The position numbers were made by a program, and so were the translations under genes. The notes beneath the pieces were generated by a model. It ran no database searches and was not told the origin of the DNA. It saw only the letters and a list, made by a program, of their open reading frames with translations. From Devosia faecipullorum (lineage in GTDB: Bacteria; Pseudomonadota; Alphaproteobacteria; Rhizobiales; Devosiaceae): a stretch of DNA of 64,000 nt. Shown here one piece after another: positions 1 through 64,000 of the stretch (position 1 is its first letter; the number at the start of each line of letters is the position of its first letter). The DNA lies in contig NZ_JACDXV010000003.1 of assembly GCF_015158295.1 (NCBI RefSeq), positions 124,001 through 188,000 on the forward strand, read 5' to 3'.

Positions 1-684
1 GCCCATGGAAATGCCGGCGCCCACGGCCGCAGCCAGCCCGACCAGAAAGGTCTGGTGGGTGTCGCCGGTGGCGAAGGCGGCAGCAAAGACCGGGGCCAGA
101 GTGGAGACCGAGCCGTCCATCAGCCCGGCAAGACCGGGCTGCACATAGGTGAGGACGAATTGGCGATGAGACTGCGCCGCCTCCTCCTCCCGGCCTTCGG
201 GGCCCAGAACCTCGGCATCGATCTGATCGGCGCGTCGTGCATGGCCCTTTTCGGCGGCGGCCAGATCGCCCAGGAGCTTGCGGATGCCGGCATCGCTCAC
301 CTGGTCGGCGGCGGCGAGGTAGAAGCGATAGGCCCCCTCCTCCATTTCCCAGACCTGCTGGCGCGCCTGATCCAGTGTCAGGCTCTTTTGCAGCCAGAGC
401 GGCTTGTGCTCGAGAAAGCCGCGCACATGCTCACGGCGAATGGGCACCAGGCGCTGGCCGAAGCGGGCGACATACAGATCGAGCAGGCGGCGGCGATGCT
501 CGTCCTCCTCGGCGGCCATGCCCTCGAACAGGGCGGCGCTGCCCGGATAAAGCTCGCCCAGACGCGTCGCATATTCGGAATAGATGCGCCCATCCTCCTC
601 CTCGGCGGCAATGGCCAGGGAGAGGATTTCGCGCTCGGACAGGGTGGAGAAATCGCGGCGATTATCAGGCCAGAAACGGAACAT
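1..684 (-). CDS. mbfA: MbfA-type membrane-bound ferritin / VIT1 iron exporter (3' end cut by window edge)
   Basis: The reading frame is open from an ATG at 684 to the window edge, giving 228 residues without a stop. Residues ~18-165 form a ferritin-like (erythrin) four-helix domain with E-E-D and EEDEH motifs that fit a diiron site. From ~185 the sequence becomes hydrophobic and begins a VIT1-like membrane domain ([18 protein letters not shown]). Rubrerythrin-VIT1 fusions of this kind are MbfA, an inner-membrane iron exporter repressed by Irr at low iron in rhizobia. A GAGG ribosome-binding site precedes the start, and an ICE-like palindrome lies just upstream at 699-713. The remaining C-terminal membrane helices lie outside the window. 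Confidence 0.85.
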
Positions 685-698
685 GACGCCCTCATAGA

Positions 699-713
699 TT
701 AGAACCATTCCAA
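699..713. promoter_or_regulatory. Putative Irr-binding ICE motif upstream of mbfA
   Basis: The sequence reads TTAGAA-CCA-TTCCAA. It matches the rhizobial iron-control element (TTAGAA-N3-TTCTAA) except for one base in the right arm. It sits 15 bp before the mbfA start, where a bound repressor would block initiation. A closer match precedes nfuA at 56965-56981. Confidence 0.6.
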
Positions 714-843
714 ATTATCGCTAAAACCATTTCTGGCTTGAAGCAATGGCTTTCTTGCGCTGCGACAATATGGGGACCGCGCGAGACGGGCATGATGGCT
801 TGAGAACAGGCCAGTGGCAGGCTATGCCAGCAAGGCGAGGACG

Positions 844-1233
844 ATGATGGCTCAGAACCAGCAGAGATTAATGCGCGAAACCGGCGCGGCTTTGGCCGTG
901 CTCGCGCTTTACCTGCTGACGCTGCTCCTGCCGCTGCATCAGGCGTCCGGCCTGCAACGCGACCTCAATGCCATCGGCTATTCGACGCTCAGCGCCTGGT
1001 CCCTGTGCGGCGACATGAGTGAAAATGGCGAGGACGAGCCGCTTCCGGCAGCGCTGACATGCCCGGCCATGTCCATCGCCAAGCAATCGCTGATCCCGGC
1101 CTTGCCGCCGGCCCTGCGCATCGCGCCGCCGATCCGGTCCGGCGTGTTCCGTCCGGCGTTCGATTTCCACACAGCCGGTCCCGGCCTGCCGCCGCATATC
1201 GGACAATCGCGCGCACCACCCGTCACGGCCTGA
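844..1233 (+). CDS. Small DUF2946-like membrane-anchored protein
   Basis: A 129-residue protein with one hydrophobic segment (residues ~14-33) and two cysteines further on (C55 and about C73) in a polar, proline-rich remainder. The organisation resembles DUF2946 proteins, which often sit beside copper-handling genes. That assignment rests on the pattern and on the downstream DUF1775-PCuAC gene, not on a strong motif. The ATG at 844 has a GCGAGG ribosome-binding site close upstream. A GTG at 814 would add ten residues but has no good site. The spacing to the next gene (54 bp) suggests co-transcription. Confidence 0.6.
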   Translation: MMAQNQQRLMRETGAALAVLALYLLTLLLPLHQASGLQRDLNAIGYSTLSAWSLCGDMSENGEDEPLPAALTCPAMSIAKQSLIPALPPALRIAPPIRSGVFRPAFDFHTAGPGLPPHIGQSRAPPVTA

Positions 1234-1287
1234 ACTCATCAATGGCGGCCTGCCGCCCGATCAGACCTTTTGACTGGAGATCATCAC

Positions 1288-2256
1288 ATGATCCGTTCTG
1301 TTACCGGTGCGGCGCTGACCGCGACCCTGCTTGCCGCCTTGTCGGCCCCCGCAATGGCCCATTCGAGCTTTTTGGTGCAGGAGGCCGAAATCGGCGCGTC
1401 CTTCCGGGCGGCACTGCGCGTGCCCCATGGCTGCGGCGCGGAGGCCACCCACACGATCCGCATCCAGATTCCCGAAGGGTTCTATGCGGTCAAGCCGATG
1501 CCCAAGGCCGGCTGGACGCTCGAGACCCTGACCGGCCCCTATCAGCATATTTATCGCAATCATGGCGAAGAGGTGAGCCAGGGCGTCACCGAAATCATCT
1601 GGTCGGGCGGCGATCTGGCCAGCGATTTCTACGATGAATTCGTCTTTGTCGGCACCTTTGCCGATCGGCTGGAGCCGGGCGACATGTATTTCCCGGCCAT
1701 CCAGGAATGCGCCAATGGCCAGGAGGCCTGGACCGATATCGGCGGCAATGGCGAGATGCCGGCGCCGAAAGTGCGGCTGGTCGCGGGCGCACAACACGCT
1801 CATGATGACCATCACCAAGACGCGCCCACGAACGCCGTCACCGTCGGCGACATCGCCATTTCCGGGGCCTTCACCCGCGCCACCCTGCCCAATGCGCCGG
1901 TGGCCGGCGGCTTCCTGACACTGACCAATAATGGCAGCGCGGACGACGTGCTGGTCTCGGCCAGTTCGGACGTGGCCAAGGAGACCCAGATCCATGAAAT
2001 GGCCATGGACGGCAATGTGATGAAGATGCGCCAGCTGACGGACGGGGTAGTATTGCCAGCGGGCGAAAGCGTCACGCTCAAGCCGGGCGGCTTCCACATC
2101 ATGTTCATGGGCCTCAAGGCGCCGCTGGTGGAGGGCGAGAGCGTCGAGGTGACGCTCAACTTCGCCAAGGCCGGGCCCGTCGCGGTCAGCCTGGCCGTGG
2201 GCAGCGCAGCCGCCGCCGCGCCGGCCGAGGATCATTCCGGCCATATGATGAAGTGA
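1288..2256 (+). CDS. DUF1775 (YcnI-like) - PCuAC copper chaperone fusion, periplasmic
   Basis: The 322-residue protein starts with a Sec signal peptide ending at APAMA, so the mature chain begins with His. Residues ~25-165 are a YcnI/DUF1775 domain, whose family binds Cu(II) through that N-terminal His. After an H/D-rich linker (HAHDDHHQD), residues ~190-300 form a PCuAC domain with the metal-binding pattern H-E-M, M..M, then HIMFMGL. The C-terminus is another His/Met cluster (DHSGHMMK). PCuAC proteins deliver copper to cytochrome oxidase. The fusion suggests copper capture and handover by one polypeptide. The ATG at 1288 has a GGAG site; the upstream in-frame TTG is rejected. Confidence 0.88.
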   Translation: MIRSVTGAALTATLLAALSAPAMAHSSFLVQEAEIGASFRAALRVPHGCGAEATHTIRIQIPEGFYAVKPMPKAGWTLETLTGPYQHIYRNHGEEVSQGVTEIIWSGGDLASDFYDEFVFVGTFADRLEPGDMYFPAIQECANGQEAWTDIGGNGEMPAPKVRLVAGAQHAHDDHHQDAPTNAVTVGDIAISGAFTRATLPNAPVAGGFLTLTNNGSADDVLVSASSDVAKETQIHEMAMDGNVMKMRQLTDGVVLPAGESVTLKPGGFHIMFMGLKAPLVEGESVEVTLNFAKAGPVAVSLAVGSAAAAAPAEDHSGHMMK

Positions 2257-2281
2257 GCCCAACGCTCCCTGTATGAACCGA

Positions 2282-2307
2282 CCTTTCCCGGCCTGATCCG
2301 GGAAAGG
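2282..2307 (+). terminator. Hairpin after the DUF1775-PCuAC gene
   Basis: A perfect 10-bp stem (CCTTTCCCGG / CCGGGAAAGG) with a six-base loop lies 26 bp after the stop codon, between two convergent genes. There is no proper T tract, so it may slow transcription or stabilise the 3' end rather than act as a classic intrinsic terminator. Confidence 0.5.
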
Positions 2308-2324
2308 CCCTTCTCCCGTGCCGG

Positions 2325-2370
2325 GGATCGGCATGGAGGATTGCCGGGACAAGCCCGGCAATGGCGCAGG
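2325..2370. repeat. Dispersed palindromic intergenic repeat
   Basis: It contains TTGCCGGG-ACAAG-CCCGGCAA, an 8-bp perfect inverted repeat with the ACAAG loop common in REP-like units. It resembles the intergenic units at 51181-51262 and 59517-59601. It lies between convergent genes. Confidence 0.5.
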
Positions 2371-2389
2371 CGGGAGCCGAGTTTGGGCC

Positions 2390-3643
2390 TCAGGCGCCCA
2401 TGAACCGGCCCATGCGGAAGGGTTTCACATCGATGGCGGTGGCTTCGCCCGTCATCATCTGCGCCAGCAATTCGCCGGTTGCAGGGCCCAGGGTAAAGCC
2501 GTGATGGGCGTGGCCGATGCCGACATAAAGACCCTCATGCCGGGGTGCGGCAGAAATGATCGGCATCATGTCGGGCGTGCAGGGCCGCGCGCCCTTCCAG
2601 GGCTGCGGATCGAGCCGCTCGCCCAGCGGGAACAATTCGCGCGCCGCCTTTTCGGCCTTGCCGAGCTGGATCGGCGTCGGTTTGGCGTCGCGCATGGCAA
2701 ATTCCGCGCCGGTGGTGATGCGGATGCCGGCCGCCATCGGCGCCATGGCGTAGCCCACTTCGGGATCGAGCAGGAGGTGATTGAGCACCACGCCCTCTGG
2801 CGCGCGATAATGCATGTGATAGCCGCGCTTGACGAAGAGCGGCAGGCGATAGCCCAGGGGCTCCAGCATGTCGGGGGCCCAGGGGCCGAGCGCGATCACC
2901 GCCTGATGGGCCCGCAGCATCTGGCCATCGACCGTGACGCTCCAGCCCTTGTCCTGCTGGCCGAGGGCGCTGGCGGCGCCGCGCACGAATGATCCGCCCA
3001 GTTTCTCGAACAGGTCGAAATAGGCGCTGACCAGCGCGCCGGGATCGCGCACCGTCCAGGGATCGGTCCAGTGAATGGCGCCGGCCAGGCCACCGATGAG
3101 ATTCGGTTCGACCGCCTTGAGGCTATCCCAATCCAGCAGTTTGAAGCCGATGCCGAACTGGACATGGTCGGCCTCGGCCTTGACCACTTCCTGGTCCAGC
3201 TTGGCCGCGCTGCGGAAAGCGAGATGCCAGCCATAGCGGGAAATCAGCTTTTCAGCCTCGGGGCCGGAAGCCTTGATCAAATCGTCATGGGTAAGGATCG
3301 AACGCCCGATCAGGGGCGCGTAGGATTGGACCACTTTGCGGTAGTGGTCGGGGGAGGATTCCCACCAATAGCGCAAGAGCGGCGGCGCCAGCTTGGGCAG
3401 GGCCAGCGGCTCATAGCGCGCCGCGGTGGAGAGATGCAGCCCGACCTGCAGCAGTGTCTGCAGATCGCGCGGGAAGGCATGGGGCCGCACCCCTTCGCGC
3501 TGGATGATGCCGGCATTGCCAAAGGAGGTTTCGCGGCCCGGCGCATTCTTGTCCACCAGCGTCACGCTGCGGCCGCGCCGCAACAGGTGAATGCCGGTGG
3601 CAATGCCGACAATGCCCGCGCCCAGAATAATCACGTCGTCCAT
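2390..3643 (-). CDS. FAD-dependent D-amino-acid dehydrogenase family oxidoreductase (DadA-like)
   Basis: A 417-residue flavoprotein. The N-terminus carries the Rossmann dinucleotide motif GAGIVG (residues ~8-13), followed by an acidic residue at the end of strand 2 (TLVDKN). The C-terminus has the second FAD contact region (GLYVGIGHAHHGFTLGPATG). These are hallmarks of the DAO/DadA family, which oxidises D-amino acids or related amines and passes electrons to the respiratory chain. Substrate cannot be predicted. The ATG at 3643 follows a GGGGGG stretch; the in-frame extension to 3664 is not supported. The gene is monocistronic and convergent with the copper genes. Confidence 0.85.
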   Translation of the reverse strand: MDDVIILGAGIVGIATGIHLLRRGRSVTLVDKNAPGRETSFGNAGIIQREGVRPHAFPRDLQTLLQVGLHLSTAARYEPLALPKLAPPLLRYWWESSPDHYRKVVQSYAPLIGRSILTHDDLIKASGPEAEKLISRYGWHLAFRSAAKLDQEVVKAEADHVQFGIGFKLLDWDSLKAVEPNLIGGLAGAIHWTDPWTVRDPGALVSAYFDLFEKLGGSFVRGAASALGQQDKGWSVTVDGQMLRAHQAVIALGPWAPDMLEPLGYRLPLFVKRGYHMHYRAPEGVVLNHLLLDPEVGYAMAPMAAGIRITTGAEFAMRDAKPTPIQLGKAEKAARELFPLGERLDPQPWKGARPCTPDMMPIISAAPRHEGLYVGIGHAHHGFTLGPATGELLAQMMTGEATAIDVKPFRMGRFMGA

Positions 3644-3786
3644 GAACACCCCCCGAAAACGCAATGATGCTAGCAGAGCATAGACAGAAAGTTGCGTCTA
3701 TCGCGCAGAACATGCCCCGATAGGCGCAATGATTGAAGCGCCGTTTACGCAAATTGCGCAATTTCCTCCCGCTGTCACGTCACCCC

Positions 3787-4704
3787 CTATTCGCAGATCC
3801 GCGCTGTGCAGGCCTGGCCATGGCAAGCCAGATCGAGATGGAAATGATCGGAATGGTCCGCATTGGCGTCTGGGCCCAGCACGGTGGTAAAGCGCGCGCA
3901 GGCCGCACCATGGGCCTGGCGCAGCAAAAGAGCTTCCGGCGTCGCGGCGGGCAACCAATCGTTTTCGACGGCAATGGTCTGTCCATTGTCGAGCGTGAAG
4001 CCGCTGAGGTCCAGTGCATTGGCGAAACCGTGTTCGGACATGAAGCCGTTGCCCTCGCCAACGCGGTTGCGGCACATCGTCGAGGTGCCGGCTTCGAGCC
4101 GGAGAAGGGCATGGTCGAGCCGAGCCCCGGCATAGGCATCGACCTCACCCACCCAATCGGCGAGCGCCCCGGCCATGGCGCAATTGGTGGTGATGGGCGA
4201 AGAGAGGGCAATTTCCCGGCCATTCGCCCTGATGGCGGTGAGCAGCAAAGGCGAGCGTTCGCCGCAGCGCCCCTCGACCAGAGGCGGCAGCATCTCGCCG
4301 ATCACCGCCCCGCTCAACAGCGCCGGACAGGCGGTTTGGTAGAGGCGGTCGGGCGGGGCGGCAGCGGCGGCCTGATCGGGGCCGGCTTTTTCCGGCAGCG
4401 GCGCGCTGACGGGCGCAGCGGGTTCCCGCTCGGTGCTCTCGTTACTTGCCTCGGGGCGGGGGCGGGGCAAAGGCGGCATTGCGACGCCCGTCCGGGGTGC
4501 GGCCTGCTCTCCGTCCCGCACCATCGGCCTTTGGTCGGGTGGCGTGGGATCGGAGGGGCGGATGGGTGGCGGCGCTGGCTGGGGCGCGCTGCGCCCCGGC
4601 GCCAGATCTTCGACCAATTGCTGTAGCGGGCCCAAAATATCCTGGGCGGCCAGCGGCGCGGCGGCAAGCAAGGGGACAGCAAAAGCGAGGCGGAGGAGGC
4701 GCAT
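3787..4704 (-). CDS. Extensin-family secreted protein (extensin-like C-terminal domain)
   Basis: The 305-residue protein has a signal peptide (cleavage after APLAAQ or close by) and a proline-rich linker (residues ~30-115). The C-terminal domain is typical of bacterial extensin-like proteins (PF06904). Visible marks are the cysteines at the domain start (QTACPALLSG, EGRCGE), MCRNR, SEHGFANALD and a terminal HSDHFHLDLACHG. The conserved His/Asp set resembles M15-type peptidases, so a role in cell-wall turnover is possible but unproven. It is divergent from the next gene, with 166 bp between starts. Confidence 0.82.
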   Translation of the reverse strand: MRLLRLAFAVPLLAAAPLAAQDILGPLQQLVEDLAPGRSAPQPAPPPIRPSDPTPPDQRPMVRDGEQAAPRTGVAMPPLPRPRPEASNESTEREPAAPVSAPLPEKAGPDQAAAAAPPDRLYQTACPALLSGAVIGEMLPPLVEGRCGERSPLLLTAIRANGREIALSSPITTNCAMAGALADWVGEVDAYAGARLDHALLRLEAGTSTMCRNRVGEGNGFMSEHGFANALDLSGFTLDNGQTIAVENDWLPAATPEALLLRQAHGAACARFTTVLGPDANADHSDHFHLDLACHGQACTARICE

Positions 4705-4870
4705 GAGGGAGGCAACGCGCGATCATGCGACCGCGTTGCAAAGGCAGTATCAGGCTCGGGCGCTCGCTGACCGGCTGCGATCAGGTCCGGCCGACAAGAG
4801 GCGCCAAGGGTTGACAAATGTCCGCTCCTGCTATGGGTCACATTCCATCCCGACCTGCCGCGATCTTTTC

Positions 4871-6067
4871 ATGCATAATGTTTTCAGCGCCCTGCTCCTC
4901 CTTGCCCTGATCGCCGGCATCGTGCCGCCGGGCGCCGCCGCCTATTCAGGCGCCTATGTTTCCATGGGCATTGCGGCGATCGGTCTGGTCGCACTGGGCA
5001 GGCCGGACCGTGCGGTGCTGCACCATCCCATGGCCCTCGCCATTCTCGGCGCCATTGTCCTGCTCGGCGCGACCATTCCCTTCGTCTATCGGGGCGAAGC
5101 CGACCTCATGGCCCCGGTCTTCGTGCTGCCCATGCTGACGGCAATCGGGCTCGGCATGATCGGAAAACGCGCCGGGTATGTTCCGGGGCCGGTCCTATTC
5201 GCCCTTATCTGCCTCATCGCCGTGTCCATCGCATTGGCCGGCGGCGCCTATGAAGCCTTCGTGCTGCAAATGGGCCGGGTGGGGCTGGGCAATAATCCCA
5301 TCCATTATGGGTCGCTGGCGGCGATGGTGGGAGGCCTGTCGGTAATCGGTGTCGTCGCCACGACCTCGCCCTGGCGCTATATTTTCGTCATCGGTCCGAT
5401 CCTCGGCGTCGCTGCAACGGCGCTATCGGGATCGAGGGGGCCCCTGGCCGGCGCGCTCGCCATGGCCGGGATCGCAATGCTTTATCTCTTGATCGGAGGC
5501 TGGCGGGATCGGGTGCTGCGCTTTTCGATCCTCGGTGCCTTGCTCGCCGGCGCCGTTGTCTTGCTCGTCGTCATGTCGGAAGGCAGCGACCGGGTCAGCG
5601 GCTTGCTGAACGCCATGGATATTTTCCGCTTCACCGGCGGCTCGGACGACATTCGCGCCGCACTGTTCGCCTCCGCGCTCCATGCATTGAAAAGCTCCCC
5701 GGTTTTCGGGCTCGGCTTTGGGCAATTGATGGATACGGCCCGGGCCTTGTATCCGGATTTTGCCCAAGTGCATCAATTGGAAAACCTCCACGCCGACTGG
5801 GCCAATTTTGCCGCCATGGCCGGGGGCATCGGCCTCTTCGCCTGGCTGTTATTGCTGCTGGCGCCGCTCACCCTGCTGCTCGACGAAACAGCGCGCGCCG
5901 ACCAGCCTATCGCCCTGGGGGCACTGATCCTCGTCACCGGGCAGGCGACGCTCGGGGTCAGCAATGCAATGTTCGGGGTCGTGCCGCAGACTATGCTCTA
6001 TGCGGTGGCGCTGGGCTATCTGTTCGCGCGGGCGCGGCGGCTCAGCGACAGGGCGGCGACCCGCTAG
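4871..6067 (+). CDS. O-antigen ligase / Wzy-family polytopic membrane protein
   Basis: A 398-residue protein with about ten hydrophobic helices. The central conserved stretch (GSRGPLAGALAM) and a large periplasmic loop with SSPVFGLGFG, followed by LHADWANFAA, match the O-antigen ligase/polymerase (Wzy_C) family, which joins or polymerises surface glycans. No other glycan biosynthesis gene is nearby, so the substrate is unknown. The start at 4871 begins directly with a membrane helix. The open frame back to 4433 is antisense to the extensin gene and is rejected. Confidence 0.75.
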   Translation: MHNVFSALLLLALIAGIVPPGAAAYSGAYVSMGIAAIGLVALGRPDRAVLHHPMALAILGAIVLLGATIPFVYRGEADLMAPVFVLPMLTAIGLGMIGKRAGYVPGPVLFALICLIAVSIALAGGAYEAFVLQMGRVGLGNNPIHYGSLAAMVGGLSVIGVVATTSPWRYIFVIGPILGVAATALSGSRGPLAGALAMAGIAMLYLLIGGWRDRVLRFSILGALLAGAVVLLVVMSEGSDRVSGLLNAMDIFRFTGGSDDIRAALFASALHALKSSPVFGLGFGQLMDTARALYPDFAQVHQLENLHADWANFAAMAGGIGLFAWLLLLLAPLTLLLDETARADQPIALGALILVTGQATLGVSNAMFGVVPQTMLYAVALGYLFARARRLSDRAATR

Positions 6068-6110
6068 ACCATCCCCGCGCGGGCCCGCCAGACTATCTGA
6101 CATTCTTTTG

Positions 6111-6127
6111 TTGCAAATGATTGTCAA
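6111..6127. promoter_or_regulatory. Fur/Mur-like palindrome in the sit promoter
   Basis: The 17-mer TTGCAAATGATTGTCAA is an imperfect palindrome (TTG..AAT-N-ATT..CAA) 38 bp upstream of the sitA start. Its position and AT-rich symmetry fit a Fur-family operator; in Hyphomicrobiales the sit genes are classically controlled by the manganese regulator Mur. The assignment is by pattern only. Confidence 0.5.
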
Positions 6128-6164
6128 TAGCACTAACACTCCAATCTTCCCATTGGAGCTTTTC

Positions 6165-7055
6165 ATGCGCCGCCGCTTCGTTTCCGCCCTGCTTCTCTCC
6201 GTCGCCTTGTGCGCCACCCTACCCGTCATGGCAGCGGAGCGGATCAAGGCGGTGACCTCCTTCACCATTCTGGCGGATATGGCGCGCAATGTGGCGGGCG
6301 ACGCCGCCGAGGTGGTCTCCATCACCAAGCCCGATGCCGAAATTCACAATTACCAGCCGACGCCGGGCGATCTGCTGGCGGCGCAGGACGCTGATCTCAT
6401 CTTGTGGAACGGACTCAATCTCGAACAATGGTTCGGCCAATTCCTCGACAGCCTGCCCGATGTGCCCGACGCTGTGCTCACAACGGGCATCACGCCCATC
6501 GGCATCGGTGAGGGGCCCTATGAGGGCAAACCCAATCCCCATGCCTGGATGTCGCCCAGCGACGCCCTCACCTATGTCGACAATATCCGCGCCGCCTTTG
6601 CCGCTATCGATCCAGCCAATGCCGAAATCTACGCCGCCAATGCCGCCGCCTATTCGGCCGAGATCGCCGCGACCGTCGCTCCGATCCACGCGGCGCTGGC
6701 CGCCATTCCCGAAGATCGGCGCTGGCTGGTGACCTCGGAGGGGGCCTTTTCCTACCTGGCCCGCGATTTCGGGCTCAAGGAACTTTATCTCTGGCCGATC
6801 AATGCCGACCAGCAGGGCACGCCGCGCCAGGTGCGACAGGTGATCGACGCGGTGCGCGAGCACAGGATCGGGGTGATCTTTTCCGAATCCACCATTTCCC
6901 CCAAGCCGGCCGAACAGGTGGCCCGCGAAACCGGCATCAATTATGGCGGCGTTCTCTATGTGGATTCGCTGTCCGGCCCCGAAGGGCCGGTGCCGAGCTA
7001 TCTCGACCTGCTCCGGGTTACCACCAGCACCATTGTCGCAGGATTGACCGAGTGA
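6165..7055 (+). CDS. sitA: Mn/Fe ABC transporter periplasmic binding protein SitA
   Basis: A 296-residue cluster A-I (ZnuA/MntC/SitA) solute-binding protein with a signal peptide ending near VMAAE. Metal ligands expected for the family are visible: His in the EIHNYQPTPGD loop, His in NPHAWMSP, Glu in TSEGAFSYLA and an Asp near the C-terminus. There is no His-rich loop of the ZnuA type, and the motif LYLWPINADQQGTPRQV is characteristic of SitA. Manganese and/or ferrous iron are therefore the likely substrates. It is first in a four-gene operon, with the next gene overlapping by 4 bp. Confidence 0.9.
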   Translation: MRRRFVSALLLSVALCATLPVMAAERIKAVTSFTILADMARNVAGDAAEVVSITKPDAEIHNYQPTPGDLLAAQDADLILWNGLNLEQWFGQFLDSLPDVPDAVLTTGITPIGIGEGPYEGKPNPHAWMSPSDALTYVDNIRAAFAAIDPANAEIYAANAAAYSAEIAATVAPIHAALAAIPEDRRWLVTSEGAFSYLARDFGLKELYLWPINADQQGTPRQVRQVIDAVREHRIGVIFSESTISPKPAEQVARETGINYGGVLYVDSLSGPEGPVPSYLDLLRVTTSTIVAGLTE

Positions 7056-7924
7056 ACCAGCTCCGCCCCGGCATCGAGGTCAACGACATTACCGTGGCCT
7101 ATCGCAATGGCACCACGGCGCTCAAAAAGGCCAGCTTTTCTTCCCCACGCGGCTCGATCACCGCGCTGGTCGGCGTCAATGGCGCCGGCAAATCCACCCT
7201 TTTCAAAGCCATTATGGGCTTCGTGCCGCTGGTCTCGGGCGCGATTTCCATTCTCGGGCAGGAGGGCAAAAAGGCGCAAAGGCGGAACCTCGTCGCCTAT
7301 GTGCCGCAAGCGGAGGAAGTGGATTGGAATTTCCCCGTCCTCGTCGAGGACGTGGTGATGATGGGCCGGTTCGGGCATATGAACATGCTGCGCATGCCCC
7401 GCCCCATCGACCGGGAAAAGGTCGCGGCGGCGCTGGCGCGGGTCAGCATGAGCGAATTTGCCCGCCGCCAGATCGGGGAATTGTCCGGTGGCCAGCGCAA
7501 GCGCGTCTTCCTGGCCCGGGCGCTGGCGCAGGAGGGCGAAGTGATCCTCCTCGACGAGCCCTTTACCGGCGTCGACGTCAAGACCGAGGAGGCCATCATC
7601 GCCCTGCTGCGCGCGCTGCGCGACGAGGGCAAGGTCATTTTGGTCTCCACCCACAATCTGGGCTCGGTGCCCGAATTCTGCGACCGCACCGTTCTGGTCA
7701 AGGGCACGGTGCTGGCCCAGGGCCCGACCGATCAGGTGTTTACCCGCGACCGGCTGGAAGAGGCCTTTGGCGGGACATTGCGCCATTTCGTGCTCTCCGG
7801 CTCCGGCCTGCACGACGATGACGATCCTCGTCGCCTGTCGGTCTTGAGCGACGACGAGCGCCCGCTGGTGCTCTATGGCGAAAAAGGCCGACAGATTCAC
7901 CAGCAATCGGGCGAAGACACATGA
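7052..7924 (+). CDS. sitB: Mn/Fe ABC transporter ATP-binding protein SitB
   Basis: A 290-residue ABC ATPase. Walker A is GVNGAGKST (residues ~44-52), the signature is LSGGQRKRVFLARAL and Walker B is VILLDEPFTGVD. The H-loop histidine is in STHNLGS. The GTG start at 7052 overlaps the sitA stop in a GTGA arrangement, indicating translational coupling. The C-terminal ~35 residues are acidic and variable, as in other SitB/MntB proteins. It energises uptake through SitC and SitD. Confidence 0.9.
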   Translation: MNQLRPGIEVNDITVAYRNGTTALKKASFSSPRGSITALVGVNGAGKSTLFKAIMGFVPLVSGAISILGQEGKKAQRRNLVAYVPQAEEVDWNFPVLVEDVVMMGRFGHMNMLRMPRPIDREKVAAALARVSMSEFARRQIGELSGGQRKRVFLARALAQEGEVILLDEPFTGVDVKTEEAIIALLRALRDEGKVILVSTHNLGSVPEFCDRTVLVKGTVLAQGPTDQVFTRDRLEEAFGGTLRHFVLSGSGLHDDDDPRRLSVLSDDERPLVLYGEKGRQIHQQSGEDT

Positions 7925-8772
7925 TCGCGCTGCTGCTCGAGCCCTTTTCCTATACCTATATGATCAATGCCATCTGGGTGTCGGCGCTGGTGGGCGGGGT
8001 CTGCGCTTTTCTCTCGGCCTATCTCATGCTCAAGGGCTGGTCGCTGATCGGGGACGCGCTTTCCCATGCCATCGTGCCCGGCGTGGCCGGCGCCTATATG
8101 CTGGGCCTGCCCTTTTCGCTCGGCGCCTTTCTCTCGGGCGGACTGGCGGCCGGGGCCATGCTGTTCCTCTCCCAGCGCACCAGATTGCGCGAAGATGCGG
8201 TGATCGGGCTGATTTTCACCAGCTTTTTCGGGCTGGGCCTGTTCATGGTGTCGCTGTCGCCCGTGCCGATCAATGTCCAGACCATCGTTCTGGGCAATAT
8301 CCTGGCCATCGCCCCCGAGGACATCGTGCAATTGGTGCTGATCTCGGTGGTGACGCTGGGCATCATGCTGGTGATCTGGAAAGATCTGATGGTCACCTTC
8401 TTCGATGAGAGCCATGCCCGCTCCATCGGCATTCGCACCACAGCCCTCAGGATCGTGTTTTTCACCCTGCTCGCCGCCGCCACCGTCGCCGCCATGCAGA
8501 CCGTAGGCGCTTTTCTCGTCATCGCCATGGTGGTGACGCCGGGCGCTACGGCCTATCTTTTGACCGACCGCTTCCCGCGCCTCATCCTCATCGCCATCGC
8601 GCTGGGCGTTCTTTGCTCGGCCATTGGCGCCTATCTCAGCTTTTTCCTCGACGGGGCCACCGGCGGCGTCATCGTCGTGCTGCAAACGCTGGTATTTCTC
8701 GCCGCCTTCTGCTTTGCCCCGCGCCATGGCTGGCTCGCCGCCCGCCGCCGCATCGCCGAGGAGACGCGCTGA
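7921..8772 (+). CDS. sitC: Mn/Fe ABC transporter permease SitC
   Basis: A 283-residue ABC-3 family integral membrane protein with about eight hydrophobic helices. Family motifs include LKGWSLIGDALSHAIVPGVA near the N-terminus and the cytoplasmic loop DESHARSIGIRTTALR that contacts the ATPase. The ATG at 7921 overlaps the sitB stop (ATGA). It pairs with SitD to form the membrane channel. Confidence 0.9.
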   Translation: MIALLLEPFSYTYMINAIWVSALVGGVCAFLSAYLMLKGWSLIGDALSHAIVPGVAGAYMLGLPFSLGAFLSGGLAAGAMLFLSQRTRLREDAVIGLIFTSFFGLGLFMVSLSPVPINVQTIVLGNILAIAPEDIVQLVLISVVTLGIMLVIWKDLMVTFFDESHARSIGIRTTALRIVFFTLLAAATVAAMQTVGAFLVIAMVVTPGATAYLLTDRFPRLILIAIALGVLCSAIGAYLSFFLDGATGGVIVVLQTLVFLAAFCFAPRHGWLAARRRIAEETR

Positions 8773-9602
8773 TGGCCTGGTATGACATGGCGCTCTGGCC
8801 CTTCCAATTGCCCTTCATGGTGCAGGCGATGTGGATCGCGATATTGGTGGCGGTGCCGACGGCCCTATTGTCCTGCTTTCTCGTCCTCAAGGGCTGGTCG
8901 CTGATGGGTGACGCCATTTCCCATGCCATCCTGCCCGGCGTGGTACTGGCCTATATCGTCGGCCTGCCGCTCGGGATCGGGGCCTTCGGCGCCGGCATGG
9001 CCTGCGCGCTCTCGGTGGGCTTTCTCAAGGAAAACAGCCGGGTCAAGGAAGACACGATCATGGGCGTGGTCTTTTCCGGCCTCTTTGGCCTGGGCATCGT
9101 GCTCTATACCGCGATCCGCACGGACGTGCATCTCGACCATATCCTGTTTGGCAATATGCTGGGAACCGGGCGGGACGATCTTTTGACATCCTCCATCATT
9201 GCCCTGATCGTCGCCCTGATCATCGCCGCCAAATGGCGCGACTTCATGCTCTTCATCTTCGATCCGCAACAGGCGCGGGTCATGGGCCTGCCGGTGCGGC
9301 TCCTGCATTACGGGCTCCTGGCGCTGATTTCGCTCACCATTGTCGGGGCCTTGCAGGCGGTGGGGATCGTCCTGGTCATTGCCCTGCTGATCGCTCCGGG
9401 CGCCATCGCCTTCCTGCTCAGCCGCCGCTTCGGCGTCATGCTGGTTCTGGCCATGGCCATTTCGGTGAGTTGTGGCCTGCTCGGCGTCTATCTGAGCTTC
9501 TTCCTCGACAGCGCCCCCGCGCCCACCATCGTGCTGTTGCTGAGCGCCGCGTTCATTGCCGCCTTCCTCCGGGCGCAGCGCCGGAACGTGGCGGCCGCCT
9601 AG
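8772..9602 (+). CDS. sitD: Mn/Fe ABC transporter permease SitD
   Basis: A 276-residue ABC-3 permease paralogous to SitC, with the matching LKGWSLMGDAISHAILPG segment and the coupling loop DPQQARVMGLPVRLLH. The ATG at 8772 shares its A with the last base of the sitC stop codon. The longer frame back to 8613 lies inside sitC and is not used. It ends the sit operon; no terminator hairpin follows, and an EcfG promoter begins 29 bp downstream. Confidence 0.9.
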   Translation: MAWYDMALWPFQLPFMVQAMWIAILVAVPTALLSCFLVLKGWSLMGDAISHAILPGVVLAYIVGLPLGIGAFGAGMACALSVGFLKENSRVKEDTIMGVVFSGLFGLGIVLYTAIRTDVHLDHILFGNMLGTGRDDLLTSSIIALIVALIIAAKWRDFMLFIFDPQQARVMGLPVRLLHYGLLALISLTIVGALQAVGIVLVIALLIAPGAIAFLLSRRFGVMLVLAMAISVSCGLLGVYLSFFLDSAPAPTIVLLLSAAFIAAFLRAQRRNVAAA

Positions 9603-9630
9603 CCAGCGAGAATCGCCGCGCCGAGGCGGC

Positions 9631-9656
9631 GGAACAAAAACGCCCTTTCTGCCGTT
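9631..9656 (+). promoter_or_regulatory. EcfG-type (general stress sigma factor) promoter
   Basis: GGAAC at 9631-9635 and CGTT at 9653-9656 are separated by exactly 17 bp. This is the full consensus for sigma-EcfG, the alphaproteobacterial general stress sigma factor (GGAAC-N16/17-CGTT). It lies 37 bp upstream of the first micropeptide start, in the only intergenic gap of the region, so it should drive the 9693-10785 cluster. I saw no other match among the intergenic GGAAC or GTTCC sites checked in the window. Confidence 0.75.
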
Positions 9657-9692
9657 GCCTTGCCACCAGCGTCACAAACAAGAGGGCTTTTC

Positions 9693-9767
9693 ATGAACAG
9701 CATCATCTACCTCGTCGGTCTGGTCGTCATCGTCATGGCCATTCTGTCCTTTATCGGCCTCGCCTGA
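9693..9767 (+). CDS. 24-residue single-helix membrane micropeptide
   Basis: A very small gene: ATG at 9693, stop at 9765-9767, 24 residues. An AGAGGG ribosome-binding site lies 6-7 bp upstream. After a short start (MNSIIY) the peptide is almost entirely hydrophobic and can span the membrane once. It sits just behind an EcfG promoter and 25 bp before the 297-residue membrane protein. A second 24-residue hydrophobic gene follows that protein. I do not recognise a named family; function unknown. Support is the start context, the ribosome-binding site and operon position rather than homology. Confidence 0.6.
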   Translation: MNSIIYLVGLVVIVMAILSFIGLA

Positions 9768-9792
9768 GCGCCCGGACAGAAAGGACAAAGCC

Positions 9793-10686
9793 ATGACCAT
9801 AGAGACAAGTTCGGGCATTGCCGTGGTGGAAAAAGTCGCCACGGGTCGCGACGAAACCAGCTATGTCGACTGGCCGGCCATTTTCGCCGGCATCGTCTTT
9901 GCATCGGCCGTTTCGCTGGTGCTGATCAGCTTCGGCTCGGCCATCGGGCTCAATTTCGTCGGCTTCGAGGCCCGCGAAGGCGCACCGGCCTTTCTGGTCG
10001 CCATCGGCGCGGCAAGCTGGTTCCTCTGGGTGCAGATTTCCAGCTTCATGGCCGGCGGCTACCTCACCGGACGCCTGCGCCGGCGCCATTTCGACGCCAG
10101 TGAAGATGAAAGCGACATGCGCGACGGCGCCCATGGCCTGCTGGTCTGGGGCGGCGCGCTGGTCATCGGCGCAATCTTGGCGCTCAGCGGCGTCGGCGCG
10201 CTCGCCAATGCCACGGGCCAGGCCATATCCACCGCCACGATTGCCGCATCCAACATGGCTGAGGACAGCGTGTCGGCAACCGATCCAAACGCCTATTTCA
10301 TCGACACCCTGTTCCGCGCCAATACACCCGTCGATCCGGGTATTGCCCGCGACGAAGCGGGCCGGATTTTCGCACAGGCCGCCTTTACCGACGGCACGAT
10401 TTCGAGCGAAGACCGGACCTATCTCGCCAATGTCGTCGCCGCCAATACCGGCCTCACGCCAGAGGAGGCGCAGGCCCGGGTCAATATGGTGGAAGCCAAT
10501 GTCGAGGCGGCCCGTCAGGACGCCATCGAGGCGGCGCGCATTGCCCGCAACACGGCCATCATCGCGGCCTTCCTGATCGCCGCGTCCTCGCTGGTTTCGG
10601 CCATCGGCGCCTATTGGGCCGCGCAGAAGGGCGGCAATCACCGCGATCGCAACACGGCGTTTGCCGACGTGTTCCGCCGTTTCTAA
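9793..10686 (+). CDS. Polytopic membrane protein of unknown function (stress-operon core; PhnA-like annotation in relatives)
   Basis: A 297-residue protein with about four transmembrane helices: two near residues 30-100, one near 115-140 and one near 255-275. The N-terminal helices are Gly/Ala/Ser-rich (YVDWPAIFAGIVFA, SFMAGGYLTGRLRRRH). Between helices 3 and 4 lies a ~110-residue soluble, Ala/Glu-rich segment (IARDEAGRIFAQAA, NVEAARQDAIEAARI) that looks helical. Similar proteins in rhizobia are often labelled PhnA-like, with no demonstrated link to phosphonates. It lies in an EcfG-promoted operon between two 24-residue membrane peptides, so a role in membrane stress is a reasonable inference. 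Confidence 0.7.
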   Translation: MTIETSSGIAVVEKVATGRDETSYVDWPAIFAGIVFASAVSLVLISFGSAIGLNFVGFEAREGAPAFLVAIGAASWFLWVQISSFMAGGYLTGRLRRRHFDASEDESDMRDGAHGLLVWGGALVIGAILALSGVGALANATGQAISTATIAASNMAEDSVSATDPNAYFIDTLFRANTPVDPGIARDEAGRIFAQAAFTDGTISSEDRTYLANVVAANTGLTPEEAQARVNMVEANVEAARQDAIEAARIARNTAIIAAFLIAASSLVSAIGAYWAAQKGGNHRDRNTAFADVFRRF

Positions 10687-10710
10687 ACCAGCAGAAAGAG
10701 GAGAAAACCC

Positions 10711-10785
10711 ATGTTCAAAGGTCTGGCACTCTGGCTGCTCGGCGTTCCGATCTGGCTGATCATCATCTTCTTCCTGGTCACCTGA
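10711..10785 (+). CDS. Second 24-residue single-helix membrane micropeptide
   Basis: ATG at 10711, stop at 10783-10785, 24 residues, preceded by a strong AAAGAGGAGA ribosome-binding site. The peptide (MFKGLALWLL... ending FFLVT) has one positive residue followed by an uninterrupted hydrophobic helix with Trp residues. It follows the 297-residue membrane protein by 24 bp and is followed at once by an intrinsic terminator, making it the last gene of the EcfG operon. It equals the first micropeptide (9693-9767) in length but not in sequence. Function unknown. Confidence 0.65.
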   Translation: MFKGLALWLLGVPIWLIIIFFLVT

Positions 10786-10794
10786 GCGGAACAA

Positions 10795-10820
10795 GGGCGG
10801 GGCGCAAGTCCCGCCTTTTT
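10795..10820 (+). terminator. Intrinsic terminator of the EcfG operon
   Basis: Stem GGCGGG / CCCGCC with an eight-base loop, followed directly by TTTTT. It begins about 10 bp after the stop codon of the second micropeptide, defining the 3' end of the transcript that starts near 9663. Confidence 0.8.
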
Positions 10821-10935
10821 CGTTGCGCTGCCGGCCGAGACCGGCCATTTTCCTCCATCGCCCCTTCCCATAAATGCCCTTCCGCCCCGGCTGGCCTCGC
10901 GCTAGGCTGACGCACGTACATCCGGAGGGGAGCAC

Positions 10936-12063
10936 ATGACTGGCAAGCGGCTCAATATCGGCGTCATCGGCACCGGCAATATTTCGTCGGCCTATCTCAA
11001 GGCCATACTGGGCAAGGACGGCCTGCCGGGCTTCCCCATGCTCGACATCAAGGCACTCTCGGATATGCGCCCCGACGCGGCGGCGGCACGGGCCGAAGAA
11101 TTCGGACTCAAGGCGCAGAGCATCGAGGCGATGCTGGCCGATCCCGGGATCGATCTCGTGATCAATCTCACCATTCCGCGCGCCCATGTCGAGGTCGGGC
11201 TCAAATGCCTGGCGGCGGGCAAGCATGTCTATTCGGAAAAACCACTGGGCATCACTGTCGCCGAGGGCCGGCAATTGCTCGGTGCCGCCAAGGCGGCCGG
11301 ACGGCGCGTGGGCTCGGCCCCCGATACTTTCCTGGGCGGCGCGCACCAGCAGGCGCGGGCCATAATCGATAGCGGCGTGCTCGGCCCCATCGTCGGCGGC
11401 ACCGCCTTCTTCCAGTGCCCCGGCCATGAAAGCTGGCACCCCGACCCCGCCTTCTATTACGATCGCGGTGGCGGGCCGATGCTCGATATGGGGCCCTATT
11501 ACATCACCGACCTCGTCAACCTGCTGGGGCCGGTGACCCGGGTGTCGGCCATGTCGTCGCGGCTCCGCCAGGAGCGGGTGATCACCTCCGAGCCGAAAAA
11601 AGGCGAGACCATGAAAGTGAGCATCGACACCCACGTCACCGGCTCGATCGGTTTTGCCAATGGCGCCATCGTCCAGATCGGCATGAGTTTCGACGTGGCT
11701 GCCCACAAGCATGTGCCGCTCGAAATCTATGGCACCGAGCAGAGCCTGATCGTTCCCGATCCCAATTTCTTTGGTGGCGAGATCGAGATGCGGCGGCGCG
11801 GCCGCGACGAGCAATGGGTCGGCGTCGAGGTCGAAGCGCCCTATGCTTCGGGCAATTACCGCTCGCTGGGCGTCGCCGACATGGCGCTGGCCATTCTCGA
11901 AAACCGGCCGCATCGGGCCAGCGGCGCGCTGGCCCTGCATGTGCTCGAAGTCATGGAAGCGTTTGAACAGGCCGCCCGCGAGGGCCGGACCATCGCCATC
12001 ACATCCATGGTGGAGCGCCCGGCGCCGCTGGCCGAGAGCCTCAGGAACGGTGTTCTGGCGTAG
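10936..12063 (+). CDS. Gfo/Idh/MocA family oxidoreductase
   Basis: A 375-residue NAD(P)-dependent dehydrogenase. The N-terminal Rossmann motif is GVIGTGNISSAYL, and the catalytic-lysine motif EKP appears in KHVYSEKPLGIT (residue ~105). The C-terminal domain contains the family GGGPMLDMGPYYITDL stretch with the catalytic region. The family oxidises or reduces sugars, inositols and related polyols; the substrate is not evident. The gene appears monocistronic, with an AGGGGAG-type site at 10924-10932. Confidence 0.85.
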   Translation: MTGKRLNIGVIGTGNISSAYLKAILGKDGLPGFPMLDIKALSDMRPDAAAARAEEFGLKAQSIEAMLADPGIDLVINLTIPRAHVEVGLKCLAAGKHVYSEKPLGITVAEGRQLLGAAKAAGRRVGSAPDTFLGGAHQQARAIIDSGVLGPIVGGTAFFQCPGHESWHPDPAFYYDRGGGPMLDMGPYYITDLVNLLGPVTRVSAMSSRLRQERVITSEPKKGETMKVSIDTHVTGSIGFANGAIVQIGMSFDVAAHKHVPLEIYGTEQSLIVPDPNFFGGEIEMRRRGRDEQWVGVEVEAPYASGNYRSLGVADMALAILENRPHRASGALALHVLEVMEAFEQAAREGRTIAITSMVERPAPLAESLRNGVLA

Positions 12064-12114
12064 GCCGCGTGCCCGGCGCGTCCCTCGGAACCGCGAGGGA
12101 CGCCTGGCCGCTTC

Positions 12115-12720
12115 CTACCAATACCAGCCGAGATTTTCGGCCGTCTCCGCGTCGAAATGCAGCGTCACTTCCGCATCCTGTTCCGGGGCATGGACGCCGT
12201 CGCGGAACTGGCGCTGCAACAGCGTGATCGTCTGGGCGGCCTCGTCGTGGCCGCGATAAAGATAATCGAAGCAAGCGCCGCCTTTTTCCGCCGGGAGCAG
12301 TTCGGCGATGGCCTTGCGCATGCTGGCCAGTTCGCGCCCCTCGAGCGCCACGCCATCGTCGCGGGAATAGGCGCGGATCGAGCGAACCCAATCATTATCG
12401 GTTTCGCAGAAATAGCGGTCCTCGCGGAATTCGCCGCGATCGACCAGGGCAATGTCCACCTTTTCGTTCCAGGCATGGGACATCTCATATTCGGCGCCTT
12501 CGGCATCGGCGGAGAGATAGATGTCCGACCAGCCGCATTCATCGTCCCGCTGATTGTAGCACCAGCGCTCCGCTCCCATCATCAGCCCGGCAAGCTCGGT
12601 GGCCGTCACCAGCTTGCCGGCCTTGAGGCGATCGATGACGGCCTGACCGGCGGCGTCATAGCCGAGTGCCGGCGCAAGGCTCAGCATAAGCACGAGGATT
12701 GCGGAGACGAAGTGGCGCAT
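12115..12720 (-). CDS. Secreted hypothetical protein
   Basis: A 201-residue protein with a clear Sec signal peptide (MRHFVSAILVLMLSLAPALG). The mature part is acidic and has four cysteines (ERWCYNQRDDECGW, RYFCETDN, GACFDYLY), which may form periplasmic disulfides. No catalytic motif is apparent and I do not recognise the family. The ATG at 12720 has a GGGAGGA site; the in-frame extension to 12789 is not supported. It converges with the Gfo/Idh gene and lies 3' of the aldo/keto reductase on the same strand. Confidence 0.7.
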   Translation of the reverse strand: MRHFVSAILVLMLSLAPALGYDAAGQAVIDRLKAGKLVTATELAGLMMGAERWCYNQRDDECGWSDIYLSADAEGAEYEMSHAWNEKVDIALVDRGEFREDRYFCETDNDWVRSIRAYSRDDGVALEGRELASMRKAIAELLPAEKGGACFDYLYRGHDEAAQTITLLQRQFRDGVHAPEQDAEVTLHFDAETAENLGWYW

Positions 12721-12812
12721 GCGGAAATCCTCCCATTGTCCGGCCTCGTCCTGGCCGAGCCGAACCCTATTCGAAACAGGCCGGGCCATGGCCGGCTGTT
12801 CTCGGCTTTCTT

Positions 12813-13850
12813 CTAGCGCAGCCAGCCCTGGGGGCGGGGATGCAATTCCATCTGCCCATCCCGGGTCGCTGCGTCGATGGCGGCGATTTCCGCCTCGGAG
12901 AGCGCGAGATTGTTGAGCACGCCGAGATTGTCCCTGAGCTGTTCGAGATTGCGCACCCCGATCAGCGCCGAGGTCATTTCCTCGCGCCGCAACACCCAGG
13001 CCAGCGCCAGTTGCACCATGGTCTGGCCGCGGCTGCGGGCGATTTCGCCCACCTTGGCCACCGCATCGAGCACACGCGGCTCGATATGGCTGGCGCGCAG
13101 CGAACCATTGGGGTTTTCCCCGCGCGTGCCGATGGTCGGGCCGGCATTGTACTTGCCTGACAGCACGCCCTGCGCCAATGGCGAAAAGGCGATGACGCCG
13201 ATCCCCAATTCGCCACAGGCATCGATGGTGCGGTCATTCTCGATCCAGCGATTGATCATCGAATAGGAGGGCTGGTGAATGGTCGTCGCGACGCCCATCT
13301 CCTGCAAGATCCGATGCGCCTCGCGGGTCTGCTGTTCGGGATAGGAGGAAATCCCCACATAGAGCGCCTTGCCCGATTTTACCGCATGGGCCAGCGCGCC
13401 CATGGTTTCCTCGAGCGGGGTATCGGGGTCGTAGCGATGCGAATAGAAAATATCCACATAATCGAGGCCGAGACGGCGGAGCGATTGATCAAGGCTGGCG
13501 AGGAGATATTTCCGGCTGCCCCATTCGCCATAGGGGCCCGGCCACATATTGTAGCCCGCCTTGGTGGAAATGATCATCTCGTCGCGATAGGGGCGAAAAT
13601 CGCGGGCCATCACCGTGCCGAACAATTCTTCCGAGGAGCCCGCAGGCGGCCCGTAATTATTGGCGAGGTCGAAATGGGTAATGCCCTGGTCAAAGGCATA
13701 GCCGAGGATTTCCATGGCCGAGGGATAATCGCGGGTGCCGCCGAAATTCTGCCACAGGCCAAGGCTGATCGCCGGCAGTTTCAGCCCGGAGGCGCCCGAG
13801 CGGCGATATTGCATGCTGTCATAGCGCGCCGTGTCGGCCCGATAGGTCAT
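12813..13850 (-). CDS. Aldo/keto reductase, YghZ (L-glyceraldehyde 3-phosphate reductase) type
   Basis: A 345-residue protein that aligns by eye along its whole length with E. coli YghZ (346 aa). Shared stretches are FDLANNYGPP.GS.EE, STKAGY.MWPGPYG, GSRKYLLASLDQSL and GKALYVGISSY. The AKR tetrad (Asp, Tyr, Lys, His) is present in the FDLANNYG, ISTKAG and DIFYSHR segments. The family reduces L-glyceraldehyde 3-phosphate and methylglyoxal, a detoxification role. The ATG at 13850 lies 6 bp after GGGAGG, which favours it over the ATG at 13856. It is divergent from trhO, 71 bp apart. Confidence 0.88.
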   Translation of the reverse strand: MTYRADTARYDSMQYRRSGASGLKLPAISLGLWQNFGGTRDYPSAMEILGYAFDQGITHFDLANNYGPPAGSSEELFGTVMARDFRPYRDEMIISTKAGYNMWPGPYGEWGSRKYLLASLDQSLRRLGLDYVDIFYSHRYDPDTPLEETMGALAHAVKSGKALYVGISSYPEQQTREAHRILQEMGVATTIHQPSYSMINRWIENDRTIDACGELGIGVIAFSPLAQGVLSGKYNAGPTIGTRGENPNGSLRASHIEPRVLDAVAKVGEIARSRGQTMVQLALAWVLRREEMTSALIGVRNLEQLRDNLGVLNNLALSEAEIAAIDAATRDGQMELHPRPQGWLR

Positions 13851-13921
13851 GGACATCCTCCCGATATTCTGCTTGCGACCGCCCGTGACGCGGGAACCGG
13901 TCTTTGCTATGAGCGAGCCAC

Positions 13922-14959
13922 ATGAACGCGCAAAGCTCATTATCCATGTCCAATTTGCCCCAGGACCAGCACCCATACAAGGTGATGGCGCTGTATAAAT
14001 TCGCCAGCCTGCCCGATGTTGAGGCGCTCAAGGGCCCGCTGGCCGAATTCTGCTGCGCCAGGGGGATCAAGGGCACGCTGATCCTGGCGCCCGAGGGCAT
14101 CAATGGCACGGTGGCCGGCGCGCCCGACGCCATCGCCGCGCTGACTGAATATCTGTTTGCCAGCGGCCCGTTCGGCACCCGGCTCGCCGGCGCCGAGGTC
14201 AAATATTCCTTTGCCGAAAGCGCGCCCTTCCTGCGCATGAAGGTGCGGCTCAAGCCTGAAATCGTCACCCTGCGCGCGCCGCAGGCCGATCCGAACCGGC
14301 AGGTGGGCACCTATGTCGAGCCGGAGGACTGGAACGGGCTGATCGAGCGCAATGACGTGGTGCTGCTCGATACCCGCAATGATTACGAAGTGGGGCTCGG
14401 CACGTTCCAGCGGGCGCTCGACCCCAACACCCAGAGCTTCGTCGCCTTCAAGGATTATGTGGCGAAAAATCTCGATCCCAGCCGCGACAAGAAAATCGCC
14501 ATGTTCTGCACCGGCGGCATTCGCTGCGAGAAGGCGTCGAGCTACATGCTGAGCCAGGGTTTTGAGGAAGTGTTCCACCTCAAGGGCGGCATTCTCAAAT
14601 ATCTCGAAGTGATGCCGGAAGCGGAAAGCCGCTTTCAGGGCGAATGCTTCGTCTTTGACGAGCGTGTCTCGGTGGGCCATGGGCTGGTGCAGGGCAAGGC
14701 CAGCCTGTGCCGCGCCTGCCGCCATCCGCTGACCGAAGCGGACAGGCTCCACCCCGATTATGCCGAAAATGTCTCCTGCCCCCATTGCGTCGGCGAGGCC
14801 GAAAAGCATCGCGCCGCCGCCGAGCGGCAAAGGCAGATGGAGCTGGCGAAAGGGCGGGGCGCGGCGCATCTGGGCGATGGCGCGGCGGCGGCCGCAGCGC
14901 GGCGCAAGGCGGCCAAGCAGGCCCGGGCCGAGCAATCGAGACTGGCCAATAAAGGTTGA
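13922..14959 (+). CDS. trhO: tRNA uridine(34) hydroxylase TrhO (YceA, rhodanese domain)
   Basis: A 345-residue protein. The N-terminal ~100 residues form an acylphosphatase-like domain (GTLILAPEGINGTVAG). The rhodanese domain spans ~130-235, with the catalytic cysteine in FCTGGIRCEKAS (residue ~196). A Cys-rich segment follows (CRACRHPL, CPHCVG). This order is diagnostic of TrhO, which makes 5-hydroxyuridine at tRNA position 34 using oxygen. The C-terminus is a Lys/Arg/Ala-rich tail. ATG 13922 and ATG 13946 are both possible starts. Confidence 0.9.
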   Translation: MNAQSSLSMSNLPQDQHPYKVMALYKFASLPDVEALKGPLAEFCCARGIKGTLILAPEGINGTVAGAPDAIAALTEYLFASGPFGTRLAGAEVKYSFAESAPFLRMKVRLKPEIVTLRAPQADPNRQVGTYVEPEDWNGLIERNDVVLLDTRNDYEVGLGTFQRALDPNTQSFVAFKDYVAKNLDPSRDKKIAMFCTGGIRCEKASSYMLSQGFEEVFHLKGGILKYLEVMPEAESRFQGECFVFDERVSVGHGLVQGKASLCRACRHPLTEADRLHPDYAENVSCPHCVGEAEKHRAAAERQRQMELAKGRGAAHLGDGAAAAAARRKAAKQARAEQSRLANKG

Positions 14960-15041
14960 CCTGAGCCGGTCCGCATATAGATCATGGCTATGATCGACGC
15001 TAGGAATTGGCGTCCACTGCCCGTTCAGATAAGATTTCCCT

Positions 15042-15971
15042 ATGGATCTCGACCAGCTCCGCACGTTTGACCGCATCGTTCGCGACCAGTCCTTCACCAA
15101 GGCCGCCGCCTATCTCCATATCACCCAGGCCACCGCCTCCATGCGCATCCGGGCGCTTGAGCAATTGCTGGGCGTCAGCCTCTTCGCGCGGGGCCGCACG
15201 GTGACGCTGACCGATCAGGGCATGACCTTCCTGCCCTATGCGCGCCGCATGATCGGCGCAGCGCAGGAGGGGCGCGAGGCGCTGCGGCGGGTGGAAAGGG
15301 GGCGGGTCTCCATCGCCTCGCTGCGCACGCTGGTTTCTCCCCTGATCACCGAGAGCCTGTTGCGGTTTCAGGCAAAATACCCGTCCGTCGATGTGGTGGT
15401 ACGCGAGGGACGGCAGGCGCAGATCGCCGCCATGCTGCATGAGCGCGAAGTGGAAATGGGCATATTGTGCTGGCCCAATATTGACCCGCTGGTGGTCGAT
15501 CTCGAGCCGCTCGTGGTGATGCGCGAACGGGTGCCGCTGGTGGTGTCGCCGGAAATTGCGGCGCAATTGTCCAATACGCCGAGCATCGAGGAGGTGCTGG
15601 CGCTGGTGCCGCGGGTCATTTCCCTGCGCTGGTGGCAGGCCGATCCGGAAATTGCCGCCGCCCTGGTGCGGCTGGCGCGCACCAGTGTCGAATTGCCCAC
15701 CGGCCCGGCGCGGCGGCTCGCGATCAAGGGCGAGGGGCTGGGCTTTTTCGTCAATTCCGCCATTGCCGAGGATGTGAGGGCCGGGCGGCTGGTGGAAATT
15801 TCTCCGCTCGATTTCGCGCCGCTCTATCGAGACACCGCCCTCGTGGTGCGTAATCTGGCGGCGCTGGAGCGGCCGATGCTGGCCGATTTCGTGCGCGAGA
15901 TCGCCCGCGAATGTACTTTATTGGGCGACATCATCGACAATCGGCTGGAGCCGGCGCCGGGCGCCGTCTAG
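15042..15971 (+). CDS. LysR-family transcriptional regulator
   Basis: A 309-residue regulator with the N-terminal winged helix-turn-helix (residues 1-60: DLDQLRTFDRIVRDQSFTK, AYLHITQATASMRIRALEQ) and a periplasmic-binding-protein-like effector domain from ~90. The neighbouring LLM flavoprotein gene lies downstream on the same strand, 140 bp away. It may be a target, although LysR targets are more often divergent. The effector is unknown. Confidence 0.88.
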   Translation: MDLDQLRTFDRIVRDQSFTKAAAYLHITQATASMRIRALEQLLGVSLFARGRTVTLTDQGMTFLPYARRMIGAAQEGREALRRVERGRVSIASLRTLVSPLITESLLRFQAKYPSVDVVVREGRQAQIAAMLHEREVEMGILCWPNIDPLVVDLEPLVVMRERVPLVVSPEIAAQLSNTPSIEEVLALVPRVISLRWWQADPEIAAALVRLARTSVELPTGPARRLAIKGEGLGFFVNSAIAEDVRAGRLVEISPLDFAPLYRDTALVVRNLAALERPMLADFVREIARECTLLGDIIDNRLEPAPGAV

Positions 15972-16111
15972 CGATCGGGTCCTGTGCCGTCCCTGGCGTT
16001 GTTCAGCCACACAAACCAGTGCGTTGCGCAGAACCGGCTTTGTGGACCGCATCGGAGACCATAATTAGGTTCTATCCGCATTCTGCGGCCGGAACCTGCG
16101 AGGCATAGAAC

Positions 16112-17134
16112 ATGAAAAAGATCGGCTTTCTCTCCTTCGGGCACTGGAACCCCTCGCCGCAATCGGGAACCCGGTCGGCGGGCGATGCGCTGTTGCAATC
16201 GATCGATCTGGCGGTGGCCGCCGAGGAATTGGGCGCCGATGGCGCCTATTTCCGCGTGCATCATTTTGCCCGCCAGCTGGCTTCGCCCTTCCCGCTTCTG
16301 GCCGCCGTGGGCGCGAGGACCAAAAATATCGAGATCGGCACCGCCGTCATCGATATGCGCTACGAGAACCCGCTCTATATGGCCGAGGATGCCGGCGCCG
16401 CCGATCTCATCGCCGGCGGACGGCTGCAATTGGGCATCAGCCGGGGCTCGCCCGAACAGGTGATCGATGGCTGGCGCTATTTCGGCTTCGCCCCCGAAGA
16501 GGGCCAGAATGATGCCGACATGGCCCGCAAGCATGCCGAAGTCTTCCTCGAAATCCTCAAGGGCAAGGGTTTTGCCCAGCCCAATCCGCGCCCCATGTTC
16601 CCAAATCCGCCGGGCCTGTTGCGGCTCGAGCCGCATTCTGAAGGGTTGCGCGAGCGCATCTGGTGGGGCGCGGCGACGATTGCGACGGCGGAATGGGCGG
16701 CGCGGCTGGGCATGAACCTGCAATCGTCCACGCTGGTGTTCGATGAAAGCGGCAAGCCGTTCCATGTGCAGCAGGCCGAGCAGATCCGCGCTTACAAGGC
16801 CGCCTGGAAGGCGGCGGGACATGAAGGCGCGCCGCGTGTTTCGGTCAGCCGCTCGATCTTCGCCCTGGTCAATGACCAGGACCGGATGTTCTTCGGGCAG
16901 GGCCGGCCGGAACAGGACCAGTTCGGCTATATCGAGCCGGAAGTGCGCGCCGTGTTTGGCCGCGGCTATACCGGAGCGCCGGAGCAATTGATCAAGGATC
17001 TGGCCGCCGACGAAGCCATTGCCGAAGCCGATACGCTGCTCCTGACCGTGCCCAATCAATTGGGCGTCGACTACAATGCCCATGTGATCGAAACCATCCT
17101 CACCCAGGTGGCGCCGGGCCTGGGCTGGCGCTGA
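16112..17134 (+). CDS. LLM-class (luciferase-like) flavin-dependent monooxygenase
   Basis: A 340-residue TIM-barrel flavoprotein of the bacterial-luciferase superfamily. Visible family features are DLAVAAEELGADGAYFRVHH at residues ~31-50, the IEIGTAVIDMRYENPLYMAE segment and GRLQLGISRGSPEQ, a flavin-contacting loop. Such enzymes use FMNH2 or F420 to oxidise aldehydes, sulfonates or xenobiotics; the substrate is unknown. Its stop codon abuts the stop of the convergent downstream gene without spacing. Confidence 0.85.
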   Translation: MKKIGFLSFGHWNPSPQSGTRSAGDALLQSIDLAVAAEELGADGAYFRVHHFARQLASPFPLLAAVGARTKNIEIGTAVIDMRYENPLYMAEDAGAADLIAGGRLQLGISRGSPEQVIDGWRYFGFAPEEGQNDADMARKHAEVFLEILKGKGFAQPNPRPMFPNPPGLLRLEPHSEGLRERIWWGAATIATAEWAARLGMNLQSSTLVFDESGKPFHVQQAEQIRAYKAAWKAAGHEGAPRVSVSRSIFALVNDQDRMFFGQGRPEQDQFGYIEPEVRAVFGRGYTGAPEQLIKDLAADEAIAEADTLLLTVPNQLGVDYNAHVIETILTQVAPGLGWR

Positions 17135-17656
17135 TCAGGGCAGGGAAAAGCCCGAACCGGCGCAATCATTGGCCCGCCAATAGCGCTCAACCGGGGTGAA
17201 GGCGCCGAAAGCAAGCTGCTCGACGCGCGCCGCGAAGGCCATGGCCCGGCATTCGTCCGGGCCGGCCACGACATGGACCATTTCATGCAGCACGGTCAGA
17301 CGCCGCAAGGCCTCGGTGCCGGGCGTGGAAAAGACCGGGCAGATGGCGAGAGCGATCCTGCCGTCGCGCGGCGGCAGGCCGACAAAGGCCGCGTAGCTCT
17401 TGCAGCCCTGGTCCGCACTTTGTCCCGTCACCCAGTCCAGAACGATGCCGCCGCCCCAATAGGGGGAATGGAACCGGCCCAGAACCAAGCCGTCCCGATA
17501 GGCCCCGAGGTCGACTCCGAACGGGGAATTTCCAAGACGCGGTGCGGCCTTTTCGAAGGCGGCGATGGCGTCGCCCAGCGCCTGATCGACCACATTGCTG
17601 GCGCGGGCCTCGGCCAGCGGCAACAGCGTGAACAAGATGACGAGCAGGCGGATCAT
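17135..17656 (-). CDS. Secreted hypothetical protein with HEMVH metallopeptidase-like motif
   Basis: A 173-residue protein with a signal peptide (cleaved near EARAS). It contains HEMVHVVAG (residues ~124-132), the HExxH zinc signature. No clear third ligand of a known peptidase family could be assigned; an Asp-Glu pair follows soon after (GPDECRA). Four cysteines lie in the mature part. It could be a small periplasmic zinc peptidase or an inactive relative. Start is ATG 17656. It converges with the LLM gene with no intergenic base. Confidence 0.65.
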   Translation of the reverse strand: MIRLLVILFTLLPLAEARASNVVDQALGDAIAAFEKAAPRLGNSPFGVDLGAYRDGLVLGRFHSPYWGGGIVLDWVTGQSADQGCKSYAAFVGLPPRDGRIALAICPVFSTPGTEALRRLTVLHEMVHVVAGPDECRAMAFAARVEQLAFGAFTPVERYWRANDCAGSGFSLP

Positions 17657-17927
17657 GCCCGATTCTATCGGATATCGCGGCAGGCCCCGTCAATGCACCA
17701 GCCTGTGTCGGCCCCGCAACAGCGGCGGAAAAAGCCGCAAAAGCCCACATAAACCGGCCACAATTGCCCAGCACAAGCACGGGGACGCCGCTGCTGGACG
17801 CTGTGGCCCGGGTGTGAGCACCCGCTTGACGCCGCATGTTCCGTTAACTGCTCGCTTACCATTGGTTTCCCTCAGGCGACGAACAGGATAGAAGCGGCAG
17901 GAAACACATCTTTTTCAGGTTTGCCCG

Positions 17928-20624
17928 ATGGATTTTCGCATTTCGGCCGATGACCGCGTTGGCGCCCCCGCTGGGCGGCAGAACAAGCCGCAGGCGCGGC
18001 CCGCCGCCAAGGGCCAGCGCGTCGAGCCGACCCTGGGCAAAGCCGGCGCGGCTCCCGCATTGGGGCAATCGATGGGCTTTTCGGTCGATGGCGAGCGGCC
18101 CGGCGGCGCTGGCGGCGGCGGCGGCAAGCCGCCAAAATCCAAAGCCAAGCCACCGCGCAAAGGCAGGGCGGAACCGGCAAAACCGAAAAAGAAGCGCCGC
18201 TCCGGCGGCTTTCTCATGGGCCTGTTGTGGTGGAGCTTCGTCGCGTGCCTCTGGGGCGGTCTCGCGGTGATCGGCGTCATCGTCTATTACGGCGCGCAAT
18301 TGCCCGCTTCCAATACCTGGGCCATTCCCGAGCGTCCGCCCAATATCCGTATTCTCGCCGCCGACGGCACGCTGATCTCCAATCGCGGCCAGACGGGGGG
18401 CGAAGCCGTCACCTTCCGCGAATTGCCCCAATATGTTCCCGCCGCCTTCATCGCTTCGGAAGACCGGCGCTTCATGACCCATTTCGGCGTCGATCCGGTC
18501 GGCCTTCTGGCCGTGGCGGTGGAATCGGTGCAGGCGCGCGGCATTACCCGTGGCGCGTCCACCCTCACCCAGCAGGTGGCCAAGAACCTTTTCCTCACCC
18601 CCGACCAGACGCTGGGCCGCAAGGTGCAGGAAGCCATCCTCGCCGTCTGGCTGGAGCAGAATTACACCAAGGAAGAAATCCTCGAACTCTATATGAACCG
18701 GGTGTTCTTCGGTCAGGGCGCCACGGGGATCGAAGCGGCGGCACAGACCTATTTCGGCGTTTCGGCGCGCAATCTGTCGCTGGGACAGGCCGCCATGCTG
18801 GTGGGCATCCTGCCCGCGCCTTCGGTCTATAATCCCAAGACCAATCCCGACCGCGCCCGCGAGCGGCAGCGACTCGTGCTCAATCTGATGGCGCAGGAAG
18901 GCTATATCACCCGCGAGGAGGCCGATGCGGCGCGCATCGACCCCGACCAGCAGGTGCGTACCGTGGTGGCGGGCTCCGAATCCTATGTCGCCGACTGGGT
19001 GGAAAGCCTGATGACCGCCTATATCGGGGAAATTTCCAGTGACGTGATCGTGCAGACCACCATCGACTACAAGATGCAGCGCGACGCCGAATTCATCGTC
19101 AAGGAGGCCGTTGCCAATGAGGGGCCGAAGCGCGGCTTCACCCAGGGCGCGCTGGTCTCGATGGATGTCGATGGCAAGGTGCGCGCCATGGTCGGCGGGG
19201 TGGACTACCAGGCCAGCCAGTATAATCGCGCGGTCACCGCCAAGCGCCAGCCGGGCTCGGCCTTCAAGCCCTTCGTCTATCTCGCCGCCATGGAGAAGGG
19301 CTATACGCCCGACACTTTGGCCGAGGACGCCCAATTCGACTATAATGGCTGGAGCCCGCGCAATGCGACCGGCAATTATGCCGGCACGGTGACGCTGCGG
19401 CAGGGCCTGGCCTATTCGCTCAACACCATTGCCGGGCGGCTGGCCATCGACGTCACCCCCGAAAAGGTGATCGAAGTGGCGATGCGCATGGGTATCTCCT
19501 CCAATCTCACCGCCGTGCCCTCCATTGCGCTGGGCACGCAGGAAGTGAACCTGCTCGAACTCACCAGCGCCTATGCGCCCTTCGCCAATGGCGGCTATGG
19601 CGTCATTCCCAATGTCATCACCAAGATCGCCGATGTCGAAGGCAATGTGCTCTACGAAGCCTCCGATGCCGGGCCGGGCCGGGTCATCGACCCCAATGTG
19701 CTGGCGGAGATGAACGACATGCTGGAAACGGCGGTGGAAGTGGGCACCGGCCGCGGCGCCAATCTGGGGGGCTGGCAATATGGCGGCAAGACCGGCACGT
19801 CCCAGGAATCGCGCGACGCGCTGTTTGTCGGCTATACTTCGGCCATGGTCACCGGCGTCTGGCTGGGCAATGACGACAACAAGGGCACCAAGCTGTCCGG
19901 CGGCAATGTGCCAGCCTCGATCTGGTCGCAATTCATGACCAAGTCGCATGCCGGCCGCTCGCCCCAGCCCATTCCCGGCGGCTCCTATGCCGGCCAGCTC
20001 ATCGCCCAGCAGGTGATCGATCCCAATACCGGCATGCCGATGATCGATCCGGCGACCGGCCAGCCGCAGGTGCAATATGTCGATGGCGGCTCCGGCCAGC
20101 CGATGCAGACCATGACCGATCCGGCTACGGGACAGGTCTATGCCATCGACCCGGCGACGGGCCAGCCCATGCAGGGCCTTGAGCCGATCCTGGGCCAGTC
20201 GGCCAATCCGCCGATCCAGACCGGCATCGTCACCGACCCGGCGACCGGCGTGCAATATGACGCCAATACCGGCCAGATGGTCAGCAACGGCGACGCGAAC
20301 TGGGGTCAGTTCGACCAGAACCAGAGCGTCACCTATGACGGTTTCGGCCAGGCCATCGACCCGGTCACCGGCTATCCCCTGCAGGGCCAGGGCAATGGTT
20401 TCGACAACAGCGCCCCCATCGATCCCGATACGGGCCTGCCGATGATGCTGATCGTCGATCCGGCCACCGGCCAGCAGGTCTGGGTGCCCAGCGCTCCGGC
20501 AACGCAGAACCAGCAGGTGATCCAGCCCGGCCAGTTCGCGCCCCCCGCCGATATGGGCCAGCAGCCGAGCTATCAGCAGCAGGGCTCGCAGCGCACCCTG
20601 ATGGACCTGATCTTCGGCAACTAG
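17928..20624 (+). CDS. Class A penicillin-binding protein 1A with repeat-rich C-terminal tail
   Basis: An 898-residue bifunctional peptidoglycan synthase. The N-terminus (~90 residues) is cytoplasmic and Lys/Pro/Gly-rich, followed by a membrane anchor (~95-120). The GT51 glycosyltransferase has the catalytic Glu in SEDRRF, RGASTLTQQ and KVQEAILAVWLE. The transpeptidase has SAFK (~443), SLN (~496) and KTGTS (~620). From ~690 to 898 there is a Gln/Gly/Pro-rich tail with about nine D-P-x-T-G motifs, absent from canonical PBP1A. It makes and cross-links cell wall at the inner membrane. The antisense 799-residue frame is a shadow. Confidence 0.92.
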   Translation: MDFRISADDRVGAPAGRQNKPQARPAAKGQRVEPTLGKAGAAPALGQSMGFSVDGERPGGAGGGGGKPPKSKAKPPRKGRAEPAKPKKKRRSGGFLMGLLWWSFVACLWGGLAVIGVIVYYGAQLPASNTWAIPERPPNIRILAADGTLISNRGQTGGEAVTFRELPQYVPAAFIASEDRRFMTHFGVDPVGLLAVAVESVQARGITRGASTLTQQVAKNLFLTPDQTLGRKVQEAILAVWLEQNYTKEEILELYMNRVFFGQGATGIEAAAQTYFGVSARNLSLGQAAMLVGILPAPSVYNPKTNPDRARERQRLVLNLMAQEGYITREEADAARIDPDQQVRTVVAGSESYVADWVESLMTAYIGEISSDVIVQTTIDYKMQRDAEFIVKEAVANEGPKRGFTQGALVSMDVDGKVRAMVGGVDYQASQYNRAVTAKRQPGSAFKPFVYLAAMEKGYTPDTLAEDAQFDYNGWSPRNATGNYAGTVTLRQGLAYSLNTIAGRLAIDVTPEKVIEVAMRMGISSNLTAVPSIALGTQEVNLLELTSAYAPFANGGYGVIPNVITKIADVEGNVLYEASDAGPGRVIDPNVLAEMNDMLETAVEVGTGRGANLGGWQYGGKTGTSQESRDALFVGYTSAMVTGVWLGNDDNKGTKLSGGNVPASIWSQFMTKSHAGRSPQPIPGGSYAGQLIAQQVIDPNTGMPMIDPATGQPQVQYVDGGSGQPMQTMTDPATGQVYAIDPATGQPMQGLEPILGQSANPPIQTGIVTDPATGVQYDANTGQMVSNGDANWGQFDQNQSVTYDGFGQAIDPVTGYPLQGQGNGFDNSAPIDPDTGLPMMLIVDPATGQQVWVPSAPATQNQQVIQPGQFAPPADMGQQPSYQQQGSQRTLMDLIFGN

Positions 20625-20661
20625 CCCGGCAGAGGCCGGCCGGCCCGCGCGGCTTTACCGC

Positions 20662-20690
20662 AAAAAAGAGCCCCGGACTGGCCGGGGCTC
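20662..20690 (-). terminator. Intrinsic terminator of the L,D-transpeptidase operon
   Basis: Read on the minus strand, a 9-bp stem GAGCCCCGG / CCGGGGCTC with a five-base loop is followed by TTTTTT. It lies 10 bp after the stop of the minus-strand gene ending at 20700. It may also shield PBP1A from antisense transcription. Confidence 0.85.
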
Positions 20691-20699
20691 CTGGGATGG

Positions 20700-21386
20700 T
20701 CAGATCACCACGATAGGGGCGCCGTTCGGCACCCTGTCATGCAGGTCGATAATGTCCTGGAACAAGAGCCGCACGCAGCCGCTGGACACCGCCTTGCCGA
20801 TGGTGACGACATCCATAGTGCCGTGCACCCGGTATAGCGTGTCGCGATTGCCCTGGTGGATATAGAGCGCGCGCGCACCCAGGGCATTGAGCAGGCCGGG
20901 CGGCTGGCCATGGCGATAGATTTCCAGTTCCGGCTGGCGCACGATCATCTCGGCGGGCGGCGTCCAGACTGGCCATTTGCGCTTATAGGCGATGTGACCC
21001 TTGCCGCTCCATTCAAAGCCGGCGCGACCAAGCCCGACGCCGTAGCGCATGGCGCGGCCATTGGGCATGGTGAAATAGAGGAAGTAATTGGCCGTATCCA
21101 CCACGACCGAGCCTTCGCGCTCGCCGGTAATATTGTCCACTTCCTGGCGCCAATAAACCGGATTGAGCATGGAAATATCGGCAGCGGGAACCGGATAGTC
21201 CTCCTCGGGCCGGGCCGCATACATGGCCAGCACATCGGGGGGTATCGTGGGGCGGAGGGGCTCTGCGGGCGCTGCGAGGCGGGTGGCGCCGGTGGTGGAG
21301 CAACCGGCAAGAGCAAGAGCACCGAAACCGGCAAGGCCGGCCAGAACGGCGCGGCGCGACGCGGTCGCGTCGAGAACAGAAGACAT
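20700..21386 (-). CDS. L,D-transpeptidase (YkuD family), Tat-type lipoprotein
   Basis: A 228-residue protein. The N-terminus has a twin-arginine-like SRRAVL, a hydrophobic stretch and the lipobox LAGC, predicting an exported lipoprotein. The YkuD catalytic region is VHG...SSGCVRL with the nucleophilic Cys near residue 205. The usual SHGC is SSGC, as is common in this alphaproteobacterial subgroup. It would form 3-3 cross-links or attach proteins to peptidoglycan. It is last in a minus-strand run with YgjP-like and two hypothetical genes. A similar protein is encoded at 27435-28082. Confidence 0.88.
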   Translation of the reverse strand: MSSVLDATASRRAVLAGLAGFGALALAGCSTTGATRLAAPAEPLRPTIPPDVLAMYAARPEEDYPVPAADISMLNPVYWRQEVDNITGEREGSVVVDTANYFLYFTMPNGRAMRYGVGLGRAGFEWSGKGHIAYKRKWPVWTPPAEMIVRQPELEIYRHGQPPGLLNALGARALYIHQGNRDTLYRVHGTMDVVTIGKAVSSGCVRLLFQDIIDLHDRVPNGAPIVVI

Positions 21387-21445
21387 CAAACAATCCTTGG
21401 CCCAGAGGGCCGCAAGTCAACGAAAACGGGGGGCGAAATTTCGTT

Positions 21446-21784
21446 TCAGGCGGTCTTGGGCGGCCGTTGCGGCACCGGCGCGGGCCAGTCGGTCGCGGCG
21501 GCATTGCATGATGGCTTGGGCAGGATGCGTCGGGGGGCCGGCGGGATTGTGGGCAGGGTCACCGCAATGGCCTGATAGGATCCGCAGGGCATGATGATGC
21601 CCGCGCCCAGATCAATGTCGCCCCGCTGCACCTGCACGATCACCGGGATGGAGACATTGTTGCCATCCACATGGTTGAGCACCACGATGGGCATGCTGAC
21701 ATAGCGATGCGCATGCGCCGTCGTCGTCCCGGCAAGGGCGGCAAAGGCGAAGATCAAAGCTATGATGGCCACAAAGCGCTGCAT
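21446..21784 (-). CDS. Small secreted hypothetical protein
   Basis: A 112-residue protein with a signal peptide (MQRFVAIIALIFAFAALAG, cleaved near AHA). The mature part is short, begins HRYVSMPIVVLNHVDGNNVS, has two cysteines (MPCGS, PSCNA) and ends Pro-rich. No family recognised. ATG 21784 has an AGAAGG site; the longer frame to 21895 overlaps the upstream gene. It is probably co-transcribed with the L,D-transpeptidase. Confidence 0.65.
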   Translation of the reverse strand: MQRFVAIIALIFAFAALAGTTTAHAHRYVSMPIVVLNHVDGNNVSIPVIVQVQRGDIDLGAGIIMPCGSYQAIAVTLPTIPPAPRRILPKPSCNAAATDWPAPVPQRPPKTA

Positions 21785-21834
21785 GGCCTTCTGATAGAGG
21801 AGCGATTGCGGCAGGAACAGGGCACAGCCCGCCC

Positions 21835-22584
21835 CTAGCCCCCGCTGCCGGGGGCCTGCCAGGCCATTAGTGCCCGACCGTGTGCTTTTAGCCACGATCT
21901 GCCCCGCTCCATATCCGGCAGGGTACGGGTAACGGTCGCCCAGAAGGCGGGCGAATGGTTCATTTCAACCAGATGGGCCACCTCATGGGCGGCGACATAA
22001 TCGAGCACGAAGGGCGGCGCCAGCACCAGCCGCCAATTATAGCTGATATTGCCGGCCGACGAGCATGAACCCCATCGGCTCGCCTGGCTGCGCAGCCGCA
22101 CCTGACGGACCTCGACCGCGAGCCGCTCAGCGTGGATGGCGGTGCGAGTTTCGAGGTCGGACAGCGCTTCGGCCCGCAGCCAGTCATAGAGCCGACGCGG
22201 CTGGTGTTCGGCAGCGCCCGGGACGCGCAGGATGGCCGCGTCGGCCTCCTTCCCGATCTCGACCCGCCCCCGCACTGTCCCCGCCGCCACGATCAGGTGC
22301 GGGGCGCCCCGCAGCGGCATGGTGGCGCCGACGCGCAGCATCTGGGCCTGGGCGTTGCGCGGCAGGCGCGCCGCCAGCCAATGGCGATGCCGCTCGAGAA
22401 AGGCCTGGGCGTCGGCCCAGCGCGCCCCCTCGGGCACGGTCAGCAAGGGTCCGTTCACCGGCAGCGACAGCCGGAACGAGCGGGCTCTCTTGCTGGTCTT
22501 GACCGCCACTGAAGTCCGCACCCCGTCGAGATCGATATGGGTGACGGATGGTGGCTGGGGGCTCTGGCGCAGAAAGGAGAACAT
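21835..22584 (-). CDS. M48-like metallopeptidase of the YgjP/DUF45 family
   Basis: A 249-residue cytoplasmic protein. It carries the zinc signature HEVAHLVEMNHSPAFW (residues ~199-214), where HExxH plus a downstream His form the metal site. The preceding SRWGSCSSAGNISYNWRL segment (~167-184) is diagnostic of YgjP/SprT-like proteins. The physiological substrate is unknown; related proteins act in metalloprotease roles or DNA-protein crosslink repair. The start ATG 22584 is the only strong choice. Confidence 0.88.
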   Translation of the reverse strand: MFSFLRQSPQPPSVTHIDLDGVRTSVAVKTSKRARSFRLSLPVNGPLLTVPEGARWADAQAFLERHRHWLAARLPRNAQAQMLRVGATMPLRGAPHLIVAAGTVRGRVEIGKEADAAILRVPGAAEHQPRRLYDWLRAEALSDLETRTAIHAERLAVEVRQVRLRSQASRWGSCSSAGNISYNWRLVLAPPFVLDYVAAHEVAHLVEMNHSPAFWATVTRTLPDMERGRSWLKAHGRALMAWQAPGSGG

Positions 22585-22650
22585 GGCGGCAGGACAATAG
22601 GAATCACTGGGGCCAGTCTATCGCCACGCCATCCTTCATGCCCATAATAA

Positions 22651-22672
22651 TGGCGCCCCTTGCGGGGCGCCA
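22651..22672 (-). terminator. Hairpin downstream of the DUF2852 gene
   Basis: Perfect 9-bp stem TGGCGCCCC / GGGGCGCCA with a four-base loop, 57 bp after the DUF2852 stop. On the minus strand it is followed by TTATTATGG, a weak T tract, so termination is plausible but not certain. Confidence 0.5.
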
Positions 22673-22728
22673 AAATGGTCGTCGGGAATAACGACGTCAG
22701 GAAGCCGGCTCGTCCGGGCCGATGAGGC

Positions 22729-23193
22729 TCAGGCCTGGCCCGGATTGCCCCAATTGTCGGACGTGTTGCGGTCAGTGTCGCCATAGCCCTGGCGCGAGCC
22801 GCGACGCTCATTCATGAAGCGGTCGAATTCCTCGCGATCCTTGGCCTTGTTCAGATTGGCCATATATTCGTGGAAGGCTTCAATCTCGGCATCGAGCCGG
22901 GCGCGTTCTTCCTCGAGGCGACGAAGCTGTTCGGTGCGATATTCGTCAAAGGCGGCATTGCCCGAGGAGCCCTGGGCAGTGCGGCCGAAGCCGGCATTCC
23001 TGGTATTGTTGCGCATATAGCTGCATCCCTTGTTCCAATAGGCCTGTGCCTTCTCGGCGGAGCCGCCGAATTTCTCGCCCCACAGGATATAGCCGAGCAT
23101 GGCCAGGCCCAGCGGCCAGAACAGGATAAAGCCGATAACCATGAGGGCGATGGTCAGCGGGGACCATTGTGGTTTGATGATTGCGGTGTTCAT
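22729..23193 (-). CDS. DUF2852 membrane protein
   Basis: A 154-residue protein. Residues ~10-38 form a hydrophobic segment (ALMVIGFILFWPLGLAMLGY), followed by WGEKFGG, as in the alphaproteobacterial DUF2852 family. The C-terminal half is a charged coiled-coil-like region rich in Glu/Arg (RLEEERARLDAEIEAFHEYM) ending in a disordered tail. Function unknown. ATG 23193 has a GGGAGA site. Divergent from regB. Confidence 0.82.
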   Translation of the reverse strand: MNTAIIKPQWSPLTIALMVIGFILFWPLGLAMLGYILWGEKFGGSAEKAQAYWNKGCSYMRNNTRNAGFGRTAQGSSGNAAFDEYRTEQLRRLEEERARLDAEIEAFHEYMANLNKAKDREEFDRFMNERRGSRQGYGDTDRNTSDNWGNPGQA

Positions 23194-23351
23194 GTCATTC
23201 GATCTCCCAGTCACGATTTTTCTTAAGTGGTCCCGGCACGGACAGGATCAAGAATGTGCCTGTCGTTTTTTTGCCCTTGAAATGGACCTCGCCCTTACTA
23301 TGCGGGGAAAAATCAGCTTTCCCGGCGCTGCCGATGCGCTAAAACTGCACC

Positions 23352-24674
23352 ATGAGCGATCCAAATCCCATGCCCGCCTTGCCAGAGGCCAGCTGGCGGC
23401 CGCTGCGCCTGCAAACCCTGCTGTTGCTGCGCTGGCTGGCCGTGGCCGGCCAGATCGTGGGGGTGCTCTTTGTCTATCTCGGCCTCGGCTTTCCGTTGCC
23501 ACTTTGGGAATGCCTGGGCCTGATCGCGCTCTCCGCCGCGCTCAATATCGGGCTGGTCTGGCGCTTCGGCACCAATCAGCGGCTCTCGCCCCGGATCGCG
23601 GCGCTGCAATTGACCTTCGATCTGTGCCAATTGGCCGGGCTTCTGGCGCTGACGGGCGGGTTGCAGAACCCCTTCGCGCTGCTGCTGCTGGCCCCGGTCG
23701 CGGTTTCGGCCACGACCCTGCCGCAGCGCCAGACCCTGGTCGTGGCGCTGATCGCGTGCCTGCTGGCCTCGCTGATCTCGCTGGTGCACCTGCCCCTGCC
23801 CTGGGACCCGGCGGCGCCCATCGCCTTTCATCGCGTCTATATCATCGGCACCTGGGTCTCGATCATCTGCGGCGTGGTGTTCACCGCCGCCTATACCAAT
23901 CGGGTCGCCCACGATGCCCGCCAGATCGCCGATGCGCTGTCGGCCACCGAACTGGCCCTGTCGCGCCGCGAGCAATTGTCGGCGCTCGATGGCCTCGCTG
24001 CGGCGGCGGCGCATGAATTGGGCACCCCCTTGTCCACCATTGCCCTGGCCGCCAAGGAAATGCGCGCCGAAGTCGAGGCCGGCAGCCCATTGGCCGAAGA
24101 TGTCGAACTTATCATCGAGCAATCCGCGCGCTGCCGGGCCATTCTCGCCAAGCTGCGCAATCTGGGCAGCGAGCCGGCCGATCTGTTCGCCGCCGCGCCG
24201 CTCACCGATATTCTCGACGAAGTGGCCGGACCCCATGAGGGGCGGGGCAAGGTCATCCTGTTCGACGCCGAGAACGCCATCGGGCCCGCGCCCATTTTTC
24301 CGCGCTCGGTGGGCCTGCTCTACGGGCTCGGCAACCTGATCGAAAACGCCACCGATTTCGCCCGGCAGAGCGTGCGGATCGAAAGCGCCTGGGACCGGAA
24401 TGCCATCATCGTCTCGATCACCGATGACGGGGCGGGTTTTGCGCCCGAACTGATCGCGCGGCTGGGCGAGCCCTATCTCACCAGCCGGCCCCGCGATCCC
24501 GCCGGCGGCGATGCACACCAGCCGGGCGGGCTGGGGCTGGGCATCTTCATCGCCAAGACCCTTCTGGAGCGAACCGGGGCGAAACTGCGTTTCGACAATG
24601 CCGATCCCGCCGGGCATGCGCGGGTGACAATCAGCTGGGAACGCCGCGATCTCGACCGGCGCGGCGCCGGATGA
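23352..24674 (+). CDS. regB: Redox-sensing histidine kinase RegB/PrrB/ActS
   Basis: A 440-residue sensor kinase with six N-terminal transmembrane helices. GGLQNPFA (residues ~102-109) is the ubiquinone-binding signature of RegB. The H-box is AAHELGTPLSTIA (His ~221). The redox-active cysteine in the dimerisation domain is seen in EQSARCRAIL (~260). N, G1 (DDGAGF) and G2 (GGLGLGIF) boxes complete the ATPase domain. With RegA it senses quinone/oxygen state and controls respiration, photosynthesis or nitrogen genes in relatives. regA follows 28 bp downstream. Confidence 0.92.
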   Translation: MSDPNPMPALPEASWRPLRLQTLLLLRWLAVAGQIVGVLFVYLGLGFPLPLWECLGLIALSAALNIGLVWRFGTNQRLSPRIAALQLTFDLCQLAGLLALTGGLQNPFALLLLAPVAVSATTLPQRQTLVVALIACLLASLISLVHLPLPWDPAAPIAFHRVYIIGTWVSIICGVVFTAAYTNRVAHDARQIADALSATELALSRREQLSALDGLAAAAAHELGTPLSTIALAAKEMRAEVEAGSPLAEDVELIIEQSARCRAILAKLRNLGSEPADLFAAAPLTDILDEVAGPHEGRGKVILFDAENAIGPAPIFPRSVGLLYGLGNLIENATDFARQSVRIESAWDRNAIIVSITDDGAGFAPELIARLGEPYLTSRPRDPAGGDAHQPGGLGLGIFIAKTLLERTGAKLRFDNADPAGHARVTISWERRDLDRRGAG

Positions 24675-24702
24675 GCTTTTGACGGATGGACCTCAAGAGA
24701 TT

Positions 24703-25266
24703 ATGGAAAAGGCCATGAACACGATCGAAGATCTCCTCGCCGCCGATCCGAGCCTGCTCCTGGTGGATGACGACGCTGCCTTTCTCGGACGCCTCGAGCG
24801 CGCCATGGCGCGGCGCGGTTTTGAGGTGCGCATTGCCGGCAGCGTCGCCGAAGGCCTCGCCGCCGTCGCCGAACGCCCTCCCGCCTATGCCGTGGTCGAT
24901 CTGCGCCTCGAGGACGGCAACGGGCTCGACGTGGTCTCGGCCCTGCACCAGAAGCGCGCCGAGGCCCGTGCCATCGTGCTGACCGGCTATGGCAATATCG
25001 CCACCGCCGTGACCGCAGTCAAACTGGGGGCCATGGATTATCTCTCCAAGCCCGCCGATGCCGACGACGTGATCAATGCCCTGCTCGCCACCGGCGAGGA
25101 CCGGCCCGAACCGCCGGAAAATCCGATGTCGGCCGATCGAGTGCGCTGGGAGCATATTCAGCGCGTCTATGAATTGTGCGATCGCAACGTCTCGGAAACC
25201 GCCCGGCGGCTCAATATGCACAGGCGCACCCTGCAGCGCATCCTGGCCAAGCGCGCCCCAAAATAG
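24703..25266 (+). CDS. regA: Response regulator RegA/PrrA/ActR
   Basis: A 187-residue regulator. The receiver has the acidic pair DDD (residues ~22-24), the phosphorylated Asp in VVDLRLEDG (~66), T in VLTGYG and K in LSKPAD. The C-terminal Fis-type helix-turn-helix, NVSETARRLNMHRRTLQRIL, is nearly invariant among RegA homologues. It pairs with the adjacent regB. Start choice is ATG 24703 or 24715; the TTG at 24679 is less likely. Confidence 0.92.
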   Translation: MEKAMNTIEDLLAADPSLLLVDDDAAFLGRLERAMARRGFEVRIAGSVAEGLAAVAERPPAYAVVDLRLEDGNGLDVVSALHQKRAEARAIVLTGYGNIATAVTAVKLGAMDYLSKPADADDVINALLATGEDRPEPPENPMSADRVRWEHIQRVYELCDRNVSETARRLNMHRRTLQRILAKRAPK

Positions 25267-25441
25267 GCCGTTCTGCAATGCGGTTGCCCCGATGACGGCA
25301 GCCGGTTTGTCCTTATGGGAGCCAGGCGCGGCGCTTCGGGGCCCAAACGACCCCCTGGCGGATCAAAAAAGGCCGGAACCACACGCTTAAGCTTACGGAA
25401 ACCATCTTTCTTGGTTCGGCCGCTTCTGCTATCAGCGCGCC

Positions 25442-27247
25442 ATGACAACGCCGCTCAAGAATATCCGCAACTTTTCCATTGTCGCCCATATCGACCATGG
25501 CAAATCCACGCTCGCCGACCGCCTGATCCAGCTGACCGGCGGGCTCGACCTGCGCGAGATGAAGGAACAGGTTCTCGACTCGATGGATATCGAGCGCGAG
25601 CGGGGCATTACCATCAAGGCCCAGACCGTGCGCCTCACCTATCGCGCGGCGGATGGCGAGGATTATGTCCTCAATCTCATCGACACGCCCGGCCACGTCG
25701 ACTTCGCCTATGAAGTCAGCCGCTCGATGGCCGCCGTGGAAGGCTCGCTGCTGGTGGTCGATGCCAGCCAGGGCGTCGAGGCGCAGACCCTGGCCAATGT
25801 CTATCACGCGCTCGACGCCAATCACGAAATCGTGCCGGTGCTCAACAAGGTCGATCTGCCCGCCGCCGATGTCGAGCGGGTCAAGACCCAGATCGAGGAC
25901 GTGATCGGCATCGACGCTTCCGAAGCGGTGGAGATCTCGGCCAAGACCGGCATGGGCATCGACAAGGTGCTCGAAGCCATCGTCACCCGCCTACCGGCGC
26001 CCAAGGGCGATGTCAGCGCCCCGCTCAAGGCGCTGCTGGTCGATTCCTGGTACGATACCTATCTGGGCGTCGTGGTTCTGGTGCGCATCATTGACGGAGT
26101 GATGAAGAAGAACCAGCGCATCCGCATGATGGCCTCAGGCGCCGTTTACGAGCTGGACCGGGTCGGCGTGTTCACGCCCAAGCTCATCGAAGTGCCCGAA
26201 CTGGGTCCAGGCGAATTGGGCATGTTCACCGCCTCGATCAAGGAAGTGGCCGATACCAATGTCGGCGACACCATTACCGACGACAAGAAGCCCACCGCCG
26301 AGCCCCTGCCCGACTTCCGCCCGGCCCAGCCGGTGGTGTTCTGCGGCCTGTTCCCGGTCGATGCGTCCGATTTCGACGAATTGCGCGCCGCCATGGGCAA
26401 GCTCCGGCTCAACGATGCCAGCTTTTCGTTCGAGATGGAGACCTCGGCGGCGCTCGGCTTCGGCTTCCGCTGCGGCTTTCTGGGTCTGCTGCACCTCGAA
26501 ATCATTCAGGAACGGCTGAGCCGGGAATTCAATCTCGATCTCATCGCTACCGCGCCCAGCGTGGTCTATGAGGTCGAGATGACCAATGGCGAGACCATGA
26601 ATCTGCACAATCCGGCCGATTTGCCGGATGTGATGAAGATCGAGGAAATCCGCGAGCCCTGGATCAAGGCCACCATCCTGACGCCCGACGAATATCTCGG
26701 CGCCATCCTCAAGCTGTGCCAGGACCGGCGCGGCATCCAGAACAACCTCTCCTATGTCGGCTCGCGCGCCATGGTCGAATATGACCTGCCGCTCAACGAA
26801 GTGGTGTTCGATTTCTACGACCGGCTGAAGTCGATTTCCAAGGGCTATGCCAGCTTCGACTACAAGCTCGACACTCACCGCACCGGCGATCTGGTCAAGC
26901 TCACCGTGCTGGTCAATGCCGAGCCCGTCGATGCCCTGGCCATGCTGGTGCATAGAAGCGTCGCAGAATCGCGCGGCCGCCAGATGTGCGAAAAGCTCAA
27001 GGAGCTGATCCCGCCGCACCTGTTCGTGATCCCGATCCAGGCCGCCATTGGCGGCAAGGTCATTGCCCGCGAAACCGTGCGCGCCATGCGCAAGGACGTG
27101 ACCGCCAAATGCTATGGCGGCGACGCGACGCGCAAGCGCAAGCTGCTCGACAAGCAGAAGAAGGGCAAGGCCAAGATGCGCCAATACGGCAATGTCAACA
27201 TCCCGCAGGAAGCCTTCATCAAGGCGCTGAAGATGGGCGACGACTGA
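25442..27247 (+). CDS. lepA: Elongation factor 4 (LepA)
   Basis: A 601-residue translational GTPase, the normal LepA length. The G1 box is AHIDHGKST (residues ~16-24), G3 DTPGHVD, G4 NKVD. The C-terminal LepA-specific domain ends in the conserved basic segment [35 protein letters not shown]. It back-translocates ribosomes under ionic stress. A strong hairpin repeat 46 bp downstream can terminate the transcript. Confidence 0.97.
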
Positions 27248-27292
27248 CCGGCATCATAGGTCGGCCTCACGCATGCGAACCGTCGCAATATC

Positions 27293-27437
27293 GAACCGCA
27301 AAAGTGTCACCCACTTTTGCGGTTCTTGCTTTTAGATCATTTCAGCGTTTTGTAGAAACGTTGAAATGATCTAAGTGTTTGTTTTATCGCGTTTCCGAAC
27401 CGGAAAACCGGTATCCACTTTTCCTGGAAACGCTCTA
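27293..27437. repeat. Compound dispersed palindromic repeat (three hairpin modules)
   Basis: Three palindromes are abutted. Module 1 (27293-27325) is a perfect 14-bp stem GAACCGCAAAAGTG with a 5-base loop followed by TTGCTTTT, which would terminate lepA transcripts. Module 2 (27334-27372) is a 17-bp stem with one mismatch around TGTAG. Module 3 (27389-27437) is bounded by GCGTTTCC / GGAAACGC and ends at the stop codon of the minus-strand L,D-transpeptidase. Mosaic elements with this wording are common in Hyphomicrobiales genomes (established knowledge, unverified here). Confidence 0.8.
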
Positions 27438-28082
27438 GTTGATCACCGTGACCCGGGCACCGACGGGGACGCGGGCATAAAGATCGATGATGTCCTGGTT
27501 CATCAGGCGGATACAGCCCGACGACACATTGGTGCCGATCGTATAGGGCTCGGTGGTGCCATGAATACGGAACAGGGTGTCGGCGCCGTTCTTGTAGAGA
27601 TAGAGCGCGCGGGGCCCCAGCGGGTTTTCTGGGCCGGGCTGCATGCCGCCGGCATAGGGGCCGTAGCGGTCCGGTTCGCGCTGGATCATCGAGCGGGTCG
27701 GGGTCCAGCGCGGCCATTGCGCCTTGCGGCCGATCGTGGCTTCGCCACGGAAGACCAACGCCTCGTCCTTGCCGACACCGATGCCGTAGCGCAGCGCGCG
27801 GTTATTCTCGAGCACCAGATAGAGATAATGGGCCGGGGTATCGACCACGATGGTGCCGGGGCGCTCGGAGGTGAAATAGGGCACTTCCTGGCGCCACCAT
27901 TTGGGATCGACGCGGCGCAGATCCATGGCAGCGACCATATGGGGTTCGCCGGCCACGGGGCCATACATGCGCAGGTAATAGGGATCGATGACCGGCTCCT
28001 GCACCACGGGTTGCCGCGTGGTGGAACAGGCCGATAGGGCGGTGGCGGAAATGCCGAGCAGGAACAGGCGGCGGGAAATCAA
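27435..28082 (-). CDS. L,D-transpeptidase (YkuD family), Tat-type lipoprotein, TTG start
   Basis: A 215-residue protein if it begins at TTG 28082, preceded by GAGG. This start gives an ideal N-terminus: SRRLFL (twin-arginine motif), a short hydrophobic stretch and the lipobox LSAC. The catalytic region is IHG...SSGCIRL with Cys near residue 190. It resembles the protein at 20700-21386 closely in the catalytic domain (QDIIDL.ARVP.GA). The open frame extends to 28238 but codes an implausible N-terminus. Its stop codon coincides with the end of a dispersed repeat. Confidence 0.85.
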   Translation of the reverse strand: MISRRLFLLGISATALSACSTTRQPVVQEPVIDPYYLRMYGPVAGEPHMVAAMDLRRVDPKWWRQEVPYFTSERPGTIVVDTPAHYLYLVLENNRALRYGIGVGKDEALVFRGEATIGRKAQWPRWTPTRSMIQREPDRYGPYAGGMQPGPENPLGPRALYLYKNGADTLFRIHGTTEPYTIGTNVSSGCIRLMNQDIIDLYARVPVGARVTVIN

Positions 28083-28255
28083 CGGAGGAACCTCGGGGGC
28101 AGGCAGGACGGAATTGCGGAGCCGAAACGGCGTGCATATGCGCAGAGCAATACGCTTGTTATCCTTAACGTGGCGCGAATGGGGCAGTTCCCTCGCCACA
28201 ATGTGATGACCCGCTCCCCTGTTGCCGGAACGCCACAAATACCGCTCCGCCCAGC

Positions 28256-28287
28256 AAAAAAGGGCCGGTCGAGGACCGGCCCTTTTT
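28256..28287 (-). terminator. Intrinsic terminator of pnp
   Basis: Minus-strand stem GGGCCGGTC / GACCGGCCC with a three-base loop, followed by TTTTTT, 25 bp beyond the pnp stop codon. The flanking A and T runs make it usable in both directions. Confidence 0.88.
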
Positions 28288-28311
28288 CATGAATGTGTCG
28301 GAAATCGCGCC

Positions 28312-30447
28312 TTATTCGGCCGATTCTTCCTTGACGATTTCCTTGCCGCTCTCCTGGTCGACGACCTTCATGGAGAGGCGGACCTTGCCGCGCTCGTCGA
28401 AGCCGAGAAGCTTGACCCAGACCTTGTCGCCTTCCTTGACCACGTCGGTGGTCTTGGCAACGCGCTGGTCGGCCAGCTGGGAGATGTGCACGAGGCCATC
28501 CTTGGCGCCGAAGAAGTTCACGAAGGCGCCGAAATCGGCGGTCTTGACGACGGTGCCCTGATAGACGGCGCCCACTTCGGCTTCGTCGGTGATCGACTTG
28601 ATCCACTTGATGGCGGCATCGATCTGGCTGCCGTCCGAAGAGGAAACCTTCACCGTGCCGTCGTCTTCGATATTGATCTTGGCGCCGGTCTTTTCGACGA
28701 TCTCGCGGATCACCTTGCCGCCGGTGCCGATCACTTCGCGGATCTTGTCGGTCGGGATCTTGAGCGTTTCGATGCGGGGAGCGAATTCGCCCACTTCGCC
28801 ACGCGAGGCCGAAAGGGCCTTGGCCATTTCGCCCAGAATGTGGACGCGGCCGTCCTTGGCCTGGGCCAGGGCGATCTTCATGATCTCTTCGGTGATACCA
28901 GCGATCTTGATGTCCATCTGCAGCGAGGTGACGCCGTCTTCGGTGCCCGCGACCTTGAAGTCCATGTCGCCCAGGTGATCTTCGTCGCCGAGAATGTCGG
29001 AGAGAACGGCGAATTTCTGGCCTTCCAGGATCAGGCCCATGGCAATGCCGGCCACCGGCTTCTTCATCGGCACGCCGGCATCCATCAATGCCAGCGAGGT
29101 GCCGCAGACGGTCGCCATCGAGGACGAACCGTTGGATTCGGTGATCTCGGAGACGATGCGGATCGTATAGGGGAATTCCTCGATCGAGGGGCGGATCGGG
29201 TTGATGGCGCGCCAGGCGAGCTTGCCATGACCGATTTCGCGGCGGCCGGGCGAACCCATGCGGCCAGCTTCACCCACCGAATAGGGGGGGAAGTTATAAT
29301 GCAGGAGGAAGTTCTCCTTGCGGGTGCCTTCGAGCGAGTCGATATATTGCTCGTCTTCGCCGGTGCCCAGGGTGGCCACGACCAAAGCCTGGGTTTCGCC
29401 ACGGGTGAAGACGGCCGAACCATGGGTGCGCGGCAGGACGCCGACTTCGGCCAGGATCGGCCGCACGGTCTTCAGATCACGACCATCGATACGGCTGCCG
29501 GTGTCCAGAATGTTCCAGCGCACGATCTTGGCCTGGAGATTGTGGACGACTTCGCCCAGTGCTTCCTTGGTGATCTCGCCGGCTTCGATCTTGGCGGCGA
29601 ATGCCTCCTTGACCTTGGCATTGGCGGCGTCAACGGCGGCGTAGCGCGAGGCCTTTTCGGTGATCTGGTAGGCGGCGCGCAGATCGGCTTCGGCAATCGC
29701 CAGAACTTCGGCTTCGAGGGCCGAGAAATCGGGCGGGGTGAAGTCGCGCGGTTCCTTGGCGGCCAGTTCGGCCAGCTGGATGATCGCCTCAATCACCTGG
29801 GCAGAAGCCTTGTGGCCGAACATGACGGCGCCGAGCATGACGTCCTCGGAAAGCTCCTGGGCTTCCGATTCCACCATCAGCACGGCGTCCTGAGTGCCGG
29901 CCATGACCAGGTCGAGCTTGCTGTCGGAACGGCGGTCAACCGGCAGGTTGAGCACATATTCGCCGTCCACATAGCCGACGCGGGCGGCGCCGATCGGGCC
30001 CATGAAGGGCACGCCGGAAATGGTCAGCGCGGCAGAGGCGGCGACCATGGCCAAAACGTCGGGATTGTTTTCCATATCGTGCTGGAGAACGGTGATGACC
30101 ACCTGGGTCTCGTTCTTGTAGCCATCGGGGAAAAGCGGGCGGATCGGGCGGTCGATGAGGCGCGAAACCAGGGTTTCGTTCTCGCTGGGACGGCCTTCGC
30201 GCTTGAAATAGCCGCCCGGAATCTTGCCGGCAGCGAAGTATTTTTCCTGGTAATTGACGGTCAGCGGGAAGAAGTCCTGGCCCGGCTTGGCCGACTTGGC
30301 GCTGACGACGGTGGCCAGCAGCACGGTCTCGCCCAGGGTGGCGAGCACGGCGCCATCGGCCTGGCGGGCGATCTTGCCGGTTTCGAGCGTCAGCGGCTGG
30401 CCGCCCCAATTGAGCTCGACCTTATGGTGATCAAACTTGATCGACAT
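28312..30447 (-). CDS. pnp: Polyribonucleotide nucleotidyltransferase (PNPase)
   Basis: A 711-residue protein of standard length: two RNase PH domains, then KH ([20 protein letters not shown]) and S1 ([20 protein letters not shown]) domains at the C-terminus. It degrades RNA 3' to 5' by phosphorolysis and is part of the degradosome. The true start is ATG 30447 ([12 protein letters not shown]) with a GGAAAG site; the open frame to 30654 is a leader artefact. It lies 292 bp downstream of rpsO on the same strand. Confidence 0.97.
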
Positions 30448-30696
30448 GAATTTCGTCTTTCCATTCTGCCGGATGCGCGGGAACGCGAGGCTTAGGCGAA
30501 TGCCCCACGAACGTCTCCGGTGTGCCCGCACTGGCCCGCGCACCCCATGTGCGCACCAGCTCAAAATCAGGCACGTGTTGCTGTCTGGCAGGGACAGAAC
30601 ATGGGCAAGACAATGAGACTCTCCAGCACGAGGAGAGCCCGATAATCCTGCCATGCTCCGGCACTGCCGGCCTAAAGCGTTCCTGCCATGAGGAAC

Positions 30697-30730
30697 GGCC
30701 GGCGCGGAAGCCAGGCTCCCGCGCCGGAAA
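30697..30730 (-). other. Strong hairpin in the rpsO-pnp spacer
   Basis: CCGGCGCGG and CCGCGCCGG at about 30701-30729 form a long GC stem just after the rpsO stop. No T tract follows, so it is more likely a processing or stability element than a terminator. In E. coli the rpsO-pnp transcript is cut by RNase III in this spacer; whether that happens here is inference. I see no gene in the rest of the spacer. Confidence 0.4.
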
Positions 30731-30739
30731 CGTCTTCGC

Positions 30740-31009
30740 CTAGCGGCGCAGGCCGAGCTTTTCGATCAGCGTCTTGTAGCGGGCATCGTCCACCTTCTTG
30801 AGGTAGTCGAGCAGGCTGCGACGGGTCGAAACCAGCTTGAGCAGACCACGACGGGAATGGTTATCCTTGCCGTGACCCTTGAAGTGCTCGGTGAGATTGG
30901 CAATACGCTCGGAGAGGATGGCAACCTGGACTTCCGGCGAGCCGGTATCGTTGGCCGAAGTTGCATATTCCTTGATGAGGGCAGTCTTGCGCTCTGCAGT
31001 AATCGACAT
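30740..31009 (-). CDS. rpsO: 30S ribosomal protein S15
   Basis: An 89-residue protein of exact family length with the S15 signatures [15 protein letters not shown] and [20 protein letters not shown]. It binds 16S rRNA h20-h22 in early assembly. Start ATG 31009; the open frame beyond is not used. In most alphaproteobacteria truB lies directly upstream. Here an HWE kinase gene is upstream instead. Confidence 0.98.
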
Positions 31010-31152
31010 CGGGCATATCCTTTCGAAAATGAGGATGTTGGCCGCCCCAGCCGGGATGTCGTCCAGGTGGGGCCGTTCTCGCCGGCGGCATAAGGAAAGT
31101 CCCGCTGCGCCGGCTGGCGCTCTATAGGGCAAAGTGGACGGAAAAGCCAGAC

Positions 31153-32856
31153 CTATCGGTTTTCGGCCTCCTCGTCGGGCCGGGGGGCGGCAAAGGCCGG
31201 ATCGAGCGCCGAAAGCGGCACCTCGAAGATCCATTCCACACCGTCTTCATGGGCGATGCGCTCGACCTGCGCGCCCAGCGCGCCGCCCACCATGGTGCGC
31301 AGCACGATGGTGCCGAAGCCGGAATGGTCGCTGTCCACCAGCTTGCCGCTCAGGATTTCGCGCCAGCAGATGCGCAGATTGTCCTGGTCGAGCGTCCAGG
31401 TCAGCGCCAGCCGCCCTTCGGGATCGGCAAAGGCGCCGAAGCGGGTGGCATTGGTGGCCAGCTCATGCAGGGCCATGCCGAGGATCTGCGCGCCCTGCGG
31501 ATTGATGCGCAGGGGTGGACCCGCAATGGTGTCCCGCGCGTCGCAGGGGCGGAAGGGCACCAATTGCTCGGCAATCAGATCGCTGAGCATGACGCCGGCG
31601 CGGCCATGGGCCAAGAGCAGGTCGGTCGAGCGCGCCAATCCCATGATGCGGCGCTCCAGCGCCTGCACATAGGTGGGCAGGTCATTGGCGCCGCGCGCCG
31701 TCTGCTTGGCCATGGCGGCGATCACCGCCATCTGGTTCTTGGAGCGATGCGCCAGCTCGCGCATAAGGAAGCGGATATCGCGTTCGGCGATCTGCCTTTG
31801 CTCGGAGGCGTCGGCCAGGGCCTTGGAGACCTCGGCGATCTCGGTGACGGGGTAGGAGCGGGGATAGACCGCCTCGCCGCGTCCCATGCGCGCAGCGTCG
31901 AGGCGCAGCCCCTTGACCGACTGGCCGATGCGCCGGGCGATGAGAAAGGCGACCGCCGCGGCCGCAACGGCGATGGTCAGGCCCCAGGCCGCCAATTGCA
32001 GCAGCGTTTCCTCCAGCGGGCGCCGCACCTGGTCTGTCGGCGCCCAGGCGACGATGCGCCAGCCGGTCAGGCTCGACCGCCATTCGGCGGTGACCACGTC
32101 CTCCCCGTCCAGACGCTCTTCCACCCATTCGCCGCCCGCATCGACAGCCCCGCGACGCAGCGGCAGCAGGGAGGCGATTTCAAGCCCGGCATCGGCAGTG
32201 GCAGCAATGATGGTATTGTCGGCGTCGATCAGGGCGGCATTCCAGCCAGCGGGCAATTGGCGCGATTGCAGGGCGGGCACCAGATTGCGGGCATTTTGGG
32301 TCAAGGCTATGGCCACGACCGGTTCGGCGCCTGATATTGGCAGCCATACATTGAAGGCGGGACTCTGCGCCGTCTGCCCGAAAAACAGGCCGGAAATGGT
32401 GACGAGGCCACGCTCCTTGGCTAGCCTGGCCGTTTCGGGGTCGGACGTGAGGCCCAGGCTCGTGCCGTAATCGACCCTGGTATTGAGCAATTGGTCCATC
32501 TCACCATCCACGGCCAACAGATAGGCGCCACTTCCGGCCAGTGCCTGGACGGCGCGACCGTGAAATTCAGCCAGGTTGCCGCTGCGCAGGAAACCCGAAG
32601 TGGACAGGACGCGCAATGTCGTCGCCATGCCGGCGATCTCGCGGTCGATCGAATGGCCCATGGCCTGCACCGTGGCATTGGTGAGGGCGTGCAACACCTC
32701 CTGCTGGGCGTCGTCAGTCCGGTTGAGGAGCACCAGCGTCACCGCGAAGGCGGGCACCAGGATCGCCAGCACCAGCGCAATGAGATAAAATGCCACCGGT
32801 CGCGAGCGCGGGCTCGCGTGGCTCACGCCCAGCTGCCGCATCGTGTCCTCCGCCAT
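31153..32856 (-). CDS. HWE/HisKA_2-type membrane sensor histidine kinase
   Basis: A 567-residue kinase. Helix 1 (~residues 20-45) and helix 2 (~285-305) bracket a ~240-residue periplasmic sensor of dCache-like layout; a HAMP-like linker follows. The phospho-acceptor box [16 protein letters not shown] (His ~370) and the C-terminal ATPase ([21 protein letters not shown]) identify the HWE/HisKA_2 class. No response regulator is adjacent. Kinases of this class often feed PhyR of the EcfG stress pathway in alphaproteobacteria. That link is inference here. Start ATG 32856 is preferred to the frame opening at 32892. Confidence 0.85.
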
Positions 32857-33176
32857 GCCCTGAATCCCTTCACATTCCGGCCTTGCGACCAATCAGAACC
32901 TGGCACTGGCGCTGGTCGCGGGAAACTTTCGTTCACCGGCTCGTCAATGTCACCCCATTTTTTGTCGAAATCGGCCATTCTGGCCCGCCATGGCCGGCCT
33001 CGGTGCTCCTGCGCGGCGGCCCGGCGCTGAATCAGCCTGGCCTGTCTCGTCCGTCAATCAAATTCGTCAGTCGTGTTCAGCAGTCGGGCAAATCCGGCCC
33101 ATATTCTTAAACCCCCAAGAAGGAGTGTGGTTGCAGCCCATGGCATCACGGCTTTTCGTCTGGTAGAGAACGCGCC
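32857..33176. other. Divergent intergenic region between the HWE kinase and miaB
   Basis: This 320-bp gap must contain both promoters. I see no convincing sigma-70 or EcfG pair and no long inverted repeat. Its notable content is a strong AAGAAGGAG at 33117-33125 preceding a tiny leader frame before miaB, listed separately. Confidence 0.5.
33131..33166 (+). CDS. Possible leader peptide upstream of miaB
   Basis: An AAGGAG ribosome-binding site ends at 33125. A TTG at 33131 opens an 11-codon frame ([11 protein letters not shown]) that stops at 33164-33166; an internal ATG at 33140 would give 8 codons. The stop lies 10 bp before the miaB ATG, and miaB itself has only a weak AGAGAA site. This suggests translational coupling, but the peptide is too short to support by composition. 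Confidence 0.3.
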
Positions 33177-34586
33177 ATGACCGAGATGGACAAAGCCCCC
33201 CAGACCGCGCCAAGGCGCGTCTTCATCAAGACCTATGGCTGTCAGATGAACGTCTATGACAGCGATCGCATGGTCGATGCCCTGGCCCCGCACGGCTATG
33301 TGCCGACCCAGGAGCCGGGTGACGCCGATCTGGTGCTGCTCAATACCTGCCATATCCGCGAAAAGGCCTCCGAGAAGGTGTTTTCCGAACTCGGGCGGCT
33401 CAAGGAATTGCAGGGCGAGAGACGGGCCGCGGGCGGGGACATGATGATCGGGGTCGCCGGTTGCGTGGCGCAGGCCGAGGGCGAGGAAATTGCCCGCCGC
33501 GCGCCCATGGTCGATCTGGTCTTCGGCCCGCAGGCCTATCACCGCCTGCCCGACATGCTGGCGCAGGCCGAGGGGCAACGCCACCTGCATCCGAGCCTCA
33601 AGAAGGCGGTGATCGATACCGATTTTCCCGAAGAGGACAAGTTCGCCCACCTGCCGGCCGCCAAGAAGGAAGTCACCATCAAGCGCGGCCTCACCGCCTT
33701 TCTGACCGTGCAGGAAGGGTGCGATAAATTCTGCTCCTTCTGCGTGGTGCCCTATACGCGCGGCGCCGAAGTCAGCCGCCCGGTGGCGCAGGTTCTGGCC
33801 GAGGCGAGGGGCCTGATCGAGGCCGGGGTCAAGGAGATCACCCTGCTCGGCCAGAACGTCAATGCCTATCACGGCCTCGATGCCGGGGGGCGCGATGTCG
33901 GTCTGGGCGAACTGGCCTATCTTCTCGCCGAAATTCCCGGCCTCGAGCGGTTGCGCTATACGACCAGCCATCCGCGCGACATGGATGAGGCGCTGATTGC
34001 GGCGCATCGCGACCTGCCGCTGCTGATGCCCTATCTGCACCTGCCGGTGCAGTCGGGTTCCGACCGCATCCTCAAGGCCATGAACCGCAGGCATACCAGC
34101 GCCGAATATCTGGCGCTGATCGAGCGCATCAAGCAGGCGCGCCCCGACATGGCGCTTTCCGGCGATTTCATCGTCGGCTTTCCCGGCGAGACCGACCAGG
34201 ATTTCGAGGATACGCTCACCATCATCCGCCAGACCGGCTATGCCTCGGCCTATTCGTTCAAATATTCGACCCGCCCCGGCACGCCCGGCGCTACGCTCAC
34301 CGAGCAGGTGGATGAAGCAGTCAAGACCGAGCGCCTCCATCGCCTGCAGGAGCTGGTCAATCAGCAGACCACCGACTTCCACGCTTCCTGCGTCGGCAAG
34401 ACCATGCCGGTGCTGATCGAGCGGGTCGGGCGCATGCCCGGCCAGGTCGGCGGCCGTTCGCCCTATCTGCAAGCCGTGCATCTTGAAGGCAGCACCGATC
34501 TCATCGGCGCCATCCATGAGGTGGAGATCATCGGGACGAGCACGAACTCGCTGGTCGGACGGCTCAAGCAGGCAGCGGCGGCTTAG
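33177..34586 (+). CDS. miaB: tRNA-2-methylthio-N6-dimethylallyladenosine synthase MiaB
   Basis: A 469-residue radical-SAM methylthiotransferase. The N-terminal cluster cysteines are in YGCQMN, NTCHIRE and AGCVAQAEG. The radical-SAM triad is CDKFCSFC (residues ~182-189). A TRAM domain ends the protein ([11 protein letters not shown]). It adds the 2-methylthio group to i6A37 of tRNA. miaB-phoH-ybeY-corC is the usual alphaproteobacterial order and is kept here, but a terminator separates miaB from phoH. Confidence 0.96.
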
Positions 34587-34626
34587 GTCCGCCCGCCATT
34601 CGGGCATCGCCCTCTCGACCTCCGAA

Positions 34627-34654
34627 CCAAAAAACGCCCCGACGGGGCGTTTTT
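34627..34654. terminator. Bidirectional-looking intrinsic terminator after miaB
   Basis: ACGCCCC-GAC-GGGGCGT flanked by A5 and T5, 41 bp after the miaB stop. It is symmetric and could work on both strands; on the plus strand it separates miaB from phoH. Confidence 0.85.
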
Positions 34655-34774
34655 GCCCTTCGGGCCGGTGCGGAGTGTCACAAAATATCTACAGACATTG
34701 AACGCAAATCGTCCTAGCCTCGTTCTGCATTGGGCGACGCAGTCCCGCGGCGCCCCCCTTGGAGCCGAGAAAGC

Positions 34775-35848
34775 TTGAGCAGGCACTTGCCACCGACCGC
34801 CGATAACGCCCTCGCATCGCAACTCGAACTCGCCTTTGAAGACAATCGCCTGGCCGCCCAGCTCTATGGCGATTTCGACCAGAATCTCGCCCTTATCGAA
34901 CAGCGCCTGGCCGTCACCGCCACGCCGCGCGGGAATCACGTCCTGCTCAAGGGCGCGTCCAGCCGCGTGGATCAGGCGCGAAGGGTGCTGGAATCGCTCT
35001 ATGGTGGGCTTGAGGAAGGCCGCGCCGCCGACATCGCCGATGTCGATGCGATGATCCGCATGATCGAGACCGAGGACAGCCAGCTGACCCTGCCGACGCT
35101 GGAGCGCAAGGGCAAGGTGCGCATGGCTCAGATCGCCACCCGCAAGTCCACCATTCTCGCCCGCACCCCGGCGCAGGACGCCTATATGCGCGCCATGGAG
35201 CGGAGCGAACTGGTCTTCGGCATCGGCCCGGCGGGCACCGGCAAGACCTATCTGGCCGTCGCCCATGCCGCCTCGCTGCTCGAGCGTGGCGACATCAATC
35301 GCATCATCCTGTCGCGTCCGGCGGTGGAAGCGGGCGAGCGCCTGGGCTTTCTGCCCGGCGACATGAAGGAAAAGGTCGATCCCTATCTGCGCCCGCTCTA
35401 TGACGCGCTCTATGACATGATGAAGCCGGAAAATGTCGAGCGTTGCATCACGTCGGGCATTATCGAGGTCGCCCCGCTCGCCTTCATGCGCGGCCGGACC
35501 CTTTCCAATGCCGTGGTGATCTTGGACGAAGCGCAGAACACCACCTCCATGCAGATGAAGATGTTCCTGACGCGGCTGGGAGAAAATTCCAAGATGATCG
35601 TCACCGGCGACCCCACCCAGGTCGATCTGCCGCGCGGCGAACGTTCGGGCCTCGTGGAAGCGGTCAATCTGCTCGATGGCGTCGAGGGCGTGCATATTTC
35701 GCGCTTCAATGACAAGGACGTGGTGCGCCACGCGCTTGTCGGGCGCATCGTTCGGGCCTATGAGCAGGACACCGCGCGCCGCCTCGCCGAAAAAGAAGGC
35801 GACAGGGAAGGCCTGGCGCGCACATTGGGCACTTTGCCCCGGAGCTGA
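34775..35848 (+). CDS. PhoH family ATPase (YbeZ)
   Basis: A 357-residue protein with an N-terminal KH-like region and a P-loop ATPase: Walker A GPAGTGKT (residues ~151-158) and Walker B VVILDEAQNT (~248-257). YbeZ works with the neighbouring endoribonuclease YbeY in rRNA maturation. No ATG precedes the conserved region; TTG 34775 has a GGAG about 10 bp upstream, and TTG 34730 is an alternative. The start is therefore uncertain. A promoter must lie between the terminator at 34627-34654 and the start. Confidence 0.92.
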   Translation: MSRHLPPTADNALASQLELAFEDNRLAAQLYGDFDQNLALIEQRLAVTATPRGNHVLLKGASSRVDQARRVLESLYGGLEEGRAADIADVDAMIRMIETEDSQLTLPTLERKGKVRMAQIATRKSTILARTPAQDAYMRAMERSELVFGIGPAGTGKTYLAVAHAASLLERGDINRIILSRPAVEAGERLGFLPGDMKEKVDPYLRPLYDALYDMMKPENVERCITSGIIEVAPLAFMRGRTLSNAVVILDEAQNTTSMQMKMFLTRLGENSKMIVTGDPTQVDLPRGERSGLVEAVNLLDGVEGVHISRFNDKDVVRHALVGRIVRAYEQDTARRLAEKEGDREGLARTLGTLPRS

Positions 35849-35866
35849 TCGCAATAACAGCAGCGA

Positions 35867-35966
35867 TGGCATTCCGGCGCAGGCCGGAATCCATGCGCTG
35901 GACCAGTCCCGCTCTGGATAAAGCGGCAAGTCACGGATATGGGTCCCGGCCTGCGCCGGGATGACA
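35867..35966. repeat. Head-to-head pair of 29-bp palindromic repeat units
   Basis: Unit 1 (35867-35895) and the reverse complement of unit 2 (35938-35966) share the pattern TG-CAT-CCGGCGCAGGCCGG--CCAT with few mismatches. Each unit is itself a palindrome around CCGGC-GCAG-GCCGG, and the two are 42 bp apart. The same arrangement occurs at 61643-61743. It lies inside the phoH-ybeY spacer, so it is likely transcribed. Confidence 0.75.
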
Positions 35967-35986
35967 CCGTGGAAATTGAAGAGCCG

Positions 35987-36466
35987 ATGCAAAAATCTGC
36001 ACCACCCATCGAAATCGCCGTCATCCGCAACGCGGATGGCTGGCCCGACCATTTCGACGCGCTGGCCGAAAAGGCGGTGCGGGCTGCCCTGGCGAGCGCC
36101 AAGGTCAGGGTCAAGGGCGCAGCCGAGATTTCCATCCTGCTCACCGACGACGCCGAACAGCGCGAACTCAATGCCCAATGGCGGGGCAAGGATGCCCCCA
36201 CCAATGTGCTGAGCTTTCCCCAGATCGAGCCTTTTGGGCCGGTTCGGGGCATTCTCGGCGACATTACCCTCGCCCGCGAAACGCTCGAACGCGAGGCGAC
36301 CGAGCTGGGCAAGAGCCTCGAAGAGCATTTCACCCATCTGATTGTGCATGGATTTCTGCATATTCTGGGTTATGATCACCTCGAGGAAGACGAGGCCCTT
36401 CAAATGGAGGGACTCGAAACCCAGATATTGGCGGGGCTGGGGATCGCCGATCCCTATGCCGATTGA
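35987..36466 (+). CDS. ybeY: Endoribonuclease YbeY (rRNA maturation factor)
   Basis: A 159-residue protein with the diagnostic zinc motif HGFLHILGYDH (residues ~118-128; H3xH5xH). It is the single-strand endoribonuclease for 16S rRNA 3' processing and ribosome quality control. ATG 35987 gives the family length. The frame open back to 35939 runs through a dispersed repeat and is rejected. It is followed 77 bp later by the CorC-like gene. Confidence 0.95.
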   Translation: MQKSAPPIEIAVIRNADGWPDHFDALAEKAVRAALASAKVRVKGAAEISILLTDDAEQRELNAQWRGKDAPTNVLSFPQIEPFGPVRGILGDITLARETLEREATELGKSLEEHFTHLIVHGFLHILGYDHLEEDEALQMEGLETQILAGLGIADPYAD

Positions 36467-36543
36467 TACCACAGCCACGGCCCCCTGACGATCGGGGGGC
36501 AATCCGTCCCCAGGACACCAAGAGCCGCCTTTGGCGGCACCAG

Positions 36544-37581
36544 ATGATGACCGACAGCGACAGTAACATGGCCTCGCGGGTGGCCGAAAACCCAGAACCT
36601 CCTTCTAGTCCCGCCCCCGCGCAATTGCGGGGGCCGAACCTGTGGAACCGGATCAAGGGCTTGATGCCCCTGAAGACGGTGTCGCTGCGCGACGACCTTC
36701 AGGTTGCGCTGGAGGAAAAGGGCAGCGCCGACACTGCGGATTTCTCCGAGAGCGAGCGCGTCATCCTGCAAAATGTGCTGAAACTCTCCAAGGTGTCGGT
36801 GGACGACGTCATGGTGGAGCGTTCCGACATTCATGCCGTGGCCGCCGACATCAATCTGGGCACGCTTCTCGCCAAGTTCCGCCAGGTGGGCCATTCGCGC
36901 CTGCCTGTCTATGAGGAAGGGCTCGACGACATCAAGGGCTTCATCCATATCAAGGATGCGCTGGCCCGGATCACCGAGCCGGTCAACGACCCGGAAAAAG
37001 ACGTTCCGGTCAAGCTGCTCTCGGCCACACTGCGCCAGAAGATCGGCAGGCTGGGCATTGCCCGGCCGGCTATGTTCGTTCCTACCTTCATGCCGGCAGC
37101 GGACCTGCTGCAATCCATGCGCGCCAGCCGCACCCATATGGCCATCGTGGTCGACGAATATGGCGGCACTGACGGCCTCGTCACCATCGAAGACCTGCTC
37201 GAAGCGGTGGTTGGCGAGATCGAGGACGAGCACGACGTCGCCGAGGCCGCGCTGATCCGCAAGGTCGGCGACGACCTGTTCATCGCCAATGCCCGCGCCG
37301 AACTCGACGATGTCCGCGCCCTGATCGGGCCGGATTTCGATCCCGGCGAATATGGCGAGGATGTCGATACAATCGGCGGACTGGTCTTCGACCTTGCTGG
37401 GCACGTGCCCAAGCGCGGCGAAAGGGTCAATGGTCTGGATGGCTTCGAATTCGAAGTCCTTGCCGCCGACAGCCGCCGCATCAAGCGGCTGCGCATCCGC
37501 CGCAAACGCGGCGACGACGCGCCCGCCCCGCTGGCCATCACCGACCAGCGCAGCGAACAGGAAAAACACGCAGCCGAATAG
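36544..37581 (+). CDS. CorC/HlyC-family CBS-domain protein
   Basis: A 345-residue cytoplasmic protein. Two CBS domains lie at ~75-200, with [13 protein letters not shown] and [19 protein letters not shown], then the C-terminal CorC_HlyC domain ([18 protein letters not shown]). The family is tied to Mg/Co efflux and membrane integrity. In most alphaproteobacteria lnt follows this gene; here the minus-strand FhuF-like gene follows instead. Start ATG 36544 is the first with plausible coding upstream of the conserved part; its ribosome-binding site is weak. Confidence 0.9.
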
Positions 37582-37618
37582 CGGATTGGCCCCTCTCCCG
37601 CGCGGGCGAGGGGCTCGC

Positions 37619-38419
37619 CTAGTCCTCGCGCATTTCCATTTCGGCAATGGCGCTGGCGCGCTGCCGGGCGAGCCGGACGTCTTTCTTCTGGCGTGGGCAG
37701 CAATCGCAATAGGTGCCGGGCATGGCGAGGTAATCGAGGCAACAGCCCTTGCATGCCATGATCGCAAAAGCCCTTCCATCGGGCAGGTCGATCACTTCAA
37801 GCCCGCCAGCATTCTCCAGGCCCATCGCCGCCTGCCAGAGCACGCAGCAGCGCTGCTGTTCCTCGACGCAGATATCGGGCTGATAATGGCGCAGGCGCTT
37901 CATCAGGCCGAGCAGATGATCGCCCAGCATGCGCAGGGCCGGCACGCGCTTGAGCTTGGTGACGGCATTGATGTCCTTGAGCACCGCGTCGGCGTAATGG
38001 CGCAGATCGGCCCCGGCCCTTGCGATCATCGCGTCCAGAGCGCCGCGAAATTGCGGCGCCGCGGGCAGGCGATAGCCATCGACATGGATATTGCGCATGG
38101 CCTGGGACAGGGTGCCAAGCTCCGGTACCCCGCCATGCAGATGTGCGCCGATCACCGCCAGATAACAGGGTTGCCAGATGAGATTGGTCCAGAGCCGCAT
38201 GGCGTAAAAAGGCTGACCGGCCTCGGGATAGGTGGCTTCGATCTTTTGGTAGAGGCTGGTGAGGAAGGCGCCATTATTCTCGCCCGGGCGATACCAGCCC
38301 GGCAGCGCCGCGCCCGGCGCACCCTTCATGAAGCCGGTCGCCGTCGCGGCCGTGGCGATCAGCCGGGTAAGGGCGGCGTCATTGTCGGTCTGGGCAAAGA
38401 GATAATTGTGGCTGGTCAC
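37619..38419 (-). CDS. FhuF-like siderophore-iron reductase
   Basis: A 266-residue protein if started at GTG 38419. The C-terminus carries the [2Fe-2S] signature of FhuF, CC-x10-C-x2-C, in [17 protein letters not shown]. The rest matches the length (~260) and helical layout of the ferric-siderophore reductase family, which releases iron in the cytoplasm. No siderophore transporter is adjacent. The frame stays open to a GTG at 38539, but the added residues are unconvincing. Two more cysteines lie upstream ([10 protein letters not shown]). Confidence 0.75.
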
Positions 38420-38597
38420 ACGAAACCCCGGGAATTGCCCTTCCCTAACAAGACGCGCGCCGCTGGGGAAGCGGGCCGGATAACCCCAACGGGAAAAACC
38501 CGCTTCGCGCCCCGCATTATTACCGAGCCGGGCCTTCACCCCGCCGGCAGGAGGGCGGGGGCAGGATCGGCTGGAGCAAACCGGCTAGGAGGCTGGC

Positions 38598-39026
38598 ATG
38601 GTTCCGCGCCCCAGGGATTGGGCCGGCGATACACGCGGCGCCGCCCTTATCGAATTTGCCATTCTCACCCCGGTCTTTCTGCTCATGGTGATGGGCATGC
38701 TGGCCTATGGCATCTATTTCGGCGCCGCCCATGCGCTGCAGCAATTGGCGGCCGATGCTGCGCGCACCGCCATTGCCGGCATCAGTGCCAGCGAGGGCCG
38801 CGGGCTGGTCGAAAGCTATCTGGCCCGCAATGCCGGCGCCTATATGCTGATCGATCCGCAAAGGCTGAGCTTTCGGGTCGAAGTGGCGGCAAGCAATCCC
38901 GACCAATATCTGGTCGAATTGCGCTATGACGCCAGCGACCTGCCGATCTGGAACCTCTATCCGCCGCTGCCGCTGCCGGAAAAGCAGATCGCGCGCGGGG
39001 CGACGATCCGCCGGGGCGGGATATGA
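38598..39026 (+). CDS. TadE-like pseudopilin / pilus-assembly protein
   Basis: A 142-residue protein with the TadE N-terminus: a short basic head, then RGAALIEFAILTPVFLLMVMG, where the Glu after the processing site and the hydrophobic helix are typical. A TAGGAGG ribosome-binding site precedes ATG 38598. It overlaps the TadG-like gene by 4 bp (ATGA). None of the other tad/cpa genes is present in the window. Confidence 0.85.
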   Translation: MVPRPRDWAGDTRGAALIEFAILTPVFLLMVMGMLAYGIYFGAAHALQQLAADAARTAIAGISASEGRGLVESYLARNAGAYMLIDPQRLSFRVEVAASNPDQYLVELRYDASDLPIWNLYPPLPLPEKQIARGATIRRGGI

Positions 39027-40678
39027 AAAGGCCCAGCTTCTGGGGCGATGAGCGGGGCAATATGGCCATGCTCTTCGCCTTCAGCCTCACCCTCTCGGCC
39101 ATCGTCTCCGCCCTGGCGGTGGATGCCGCCGCGCTTTACCACGAGCGGCGGCAGATGCAGGCCGGGGTCGACCTGGCAGCGATTACGGCGGCGTCGGACC
39201 CCGCCCGTGCTGCCGAGATCGCCCAGTCCGTGCTGGCCGAGGCCCGGCTCCTCGCCCCGGCCAGCACGGAGGGGCTGATCGTGCGGACCGGCCACTACGA
39301 TCCCACCATCGCCGATATCGATCAGCGCTTCCGCCCCGGCGCCACGCCGCATAATGCCGTCGAGGTGCAGCTGGAACGGCGGGGCGATCTGCATTTCGCC
39401 ACAATCTTTTCCGCCCCGCCCCTGATCGCCGCCAGAGGCGTGGCGGCGGTGACCCCGCAGGTTTCCTTTTCCATCGGCTCGCGCCTCGCCAGCCTCAATG
39501 GCGGGCTGGTCAATACGCTGCTCTCCTCGCTTCTGGGCACGACGGTCACGCTCAACGCCCTCGACTATCGGGCGCTGGCCGAGGCGCAGGTCGATGCCTT
39601 TTCCTTCCTCGATGCGCTGGCGACGCGCTTCGGAATAACAGCGGGGCATTATGACGACCTGCTGGCCATGCGCGCAGGAACCGGCGCCATTGCCGGCGCT
39701 CTGGCCGGTCTCACCAATGGCACCGCCCGAGCGGTGCTGAGCCGGCTGGCCGGGTCCGGCCAGGGCCATATGGTCGCAATTGGGGAATTGCTGTCCCTGG
39801 GCGCGGCGGGCCGCCACCAGATCGGCGCGGCCGGCTCGGGCGGGCTGGGCATCGGGTTTTCGGCTCTGGACCTGCTGACCGGAGCCGCCGCCCTCGCCGA
39901 TGGCCCCAGCCAGATCTCCCTGACGCTCACGGCCAATGTACCGAGCCTGGCCAAGCTCGATCTGTCGCTGGGGGTCGGCGAGCCGCCCCAGGGCGGGGGC
40001 TGGTTCGCCATCGGACCCAAGGGCACGATCCTGCGCACCGCCCAAACGCGTCTGCGCCTGCGGGCCGAATTGCTGGGCGGCGCGCTGCTGGGCGGCGTCA
40101 AGCTGCCGCTCTGGCTCGACCTCGCCCATGCCGAAGCAATGGTGGCGGCGGCGACCTGTCCCAGTCCCGCCGCGCCGCGCGGAACCGCCAGCATCGCCGT
40201 GCGGCCCGGCGCACTACGGCTGGCCGTGGGAGAGATGAGCGATCCGGCCCTGTCCGATTTCGGCATTGCACCGTCGCTCGCTCCGGTGCGCGCCGTCGAT
40301 GTGATCGGGGTCTTGCGCGTCCATCTGTCGGGGCTGGTAGAGGTCGCGCAGTCCAAGCCGATACGGCTCGATTTCAGCTCCGCCGACATTGCCGGCAAGG
40401 TGATGCGCACCGCCAGAACCCAGACCATCCCGTCCTCGCTGGTCGGCTCGCTGTTCAAATCGCTGACGGCGACACCGGAAATTTTGGGCAATCTGCTCGG
40501 CCTCAACCTGATTTCGCCCGCCGGGGTGACCGCCGAATTGCTCAGCCTGCTTTCGCCGCTGGCCGCGACGCTCGATCTCACCATTGATGGGGCTCTTGCC
40601 AGTCTGGGCCTGGGTCTGGGCGAGGTCGATATCAAGGTCCATGCGGTGCGTTGCACCAATGCGGTCCTTGTCGGCTGA
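39023..40678 (+). CDS. TadG-like membrane protein (TadE/TadG family)
   Basis: A 551-residue protein. The N-terminus (DERGNMAMLFAFSLTLSAIVSALAVDAAALYHERRQMQ, read in part) is the TadG signature: a single helix followed by D.A..Y..R..LQ. The following exported region has alternating Ala/Gly/Leu-rich segments, two cysteines (ATCPSP near residue 377 and VRCTN at the C-terminus) and no clear von Willebrand domain. It is probably anchored in the inner membrane with a periplasmic body. Translationally coupled to the TadE-like gene. Confidence 0.8.
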   Translation: MKRPSFWGDERGNMAMLFAFSLTLSAIVSALAVDAAALYHERRQMQAGVDLAAITAASDPARAAEIAQSVLAEARLLAPASTEGLIVRTGHYDPTIADIDQRFRPGATPHNAVEVQLERRGDLHFATIFSAPPLIAARGVAAVTPQVSFSIGSRLASLNGGLVNTLLSSLLGTTVTLNALDYRALAEAQVDAFSFLDALATRFGITAGHYDDLLAMRAGTGAIAGALAGLTNGTARAVLSRLAGSGQGHMVAIGELLSLGAAGRHQIGAAGSGGLGIGFSALDLLTGAAALADGPSQISLTLTANVPSLAKLDLSLGVGEPPQGGGWFAIGPKGTILRTAQTRLRLRAELLGGALLGGVKLPLWLDLAHAEAMVAAATCPSPAAPRGTASIAVRPGALRLAVGEMSDPALSDFGIAPSLAPVRAVDVIGVLRVHLSGLVEVAQSKPIRLDFSSADIAGKVMRTARTQTIPSSLVGSLFKSLTATPEILGNLLGLNLISPAGVTAELLSLLSPLAATLDLTIDGALASLGLGLGEVDIKVHAVRCTNAVLVG

Positions 40679-40696
40679 TCCGCGCGCTGCAGGCGC

Positions 40697-40734
40697 TTGA
40701 CAGACCGTAATGGTGTGATAGAGATATAGCACAC
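40697..40734 (+). promoter_or_regulatory. Promoter with overlapping YtrA-type operator
   Basis: A perfect -35 box TTGACA lies at 40697-40702. The expected -10 region falls inside an inverted repeat at 40713-40734: GTGTGATA-N6-TAGCACAC, seven of eight arm positions matching. A repressor bound there would block polymerase. The regulator gene starts 17 bp downstream, so autoregulation is likely. Confidence 0.7.
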
Positions 40735-40750
40735 TATATAGGCATCACAC

Positions 40751-41122
40751 ATGGATGATTTTCACGCCAGCCAGCCGATCTTCGTGCAGATCCGGCAAAG
40801 GCTGATCGAGATGATCCTGCGCAAACGGGTGGGGGAGGGCGAGGCCCTGCCATCGGTCCGCCAGATTGCCGGGGAACTCTCGGTCAATCCTTTGACGATC
40901 ACCAAGGCTTTCGAAGCCCTGGTCGAGATCGGCGTGGTCGAAAAACGAAGGGGCCTGGGCATGTTCGTCACCGAGGGCGCGCGCGAAAAACTGCTTGCGC
41001 ATGAACGCGAAAAATTCCTCACGGACGATTGGCCCCGTATCGCGGCCCAGATCCGGGCGCTGGAGCTGGACCTGCCCAGCCTGCTGACGCCAGAACCGAG
41101 ACACCAGGACACGCAAAAATGA
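40751..41122 (+). CDS. GntR-family regulator, YtrA subfamily
   Basis: A 123-residue protein: an N-terminal winged helix (QPIFVQIRQRLIEMIL, EGEALPSVRQIAGELSVNPLTI) and a short helical C-terminus with no effector domain. That length and layout define the YtrA subfamily, whose members repress adjacent ABC transporter operons. The two following ABC genes overlap it by ATGA junctions, and an inverted repeat sits in its promoter. Confidence 0.9.
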   Translation: MDDFHASQPIFVQIRQRLIEMILRKRVGEGEALPSVRQIAGELSVNPLTITKAFEALVEIGVVEKRRGLGMFVTEGAREKLLAHEREKFLTDDWPRIAAQIRALELDLPSLLTPEPRHQDTQK

Positions 41123-42015
41123 CCGAGCTTTCCGTTACCGACCCCATTGTCTCCGCCCGCAGCCTCAAGAAAAGCTTCGGCCGCAAGCAGATCCTGCATG
41201 GGCTCGATTTCGACATTCCGGCCGGCCGCATCTATGGGCTGATCGGCCATAACGGCGCCGGCAAGACCACGACGCTCAACGCCATGCTGGGCCTGACCAG
41301 CTATGAGGGCACGATAAGGGTTCTGGGCGAAGACCCCTTTGCCCAGCGCGCCCGGCTGATGGAGAATGTCGCCTTCATCTCCGACGTCGCCAGCCTGCCC
41401 CGCTTTCTCAGGGTGCGCGAGCTCTTCGCGCTGCTGACCAATATCCATCCCAATTTCAGCCGCGACAAGGCGCAGACCTTCCTCGAAGGCACCGACATCA
41501 GGCCGGAGATGAAAATCCGCACCCTTTCCAAGGGCATGATGGCGCAATTGCACTTGGCCGTGGTCATGGCCATCGACGCCAAGCTTCTGGTGCTGGACGA
41601 GCCGACGCTGGGACTCGACATCACCTATCGCAAGCGCTTCTACCGGCGGCTGCTCGAAGATTATATGACCGAGGAACGCACATTGATCATCACCACTCAT
41701 CAGGTGGACGAGATCGAGTTCATGCTCTCCGACATCATGTTCATCCGCGACGGCGATCTGATCCTGCATATGCAGATGGAAACGGTGAGCGAGAAATTCT
41801 CCCAGCTCGTCACCAATGAGGCCCATGAGCAGGACCAGGCAAGGGCGCTCAATCCGGTTTACGAAGAAACCCGTTTCGGCCAGACCGTCTTCATTTTCGA
41901 GGGTGTGGACCGCACCCGGCTCGAGCCTTTGGGCCGGGTCTCGACCCCCAATATGTCCGACCTCTTCGTCGCGCTCATGCAGCGACCCACCGCCAATCCG
42001 GAGAAGACCCGATGA
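41119..42015 (+). CDS. ABC transporter ATP-binding protein (YtrA-controlled)
   Basis: A 298-residue ABC ATPase with Walker A GHNGAGKTT (residues ~38-46), signature LSKGMMAQLHLAVVMA (a degenerate LSKGM instead of LSGGQ, frequent in this subgroup) and Walker B LLVLDEPTLGLD. ATG 41119 overlaps the regulator stop codon. The C-terminal 80 residues form an extra domain. Substrate unknown; related YtrB/BcrA-type systems export peptides or antibiotics. Confidence 0.9.
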   Translation: MTELSVTDPIVSARSLKKSFGRKQILHGLDFDIPAGRIYGLIGHNGAGKTTTLNAMLGLTSYEGTIRVLGEDPFAQRARLMENVAFISDVASLPRFLRVRELFALLTNIHPNFSRDKAQTFLEGTDIRPEMKIRTLSKGMMAQLHLAVVMAIDAKLLVLDEPTLGLDITYRKRFYRRLLEDYMTEERTLIITTHQVDEIEFMLSDIMFIRDGDLILHMQMETVSEKFSQLVTNEAHEQDQARALNPVYEETRFGQTVFIFEGVDRTRLEPLGRVSTPNMSDLFVALMQRPTANPEKTR

Positions 42016-42902
42016 AGGCGTTCTTCGCTCTCATGCACCGCGAATATATCGAGCATCGCGGCGCCTTCTTCCTGGCCCCGCTGGTTCTGGTGGCGCTGGT
42101 CTTCGCGCTGACCCTGCTGGCCTTCAGCGTCGATCGGCTCGACACCCGCATGACCGGCCAATTGTCCTTCGTCACCTATCGCTGGGTGTTCGAAGCCGGC
42201 TTTGCCGGCCTCGCTGCCGCCTGGCTGGCCTATCTCGGTTTCGTGCTGTTCTTTTATTGCGCCGATGGCTTTGCCGCCGACAAGCGCAACAATGCCATGC
42301 TGTTCTGGAAATCCATGCCGGTCTCCGATCTCAAGGTGCTGCTGAGCAAACTGACCGCTGCTTTGACCATCCTGCCCGGTTCGGTCTTCGTCATCGGCCT
42401 GCTCTCCATCCTTTTGATGTTCGGGGTTGCCTATGTCACCATCATGATCGCCGGGCTGGGCAGCGCCAATCTCCTGGGCAATATCACAATTATCTATCTG
42501 CAGATGGCCATGGTGTTTCTGGTGCTCATGGTGTGTGGCCTGCTCTGGTATCTGCCCTATATGGCGCTGGTCGGAGCCATGGGCAGCGCCGTGGGCCGCT
42601 GGGCCATCCCCCTGGCGCTGCTCCTGCCCACGCTGGTCTCGGCGCTGGAATGGGTGACGTTGGGTGGGGCCCATCCCTTTGCCACCCATACCTATGCCTA
42701 TCTCGAATATCGCAGCCAGATGCCGGTGGCCGTGGACCATCTCGACCGCGTCTTCGAGGGACAGGAGCCGTTCGACGCCATGCTCTTTGTCACCGGCCTA
42801 TTGCAGAAATTCGATTGGCTGCAGGTCGGCATCGGCGCGCTCTTTGCCGTGGTCGTGATCTATCTGGCCTCCGAATATCGGCGCCGGTCGGCGGCGAACT
42901 GA
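42012..42902 (+). CDS. ABC transporter permease (YtrA-controlled)
   Basis: A 296-residue membrane protein with six predicted helices and an ABC-2-like N-terminus (FFALMHREYIEHRGAFFLAP). The long loop between helices 1 and 2 contains YCADGFAADKRNNAMLFWKSMPVS, a pattern typical of this export permease class. ATG 42012 overlaps the ATPase stop. It is the last gene of the operon; a GC hairpin lies 32 bp downstream. Confidence 0.88.
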   Translation: MKAFFALMHREYIEHRGAFFLAPLVLVALVFALTLLAFSVDRLDTRMTGQLSFVTYRWVFEAGFAGLAAAWLAYLGFVLFFYCADGFAADKRNNAMLFWKSMPVSDLKVLLSKLTAALTILPGSVFVIGLLSILLMFGVAYVTIMIAGLGSANLLGNITIIYLQMAMVFLVLMVCGLLWYLPYMALVGAMGSAVGRWAIPLALLLPTLVSALEWVTLGGAHPFATHTYAYLEYRSQMPVAVDHLDRVFEGQEPFDAMLFVTGLLQKFDWLQVGIGALFAVVVIYLASEYRRRSAAN

Positions 42903-42933
42903 GCCTGCCAGTCTCAGGGATTGTCAGATCCTG

Positions 42934-42957
42934 CAGGGGCGGCTTCGGTCGCCCCTG
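42934..42957. terminator. GC hairpin between convergent genes
   Basis: CAGGGGCG / CGCCCCTG with an eight-base GCTTCGGT loop lies between the ABC permease and the EamA-like gene. No T tract follows on either strand, so its terminator role is tentative. Confidence 0.4.
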
Positions 42958-42964
42958 AAACGCT

Positions 42965-43441
42965 CTAAGGCAGCGCCACGAGAACCGCGCCGGCGGCGAT
43001 CAACGCCACCCCCATCCAATTGTGGCCCGCCAGACGCTCCCCCAGAAAGATCGCGCCGAACAGCGCCACCATGACCACGCTGAGCTTGTCGACCGGGGCA
43101 ACCTGGGAGGCCGGCCCCAGCTTGAGGGCGCGGAAATAGCACAGCCATGACGCGCCGGTGGCCAGGCCCGAAAGAATGAGGAACAACCAGGTTTTTTGCG
43201 GGATGGAATCGAGGCTCTGCCATTGACCGAAGCCGAGCACGATGCCCAGCGCCATGACCAGGATGATGGCGGTGCGGATCAAGGTCGCCATGTCGGAATT
43301 GGTGCTCTGGATGCCGACTTTGGCGAAGATCGCCGTCAGGGCGGCGAAGCCGGCGGCCAGAAGAGCCCAGAATTGCCAGGATTGCGTCAAAGCCGACCGC
43401 TCTACAATGTTGAGTTGTTTTGCCAGATATAATGCCGGCAT
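42965..43441 (-). CDS. Small EamA-like (DMT family) membrane protein
   Basis: A 158-residue protein with about five hydrophobic helices corresponding to a single EamA repeat: WQFWALLAAGFAALTAIFAKVG at the front and VAPVDKLSVVMVALFGAIFLGE later. Single-domain EamA proteins of ~140 residues probably dimerise to transport metabolites. The start is uncertain: ATG 43441 is given, but TTG 43390 would place the start just before the first helix, as in relatives. Confidence 0.8.
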   Translation of the reverse strand: MPALYLAKQLNIVERSALTQSWQFWALLAAGFAALTAIFAKVGIQSTNSDMATLIRTAIILVMALGIVLGFGQWQSLDSIPQKTWLFLILSGLATGASWLCYFRALKLGPASQVAPVDKLSVVMVALFGAIFLGERLAGHNWMGVALIAAGAVLVALP

Positions 43442-43487
43442 CCGCAGGGGAGCAAGACGGTGCCGTCCTTCCGGAGCGACATTGCGC

Positions 43488-43520
43488 AAAAAGGGGACGC
43501 GGCTGGTGCCGCGTCCCCTT
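43488..43520 (-). terminator. Intrinsic terminator of the rimP-nusA-ylxR-infB operon
   Basis: Minus-strand stem of 13 bp (AAGGGGACGCGGC / GCCGCGTCCCCTT) with a four-base loop and a run of T residues, 24 bp after the infB stop. Its strength shows that the operon ends at infB and does not run on into rbfA or truB. Confidence 0.88.
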
Positions 43521-43543
43521 GAAAATTGACCTGAAACAGAAGC

Positions 43544-46324
<2,781 letters not shown>

Positions 46325-46329
46325 ACTTC

Positions 46330-47019
46330 CTATCGTCTTTCGTCCTGATCCACGGGCAAAAGCGCACCTGACGCCGCGTTGCGGTCGGTGTTCTCTTCCA
46401 GCGGTTGGGCTGTGTATCGGGCCAGTCGCCTGGCCTTGTCCACTGCCGATTGGGCTGCCGCCCCGGTCATGAGGGCAGCATGTATCACATTTTCCAGTCC
46501 AAGTGCCAAATCCATTTCAGCACTTTGAAGCAATTCGAAATGCGGCACGTCGGGGCCGTTGAGACCGGCCTCGCGCCGCGCATGATTGAGGGCCCTGAGT
46601 GTGCCCCGCATCTTGTTGCGCCCGTCCTCGGCCGCGTCGGTCGCGGTCAAAAGAGCGATGGCGTCGCCGCTTTCCAGCGCGCTTTTCACCTTCATGGCGC
46701 CGGTGGTGAGCTGACCGGCCTTGCGGGCCATGCCCAGCGCCGAGAGCAGGCGCTGCTTGAGCCGCAATTCGGTAAGCGCGGCCAGATCACCGGCCACCTC
46801 TACCTGGCTCTTGAGCGAGCGGGCAAAGGCCTTCTTCTTCACCGCCTCTTCCACGCAGGCGCGGCTGAGCGTGATCCAGACGCCCCGTCCCTCGGCCCGC
46901 GCCTCGACATCGGGCACCAGCACCTCGTCGGGGCCGACCACGAAACGCACCAGCGCCTCGACCGGCAATTCCGTCCGGGTCAAGGCACAGGTTCTAACCA
47001 TGTCCGCGCGCCGGGCCAA
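46330..47019 (-). CDS. RNA-binding protein YlxR/DUF448 with fused L7Ae-like domain
   Basis: A 229-residue protein. The N-terminal YlxR domain shows [19 protein letters not shown] and [16 protein letters not shown]. From ~95 to 190 is an L7Ae/L30e-like domain ([21 protein letters not shown]), a fusion normal for alphaproteobacteria. It is located between nusA and infB as usual. TTG 47019 has GGGAG about 10 bp upstream and is preferred; ATG 47001 is the alternative. Confidence 0.9.
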
Positions 47020-47045
47020 TGCCGGGTGCTCCCAGAAGGCGGTCC

Positions 47046-48650
47046 TTAGACCGCCTCCTCCTCGGCATAGCCCTCTTCGCCGTCATCGGCGCCGGGCAGG
47101 TCGGCTTCGGCGATCCAGCCGGCCTTGATACGGGCCTGCATGATCATGTCTTCGGCTTCCTCGCGGCTGACGGGGAAATCCTTGAACGTGCCGTCATAGC
47201 GTTTGGTTTCGCCATCCTTGCGTTCGGTCCAGCCCACCAGATCGTCGGCGGCGCAGCCGGCGAAATCTTCCACGGACTTGATGTCTTCCTTGCCCAGGGC
47301 CGCCAGCATGGCGGCGTTGAGCCCGGCAATTTCATAAAGATCGTCGGAGACGCCGAGCGCCAGGCGCTCCTCGTCGAACTTGCGATCGATCTCGGCCAGA
47401 TATTCGGCGGCACGGTTCTGGATTTCGCCGGCCGTCTCTTCATCGAAGCCTTCGATGGAGGCGATTTCGCCCGGTTCGATATAGGCCAGTTCCTCGACCG
47501 AGGAGAAGCCTTCCGAAGCCAATAGCTGGGCAACCATCTCGTCCACGTCAAGGGCGTGCATGAACAGGCTGGAGCGTTCGGTGAATTCCTTCTGGCGGCG
47601 CTCGCTCTCTTCCTGCTCGGTGAGGATGTCGATATCCCAGCCGATGAGCTGGCTGGCGAGGCGCACATTCTGGCCCCTGCGGCCGATGGCGAGCGAGAGC
47701 TGCTCGTCGGGCACCACAACCTCGATGCGCTCGGCCTGCTCGTCCAGCACCACCTTGGCGACATCGGCCGGCTGCAGCGCGGACACCACGAGGTCGGCGA
47801 TAGTGTCGGTCCAGGGAATGATGTCGATCTTTTCGCCCTGCAATTCGGCGACCACCGCCTGAACGCGGGAGCCGCGCATGCCGACGCAGGCGCCGACCGG
47901 ATCGATGGAGGAATCGTTGCTGGTCACCGCGATCTTGGCGCGGCTGCCCGGATCGCGGGCAATCGAGCGGATGGTGATGACGCCATCGTAGATTTCCGGC
48001 ACTTCCTGCATGAACAGCTTGGCCATGAATTGCGGATGGGTGCGCGACAGGAAGATCTGCGGACCGCGCTGCTCGCGGCGCACATCATAGATATAGGCGC
48101 GCACGCGGTCGCCATAGCGGAACATTTCGCGCGGGATCAATTCGTCGCGACGGATAATGGCTTCGCCCCGGCCCAGATCGACGATGACATTGCCATATTC
48201 GACGCGCTTGACCGAGCCGTTGACGATCTCGCCGATGCGGCCCTGATATTCCTCATACATGCGGTCGCGCTCGGCATCGCGCACTTTCTGCACGATGACC
48301 TGCTTGGCGGACTGGGCGGCGATGCGGCCGAATTCCATGGGCGGCAGCGGCTCGGTGAGGAAATCGCCGACCTTGGCGGTCGGGTTCTTGACCTGGGCGA
48401 GCTTGAGATTGACCTGGCGGGAAGGCTCCTCAACCTGGTCGACGATCTCGAGCAGGCGCCACATGCGGGTTTCGCCGGAGCGCGGATTGATCTCGACCTT
48501 GATTTCGGTCTCGGCGCCATAGCGGCCCTTGGCCGCTTTTTCCATGGCATCCTGCATCGCCTCGATCACCACCATGCGGTCGATGGACTTTTCACGGGCG
48601 ACAGCGTCGGCGATCTGCAGCAGCTCAAGGCGGTTCGCGCTAACGGCCAT
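47046..48650 (-). CDS. nusA: Transcription termination/antitermination factor NusA
   Basis: A 534-residue protein with an N-terminal RNA-polymerase-binding domain, S1 ([20 protein letters not shown]), KH1-KH2 ([38 protein letters not shown]) and two C-terminal helix-hairpin-helix repeats, ending in an acidic tail. ATG 48650 is 1 bp after the rimP stop region. It controls pausing, termination and rRNA antitermination. Standard length. Confidence 0.97.
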
Positions 48651-48651
48651 T

Positions 48652-49269
48652 TCAGTTCTTCTCCTCGGAGACGTCTTCGTTATCGGCGTACTCGACCGTT
48701 TCGGTCTCGTCGTCATCGATGGGGTGCAGCTCCTGGTCGGCGCGGGCCATGTCCATGAGCTTGTCGGTCATCACCAGTTTGGCTTCGGCAATATTGACGA
48801 AGGCCAGCTTGTGGTCGGGATCGGTGCCGCCCGGCGCATCGGGGAGGCGGATGGTAACGCCGTCGCCATCGACGGCCTGGATATCGCCGCGGAAGCGCTT
48901 ACGGCCATTGATCATGTCGGCCAGTTCCACCTTGGCCTCATGGCCAAGGAAGCGCTCGAAGTCGCGTTGGCGCACCAGCGGGCGGTCGATGCCGGGCGAG
49001 GACACTTCCAGGTGATATTCGCGGTCGATCGGGTCTTCCACGTCGAGCACCGGCGAGAGGTCTTTGCTCAGCGTCTCGCAATCGGTGATGGTGAAGCGCC
49101 CATGGGCGTCCTCGGCCATGATCTGGAGCGTGCAGCCGTTTTCAGGGGTGACTTTCACCCGCACCAGCGCAAAGCCGAGATCATTGGCCACCGGCTCGAC
49201 AATGCGGGCGATCCGGGCTTCGAGGCCCGTTTCCTTGATGTAGCGCTTTTCGGCGAGATCGAAAGCCAA
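48652..49269 (-). CDS. rimP: Ribosome maturation factor RimP
   Basis: A 205-residue protein with the RimP N-domain (IARIVEPVANDLGFALVRVKV, LEVSSPGIDRPLVRQRDFERF) and the C-terminal SH3-like domain, then an acidic tail. It acts in 30S assembly. TTG 49269 is chosen because it gives the family length and the conserved start (DLAEKRYIKETG); the open frame beyond it passes through a leader with a promoter and hairpins. Confidence 0.93.
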   Translation of the reverse strand: MAFDLAEKRYIKETGLEARIARIVEPVANDLGFALVRVKVTPENGCTLQIMAEDAHGRFTITDCETLSKDLSPVLDVEDPIDREYHLEVSSPGIDRPLVRQRDFERFLGHEAKVELADMINGRKRFRGDIQAVDGDGVTIRLPDAPGGTDPDHKLAFVNIAEAKLVMTDKLMDMARADQELHPIDDDETETVEYADNEDVSEEKN

Positions 49270-49339
49270 TTGAGGTTCCAGATAACAAAAAGAGCGGGGG
49301 CCGGTCAGGGCACCCACTCTCGATTGAGAGCAATGATGT
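49270..49339 (-). promoter_or_regulatory. Attenuator-like leader of the rimP-nusA operon
   Basis: On the minus strand the leader can fold in two exclusive ways. Hairpin A: CTCTC-AATC-GAGAG (49330-49317). Hairpin B: AGAGTGGG (49320-49313) with CCCGCTCT (49298-49291), a 14-base loop, then TTTTGTTAT, which looks like an intrinsic terminator. The two share the GAGAG segment, the classic anti-terminator/terminator overlap. NusA autoregulation through its leader is known in other bacteria; the mechanism here is inference. Confidence 0.6.
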
Positions 49340-49345
49340 TGGCTT

Positions 49346-49374
49346 CCTATAGACCGGAGTGAGGGCAAAAGCAA
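49346..49374 (-). promoter_or_regulatory. Sigma-70-type promoter of rimP
   Basis: On the minus strand, TTGCTT (-35, 49374-49369) and TATAGG (-10, 49351-49346) are spaced by 17 bp. Transcription would start near 49339, immediately before the two competing hairpins. Confidence 0.6.
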
Positions 49375-49625
49375 GCGCACCAGCGCCCGCCGCCCCTTGA
49401 GAACCTTGCCGGGAGGCGCGTCCCGGCCGGCCCGCCCATGGCGCAAAAGCGCCGGCGCAAGGTTTCCTCAAAGAAACCGGGTTTCCTCCAAAGCGCTTGA
49501 TGTCGTTCAGAAAACTTTCGGCATCGCGCGCGAGATTTCAAGCCGGATAAAACTTTTTTGGCGACTTGCCGGCGCTGATGGCCATGCGCATTTCCCAATC
49601 GTTGAAAGCAGAAAGGATGCTCGAA
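49375..49625. other. Intergenic stretch upstream of rimP and the 95-residue secreted gene
   Basis: Beyond the rimP promoter I see no further gene. The region holds several short GC inverted repeats and an AAACTTTTTTGG tract near 49552. The downstream plus-strand gene has its ribosome-binding site at its right end. Confidence 0.4.
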
Positions 49626-49913
49626 ATGATCAAGAACAGCGTCATCGCCCTCGTTTCCGCCGCCGCTCTCGCCGGCATCGCCATGCCGGCAATGGCCGTG
49701 CCGCCCCCTGCCCCGGTGCCGGGCAGCGCCGATAGCGGGCCGGCTTCCAGCTTCGACGCCGATTATGTGCAATACCAGCTTCAGGCCAAGGGCGTGAACG
49801 CCATATCGGTTGAGCCATGGGGCTCTTATGTCCGCGCCTATGTCAGCGGCGCCGATGGACGGGTGACCATGCAATTCTTCCACGAGGACACGCTGGCTCC
49901 CGCCAATCTCTAG
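49626..49913 (+). CDS. Small secreted hypothetical protein (95 aa)
   Basis: ATG 49626 gives 95 residues with a signal peptide (MIKNSVIALVSAAALAGIAMPAMA). The mature part has a short Pro-rich start and then a compact ~55-residue domain (DADYVQYQLQAKGVNAISVE, GSYVRAYVSGADGRVTMQFF), reminiscent of PepSY-like periplasmic folds; that comparison is tentative. It sits between rimP and the HxlR gene. Confidence 0.65.
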   Translation: MIKNSVIALVSAAALAGIAMPAMAVPPPAPVPGSADSGPASSFDADYVQYQLQAKGVNAISVEPWGSYVRAYVSGADGRVTMQFFHEDTLAPANL

Positions 49914-49960
49914 GCCGCTCCGGCCCGATATCCCGGCGCCGCCCCCAGGCGGCGCCCGAA

Positions 49961-50332
49961 TCAGTTCCTGCCGGTGGCGGCATCGGCGCCGGCCCGGTCG
50001 AACCTTTCCCTGGCGCTGCGCACGGCATGCCGGTTGCGCAAAGCGAATTGATGCAGCGCGTCGGCAACGTCGAGCAATTCCCGCCCCAATTCGGTCAGAT
50101 CATATTCGACCCGCGGCGGGATCGTGGCATAGGCCCGGCGGGTGATGAAGCCATCCCGCTCCAATTCCCGCAGAGCGGCACTCAGCGATTTCTGCGGCAC
50201 ATCGCCCATATCGCGGCGCAATTCATTGAACCGCATCGTGCCCTCGCGCAGATGCACGATCACCACCAGCGTCCATTTACCCGGCCGGACCACCAGCAGA
50301 TCGTCGAGGGAATGGGGGGTGAGGCTGGGCAT
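49961..50332 (-). CDS. HxlR-family transcriptional regulator
   Basis: A 123-residue winged-helix regulator. GKWTLVVIVHLREGTMRFNE and VPQKSLSAALRELERDGFITR are the HxlR recognition region. The N-terminal cysteine that many HxlR redox sensors have before the GKWT motif is absent (VVRPGKWT). No divergent enzyme gene, the usual HxlR target, is present; the small secreted gene converges with it. Confidence 0.87.
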   Translation of the reverse strand: MPSLTPHSLDDLLVVRPGKWTLVVIVHLREGTMRFNELRRDMGDVPQKSLSAALRELERDGFITRRAYATIPPRVEYDLTELGRELLDVADALHQFALRNRHAVRSARERFDRAGADAATGRN

Positions 50333-50426
50333 GGCGATCTCCGGCGTGAGCCCCCGATATGGGGTGCGCTGGCGCAAGGTCCAGAGATGGAGCGGCAAAA
50401 GCGGCGCGTTTGCGGCAGGCCGCCGC

Positions 50427-51131
50427 TCAGCGCCGGGTAAAATCGAAATAGAAACTGATCATGCGGCCTTCGCGCCGGGCCTTCTGTTCATAGCGGGTCG
50501 GCTGCCAGCCCGGATAGGGTTCGTGCCAGCTGCCCGGCGCCGCAGGCGCGAAGGCAAATTGGGGCGCCCGCAGGATATGGGCCAAGGTCCAGTTGGCATA
50601 ATCCTCGATATCGGTGGCAAAGTAGAAATGCCCGCCCGGGCAGATCACCCGCGCCAATTCCCTGAGCGTCACCGGGGAGACGAAGCGGCGCTTGTGATGA
50701 CGCGTCTTGGGCCAGGGATCGGGATAGAGCAGATAGACCGCGTCGATCGAGGCGTCGGGCAGCGCCATCAGCAGCTTGAGCGCATCGTCGGTGAAAAGGC
50801 GGACATTGGCGATATCGCGCGCGGCAATGGCCTGCACCATCTTGCCGATGCCGCCGGTAAAGACTTCGCAGCCGAAAAAACCGGTTTGCGGCTCTTCCTC
50901 CGCCTTGCGGGCCAGATGCTCGCCCCCGCCATAGCCGATTTCGATGACGCGGCGCTGCGCCTCGGGGAAAAGGCTTTTCGGATCGAGCGCATTATCGAGC
51001 CGGATTTCGAGAAGCGGCAGGATATCGGCCACCTGCGCCTTTTGGCCCCCATGCAGCGTCTTTCCGGAGCGGCGGCCGAAAAAGGCGCGCGGTTCACCAG
51101 AACGGGTCTTGGGAAGGTCGTGATCGTTCAT
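50427..51131 (-). CDS. trmB: tRNA (guanine-N7-)-methyltransferase TrmB
   Basis: A 234-residue SAM-dependent methyltransferase: motif I EIGYGGGEHLA and the TrmB signature YPDPWPKTRHHKRRFV are both present. It forms m7G46 in tRNA. ATG 51131 is selected; the frame open to 51260 passes through a dispersed repeat. metK lies upstream on the same strand, the usual neighbour in this order, with a 178-bp repeat-containing gap. Confidence 0.94.
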   Translation of the reverse strand: MNDHDLPKTRSGEPRAFFGRRSGKTLHGGQKAQVADILPLLEIRLDNALDPKSLFPEAQRRVIEIGYGGGEHLARKAEEEPQTGFFGCEVFTGGIGKMVQAIAARDIANVRLFTDDALKLLMALPDASIDAVYLLYPDPWPKTRHHKRRFVSPVTLRELARVICPGGHFYFATDIEDYANWTLAHILRAPQFAFAPAAPGSWHEPYPGWQPTRYEQKARREGRMISFYFDFTRR

Positions 51132-51180
51132 CGGATCAAATGCTCTTGAAGGGCCATGCCTGGCGCCGCCCACCGCTCGC

Positions 51181-51262
51181 CACTCCCGGGCCTGTCCCGG
51201 GCATGTTTTGAAGAGGCCCATAAAAACCAGGAACCCTCGGGTCAAGCCCGAGGGTGACAATC
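51181..51262. repeat. Dispersed palindromic repeat in the metK-trmB spacer
   Basis: Two hairpins: CCCGGG-CCTGT-CCCGGG (51185-51201) and CCCTCGGG-TCAAG-CCCGAGGG (51234-51254). The second has the TCAAG loop typical of these REP-like units. It lies inside the metK-trmB transcript. Confidence 0.6.
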
Positions 51263-51309
51263 ATGGAAGGGCGCATTGGTGCCTCACGACGCGATCGAGG
51301 CGGCCCTGA

Positions 51310-52566
51310 CTATTGCACGGCCTGCCGGAGCGCCTTGACCAGATCGGTTTTCTCCCAGGAGAACGAGCCGTCGCGGCCCGCCTTGCGGCCGAAATGGCCA
51401 TAGGCGGCGGTCTTGGCATAGATGGGCTTGTTGAGGTCGAGATGGGTGCGGATGCCGCGCGGCGTCAGGTCCATCACTTCGCTCAGCGCCGTTTCAAGCC
51501 TGGCCTCGTCCACATTGCCGGTGCCATGCAGATCGACATAGATCGAGAGCGGCTTGGCGACGCCGATGGCGTAGGACAGCTGGATCGTAGCCCGGTCGGC
51601 GAGGCCGGCGGCCACCACATTCTTGGCCAGATAGCGCGCCGCATAGGCAGCCGAGCGGTCCACCTTGGTGGGATCCTTGCCCGAAAAGGCACCGCCGCCA
51701 TGGGGGGCCGCGCCACCATAGGTATCGACGATGATCTTGCGGCCGGTAAGGCCCGCATCACCGTCGGGACCGCCAACGACGAATTTCCCGGTCGGATTGA
51801 CATGCCAGACCGTGTCGTCGCCGATCCAGCCTTCGGGCAGGGCGGCGCGAATATAGGGCTCGACGATCCCGCGCACATCCTCGGAGGTCAGCGTCTCGTC
51901 CAGATGCTGGGTGGAGAGCACGATCTGGGTGACGCCCACCGGCTTGCCGTTCTCGTATTTCACCGTCACCTGGCTCTTGGCGTCGGGGCCGAGCACGGCG
52001 GCGGGACCGGTGCCGGCCTTGCGCGCTTCGGTCAAGGTTTCGAGGATCTTGTGGGCGTAATAGATCGGCGCGGGCAGCAATTCGGGGGTTTCGCGGCTGG
52101 CATAGCCGAACATGATGCCCTGGTCGCCAGCGCCCACATCCTTGTTGCCGGTCTCATCGACGCCCTGGGCAATGTCGGCCGATTGACCATGCAGCAGCAC
52201 ATCGATCCGCGCATTCTTCCAGTGGAAGCCGGATTGCTCATAGCCGATGGCGCGGATGGCCTTGCGCGCGGCGGACCTGAACTTGGAGGGATTGATCACC
52301 GGAGCGCCGGACGCATCCAGCACGACCTGACCGTCCTTGCCCTTCTTGAGCAGCGATTGAGGCACGCGCACTTCGCCGGCAATGATGACGCGATTGGTGG
52401 TGGCCAGGGTTTCGCAGGCAATGCGCACCTGGGCGGGGTCCATGCCCGCCTTTTTGGCTTCCTTGAACACCAGATCGACGATTTCGTCGGAAATCCGGTC
52501 GCAGACCTTGTCGGGATGGCCCTCGGAAACGGATTCCGAGGTGAAAAGATAAGTAGAACGGGCCAC
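51310..52566 (-). CDS. metK: S-adenosylmethionine synthase
   Basis: A 418-residue enzyme. [18 protein letters not shown] at the N-terminus, [12 protein letters not shown] (residues ~142-153) and [16 protein letters not shown] (~290-305) are the MAT signatures for ATP, methionine and phosphate binding. It makes SAM from ATP and methionine. The GTG start at 52566 has an AAGAGG site. The upstream region contains an ATAAAG palindrome at 52681-52696. Confidence 0.97.
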
Positions 52567-52680
52567 GTTAAACCTCTTTGCGAGTGGCGAGGGCGCACGC
52601 GGGAGTGCGCGTATGAGGACACATTCCCCATACTTTCAACTCTGCTTTTCGCAATTTCACCGGGAGAAGGCAATAGGCAC

Positions 52681-52696
52681 ATAAAGAAAGCTTTAT
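52681..52696. promoter_or_regulatory. ATAAAG-N4-CTTTAT palindrome upstream of metK
   Basis: A 6-bp inverted repeat ATAAAG / CTTTAT separated by four bases, about 115 bp upstream of the metK start in the metK-rnd divergent region. It resembles operators proposed for ArsR-type methionine-cycle regulators (SahR/SamR) of proteobacteria. I am not certain of the exact published consensus. I did not recognise a SAM riboswitch in the leader. Confidence 0.45.
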
Positions 52697-52776
52697 ATTA
52701 ACCCTGTCGCACGCCGCCTTTCCTTGGCCCAAGCTCTGTGCCAAGGAAGAACCAAACCACAAACCGGACCTTCATC

Positions 52777-53391
52777 ATGGCCATCAGAGTGCATCGCGGC
52801 GATCTGCCCAATCTTTCCAATTATGGCCGCGAAGTCGCCATCGATACCGAGACCATGGGCCTCAATCCCCATCGTGACCGGCTGTGCGTGGTGCAATTGT
52901 CGCCCGGCGATGGTAGCGCCGACGTGGTGCAGATTCCCCAGGACGCGAGTGAGGCGCCCAATCTGGTCAAACTGCTCTCCGATCCGGCCGTCACCAAGAT
53001 CTTCCATTATGCCAGGTTCGATGTCGCCGTGCTTCAGCACCGATTCGGCGTCGTGACCGGCCCGGTCTATTGCACCAAGATCGCATCCAAGCTGGTCCGC
53101 ACCTATACCGACCGGCACGGGCTCAAGGAATTGGTGCGTGAACTGCTCAATGTCGATCTGTCCAAGCAGCAGCAGAGTTCGGACTGGGGCGGGGACAAGC
53201 TCAGCGAGGCCCAGCTCGACTATGCCGCCTCGGACGTGCTCTACCTGCACGATCTCAAGCGCCATCTCGACCGCATGCTGGCCCGCGAAGGCCGGACCGA
53301 GCTGGCGCGTTCCTGCTTCGATTTCCTCAAGACCCGTTGCGCACTCGACCTGATGGGCTGGGAGGAAACCGACATCTTCGCCCATAGCTGA
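52777..53391 (+). CDS. Ribonuclease D-like 3'-5' exonuclease
   Basis: A 204-residue DEDDy exonuclease domain without HRDC domains. Exo I is AIDTETMGL (residues ~21-29), Exo II is FHYARFDVAVL (~73) and Exo III is YAASDVLYL (~149-157). This short form is usual for alphaproteobacteria and lies just ahead of lptC, 6 bp away. It probably trims structured RNA. ATG 52777 is chosen; the frame from 52738 has no site. Confidence 0.9.
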   Translation: MAIRVHRGDLPNLSNYGREVAIDTETMGLNPHRDRLCVVQLSPGDGSADVVQIPQDASEAPNLVKLLSDPAVTKIFHYARFDVAVLQHRFGVVTGPVYCTKIASKLVRTYTDRHGLKELVRELLNVDLSKQQQSSDWGGDKLSEAQLDYAASDVLYLHDLKRHLDRMLAREGRTELARSCFDFLKTRCALDLMGWEETDIFAHS

Positions 53392-53397
53392 CCGATC

Positions 53398-54036
53398 ATG
53401 GCGGGCGCGACGGCGGATTTACGCGTCTATCGGCGGCTGGAGCGCCGCAATCGCCTGATCGGCGTGCTGCGCCTGCTCGTCCCCGCCATGGGGGCGCTGG
53501 TGCTGGCCGGGCTGGTATTGCAGCTCTATCTCTCCAGCCTGACCGGCCGGTTCGCGGTGGGACGCATCGAGGTGACGCCCGACGCAATCATCGTCGACGC
53601 GCCCGAATATGCCGGCATGCTGGAAGACGGCTCCTCCTATCGGGTCTGGGCCGAAGCGGCGCGGGCCGCGCTCGAGCGCACCGAAAGCATCGATCTCGGC
53701 GGCGCGCATCTTTTGGTGCAGCGGCCGGACGGCGTCCAGATCGAAGTGGACGCGGCCGAAGCGCAACTGGATACGGCAGGGCAATTGACCCTCGTGCCCG
53801 GCCTTGCCGACTTTGCCGATACGACCGGCACCACCGGCACGATCCACGATTCGGTGTTCGACTGGCAGGCGCAGCGATTGACCAGCCGGGGCGCGGTGGC
53901 CATCGACTATGCCGATGGCTCCAGCGTGCGGGCCGAGGGCCTCGATTATGACGCGGCCAGCAAAGTCTGGACATTTTCGCGGGCCATCGTCACCCTGCCC
54001 TCAACTCCGGGCGAGATACCCGGCTCGGGAGACTAG
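53398..54036 (+). CDS. lptC: LPS export ABC transporter periplasmic protein LptC
   Basis: A 212-residue protein with a short cytoplasmic N-terminus, one transmembrane helix (residues ~22-44) and a periplasmic beta-jellyroll domain. It links LptB2FG to LptA. lptA follows after 1 bp, and the order rnd-lptC-lptA-lptB-rpoN is conserved in alphaproteobacteria, which supports the assignment over its weak sequence conservation. Confidence 0.87.
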   Translation: MAGATADLRVYRRLERRNRLIGVLRLLVPAMGALVLAGLVLQLYLSSLTGRFAVGRIEVTPDAIIVDAPEYAGMLEDGSSYRVWAEAARAALERTESIDLGGAHLLVQRPDGVQIEVDAAEAQLDTAGQLTLVPGLADFADTTGTTGTIHDSVFDWQAQRLTSRGAVAIDYADGSSVRAEGLDYDAASKVWTFSRAIVTLPSTPGEIPGSGD

Positions 54037-54037
54037 A

Positions 54038-54502
54038 ATGATGCGCCAGCCCCGATTGCTTTTCGCGCTTGCCGCGCTGCTGCTGGCCTTGCCGCCGGCG
54101 CTGGCCCAGAGCCGGGTGGAAATCACCTCCGACCTCTTCGTCATGAACGAGGCCGAACAAAAGGCCGTGTTCAGCGGCAATGTCGTGGTCACCCATCCCA
54201 ATGTCACCGTCTGGGCCCCCGAAGTGGTGGCCACCTATGGGGCGGGCGGCACCAGCGATATCCGCACCTTCGAAGCCTCGGGCGGCAATGTCCGGCTCAA
54301 GACCAGGGATCAGGATGCCACGGGAAACCGCGCCGTCTTCACCCCCGGCGATCAATTGCTGCGCCTCACCGGCAATGTGAAAGTCAAAAATGCCAGCGGC
54401 GTTGTCGATGCCAGCGAATTGGTGGTGAACCTTGAGACCAATGTCTCCACCTTCACCTCCGCCGGCGGCGGGCGGGTCACCGGGATTTTCACCTCCCAAT
54501 GA
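54038..54502 (+). CDS. lptA: LPS transport periplasmic protein LptA
   Basis: A 154-residue protein with a signal peptide (cleaved near PALAQS) and the OstA/LptA jellyroll: VEITSDLFVMNEAEQKAVFSG, NVVVTHPNVTVWA, NRAVFTPGDQLLRLTGNVKV. It bridges the periplasm for LPS export. ATG 54038 or 54041 can both start it. The stop overlaps lptB by 4 bp. Confidence 0.92.
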   Translation: MMRQPRLLFALAALLLALPPALAQSRVEITSDLFVMNEAEQKAVFSGNVVVTHPNVTVWAPEVVATYGAGGTSDIRTFEASGGNVRLKTRDQDATGNRAVFTPGDQLLRLTGNVKVKNASGVVDASELVVNLETNVSTFTSAGGGRVTGIFTSQ

Positions 54503-55257
54503 GCGCCGAACCTGCCCGTCCCCGCATCGATCAGAGCGGCTGGCTGGTCGCCCATGGCCTGGCCAAGAGCTTCGGCAAGCGCGTCGTGGTGCGCGACGTA
54601 TCGCTGGCGGTGCGGCGGGGCGAGGCGGTCGGCCTGCTCGGGCCCAATGGCGCCGGCAAGACCACGGTCTTCACCATGATCATGGGCCTGGTCAAACCCG
54701 ATGCCGGCAAGATCCTGCTCGACGGACAGGCCATCACCCATCTGCCACTGTTCCAGCGCGGGCAATTGGGCATTGGCTATCTGCCGCAGGAGCCGTCGAT
54801 TTTTCGCGGCCTCACCGTTACCGGCAATATCATGGCGGTGCTGGAAAACACCCTTGCCGGGCGAGCCGAGCGCAAGGCGCGGCTCAAAGCGCTCTTGGAA
54901 GAATTTTCCATCCAACACCTGGCCAAATCCAATGCGCTGGCGCTTTCGGGCGGAGAGCGGAGGCGGGTCGAGATCGCACGGGCCCTGGCGGCCGATCCGG
55001 GCTTCATGCTGCTCGACGAACCCTTTGCCGGGGTCGATCCCATCGCCGTGGCCGAGGTCAAGGGCCTCGTCCACCAATTGACCCGGCGCGGCATCGGCGT
55101 GCTGATCACCGACCATGCGGTGCGCGAAACGCTGGGGCTGGTGGATCGCGCCTATCTGATCCATGGCGGCAAGGTGATGATCCAGGGCCGGCCCGAGACC
55201 ATCTCCGCCGATCCGGAGGCCCGCAGGGTCTATCTGGGCGAGGGTTTTTCCATCTGA
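54499..55257 (+). CDS. lptB: LPS export ABC transporter ATPase LptB
   Basis: A 252-residue ABC ATPase: Walker A GPNGAGKTT (residues ~51-59), signature LSGGERRRVEIARAL and Walker B FMLLDEPFAGVDPIAV. IGYLPQEPSIFRGLTV is specific for LptB. The ATG at 54499 overlaps lptA. It powers LPS extraction with LptFG encoded elsewhere. A sigma-54 promoter begins 31 bp after its stop. Confidence 0.95.
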   Translation: MSAEPARPRIDQSGWLVAHGLAKSFGKRVVVRDVSLAVRRGEAVGLLGPNGAGKTTVFTMIMGLVKPDAGKILLDGQAITHLPLFQRGQLGIGYLPQEPSIFRGLTVTGNIMAVLENTLAGRAERKARLKALLEEFSIQHLAKSNALALSGGERRRVEIARALAADPGFMLLDEPFAGVDPIAVAEVKGLVHQLTRRGIGVLITDHAVRETLGLVDRAYLIHGGKVMIQGRPETISADPEARRVYLGEGFSI

Positions 55258-55288
55258 GCTGAGCGCGCGGCGCCAATGCAACGGCATT

Positions 55289-55304
55289 TGGCACGGAACT
55301 TGCT
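55289..55304 (+). promoter_or_regulatory. Sigma-54 (-24/-12) promoter upstream of rpoN
   Basis: TGGCACG-N4-TTGCT at 55289-55304 is a complete match to the sigma-54 consensus, with the invariant GG and GC 10 bp apart. It lies about 92 bp upstream of the rpoN start, so RpoN may control its own gene. Read-through from lptB is also possible because no terminator separates them. Confidence 0.75.
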
Positions 55305-55395
55305 GCGCTTGCCTTGCTGCACGCGGCGAACTGGGTCATGGTGCCCGCGGAAGCCGGCCGCAAAGGCCGGCACTGGCACGACGAGATCGAGAACG

Positions 55396-56901
55396 ATGGC
55401 GCTTTCGCCAAGGCTGGAATTCCGCCAGTCGCAAAGCCTGACATTGACGCCGCAGCTGATGCAGTCGATCCGGCTGCTGGCGCTCAGCCATCTCGAACTC
55501 AATACCTTTGTCGAGGCCGAATTGCTGCGCAACCCGCTGCTCGAGCGCGAGGAAGGCGGCGGCGACGAGGGCGAACAGGCCGAGGCGCCCGAGCGTCCGA
55601 GCGAAATGAGCGCCTATGAGGACACGGTGACCTCGGGCGAGCGGGTCAAGGATGCCGGCGAGATTGCCGAGGGTTATGACACGGCGGTCGAAAACGTCTT
55701 TCCCGACGCCGTGCCGCAGGACATCGGTTACACATCGGGGCCCGACCGCAATGGCTCCTTCGAGGGCGGGGATGCGCCCGATCTCGATCAATATGTCGCC
55801 GCAAGGCCGCGCCTCTCCGATCATCTCGAAGCGCAGGCGCAGATGCTGCTGCGCACGCAGGCCGACCGGCTGATCGCCCGCCACCTGATCGACGGGCTCA
55901 ACGAGGCCGGCTATCTCACTATCGAATTATCCGCCGTGGCCGAACTGCTCGGCGCCGAGATCGAGGATGTCGAGGCGGTATTGGCGGCGCTCCAGACCTG
56001 CGACCCGCTCGGCATCTTCGCCCGCTCGGTGGGGGAATGCCTCGCCATCCAATTGCGCGAGCGTGATCGGCTCGATCCGATCATGGCCAGGCTGATCGAC
56101 AATCTCGAGCTGTTGGCCGAGCACAATATTGCGGCCCTGCTCAAGGCTTTGGGCTGCGACCGCGAGGATCTGGCCGACATGCTGGCCGAATTGCGCCAGC
56201 TCGACCCCCGGCCGGGTTTCGCCTTCGACAGCGCCCCGGTGGAGACAGTGGTGCCCGATGTCTTCGTGCGGCCCGGCCCCGCCGGCACCTGGCAGGTGGA
56301 GCTCAATTCCGAGGTGCTGCCACGCGTCCTCGTCAACCGCCTCTATTATACCAGCGTCAGCAGGAAGGCGCGCGATCCGGCAGAAAAGGCGTTTCTCTCC
56401 GAGAGTCTGGCCAATGCCAATTGGCTGACCAGAAGTCTTGACCAGCGCGCCCAGACCATGACCAGGGTCGCCGCCGAAATCGTGCGCCAGCAGGACGGTT
56501 TCCTCACCCATGGCGTGGCCCATTTGCGGCCCATGACCCTCAAAATGGTGGCCGAGGCCATCGACATGCACGAATCGACCGTCTCCCGCGTCACCTCGAA
56601 CAAATACATGGCGACGCCGCGCGGGCTCTATGAGATGAAATATTTCTTCACCACCGCCATCGCCTCTTCCGATGGCGGCGGCGATCATTCGGCCGAAGCG
56701 GTGCGCCATCGCATCCGGCAATTGATCGAGGCCGAGCCGGCCAGTGCCATTCTTTCCGACGACGTTATTGCCGAGCTTTTGCGCAAGGAGCAGGGGATCG
56801 ATCTGGCCCGGCGCACCGTCGCCAAATATCGCGAGGGCATGAACATTCCCTCCTCGGTGATCAGGCGGCGGCAGAAAAAAGACCTGGCGCGCATCGGGTG
56901 A
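55396..56901 (+). CDS. rpoN: RNA polymerase sigma-54 factor RpoN
   Basis: A 501-residue sigma-54. Region I is Gln/Leu-rich at the N-terminus (LEFRQSQSLTLTPQLMQSI), region II is acidic, and the core-binding and helix-turn-helix parts follow. The RpoN box ARRTVAKYRE lies near the C-terminus (~478-487). It directs enhancer-dependent transcription of nitrogen and other genes. The expected downstream hpf and ptsN genes are missing; nfuA follows. Confidence 0.96.
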   Translation: MALSPRLEFRQSQSLTLTPQLMQSIRLLALSHLELNTFVEAELLRNPLLEREEGGGDEGEQAEAPERPSEMSAYEDTVTSGERVKDAGEIAEGYDTAVENVFPDAVPQDIGYTSGPDRNGSFEGGDAPDLDQYVAARPRLSDHLEAQAQMLLRTQADRLIARHLIDGLNEAGYLTIELSAVAELLGAEIEDVEAVLAALQTCDPLGIFARSVGECLAIQLRERDRLDPIMARLIDNLELLAEHNIAALLKALGCDREDLADMLAELRQLDPRPGFAFDSAPVETVVPDVFVRPGPAGTWQVELNSEVLPRVLVNRLYYTSVSRKARDPAEKAFLSESLANANWLTRSLDQRAQTMTRVAAEIVRQQDGFLTHGVAHLRPMTLKMVAEAIDMHESTVSRVTSNKYMATPRGLYEMKYFFTTAIASSDGGGDHSAEAVRHRIRQLIEAEPASAILSDDVIAELLRKEQGIDLARRTVAKYREGMNIPSSVIRRRQKKDLARIG

Positions 56902-56964
56902 TCATGGCCGGCAGCTCGACCAGGCAAGATGAAAGCCCCTTGCTTTTCGTCGCCAAAAGTCTAT

Positions 56965-56981
56965 TTTAGAAGCATTCTAAT
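56965..56981. promoter_or_regulatory. Near-perfect Irr-binding ICE motif upstream of nfuA
   Basis: TTTAGAA-GCA-TTCTAAT matches the rhizobial iron-control element TTTAGAA-N3-TTCTAAA in all but the last base. It lies 23 bp upstream of the nfuA start. Irr is known to repress or activate iron-sulfur and iron-homeostasis genes according to distance from the promoter; the close position suggests repression at low iron. Confidence 0.75.
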
Positions 56982-57004
56982 CGTAAAGACGTTAGCGACA
57001 CCCC

Positions 57005-57571
57005 ATGTTCATCCAGACTGAAGCCACGCCCAATCCGGCCACGCTGAAATTCCTGCCGGGCCGCGACGTTCTCGACGGCGAGCCGCGCGATTTCCGCTCT
57101 CCCGAAGCCGCCGATATTTCGCCGCTGGCCACGGGCCTGTTCGGCATTTCGGGGGTGACCGGGGTGTTTCTCGGTTCCGATTTCATCTCGGTGACCAAGG
57201 ACGAGACCAATTGGGCCCATATCAAGCCGGCCATTCTCGGCGTGATCATGGACCATTTCCTCTCCGGCAAGCCGGTCATCATCGAGGGCGCGCCGGACGC
57301 GACCAATCTCGATGAGGTCGAGGAATTCTTCGAAGAAGAAGACAAGGAAATGGTGGAAGTCATCAAGGAATTGCTGGCCACCCGCGTCCGCCCGGCCGTC
57401 GCCATGGATGGCGGCGACATCATCTTCAAGGGCTTCAAGGAAGGCACGGTCTTCCTCCATATGCAGGGCGCCTGCTCGGGTTGCCCCTCCTCCACCGCCA
57501 CGCTCAAGAGCGGCATCGAGAACCTGCTCCGCCATTTCGTGCCGGGCGTGGAATCGGTGCAGCAGGTTTGA
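57005..57571 (+). CDS. nfuA: Iron-sulfur cluster carrier NfuA (NifU-like)
   Basis: A 188-residue protein: an N-terminal Nfu_N domain (MFIQTEATPNPATLKFLPG) and a C-terminal NifU domain with the CxxC motif in GACSGCPSSTATL (residues ~158-161). It carries [4Fe-4S] clusters to apo-proteins, particularly under oxidative or iron stress. An ICE motif sits in its promoter and a terminator follows. It appears monocistronic. Confidence 0.95.
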   Translation: MFIQTEATPNPATLKFLPGRDVLDGEPRDFRSPEAADISPLATGLFGISGVTGVFLGSDFISVTKDETNWAHIKPAILGVIMDHFLSGKPVIIEGAPDATNLDEVEEFFEEEDKEMVEVIKELLATRVRPAVAMDGGDIIFKGFKEGTVFLHMQGACSGCPSSTATLKSGIENLLRHFVPGVESVQQV

Positions 57572-57611
57572 GCGCCTGGCGCGCCCGATAAAGTTACGCA
57601 GCAAGCCAGAG

Positions 57612-57644
57612 GCCCGATGAGCAATCATCGGGCTTCGGTCTTTT
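57612..57644 (+). terminator. Intrinsic terminator of nfuA
   Basis: Stem GCCCGATG / CATCGGGC with a six-base loop, followed by TTCGGTCTTTT, 40 bp after the nfuA stop. Confidence 0.75.
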
Positions 57645-57707
57645 GAGCCATTGGCGCGGGCCTCCAAACCCGCTATCTGCCTTTTTCCGCCAGCCCCCGG
57701 ACCCAAT

Positions 57708-58901
57708 ATGCCCGTCACCACCACGATCGAAAGCCTCGGCCACAAGGGCGAGGGCATTGCCCTTGTCGAGGGAAAGCGGGTCTTCGTGCCCTTCGCCCTG
57801 CCTGGCGAACAGGTGAGGATCGAGATCGAGGGGGATCGCGGCACGCTGGTGGAAGTGCTGTCTGCCGCGCCCGAGCGCGTCGCGCCGTTCTGCCCCCATT
57901 TCAGCCGTTGTGGCGGGTGCCAGGTGCAGCATCTGGACGAAGCCAGCTATGTCGCCTTCAAGACCGGCCTCGTCGAGACGCCGCTGCGCCAGGCCGGGAT
58001 CGAGGCGAAAGTCTCCCGCTTCATCCGCGCCCATGGCGCCGGCCGCCGTCGCGCCACCCTGCATGCCCGCCGCGATGGCGCCGGCTATATGCGCAGCAGA
58101 AGCCATGAGCTTCTCGATCTCGATGCCTGTCCGATCCTTGTGCCAGCTCTGGCCCGCGCCCCCGAGATCGCCCGGGCGCTGGGCGCCGCCATCGGGGAAT
58201 GCGACCTGGCCTTTACCGCCAGCAATGGCGGGATCGACGTCGCCATCCGCAAGGCGCCCAAGCATGTGCGCGTCGAAAAACTGGTGCCACTGGCCAATGA
58301 TCTGGGTCTTGCCCGGCTGGCGCTGGACCGGGAAATGGTCCTGTTGCGTCAGCAGCCGACCATTTCCATGGGCCGCTCGGAAGTGGACCTGCCCATCGGC
58401 TCGTTCCTGCAAGCCACCGCCGAGGCCGAACAGGTCCTGGCCGAATATGTCATCGCCGCCATGAACAAGCCCAAGACCATTGCCGACCTGTTTTGCGGCA
58501 TCGGGCCTTTCGCCCTGCGGCTGGCGGAACTGTCGCCCGTCTATGCCGCCGACAGCGACAAGCCGGCGGTACAGGCGCTGGACAAGGCAGCGCGCCACAC
58601 CCGGGGGCTCAAGGCGATCACCACCAGGGCGCGCGATCTGTTCCGCGATCCGCTCACCCGGTTCGAACTGGCCTTCGACAGCGTCGTGCTCGACCCGCCC
58701 CGCGCCGGGGCCGAGGCGCAGGTGAAAGAGATCGCCGCCTCAAAGCTGGCCCATGTGGTCATGGTGGCCTGCGACCCGCGCAGCTTTGCCCGCGACGCGG
58801 CGCTGCTGGTTCAGGCTGGGTTCATCTTGAGCGACCTAATAGCGGTGGATCAGTTCGCATTTTCGACCCATGTCGAATTGGCCGCGACGTTCCGGCGCTG
58901 A
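57708..58901 (+). CDS. Class I SAM-dependent RNA m5U methyltransferase (TrmA/RlmD family)
   Basis: A 397-residue protein. The N-terminus is TRAM-like (IESLGHKGEGIAL). The Fe-S cysteines are C-P-H-F-S-R-C-G-G-C (~65-74), with a fourth in LDACPILVP. The SAM fold has DLFCGIGPFALRLAE, VVLDPPRAGAE, and the catalytic nucleophile in VACDPRSFARD (~360). It methylates uridine in tRNA or rRNA; which one cannot be decided from sequence alone. Start ATG 57708. Confidence 0.92.
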   Translation: MPVTTTIESLGHKGEGIALVEGKRVFVPFALPGEQVRIEIEGDRGTLVEVLSAAPERVAPFCPHFSRCGGCQVQHLDEASYVAFKTGLVETPLRQAGIEAKVSRFIRAHGAGRRRATLHARRDGAGYMRSRSHELLDLDACPILVPALARAPEIARALGAAIGECDLAFTASNGGIDVAIRKAPKHVRVEKLVPLANDLGLARLALDREMVLLRQQPTISMGRSEVDLPIGSFLQATAEAEQVLAEYVIAAMNKPKTIADLFCGIGPFALRLAELSPVYAADSDKPAVQALDKAARHTRGLKAITTRARDLFRDPLTRFELAFDSVVLDPPRAGAEAQVKEIAASKLAHVVMVACDPRSFARDAALLVQAGFILSDLIAVDQFAFSTHVELAATFRR

Positions 58902-59043
58902 CCCGCGCCGGATCACAAATACCAAAAGGGCCGCAAAGGCCCCGCAACCCTGCCGCATTCACTGCGTTATATGCGGCATCAAGCAAAGTTCGAACAGATG
59001 TGGTGGCGAGCGGGAGGGCGCGATCACCAGACGGAGATCTATT

Positions 59044-59433
59044 GTGACCAAGACAAAAACCTTTCTCATCGCCGGCGCGTTGCTCAGCGCCATGGCGCTT
59101 CCCACCTTCGCCCAGGAGGCCAATATCAACGGCACTTGGATCGATGCCGAAGGCACCAGCTTCACCTTCAAGCTCTGTGGCGACGGCACCGATCTCTGCG
59201 GCGTACTCAACGACATCCAGGGCGCTTCGCGCACGGCGGAAAATCTGACTTTCGTCGATCAGGAAGTGGTGAAGGCCGAGCAGACCGCGCCGGGCCGCTG
59301 GGAAGGCACGATCAATTATGGCGGCCGTCAGGCCGGCGCCAAGGTGACCCTGGTCGCCCAGGACGCCATCAAGATCACCGGCTGCCAATTGGGAATCCTG
59401 TGCCAGTCGATCACCTTCTACAAGGCGAGCTGA
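59044..59433 (+). CDS. Secreted DUF2147-like protein
   Basis: A 129-residue protein from GTG 59044, with GGAG 9 bp upstream. The signal peptide is TKTKTFLIAGALLSAMALPTFA. The mature part matches the DUF2147 layout: NGTWIDAEGTSFTFKLCGDG, DLCGVLNDIQG, then a paired-cysteine beta sheet (ITGCQLGILCQSITF). The family is periplasmic, with unknown function. A strong terminator follows. Confidence 0.82.
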   Translation: MTKTKTFLIAGALLSAMALPTFAQEANINGTWIDAEGTSFTFKLCGDGTDLCGVLNDIQGASRTAENLTFVDQEVVKAEQTAPGRWEGTINYGGRQAGAKVTLVAQDAIKITGCQLGILCQSITFYKAS

Positions 59434-59450
59434 ACGCCCAAGAAAGGCAA

Positions 59451-59476
59451 AAGCCCCGGTTGGGCCGGGGCTTTTT
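59451..59476 (+). terminator. Intrinsic terminator of the DUF2147 gene
   Basis: A 9-bp stem AAGCCCCGG / CCGGGGCTT with a five-base loop and following T tract, 18 bp after the stop codon. Confidence 0.88.
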
Positions 59477-59516
59477 CATTGCAGCCTGTCGGCCTGTCGA
59501 CCGGCTCCTCCCCTCC

Positions 59517-59601
59517 ATCGTTATGGCCCGGCTCGTCCGGGCAATCCATCTTGCCGGGACATGGGCCAATCCGACAAGCGGATGGTGACGACATGGGGAA
59601 A
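59517..59601. repeat. Dispersed palindromic repeat
   Basis: It contains GCCCGG-CTCG-TCCGGGC followed by a second arm around CCGACAAGCGG. The wording (ATGGCCCGGCTCGTCCGGGC) belongs to the REP-like class common between genes in Hyphomicrobiales. It lies between convergent genes. Confidence 0.55.
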
Positions 59602-59618
59602 TCCTGCGGGCGACGTTT

Positions 59619-60443
59619 TCAGCAGACGCTGGCCACGCGCTCCTTGATCACCGCCAGCACCTCGTCGCCGTCGCGCTGCCACCAATTGTCCCGGGAGAAG
59701 ATTTCCACCTCCTGGGGGCCAAAAAAGCCGGCATCCTCGATCATCTTGCGAATGCCTTTGAGATCGATCACCCCGTCGCCCATCATGCCGCGATCGAGCA
59801 GCATGTCCTTGGTCGGCACCAGCCAGTCGCAGATGTGATGGGCGAAGATGCGCTTCATCCGCCCGGCGCGGGCAATGGCGCCAGCGAGATTGGGATCCCA
59901 CCAGACATGATAGACGTCGATGGCGACGCCCACCGTCTCGCCCAGCATTTCGCAGATATCGAGCGCCTGATCTATAGTGTTCACGCAGGCGCGGTCGGCG
60001 GCATACATGGGATGGAGCGGCTCGATGGCGATCTTGACGCCCGAGGCCCTTGCATGGGGCAGCATGGCGGCGATGCCGTCGGCCACCATCTGGCGCGCGC
60101 CGCCAATGTCGCGGCTGTCCTCGGGCAGGCCGCCGACCACGAGCACGAGACAATCGGCATTGAGCGCGGCGGCTTCGTCGATGGCGCGCAGATTGTCGTC
60201 GATATTGGCCTGCCGCCCCTGCGCTGTCGCGGCCGGGAACATGCCGCCCCGGCAGACGCCGGTGACCTGCAAGCGGTTCTCGCGCACGATGCGCGCCGCC
60301 TCATCGAGGCCGATGGCGGCGATCTGGTCGCGCCAGGGCGAGATGGCAGTAATGCCGGCGCGCAGGCACCCATCCACCGCCTCGGCAAACCCCCATTGCT
60401 GGCGGGTGGTGGCCAGGTTAAGCGATATCTTGCGTTCGGTCAT
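59619..60443 (-). CDS. Sugar phosphate isomerase/epimerase family protein (AP-endonuclease-2-like TIM barrel)
   Basis: A 274-residue TIM barrel: ISLNLATTRQQWGFAEAVDG at strand 1 and the metal-ligand set Glu in KIAIEPLHPMY, Asp/His in AIDVYHVWWDP, His in FAHHICDW and Glu near EVEIFSRDNWW. The family isomerises keto-sugars or dehydrates inosose (IolE/IolI type). It is the last gene of a three-gene operon; its ATG overlaps the DUF993 stop (ATGA). Confidence 0.87.
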   Translation of the reverse strand: MTERKISLNLATTRQQWGFAEAVDGCLRAGITAISPWRDQIAAIGLDEAARIVRENRLQVTGVCRGGMFPAATAQGRQANIDDNLRAIDEAAALNADCLVLVVGGLPEDSRDIGGARQMVADGIAAMLPHARASGVKIAIEPLHPMYAADRACVNTIDQALDICEMLGETVGVAIDVYHVWWDPNLAGAIARAGRMKRIFAHHICDWLVPTKDMLLDRGMMGDGVIDLKGIRKMIEDAGFFGPQEVEIFSRDNWWQRDGDEVLAVIKERVASVC

Positions 60444-61609
60444 GCCGACACTCCATGCACGGCCAGAACTGCCTTCATCCTCTGGATCGCCAGATCGGGG
60501 TCGGCCAGCACCCGCGCCTTGTCGGCGAGCCGGAACAATTCGGCCAGATGCTGGAGCGAGCGGGTCGATTCCTGGCCGCCGACCATGGTGAAATGGTCCT
60601 GCAATCCGTTGAGATAGGCGAGAAAGACCACGCCGGTCTTGTAGAAGCGTGTCGGGGCCGCAAAGATATGGCGCGAGAGCGGCACGGTGGGCTCGAGAAT
60701 ATCGAAGAATTCCTTGTTGTCGCCCCGCCCCAAAGCCGCCAGCCCCGCCGAGGCCGCCGGAGCGATGGCGTCGAAAATGCCCAACAGGGCGTGCGAATAG
60801 CCCTTTTCGTCCCCTGCGATCAGTTCGGCATAATTGAAATCGTCGCCGGTATACATTTTCACGCCCGCCGGCAGACGGCGGCGCATGGCGATTTCCTTTT
60901 CCGCCGAGAGCAGGGAAATCTTGATGCCATCCACCTTGTCGGCATGGGCGGCGATGACATCGAGACAGGTATCCATGGCCCGGTCATGGTCGATATTGCC
61001 CCAATAGCCCTGGAGGGCCGGGTCGAACATTTCCCCCAGCCAATGCAGGATCACCGGCTGCGCCACATTGGCGAGCACGTGGCCATAGACGCGGGCATAA
61101 TCGTCGGGCGATCTGGCGGCGGCGGCCAGGGCGCGGCTGGCCATGAGGATGACACGACCGCCTTCGCCTTCCACGAATCCCACCTGTTCGTCATAGGCGC
61201 GCAAGATGTCGTCGATGGTGACATCGGGCCCGGGCGCGAGATGATCGGTGCCGGCGCCATAGGCGATCAACGCGTCCTCGCGTCCCCGCGCTTCGGCCTG
61301 GGAGCGGCGGATCAATTCCCTGGCTTCGGCCCAGCCCAGACCCATGCCGCGCTGCGCCGTATCCATGGCTTCGGCCACGCCCAGCCCCAGATCCCAGAGC
61401 CGGTGCCGGAATGCCAGGGTCCGGTCCCAGTCGATGGCGGGCGTCAGCCAGGGATCGTTGCCGGCCAGCGGATCGGCCACCACATGGGCGGCGGCAAAGG
61501 CGATGCGCGGGAAATCGCTGGCCTTGAACTTGACGAAAGGTATGGGGTCGCCGCTCACCCGATAGGGGCTGATGGAGCGGTCGGGATTGGGCAGGTTGAT
61601 CGTCGGCAT
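60440..61609 (-). CDS. DUF993 protein (dihydrodipicolinate-synthase-like aldolase family)
   Basis: A 389-residue protein of the DUF993 family. The layout is a TIM barrel related to class I aldolases; GVAEAMDTAQRGMGLGWAEA and DKVDGIKISLLSAEKEIA, with the Lys in GIKIS as candidate Schiff-base residue, followed by GVKMYTGDDFNYAELIAGD. No DUF993 enzyme is characterised to my knowledge. The operon setting with a sugar dehydrogenase and isomerase suggests cleavage of an oxidised sugar or polyol (inference). Start ATG 61609. Confidence 0.85.
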   Translation of the reverse strand: MPTINLPNPDRSISPYRVSGDPIPFVKFKASDFPRIAFAAAHVVADPLAGNDPWLTPAIDWDRTLAFRHRLWDLGLGVAEAMDTAQRGMGLGWAEARELIRRSQAEARGREDALIAYGAGTDHLAPGPDVTIDDILRAYDEQVGFVEGEGGRVILMASRALAAAARSPDDYARVYGHVLANVAQPVILHWLGEMFDPALQGYWGNIDHDRAMDTCLDVIAAHADKVDGIKISLLSAEKEIAMRRRLPAGVKMYTGDDFNYAELIAGDEKGYSHALLGIFDAIAPAASAGLAALGRGDNKEFFDILEPTVPLSRHIFAAPTRFYKTGVVFLAYLNGLQDHFTMVGGQESTRSLQHLAELFRLADKARVLADPDLAIQRMKAVLAVHGVSA

Positions 61610-61642
61610 GGGGGCGTGTCCTTGAAATCTCAACATCTGCGG

Positions 61643-61743
61643 TGTCATCCCGGCGCCGGCCGGGATCCATGTCCTTGCTCCGCCGCGCCATCAGGCTTGG
61701 GGGATGATCGTCCGCATGGATTCCGGCCTGTGCCAGAATGACA
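61643..61743. repeat. Head-to-head pair of 29-bp palindromic repeat units
   Basis: Unit 1 (61643-61671) and the reverse complement of unit 2 (61715-61743) share 24 of 29 bases and are 43 bp apart. The same unit, orientation and near-identical spacing occur at 35867-35966. It lies inside the catabolic operon between the dehydrogenase and DUF993 genes. Confidence 0.75.
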
Positions 61744-61769
61744 CCCGTGAAGGGAGGGGCTCCGCGCCC

Positions 61770-62921
61770 TCAGAATTCCAGCTTGGGAACATCGAGCCAG
61801 CGCCGTTCCTGCCAGCTTTTCAGGCCCAGTTCGGCCAATTGCACGCCCTTGGCGCCGGCTTCCAGCCCATAGGGCCAGGGCGCGTCCTCGGCGACATGGC
61901 GCAGGAACATTTCCCATTGCGCCTTGAAGCCGTTATCGGCCGGCCAATTGTCGGGAACTTCCTCCCAGTCGTTGAAGAAGTTCATCGTCTGCGGCTGGTC
62001 GGGATTCCACACCGGCTTGGGGGTGTTGACGCGATGCTGGGTCCAGCATTTGTGCAGGCCCGCCACCGCTGATCCATGCGTGCCATCGACATGGAAGGTC
62101 ACCAGATCGTCGCGGCGCACGCGGGTGGTCCAGCTCGAATTGATCTGGGCGATGATGCCACCTTCAAGCTCGAACGTGGCATAGGCGGCATCGTCCGTGT
62201 CGCAATCGAAAACCTTGCCGTTTTCATCGACGCGCTGCGGGATATGGGTGGCGCCCAGGCAGGACACGGCCTGCACTTCGCCGAAGAGATTATCCATCAC
62301 ATAGCGCCAGTGACACAGCATATCGAGGATGATGCCGCCGCCGTCATTCTTGCGGTAATTCCAGCTCGGGCGCTGCGCCTTCTGCCAATCGCCCTCAAAG
62401 ACCCAATAGCCGAACTCGCCGCGCACCGACAGGATCTTGCCGAAAAAGCCGCTGTCGCGCAGCATTTTGAGCTTTTGCAGGCCCGGCAGGAACAGCTTGT
62501 CCTGCACGACGCCATGCTTGAGACCGGAGGCGCGGGCGGTCTTGGCCAGGTTCACCGCAATGTCGAGATCATCGGATGTCGGCTTTTCGCAATAGACATG
62601 CTTGCCGGCGGCAAGGGCGCGTTCCAGCAGCCCGGCGCGCATCAGCGTCGTGCCCGCGTCGAAAAAGATCGTGTCGTCGGGATTGGCCAGGGCCGCATCG
62701 AGATCGGTGCCCCAGCGGACGATATTGTGCTTCTTGGCCAGGGCTTCGATCTTGTCGCGGTCGCGGCCCACAATGATGGGGTCGACGACCAGCCGGTCGC
62801 CATTGCTCAACCCGATGCCGCCCTGGTCGCGGATCGCCAGGATCGAGCGCACCAAGTGCTGGTTGTAACCCATGCGTCCGGTGACGCCATGCATGATGAT
62901 GCCAATGCGCTGTTCTGCCAT
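61770..62921 (-). CDS. Gfo/Idh/MocA family oxidoreductase (catabolic operon)
   Basis: A 383-residue NAD(P)-dependent dehydrogenase, longer at the N-terminus of the Rossmann fold than usual (IGIIMHGVTGRMGYNQHLVRS). The catalytic Lys is in KHVYCEKPTSDD (~115), and GGGIILDMLCHWRYVMDNLF supplies the His-containing region. It is the first gene of the operon with DUF993 and the TIM barrel. The promoter contains the TGGTTACTTA operator-like element at 62957-62968. Substrate unknown, probably a sugar or polyol. Confidence 0.87.
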   Translation of the reverse strand: MAEQRIGIIMHGVTGRMGYNQHLVRSILAIRDQGGIGLSNGDRLVVDPIIVGRDRDKIEALAKKHNIVRWGTDLDAALANPDDTIFFDAGTTLMRAGLLERALAAGKHVYCEKPTSDDLDIAVNLAKTARASGLKHGVVQDKLFLPGLQKLKMLRDSGFFGKILSVRGEFGYWVFEGDWQKAQRPSWNYRKNDGGGIILDMLCHWRYVMDNLFGEVQAVSCLGATHIPQRVDENGKVFDCDTDDAAYATFELEGGIIAQINSSWTTRVRRDDLVTFHVDGTHGSAVAGLHKCWTQHRVNTPKPVWNPDQPQTMNFFNDWEEVPDNWPADNGFKAQWEMFLRHVAEDAPWPYGLEAGAKGVQLAELGLKSWQERRWLDVPKLEF

Positions 62922-62956
62922 TCCGTTCTCCCGCGTCCCCGCTCGGTGTAACTGAT

Positions 62957-62968
62957 TGGTTACTTACC
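62957..62968. promoter_or_regulatory. Operator-like element A (TGGTTACTTACC)
   Basis: This 12-mer lies 36 bp upstream of the dehydrogenase start. It overlaps an inverted repeat GTAAC-TGATTG-GTTAC (62948-62963). Ten consecutive bases and the final C recur at 63903-63914 upstream of the right-edge gene, which suggests a common regulator. Confidence 0.5.
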
Positions 62969-63032
62969 TATAGCGGGCGCGGGACGTCGTCAAGCGGGCA
63001 GAGCTGCGACCTTGGTCGGTGGTCATCGGTGC

Positions 63033-63779
63033 TCAGAGACCGAGCACCATTTTGAGGCCCATGAGACCAAGAAAAATGAGGATCATCAGATCGAAGGTGC
63101 GGCGGTCGAGCCGGCCGGCCAGCGCCTGGCCCAGCGGCATGAAGACCAGTACCGGGATCATGGCGAGCAGCGCCTCAAAGACCCATGCCCCCTGCATGAT
63201 TCCGCTCAGCACCAGCGATGGCAATTGCACGAGGCCCAGCACCAGGAACATGACGGAGACGGCGTAGACATGGGCGGCGCGGTCGAGACCCATGGCATGG
63301 ATGAAAGTGACGCCGACCGGCGCCGAAATGCCGGTTGCCCCCTGCAAGAGACCGCTGCCAAAGCCGGCCACGGGCCCGGCGCGCCGGGCCAGGGCCTCAT
63401 CGACCCGCAGATGCGGCCGGGCGACCTTGAGCAGGAAATAGGCCAGCAGCAAGAGGCCCAGCGACAGGATCAGCACCCGTTCCGGCAGGGTTCGGAGCAG
63501 CCAGGTGCCCAGCACCACGCCGACGCCGCCGGCCACGAGAAAGGCCGGCAGGAAACCCAGCCGCGTATCGGCCCGCGCCGCCCGGAACTGCCACATCTGC
63601 ATGGAATTGGTCAGCGCCTGGGTGATGGCGAGGATGCCGACGGCGTGCTGGAGGCCGAAGACCGAGGCCAGGACCGGCAGCGCCACCAACGGCAAGCCCA
63701 TGCCGGTGGCGCCCTTGACCACGGCGCCCGCCGCCAACGCCAGGCCCATGATCGTCATGCGTTCGAGATCGAAATCCAT
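63033..63779 (-). CDS. TauE/SafE (TSUP) family permease
   Basis: A 248-residue membrane protein with eight predicted helices in two repeats. The TSUP motifs are GAVVKGATGMGLPLVALPVL at the front and GFGSGLLQGATGISAPVG in the second repeat. The family exports sulfite or organosulfonates or imports sulfo-compounds. ATG 63779 is chosen; a TTG at 63791 also opens the frame. It lies upstream of the catabolic operon on the same strand, with that operon's promoter between, and may move its substrate or product. Confidence 0.87.
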   Translation of the reverse strand: MDFDLERMTIMGLALAAGAVVKGATGMGLPLVALPVLASVFGLQHAVGILAITQALTNSMQMWQFRAARADTRLGFLPAFLVAGGVGVVLGTWLLRTLPERVLILSLGLLLLAYFLLKVARPHLRVDEALARRAGPVAGFGSGLLQGATGISAPVGVTFIHAMGLDRAAHVYAVSVMFLVLGLVQLPSLVLSGIMQGAWVFEALLAMIPVLVFMPLGQALAGRLDRRTFDLMILIFLGLMGLKMVLGL

Positions 63780-63902
63780 CACCGCCCTCAATATCGATAA
63801 CGAACCGGTTCACCAGGCCCGCGCCCCAGCAAAATCTAGTGCGAAACACCCGTGAATGACAGCCGTTTAGGCCATCAACGGAACAAATGATAGCTCACCG
63901 TC

Positions 63903-63914
63903 TGGTTACTTAAC
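63903..63914. promoter_or_regulatory. Operator-like element B (TGGTTACTTAAC) with adjacent -35 box
   Basis: It repeats element A at 62957-62968 with a single difference. The core GTTA-CT-TAAC is palindromic. A perfect TTGACA follows at 63917-63922; the -10 region 17-18 bp later is weak. It lies 76 bp upstream of the gene starting at 63991 and also in front of the divergent TauE/SafE gene. Confidence 0.5.
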
Positions 63915-63990
63915 GCTTGACAGGCCATTCCATCGCTCGCAATCTGCCGCTCGAGGGCCACAAGAAGCGGCCCCGAAACATGGGAGGACT

Positions 63991-64000
63991 ATGACGATGA
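63991..64000 (+). CDS. Start of an unidentified gene cut by the right edge
   Basis: ATG at 63991 preceded by GGGAGGA with 5-bp spacing, an excellent ribosome-binding site. Only MTM can be read. Its promoter shares an operator-like element with the DUF993 operon, so it is probably a regulator, transporter or enzyme of the same pathway. Confidence 0.55.

What the first reader, a model, noticed from the sequence alone, without database searches (positions are those of the whole stretch)
9631..10820. EcfG-driven operon of two 24-residue membrane peptides flanking a membrane protein
A full-consensus general-stress promoter (GGAAC-N17-CGTT) is followed by a 24-residue hydrophobic peptide, a 297-residue polytopic protein and another 24-residue hydrophobic peptide, then a clean terminator. 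All three genes have good ribosome-binding sites. Both micropeptides are too short for normal annotation. The arrangement looks like a stress-induced membrane complex, with the peptides as possible small subunits or regulators. I know of no described system with this exact layout.
Basis: partly seen in the sequence, partly recalled or inferred. Interest (0 to 1): 0.72.

Follow-up and report, generated by a model that had tools for sequence, protein, structure and literature searches.

The report
Stress-operon membrane micropeptides with partner protein
A soil bacterium carries a small operon, probably switched on by stress, in which two tiny membrane peptides sit beside a larger membrane protein of unknown function, and the same parts recur together, in different orders, in related bacteria.

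Summary
Confirmed. A GGAAC-N17-CGTT site (9631-9656) precedes P1 (24 aa), C (297 aa), P2 (24 aa) and a terminator in a Devosia-like genome that has PhyR-NepR-EcfG. One site in one genome is not significant; comparison is. Both peptides are under in-frame purifying selection (pN/pS 0.16, 0.25; 66 loci). The window's flanking genes recur near 0 and 3 of 49 loci, yet the trio stays. Five Hoeflea and four Pelagibacterium loci have P2-P1-C; in 5 of 5 Hoeflea loci the site precedes P2. Of the 72 strongest C loci in 347 genomes, 60 have P1 and/or P2 within 450 nt. P2 occurs in 64 of 70 C-bearing genomes, 45 of 277 others. Stand-alone copies also have sites: P1 38 of 69, P2 19 of 24. Four of four betaproteobacterial plasmid loci examined keep P2 beside C, without the site. 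Neither peptide has a Pfam/NCBIfam family; eight paper searches found no description. Best reading: stress-response microproteins working with C, probably as exchangeable subunits or regulators. Contact and function are untested; most peptide copies lie away from C, so YohP-like independent action remains a serious rival.

The parts
9631..9656 (+). EcfG (general stress response) promoter-like site, GGAAC-N17-CGTT
   Evidence: GGAAC-N15..18-GTT 59-67 nt before P1 in 52 of 65 relatives with P2 behind C
9693..9767 (+). P1: 24-residue single-helix membrane microprotein
   Evidence: pN/pS 0.163 in frame; family across the order
9793..10686 (+). C: 297-residue membrane protein, four hydrophobic segments (29-47, 64-82, 116-134, 256-274) and a weakly TerB-like stretch 193-253
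10711..10785 (+). P2: 24-residue membrane microprotein with a W-L-L-G-V-P core
   Evidence: pN/pS 0.252 in frame; family across the order
10796..10820 (+). intrinsic terminator: GGCGGG stem, 8-base loop, CCCGCC, TTTTT
   Evidence: sequence; overlapping terminator-like site

Best explanation
The block is a self-contained operon of the alphaproteobacterial general stress response. When PhyR frees the sigma factor EcfG from NepR, EcfG transcribes P1, C and P2 from the site at 9631. P1 and P2 are real single-helix inner-membrane microproteins of two separate families. C is a four-helix membrane protein with a helical, probably soluble stretch of about 110 residues before its last helix. The peptides most likely act with C in the inner membrane as small, exchangeable subunits or regulators, in the manner of CydX, KdpF or AcrZ. 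Supported by comparison: the peptides are coded and selected; the unit is conserved while its neighbours are not; gene order changes while the parts stay together; sites of EcfG type precede the unit and many stand-alone copies. Inferred: transcription by EcfG, membrane insertion and topology, direct contact with C, and a protective envelope function.
For: Codon-level selection on both peptides: in-frame pN/pS 0.163 and 0.252, forward out-of-frame 1.4-2.9; C itself 0.331 over 55 loci. P1 in 79 of the 80 named C loci kept. Autonomy: the window's upstream permease is near 0 of 49 loci, its downstream oxidoreductase near 3 of 49. Layout P1-C-P2 versus P2-P1-C, with the site before P2 in 5 of 5 Hoeflea loci. 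60 of the 72 strongest C loci have P1 and/or P2 within 450 nt on the same strand. P2 in 64 of 70 C-positive and 45 of 277 other genomes; P1 in 38 of 70 and 48 of 277. At 18 located P1 loci of the class outside the order, C follows in 10 and the site is present in 13. C of 4 betaproteobacterial plasmids has P2 beside it, before (2) or after (2), without the site. Sites before stand-alone P1 38 of 69 and P2 19 of 24. PhyR, NepR and an ECF sigma factor in this genome.
Against: No contact was tested. Most copies of the peptides are not beside C: P1 69 of 107 and P2 77 of 119 transcribed hits. 31 of 69 stand-alone P1 have no site. Conservation in P1 shows no one-sided helix face: 9066 of 20000 shuffles reach the observed moment. 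Of 7 Devosiaceae genomes without C, 1 still has P1 and 2 a P2 match. 13 of 65 loci with P2 behind C, and 19 of 28 without, lack the site before P1. One P1 antisense frame also has pN/pS below 1 (0.33); antisense frames of P2 were not tested. The AlphaFold model of C is poor (mean pLDDT 61.7) and gave no confident fold match, so the activity of C is unknown. Genomes in the panels are related, so co-occurrence counts are not independent.
Confidence: 0.55

Rival explanations
1. P1 and P2 act on the lipid bilayer by themselves, as the E. coli stress microprotein YohP does (lower membrane potential, changed lipids, metabolic silencing), and C is a co-regulated protein, perhaps one that limits or repairs the effect.
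For: Many P1 and P2 copies stand alone under an EcfG-type site; several copies in some genomes; conservation all round the P1 helix rather than on one face. YohP is a 27-residue stress-induced membrane protein with such effects (PMC12719787: abstract, outline and passages).
Against: P2 tracks C across genomes (64 of 70 against 45 of 277) and stays beside C in 4 of 4 betaproteobacterial plasmid loci without the site. G9, V12, L18 and G22 are invariant in 108 of 108 distinct P1, more specific than a bilayer effect needs, although the set was gathered by profile.
Confidence: 0.27
2. P1 is a leader peptide or translational-coupling frame for C, and the peptide product itself does nothing.
For: P1 lies directly upstream of C in many loci, with gaps near zero in some (L167, L248).
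Against: Amino-acid conservation in frame; stand-alone P1 with its own site; P2 lies downstream of C in the window; no Rfam match at E up to 1 in 9500-11000.
Confidence: 0.06
3. The peptides are type I toxin-like membrane poisons held by an antisense RNA.
For: Small size, hydrophobicity, several copies per genome and some tandem copies.
Against: Linked with C and with a stress-type promoter; no Rfam match in 9500-11000. An antisense RNA was not specifically searched for.
Confidence: 0.06
4. Chance short frames beside an ordinary membrane gene.
For: GC-rich DNA holds many spurious frames: one search lists 80 of at least 20 aa overlapping 5.5 kb.
Against: Conservation of frame, sequence and place, in distant hosts too.
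Confidence: 0.02

Closest known systems
YohP (E. coli, 27 aa, stress-induced small membrane protein; Pfam PF25659)
   Same: Size, single hydrophobic helix, made under stress; a weak partial Pfam match of one P1 relative (E 0.12, 12 residues).
   Different: 12.7 bits against a cut-off of 27, and the window's P1 has no match. The passages I read of PMC12719787 name no partner like C; the sigma system differs.
CydX, KdpF, AcrZ kind of accessory microproteins (search listing and starts of abstracts; further detail recalled)
   Same: Single-helix peptides that act on or within a large membrane protein or complex.
   Different: Partners there are known enzymes or pumps; here C is uncharacterised, there are two peptide families without visible similarity, and control looks like EcfG.
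TerB family (PF05099)
   Same: A stretch of C (193-253) matches weakly; 24 of 59 members of alignment A4 match at E up to 0.1, best 0.0002.
   Different: 18.7 bits against a cut-off of 24.4; my hydropathy reading would put the stretch outside the cytoplasm, unlike TerB as I recall it.
SEP6 of Sinorhizobium meliloti (under 30 aa, predicted membrane helix, tagged protein mainly in the P100 pellet, conserved in Hyphomicrobiales; PMC10117765, section 24 and passages)
   Same: Size class, predicted helix, taxonomic range.

Membership tests
EcfG general-stress regulon | GGAAC-N16-CGTT type site (GGAAC-N17-20-GTT in S. melonis) before the operon | tested here: met
   window site; 52 of 65 relatives with P2 behind C against shuffle mean 0.55, and 9 of 28 without; published motifs in passages of PMC3892343 and PMC6599016
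EcfG general-stress regulon | PhyR, NepR and EcfG in the genome | tested here: met
   (PhyR domains, NepR and an ECF sigma factor side by side on contig G000:C1)
EcfG general-stress regulon | loss of transcript in an ecfG mutant | not testable with these tools
   no expression data on hand
Small accessory subunit of a membrane complex (CydX/KdpF/AcrZ kind) | conserved, coded single-helix hydrophobic peptide | tested here: met
   codon-level selection; mean hydropathy 2.40 and 2.19; translation itself not measured
Small accessory subunit of a membrane complex (CydX/KdpF/AcrZ kind) | steady genetic linkage with one larger membrane protein | tested here: met
   from the side of C: 60 of 72 strongest loci, P1 in 79 of 80 named loci. 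From the side of the peptides it is looser: 69 of 107 P1 and 77 of 119 P2 hits lie elsewhere
Small accessory subunit of a membrane complex (CydX/KdpF/AcrZ kind) | physical contact with the partner | not testable with these tools
   no complex prediction on hand; the indirect helix-face test on P1 was negative
TerB (PF05099) | score above the curated cut-off | tested here: not met
   18.7 against 24.4 bits
YohP (PF25659) | score above the curated cut-off | tested here: not met
   window P1 has no match; one relative 12.7 against 27 bits
Type I toxin | antisense RNA and growth arrest on expression | not tested
   only an Rfam scan of 9500-11000 was run, without a match at E up to 1

The most novel reading that the evidence does not exclude
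P1 and P2 are two unrelated but interchangeable single-helix subunits of one uncharacterised membrane complex built on C, an old module that alphaproteobacteria placed under the EcfG stress switch and that some betaproteobacteria keep without it; the choice and place of the peptide tune what C does to the envelope under stress.
Probability: 0.35. Interest if true: 0.85.

Novelty: new variant of a known kind. Interest (0 to 1): 0.72.

Why it matters
What the alphaproteobacterial general stress response does to the cell is hard to read because many of its targets are unnamed (several are 'hypothetical protein' in the S. melonis table passages). Here are two microprotein families and one membrane protein family, in many genera, with EcfG-type sites and no name. 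No annotated feature lay under the P1 match in any of the 40 plasmid rows listed (of 61 records), although that gene table is incomplete. The unit gives a direct handle: a three-gene deletion and single-peptide complementation would test an envelope function of the response.

Tried and rejected
The site alone as evidence: rejected, since single-genome counts are near or below control. A one-sided interaction face on P1: not supported. C as a TerB member: below cut-off. Fold of C: model too poor, no match with E up to 0.001 in PDB or BFVD; the sequence profile against PDB gave only an HU hit at E 0.34. Defence system: no PADLOC match at E up to 1. Phage origin: no match of 9600-10860 in the phage collection. 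RNA element: none at E up to 1. Literature: eight searches; one search looked for three short peptide strings in the papers and found none; supplementary files could not be read. PMC10903887 (small membrane protein finder) was looked at by passages only, with no mention of rhizobia or Alphaproteobacteria. Whether S. meliloti SEP6 is P1 or P2: not settled.

Rows dropped. One search kept the best 80 of 421 relatives. In one search I transcribed 107 P1, 119 P2 and 104 C places from the lists. Left out were P1 rows with E above about 4e-4, P2 rows above about 6e-4 and one P2 row with a stop inside, further segments of one C gene, and some of the weakest C rows. 'Strong' means the first 72 C places in order of E (to 2.5e-38). 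In one search the 277 'other' genomes include 21 with a weaker C match (one search has 91 of 347 at E up to 1e-10). In one search, 119 records were reduced to 96 by identical 3' ends; the G-handle and named loci overlap. One search used 93 of the 94 loci with P1 (one had too little upstream DNA). One search took all 69 stand-alone P1 and 24 of 77 stand-alone P2. In one search, 2 of 24 loci were not placed. After I looked at 8 plasmid C loci of 82 records.

Full report
What is there. The genome is Devosia-like: named relatives of C are mostly Devosia. Of 61 genomes searched, own included, 37 have C, 34 of them among the 37 of the genus.

Is it more than chance? The promoter pattern alone is not: 2 in the window against 0.97 expected, 47 in the genome against 90 for the reversed control. 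Conservation settles it. I took 119 records of the locus, reduced to 96 unique ones; 94 have P1 by a strict rule and 66 of them also have P2 behind C. Over the 66, pN/pS is 0.163 for P1 and 0.252 for P2 in frame, and 1.4 to 2.9 in the other two forward frames. The three antisense frames of P1 give 1.1, 0.33 and 3.8; I take the 0.33 as the shadow of a conserved sense frame. Antisense frames of P2 were not tested. Changes sit mostly at third positions (0.27 and 0.28 against 0.02-0.12). C gives 0.331 over 55 loci, and P1 and P2 0.174 and 0.253 over the same ones, so the peptides are more constrained than the protein.

The site. In the 130 nt before P1, GGAAC-N15..18-GTT occurs in 52 of 65 loci with P2 behind C (reverse strand 4; 100 shuffles: mean 0.55, maximum 4), at 59-67 nt from the ATG. 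Of the 13 without it, 9 have GCAACCA instead (my count by eye); some EcfG-dependent genes of Sphingomonas melonis have sites beginning GCAAC in the table passages I read (PMC6599016). In 28 loci without P2 behind C the site is before P1 in 9 (reverse strand 1, shuffle mean 0.16); nine of these 28 are the P2-P1-C loci described below, whose head is P2. The base before GTT varies: AGTT 22, GGTT 17, TGTT 9, CGTT 4.

The stress system is present. PhyR, NepR and an ECF sigma factor lie together on another contig, with a GGAAC-N16-CGTT site before phyR and another before a DUF1328 gene.

The unit is autonomous and its order changes. In 49 named loci with P1, P2 and long flanks, the window's upstream permease has a homologue nearby in none and the downstream oxidoreductase in 3. 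In Hoeflea (5 loci) and Pelagibacterium (4 loci) the order is P2-P1-C instead of P1-C-P2. There the site lies before P2 in 5 of 5 Hoeflea loci; 0 of 4 Pelagibacterium loci fit the pattern, though three have a GGAAC with a weaker second half. Aliihoeflea, Mesorhizobium and allied loci show P1-C with no P2 by the rule used. In a panel of 347 genomes of the order, I classed the 72 strongest C loci: 19 have P1 upstream only, 29 P2 upstream only, 11 P1 upstream with P2 downstream, 1 both upstream, 12 neither. Of the genomes of those 12, ten have P1 or P2 elsewhere. By genome, P2 is present in 64 of 70 with strong C and 45 of 277 others; P1 in 38 of 70 and 48 of 277; either in 68 of 70 and 85 of 277. 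Relatedness makes tests of these counts too generous. Of 7 Devosiaceae genomes without C, P1 is in 1 and a P2 match in 2, one weak.

Both peptides are families of their own. With profiles built from tool outputs, P1 matches 172 of 347 genomes at E up to 1, a loose limit that admits chance; 86 genomes remain at about 4e-4 (transcribed). P2 matches 124 of 347 at E up to 0.01 and 109 at about 6e-4. Stand-alone copies often carry EcfG-type sites: P1 38 of 69 (strict form 25; shuffles 0.74; reverse strand 6), P2 19 of 24 (strict 17; shuffles 0.14; reverse strand 0). In the class panel of 385 genomes P1 is in 30 and P2 in 54 at E up to 0.001, so both are far from universal. At 18 located P1 loci of the class outside the order, C follows in 10 and the site is present in 13; at the 4 located loci outside the class there is neither (no shuffles were run there).

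On plasmids, the 8 C loci I examined of 82 records all have a peptide of one of the two families nearby: P2 in Pandoraea (2), Paraburkholderia, Variovorax, Rhizobium and Ensifer, P1 in Bradyrhizobium and Paracoccus. The site is present in 3 of the 8 (Rhizobium, Ensifer, Paracoccus) and in none of the betaproteobacterial four, in the part searched. EcfG is described as confined to Alphaproteobacteria (abstract of PMC3892343), so the pairing exists without that promoter. This is the strongest reason to think that the products, and not only the regulation, belong together.

What the parts look like. Hydropathy gives C four hydrophobic segments. A basic stretch follows the second (GRLRRR) and C ends in a basic tail, so I infer both ends inside and the stretch between segments three and four outside. 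That stretch holds the best-modelled part (about 171-240) of an otherwise poor AlphaFold model (mean pLDDT 61.7) and matches TerB weakly (18.7 bits, cut-off 24.4; 24 of 59 members at E up to 0.1). No solved fold matched with confidence. P1 and P2 have mean hydropathy 2.40 and 2.19. In 108 distinct P1, G9, V12, L18 and G22 never vary; these were collected by profile, so the figure is partly built in. They do not line one face: 9066 of 20000 shuffles reach the observed helical moment of conservation. In P2, L7, G11 and P13 are invariant in the 23 forms compared.

How it most likely works. On stress, EcfG starts transcription, by position about 30 nt before P1; P1, C and P2 are made and inserted together; the peptides pack with C and adjust its stability or activity in the inner membrane. 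Only the site, the coding and the linkage are supported here, by computation; induction, insertion, contact and the action of C are inferred. The main rival is a YohP-like direct effect of the peptides on the membrane. YohP, a 27-residue stress protein, lowers membrane potential and alters lipids (PMC12719787: abstract, outline and passages). The many stand-alone copies and the all-round conservation of P1 speak for that rival; the tracking of P2 with C and the betaproteobacterial pairs speak against it.

What is known. Neither peptide has a Pfam or NCBIfam match over cut-off. No annotated feature lay under the P1 match in the 40 plasmid rows listed of 61 records, though that gene table is incomplete; for P2, 1 of 3 records has a 'hypothetical protein' there. 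C is a 'hypothetical protein' in the listed rows that show a feature (60 rows of 82 records). Paper searches gave no description of this layout in their listings; the library holds only open-licence papers and supplements were closed. A possible link is SEP6 of S. meliloti, under 30 residues, mainly in the P100 pellet when tagged (PMC10117765, section 24 and passages); I could not compare its letters.

Noticed in passing
L071 1835-3833 (own genome, contig C1): EcfG-like sigma factor, NepR and PhyR genes with a GGAAC-N16-CGTT site before phyR and a second before a 54-aa DUF1328 gene.
   Followed up: partly
window 28167-28191, minus strand: A second GGAAC-N16-CGTT match; the window total is near chance, so it may mean nothing.
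   Followed up: no
L280/L299 and L283/L306: Two P1-like genes in tandem, starts about 140 nt apart, in two genomes; weaker second matches at like spacing in four more, G063, G142, G173 and G224.
   Followed up: partly
L279, L291, L292, L295, L296, L298: Stand-alone P1 followed after 44-63 nt by a 165-190 aa charged protein beginning MSTK or MSVK, a possible second partner of P1.
   Followed up: no
L246, L247, L366, L367, L368: Neighbours of stand-alone P1 or of C include otsAB, glgX, CsbD, YqjD, phasin and manganese catalase genes, which I know as usual stress genes.
   Followed up: no
L356, L358, L359, L360: P1-like peptides outside the class, with neither the GGAAC site nor C nearby.
   Followed up: partly
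L080: A contig titled Opitutus carries a Devosia-type locus, probably a mislabelled or mixed assembly.
   Followed up: no
window 9751-11940, minus strand: A 729-codon open frame antisense to C and the next gene, most likely a by-product of GC-rich codon use.
   Followed up: no
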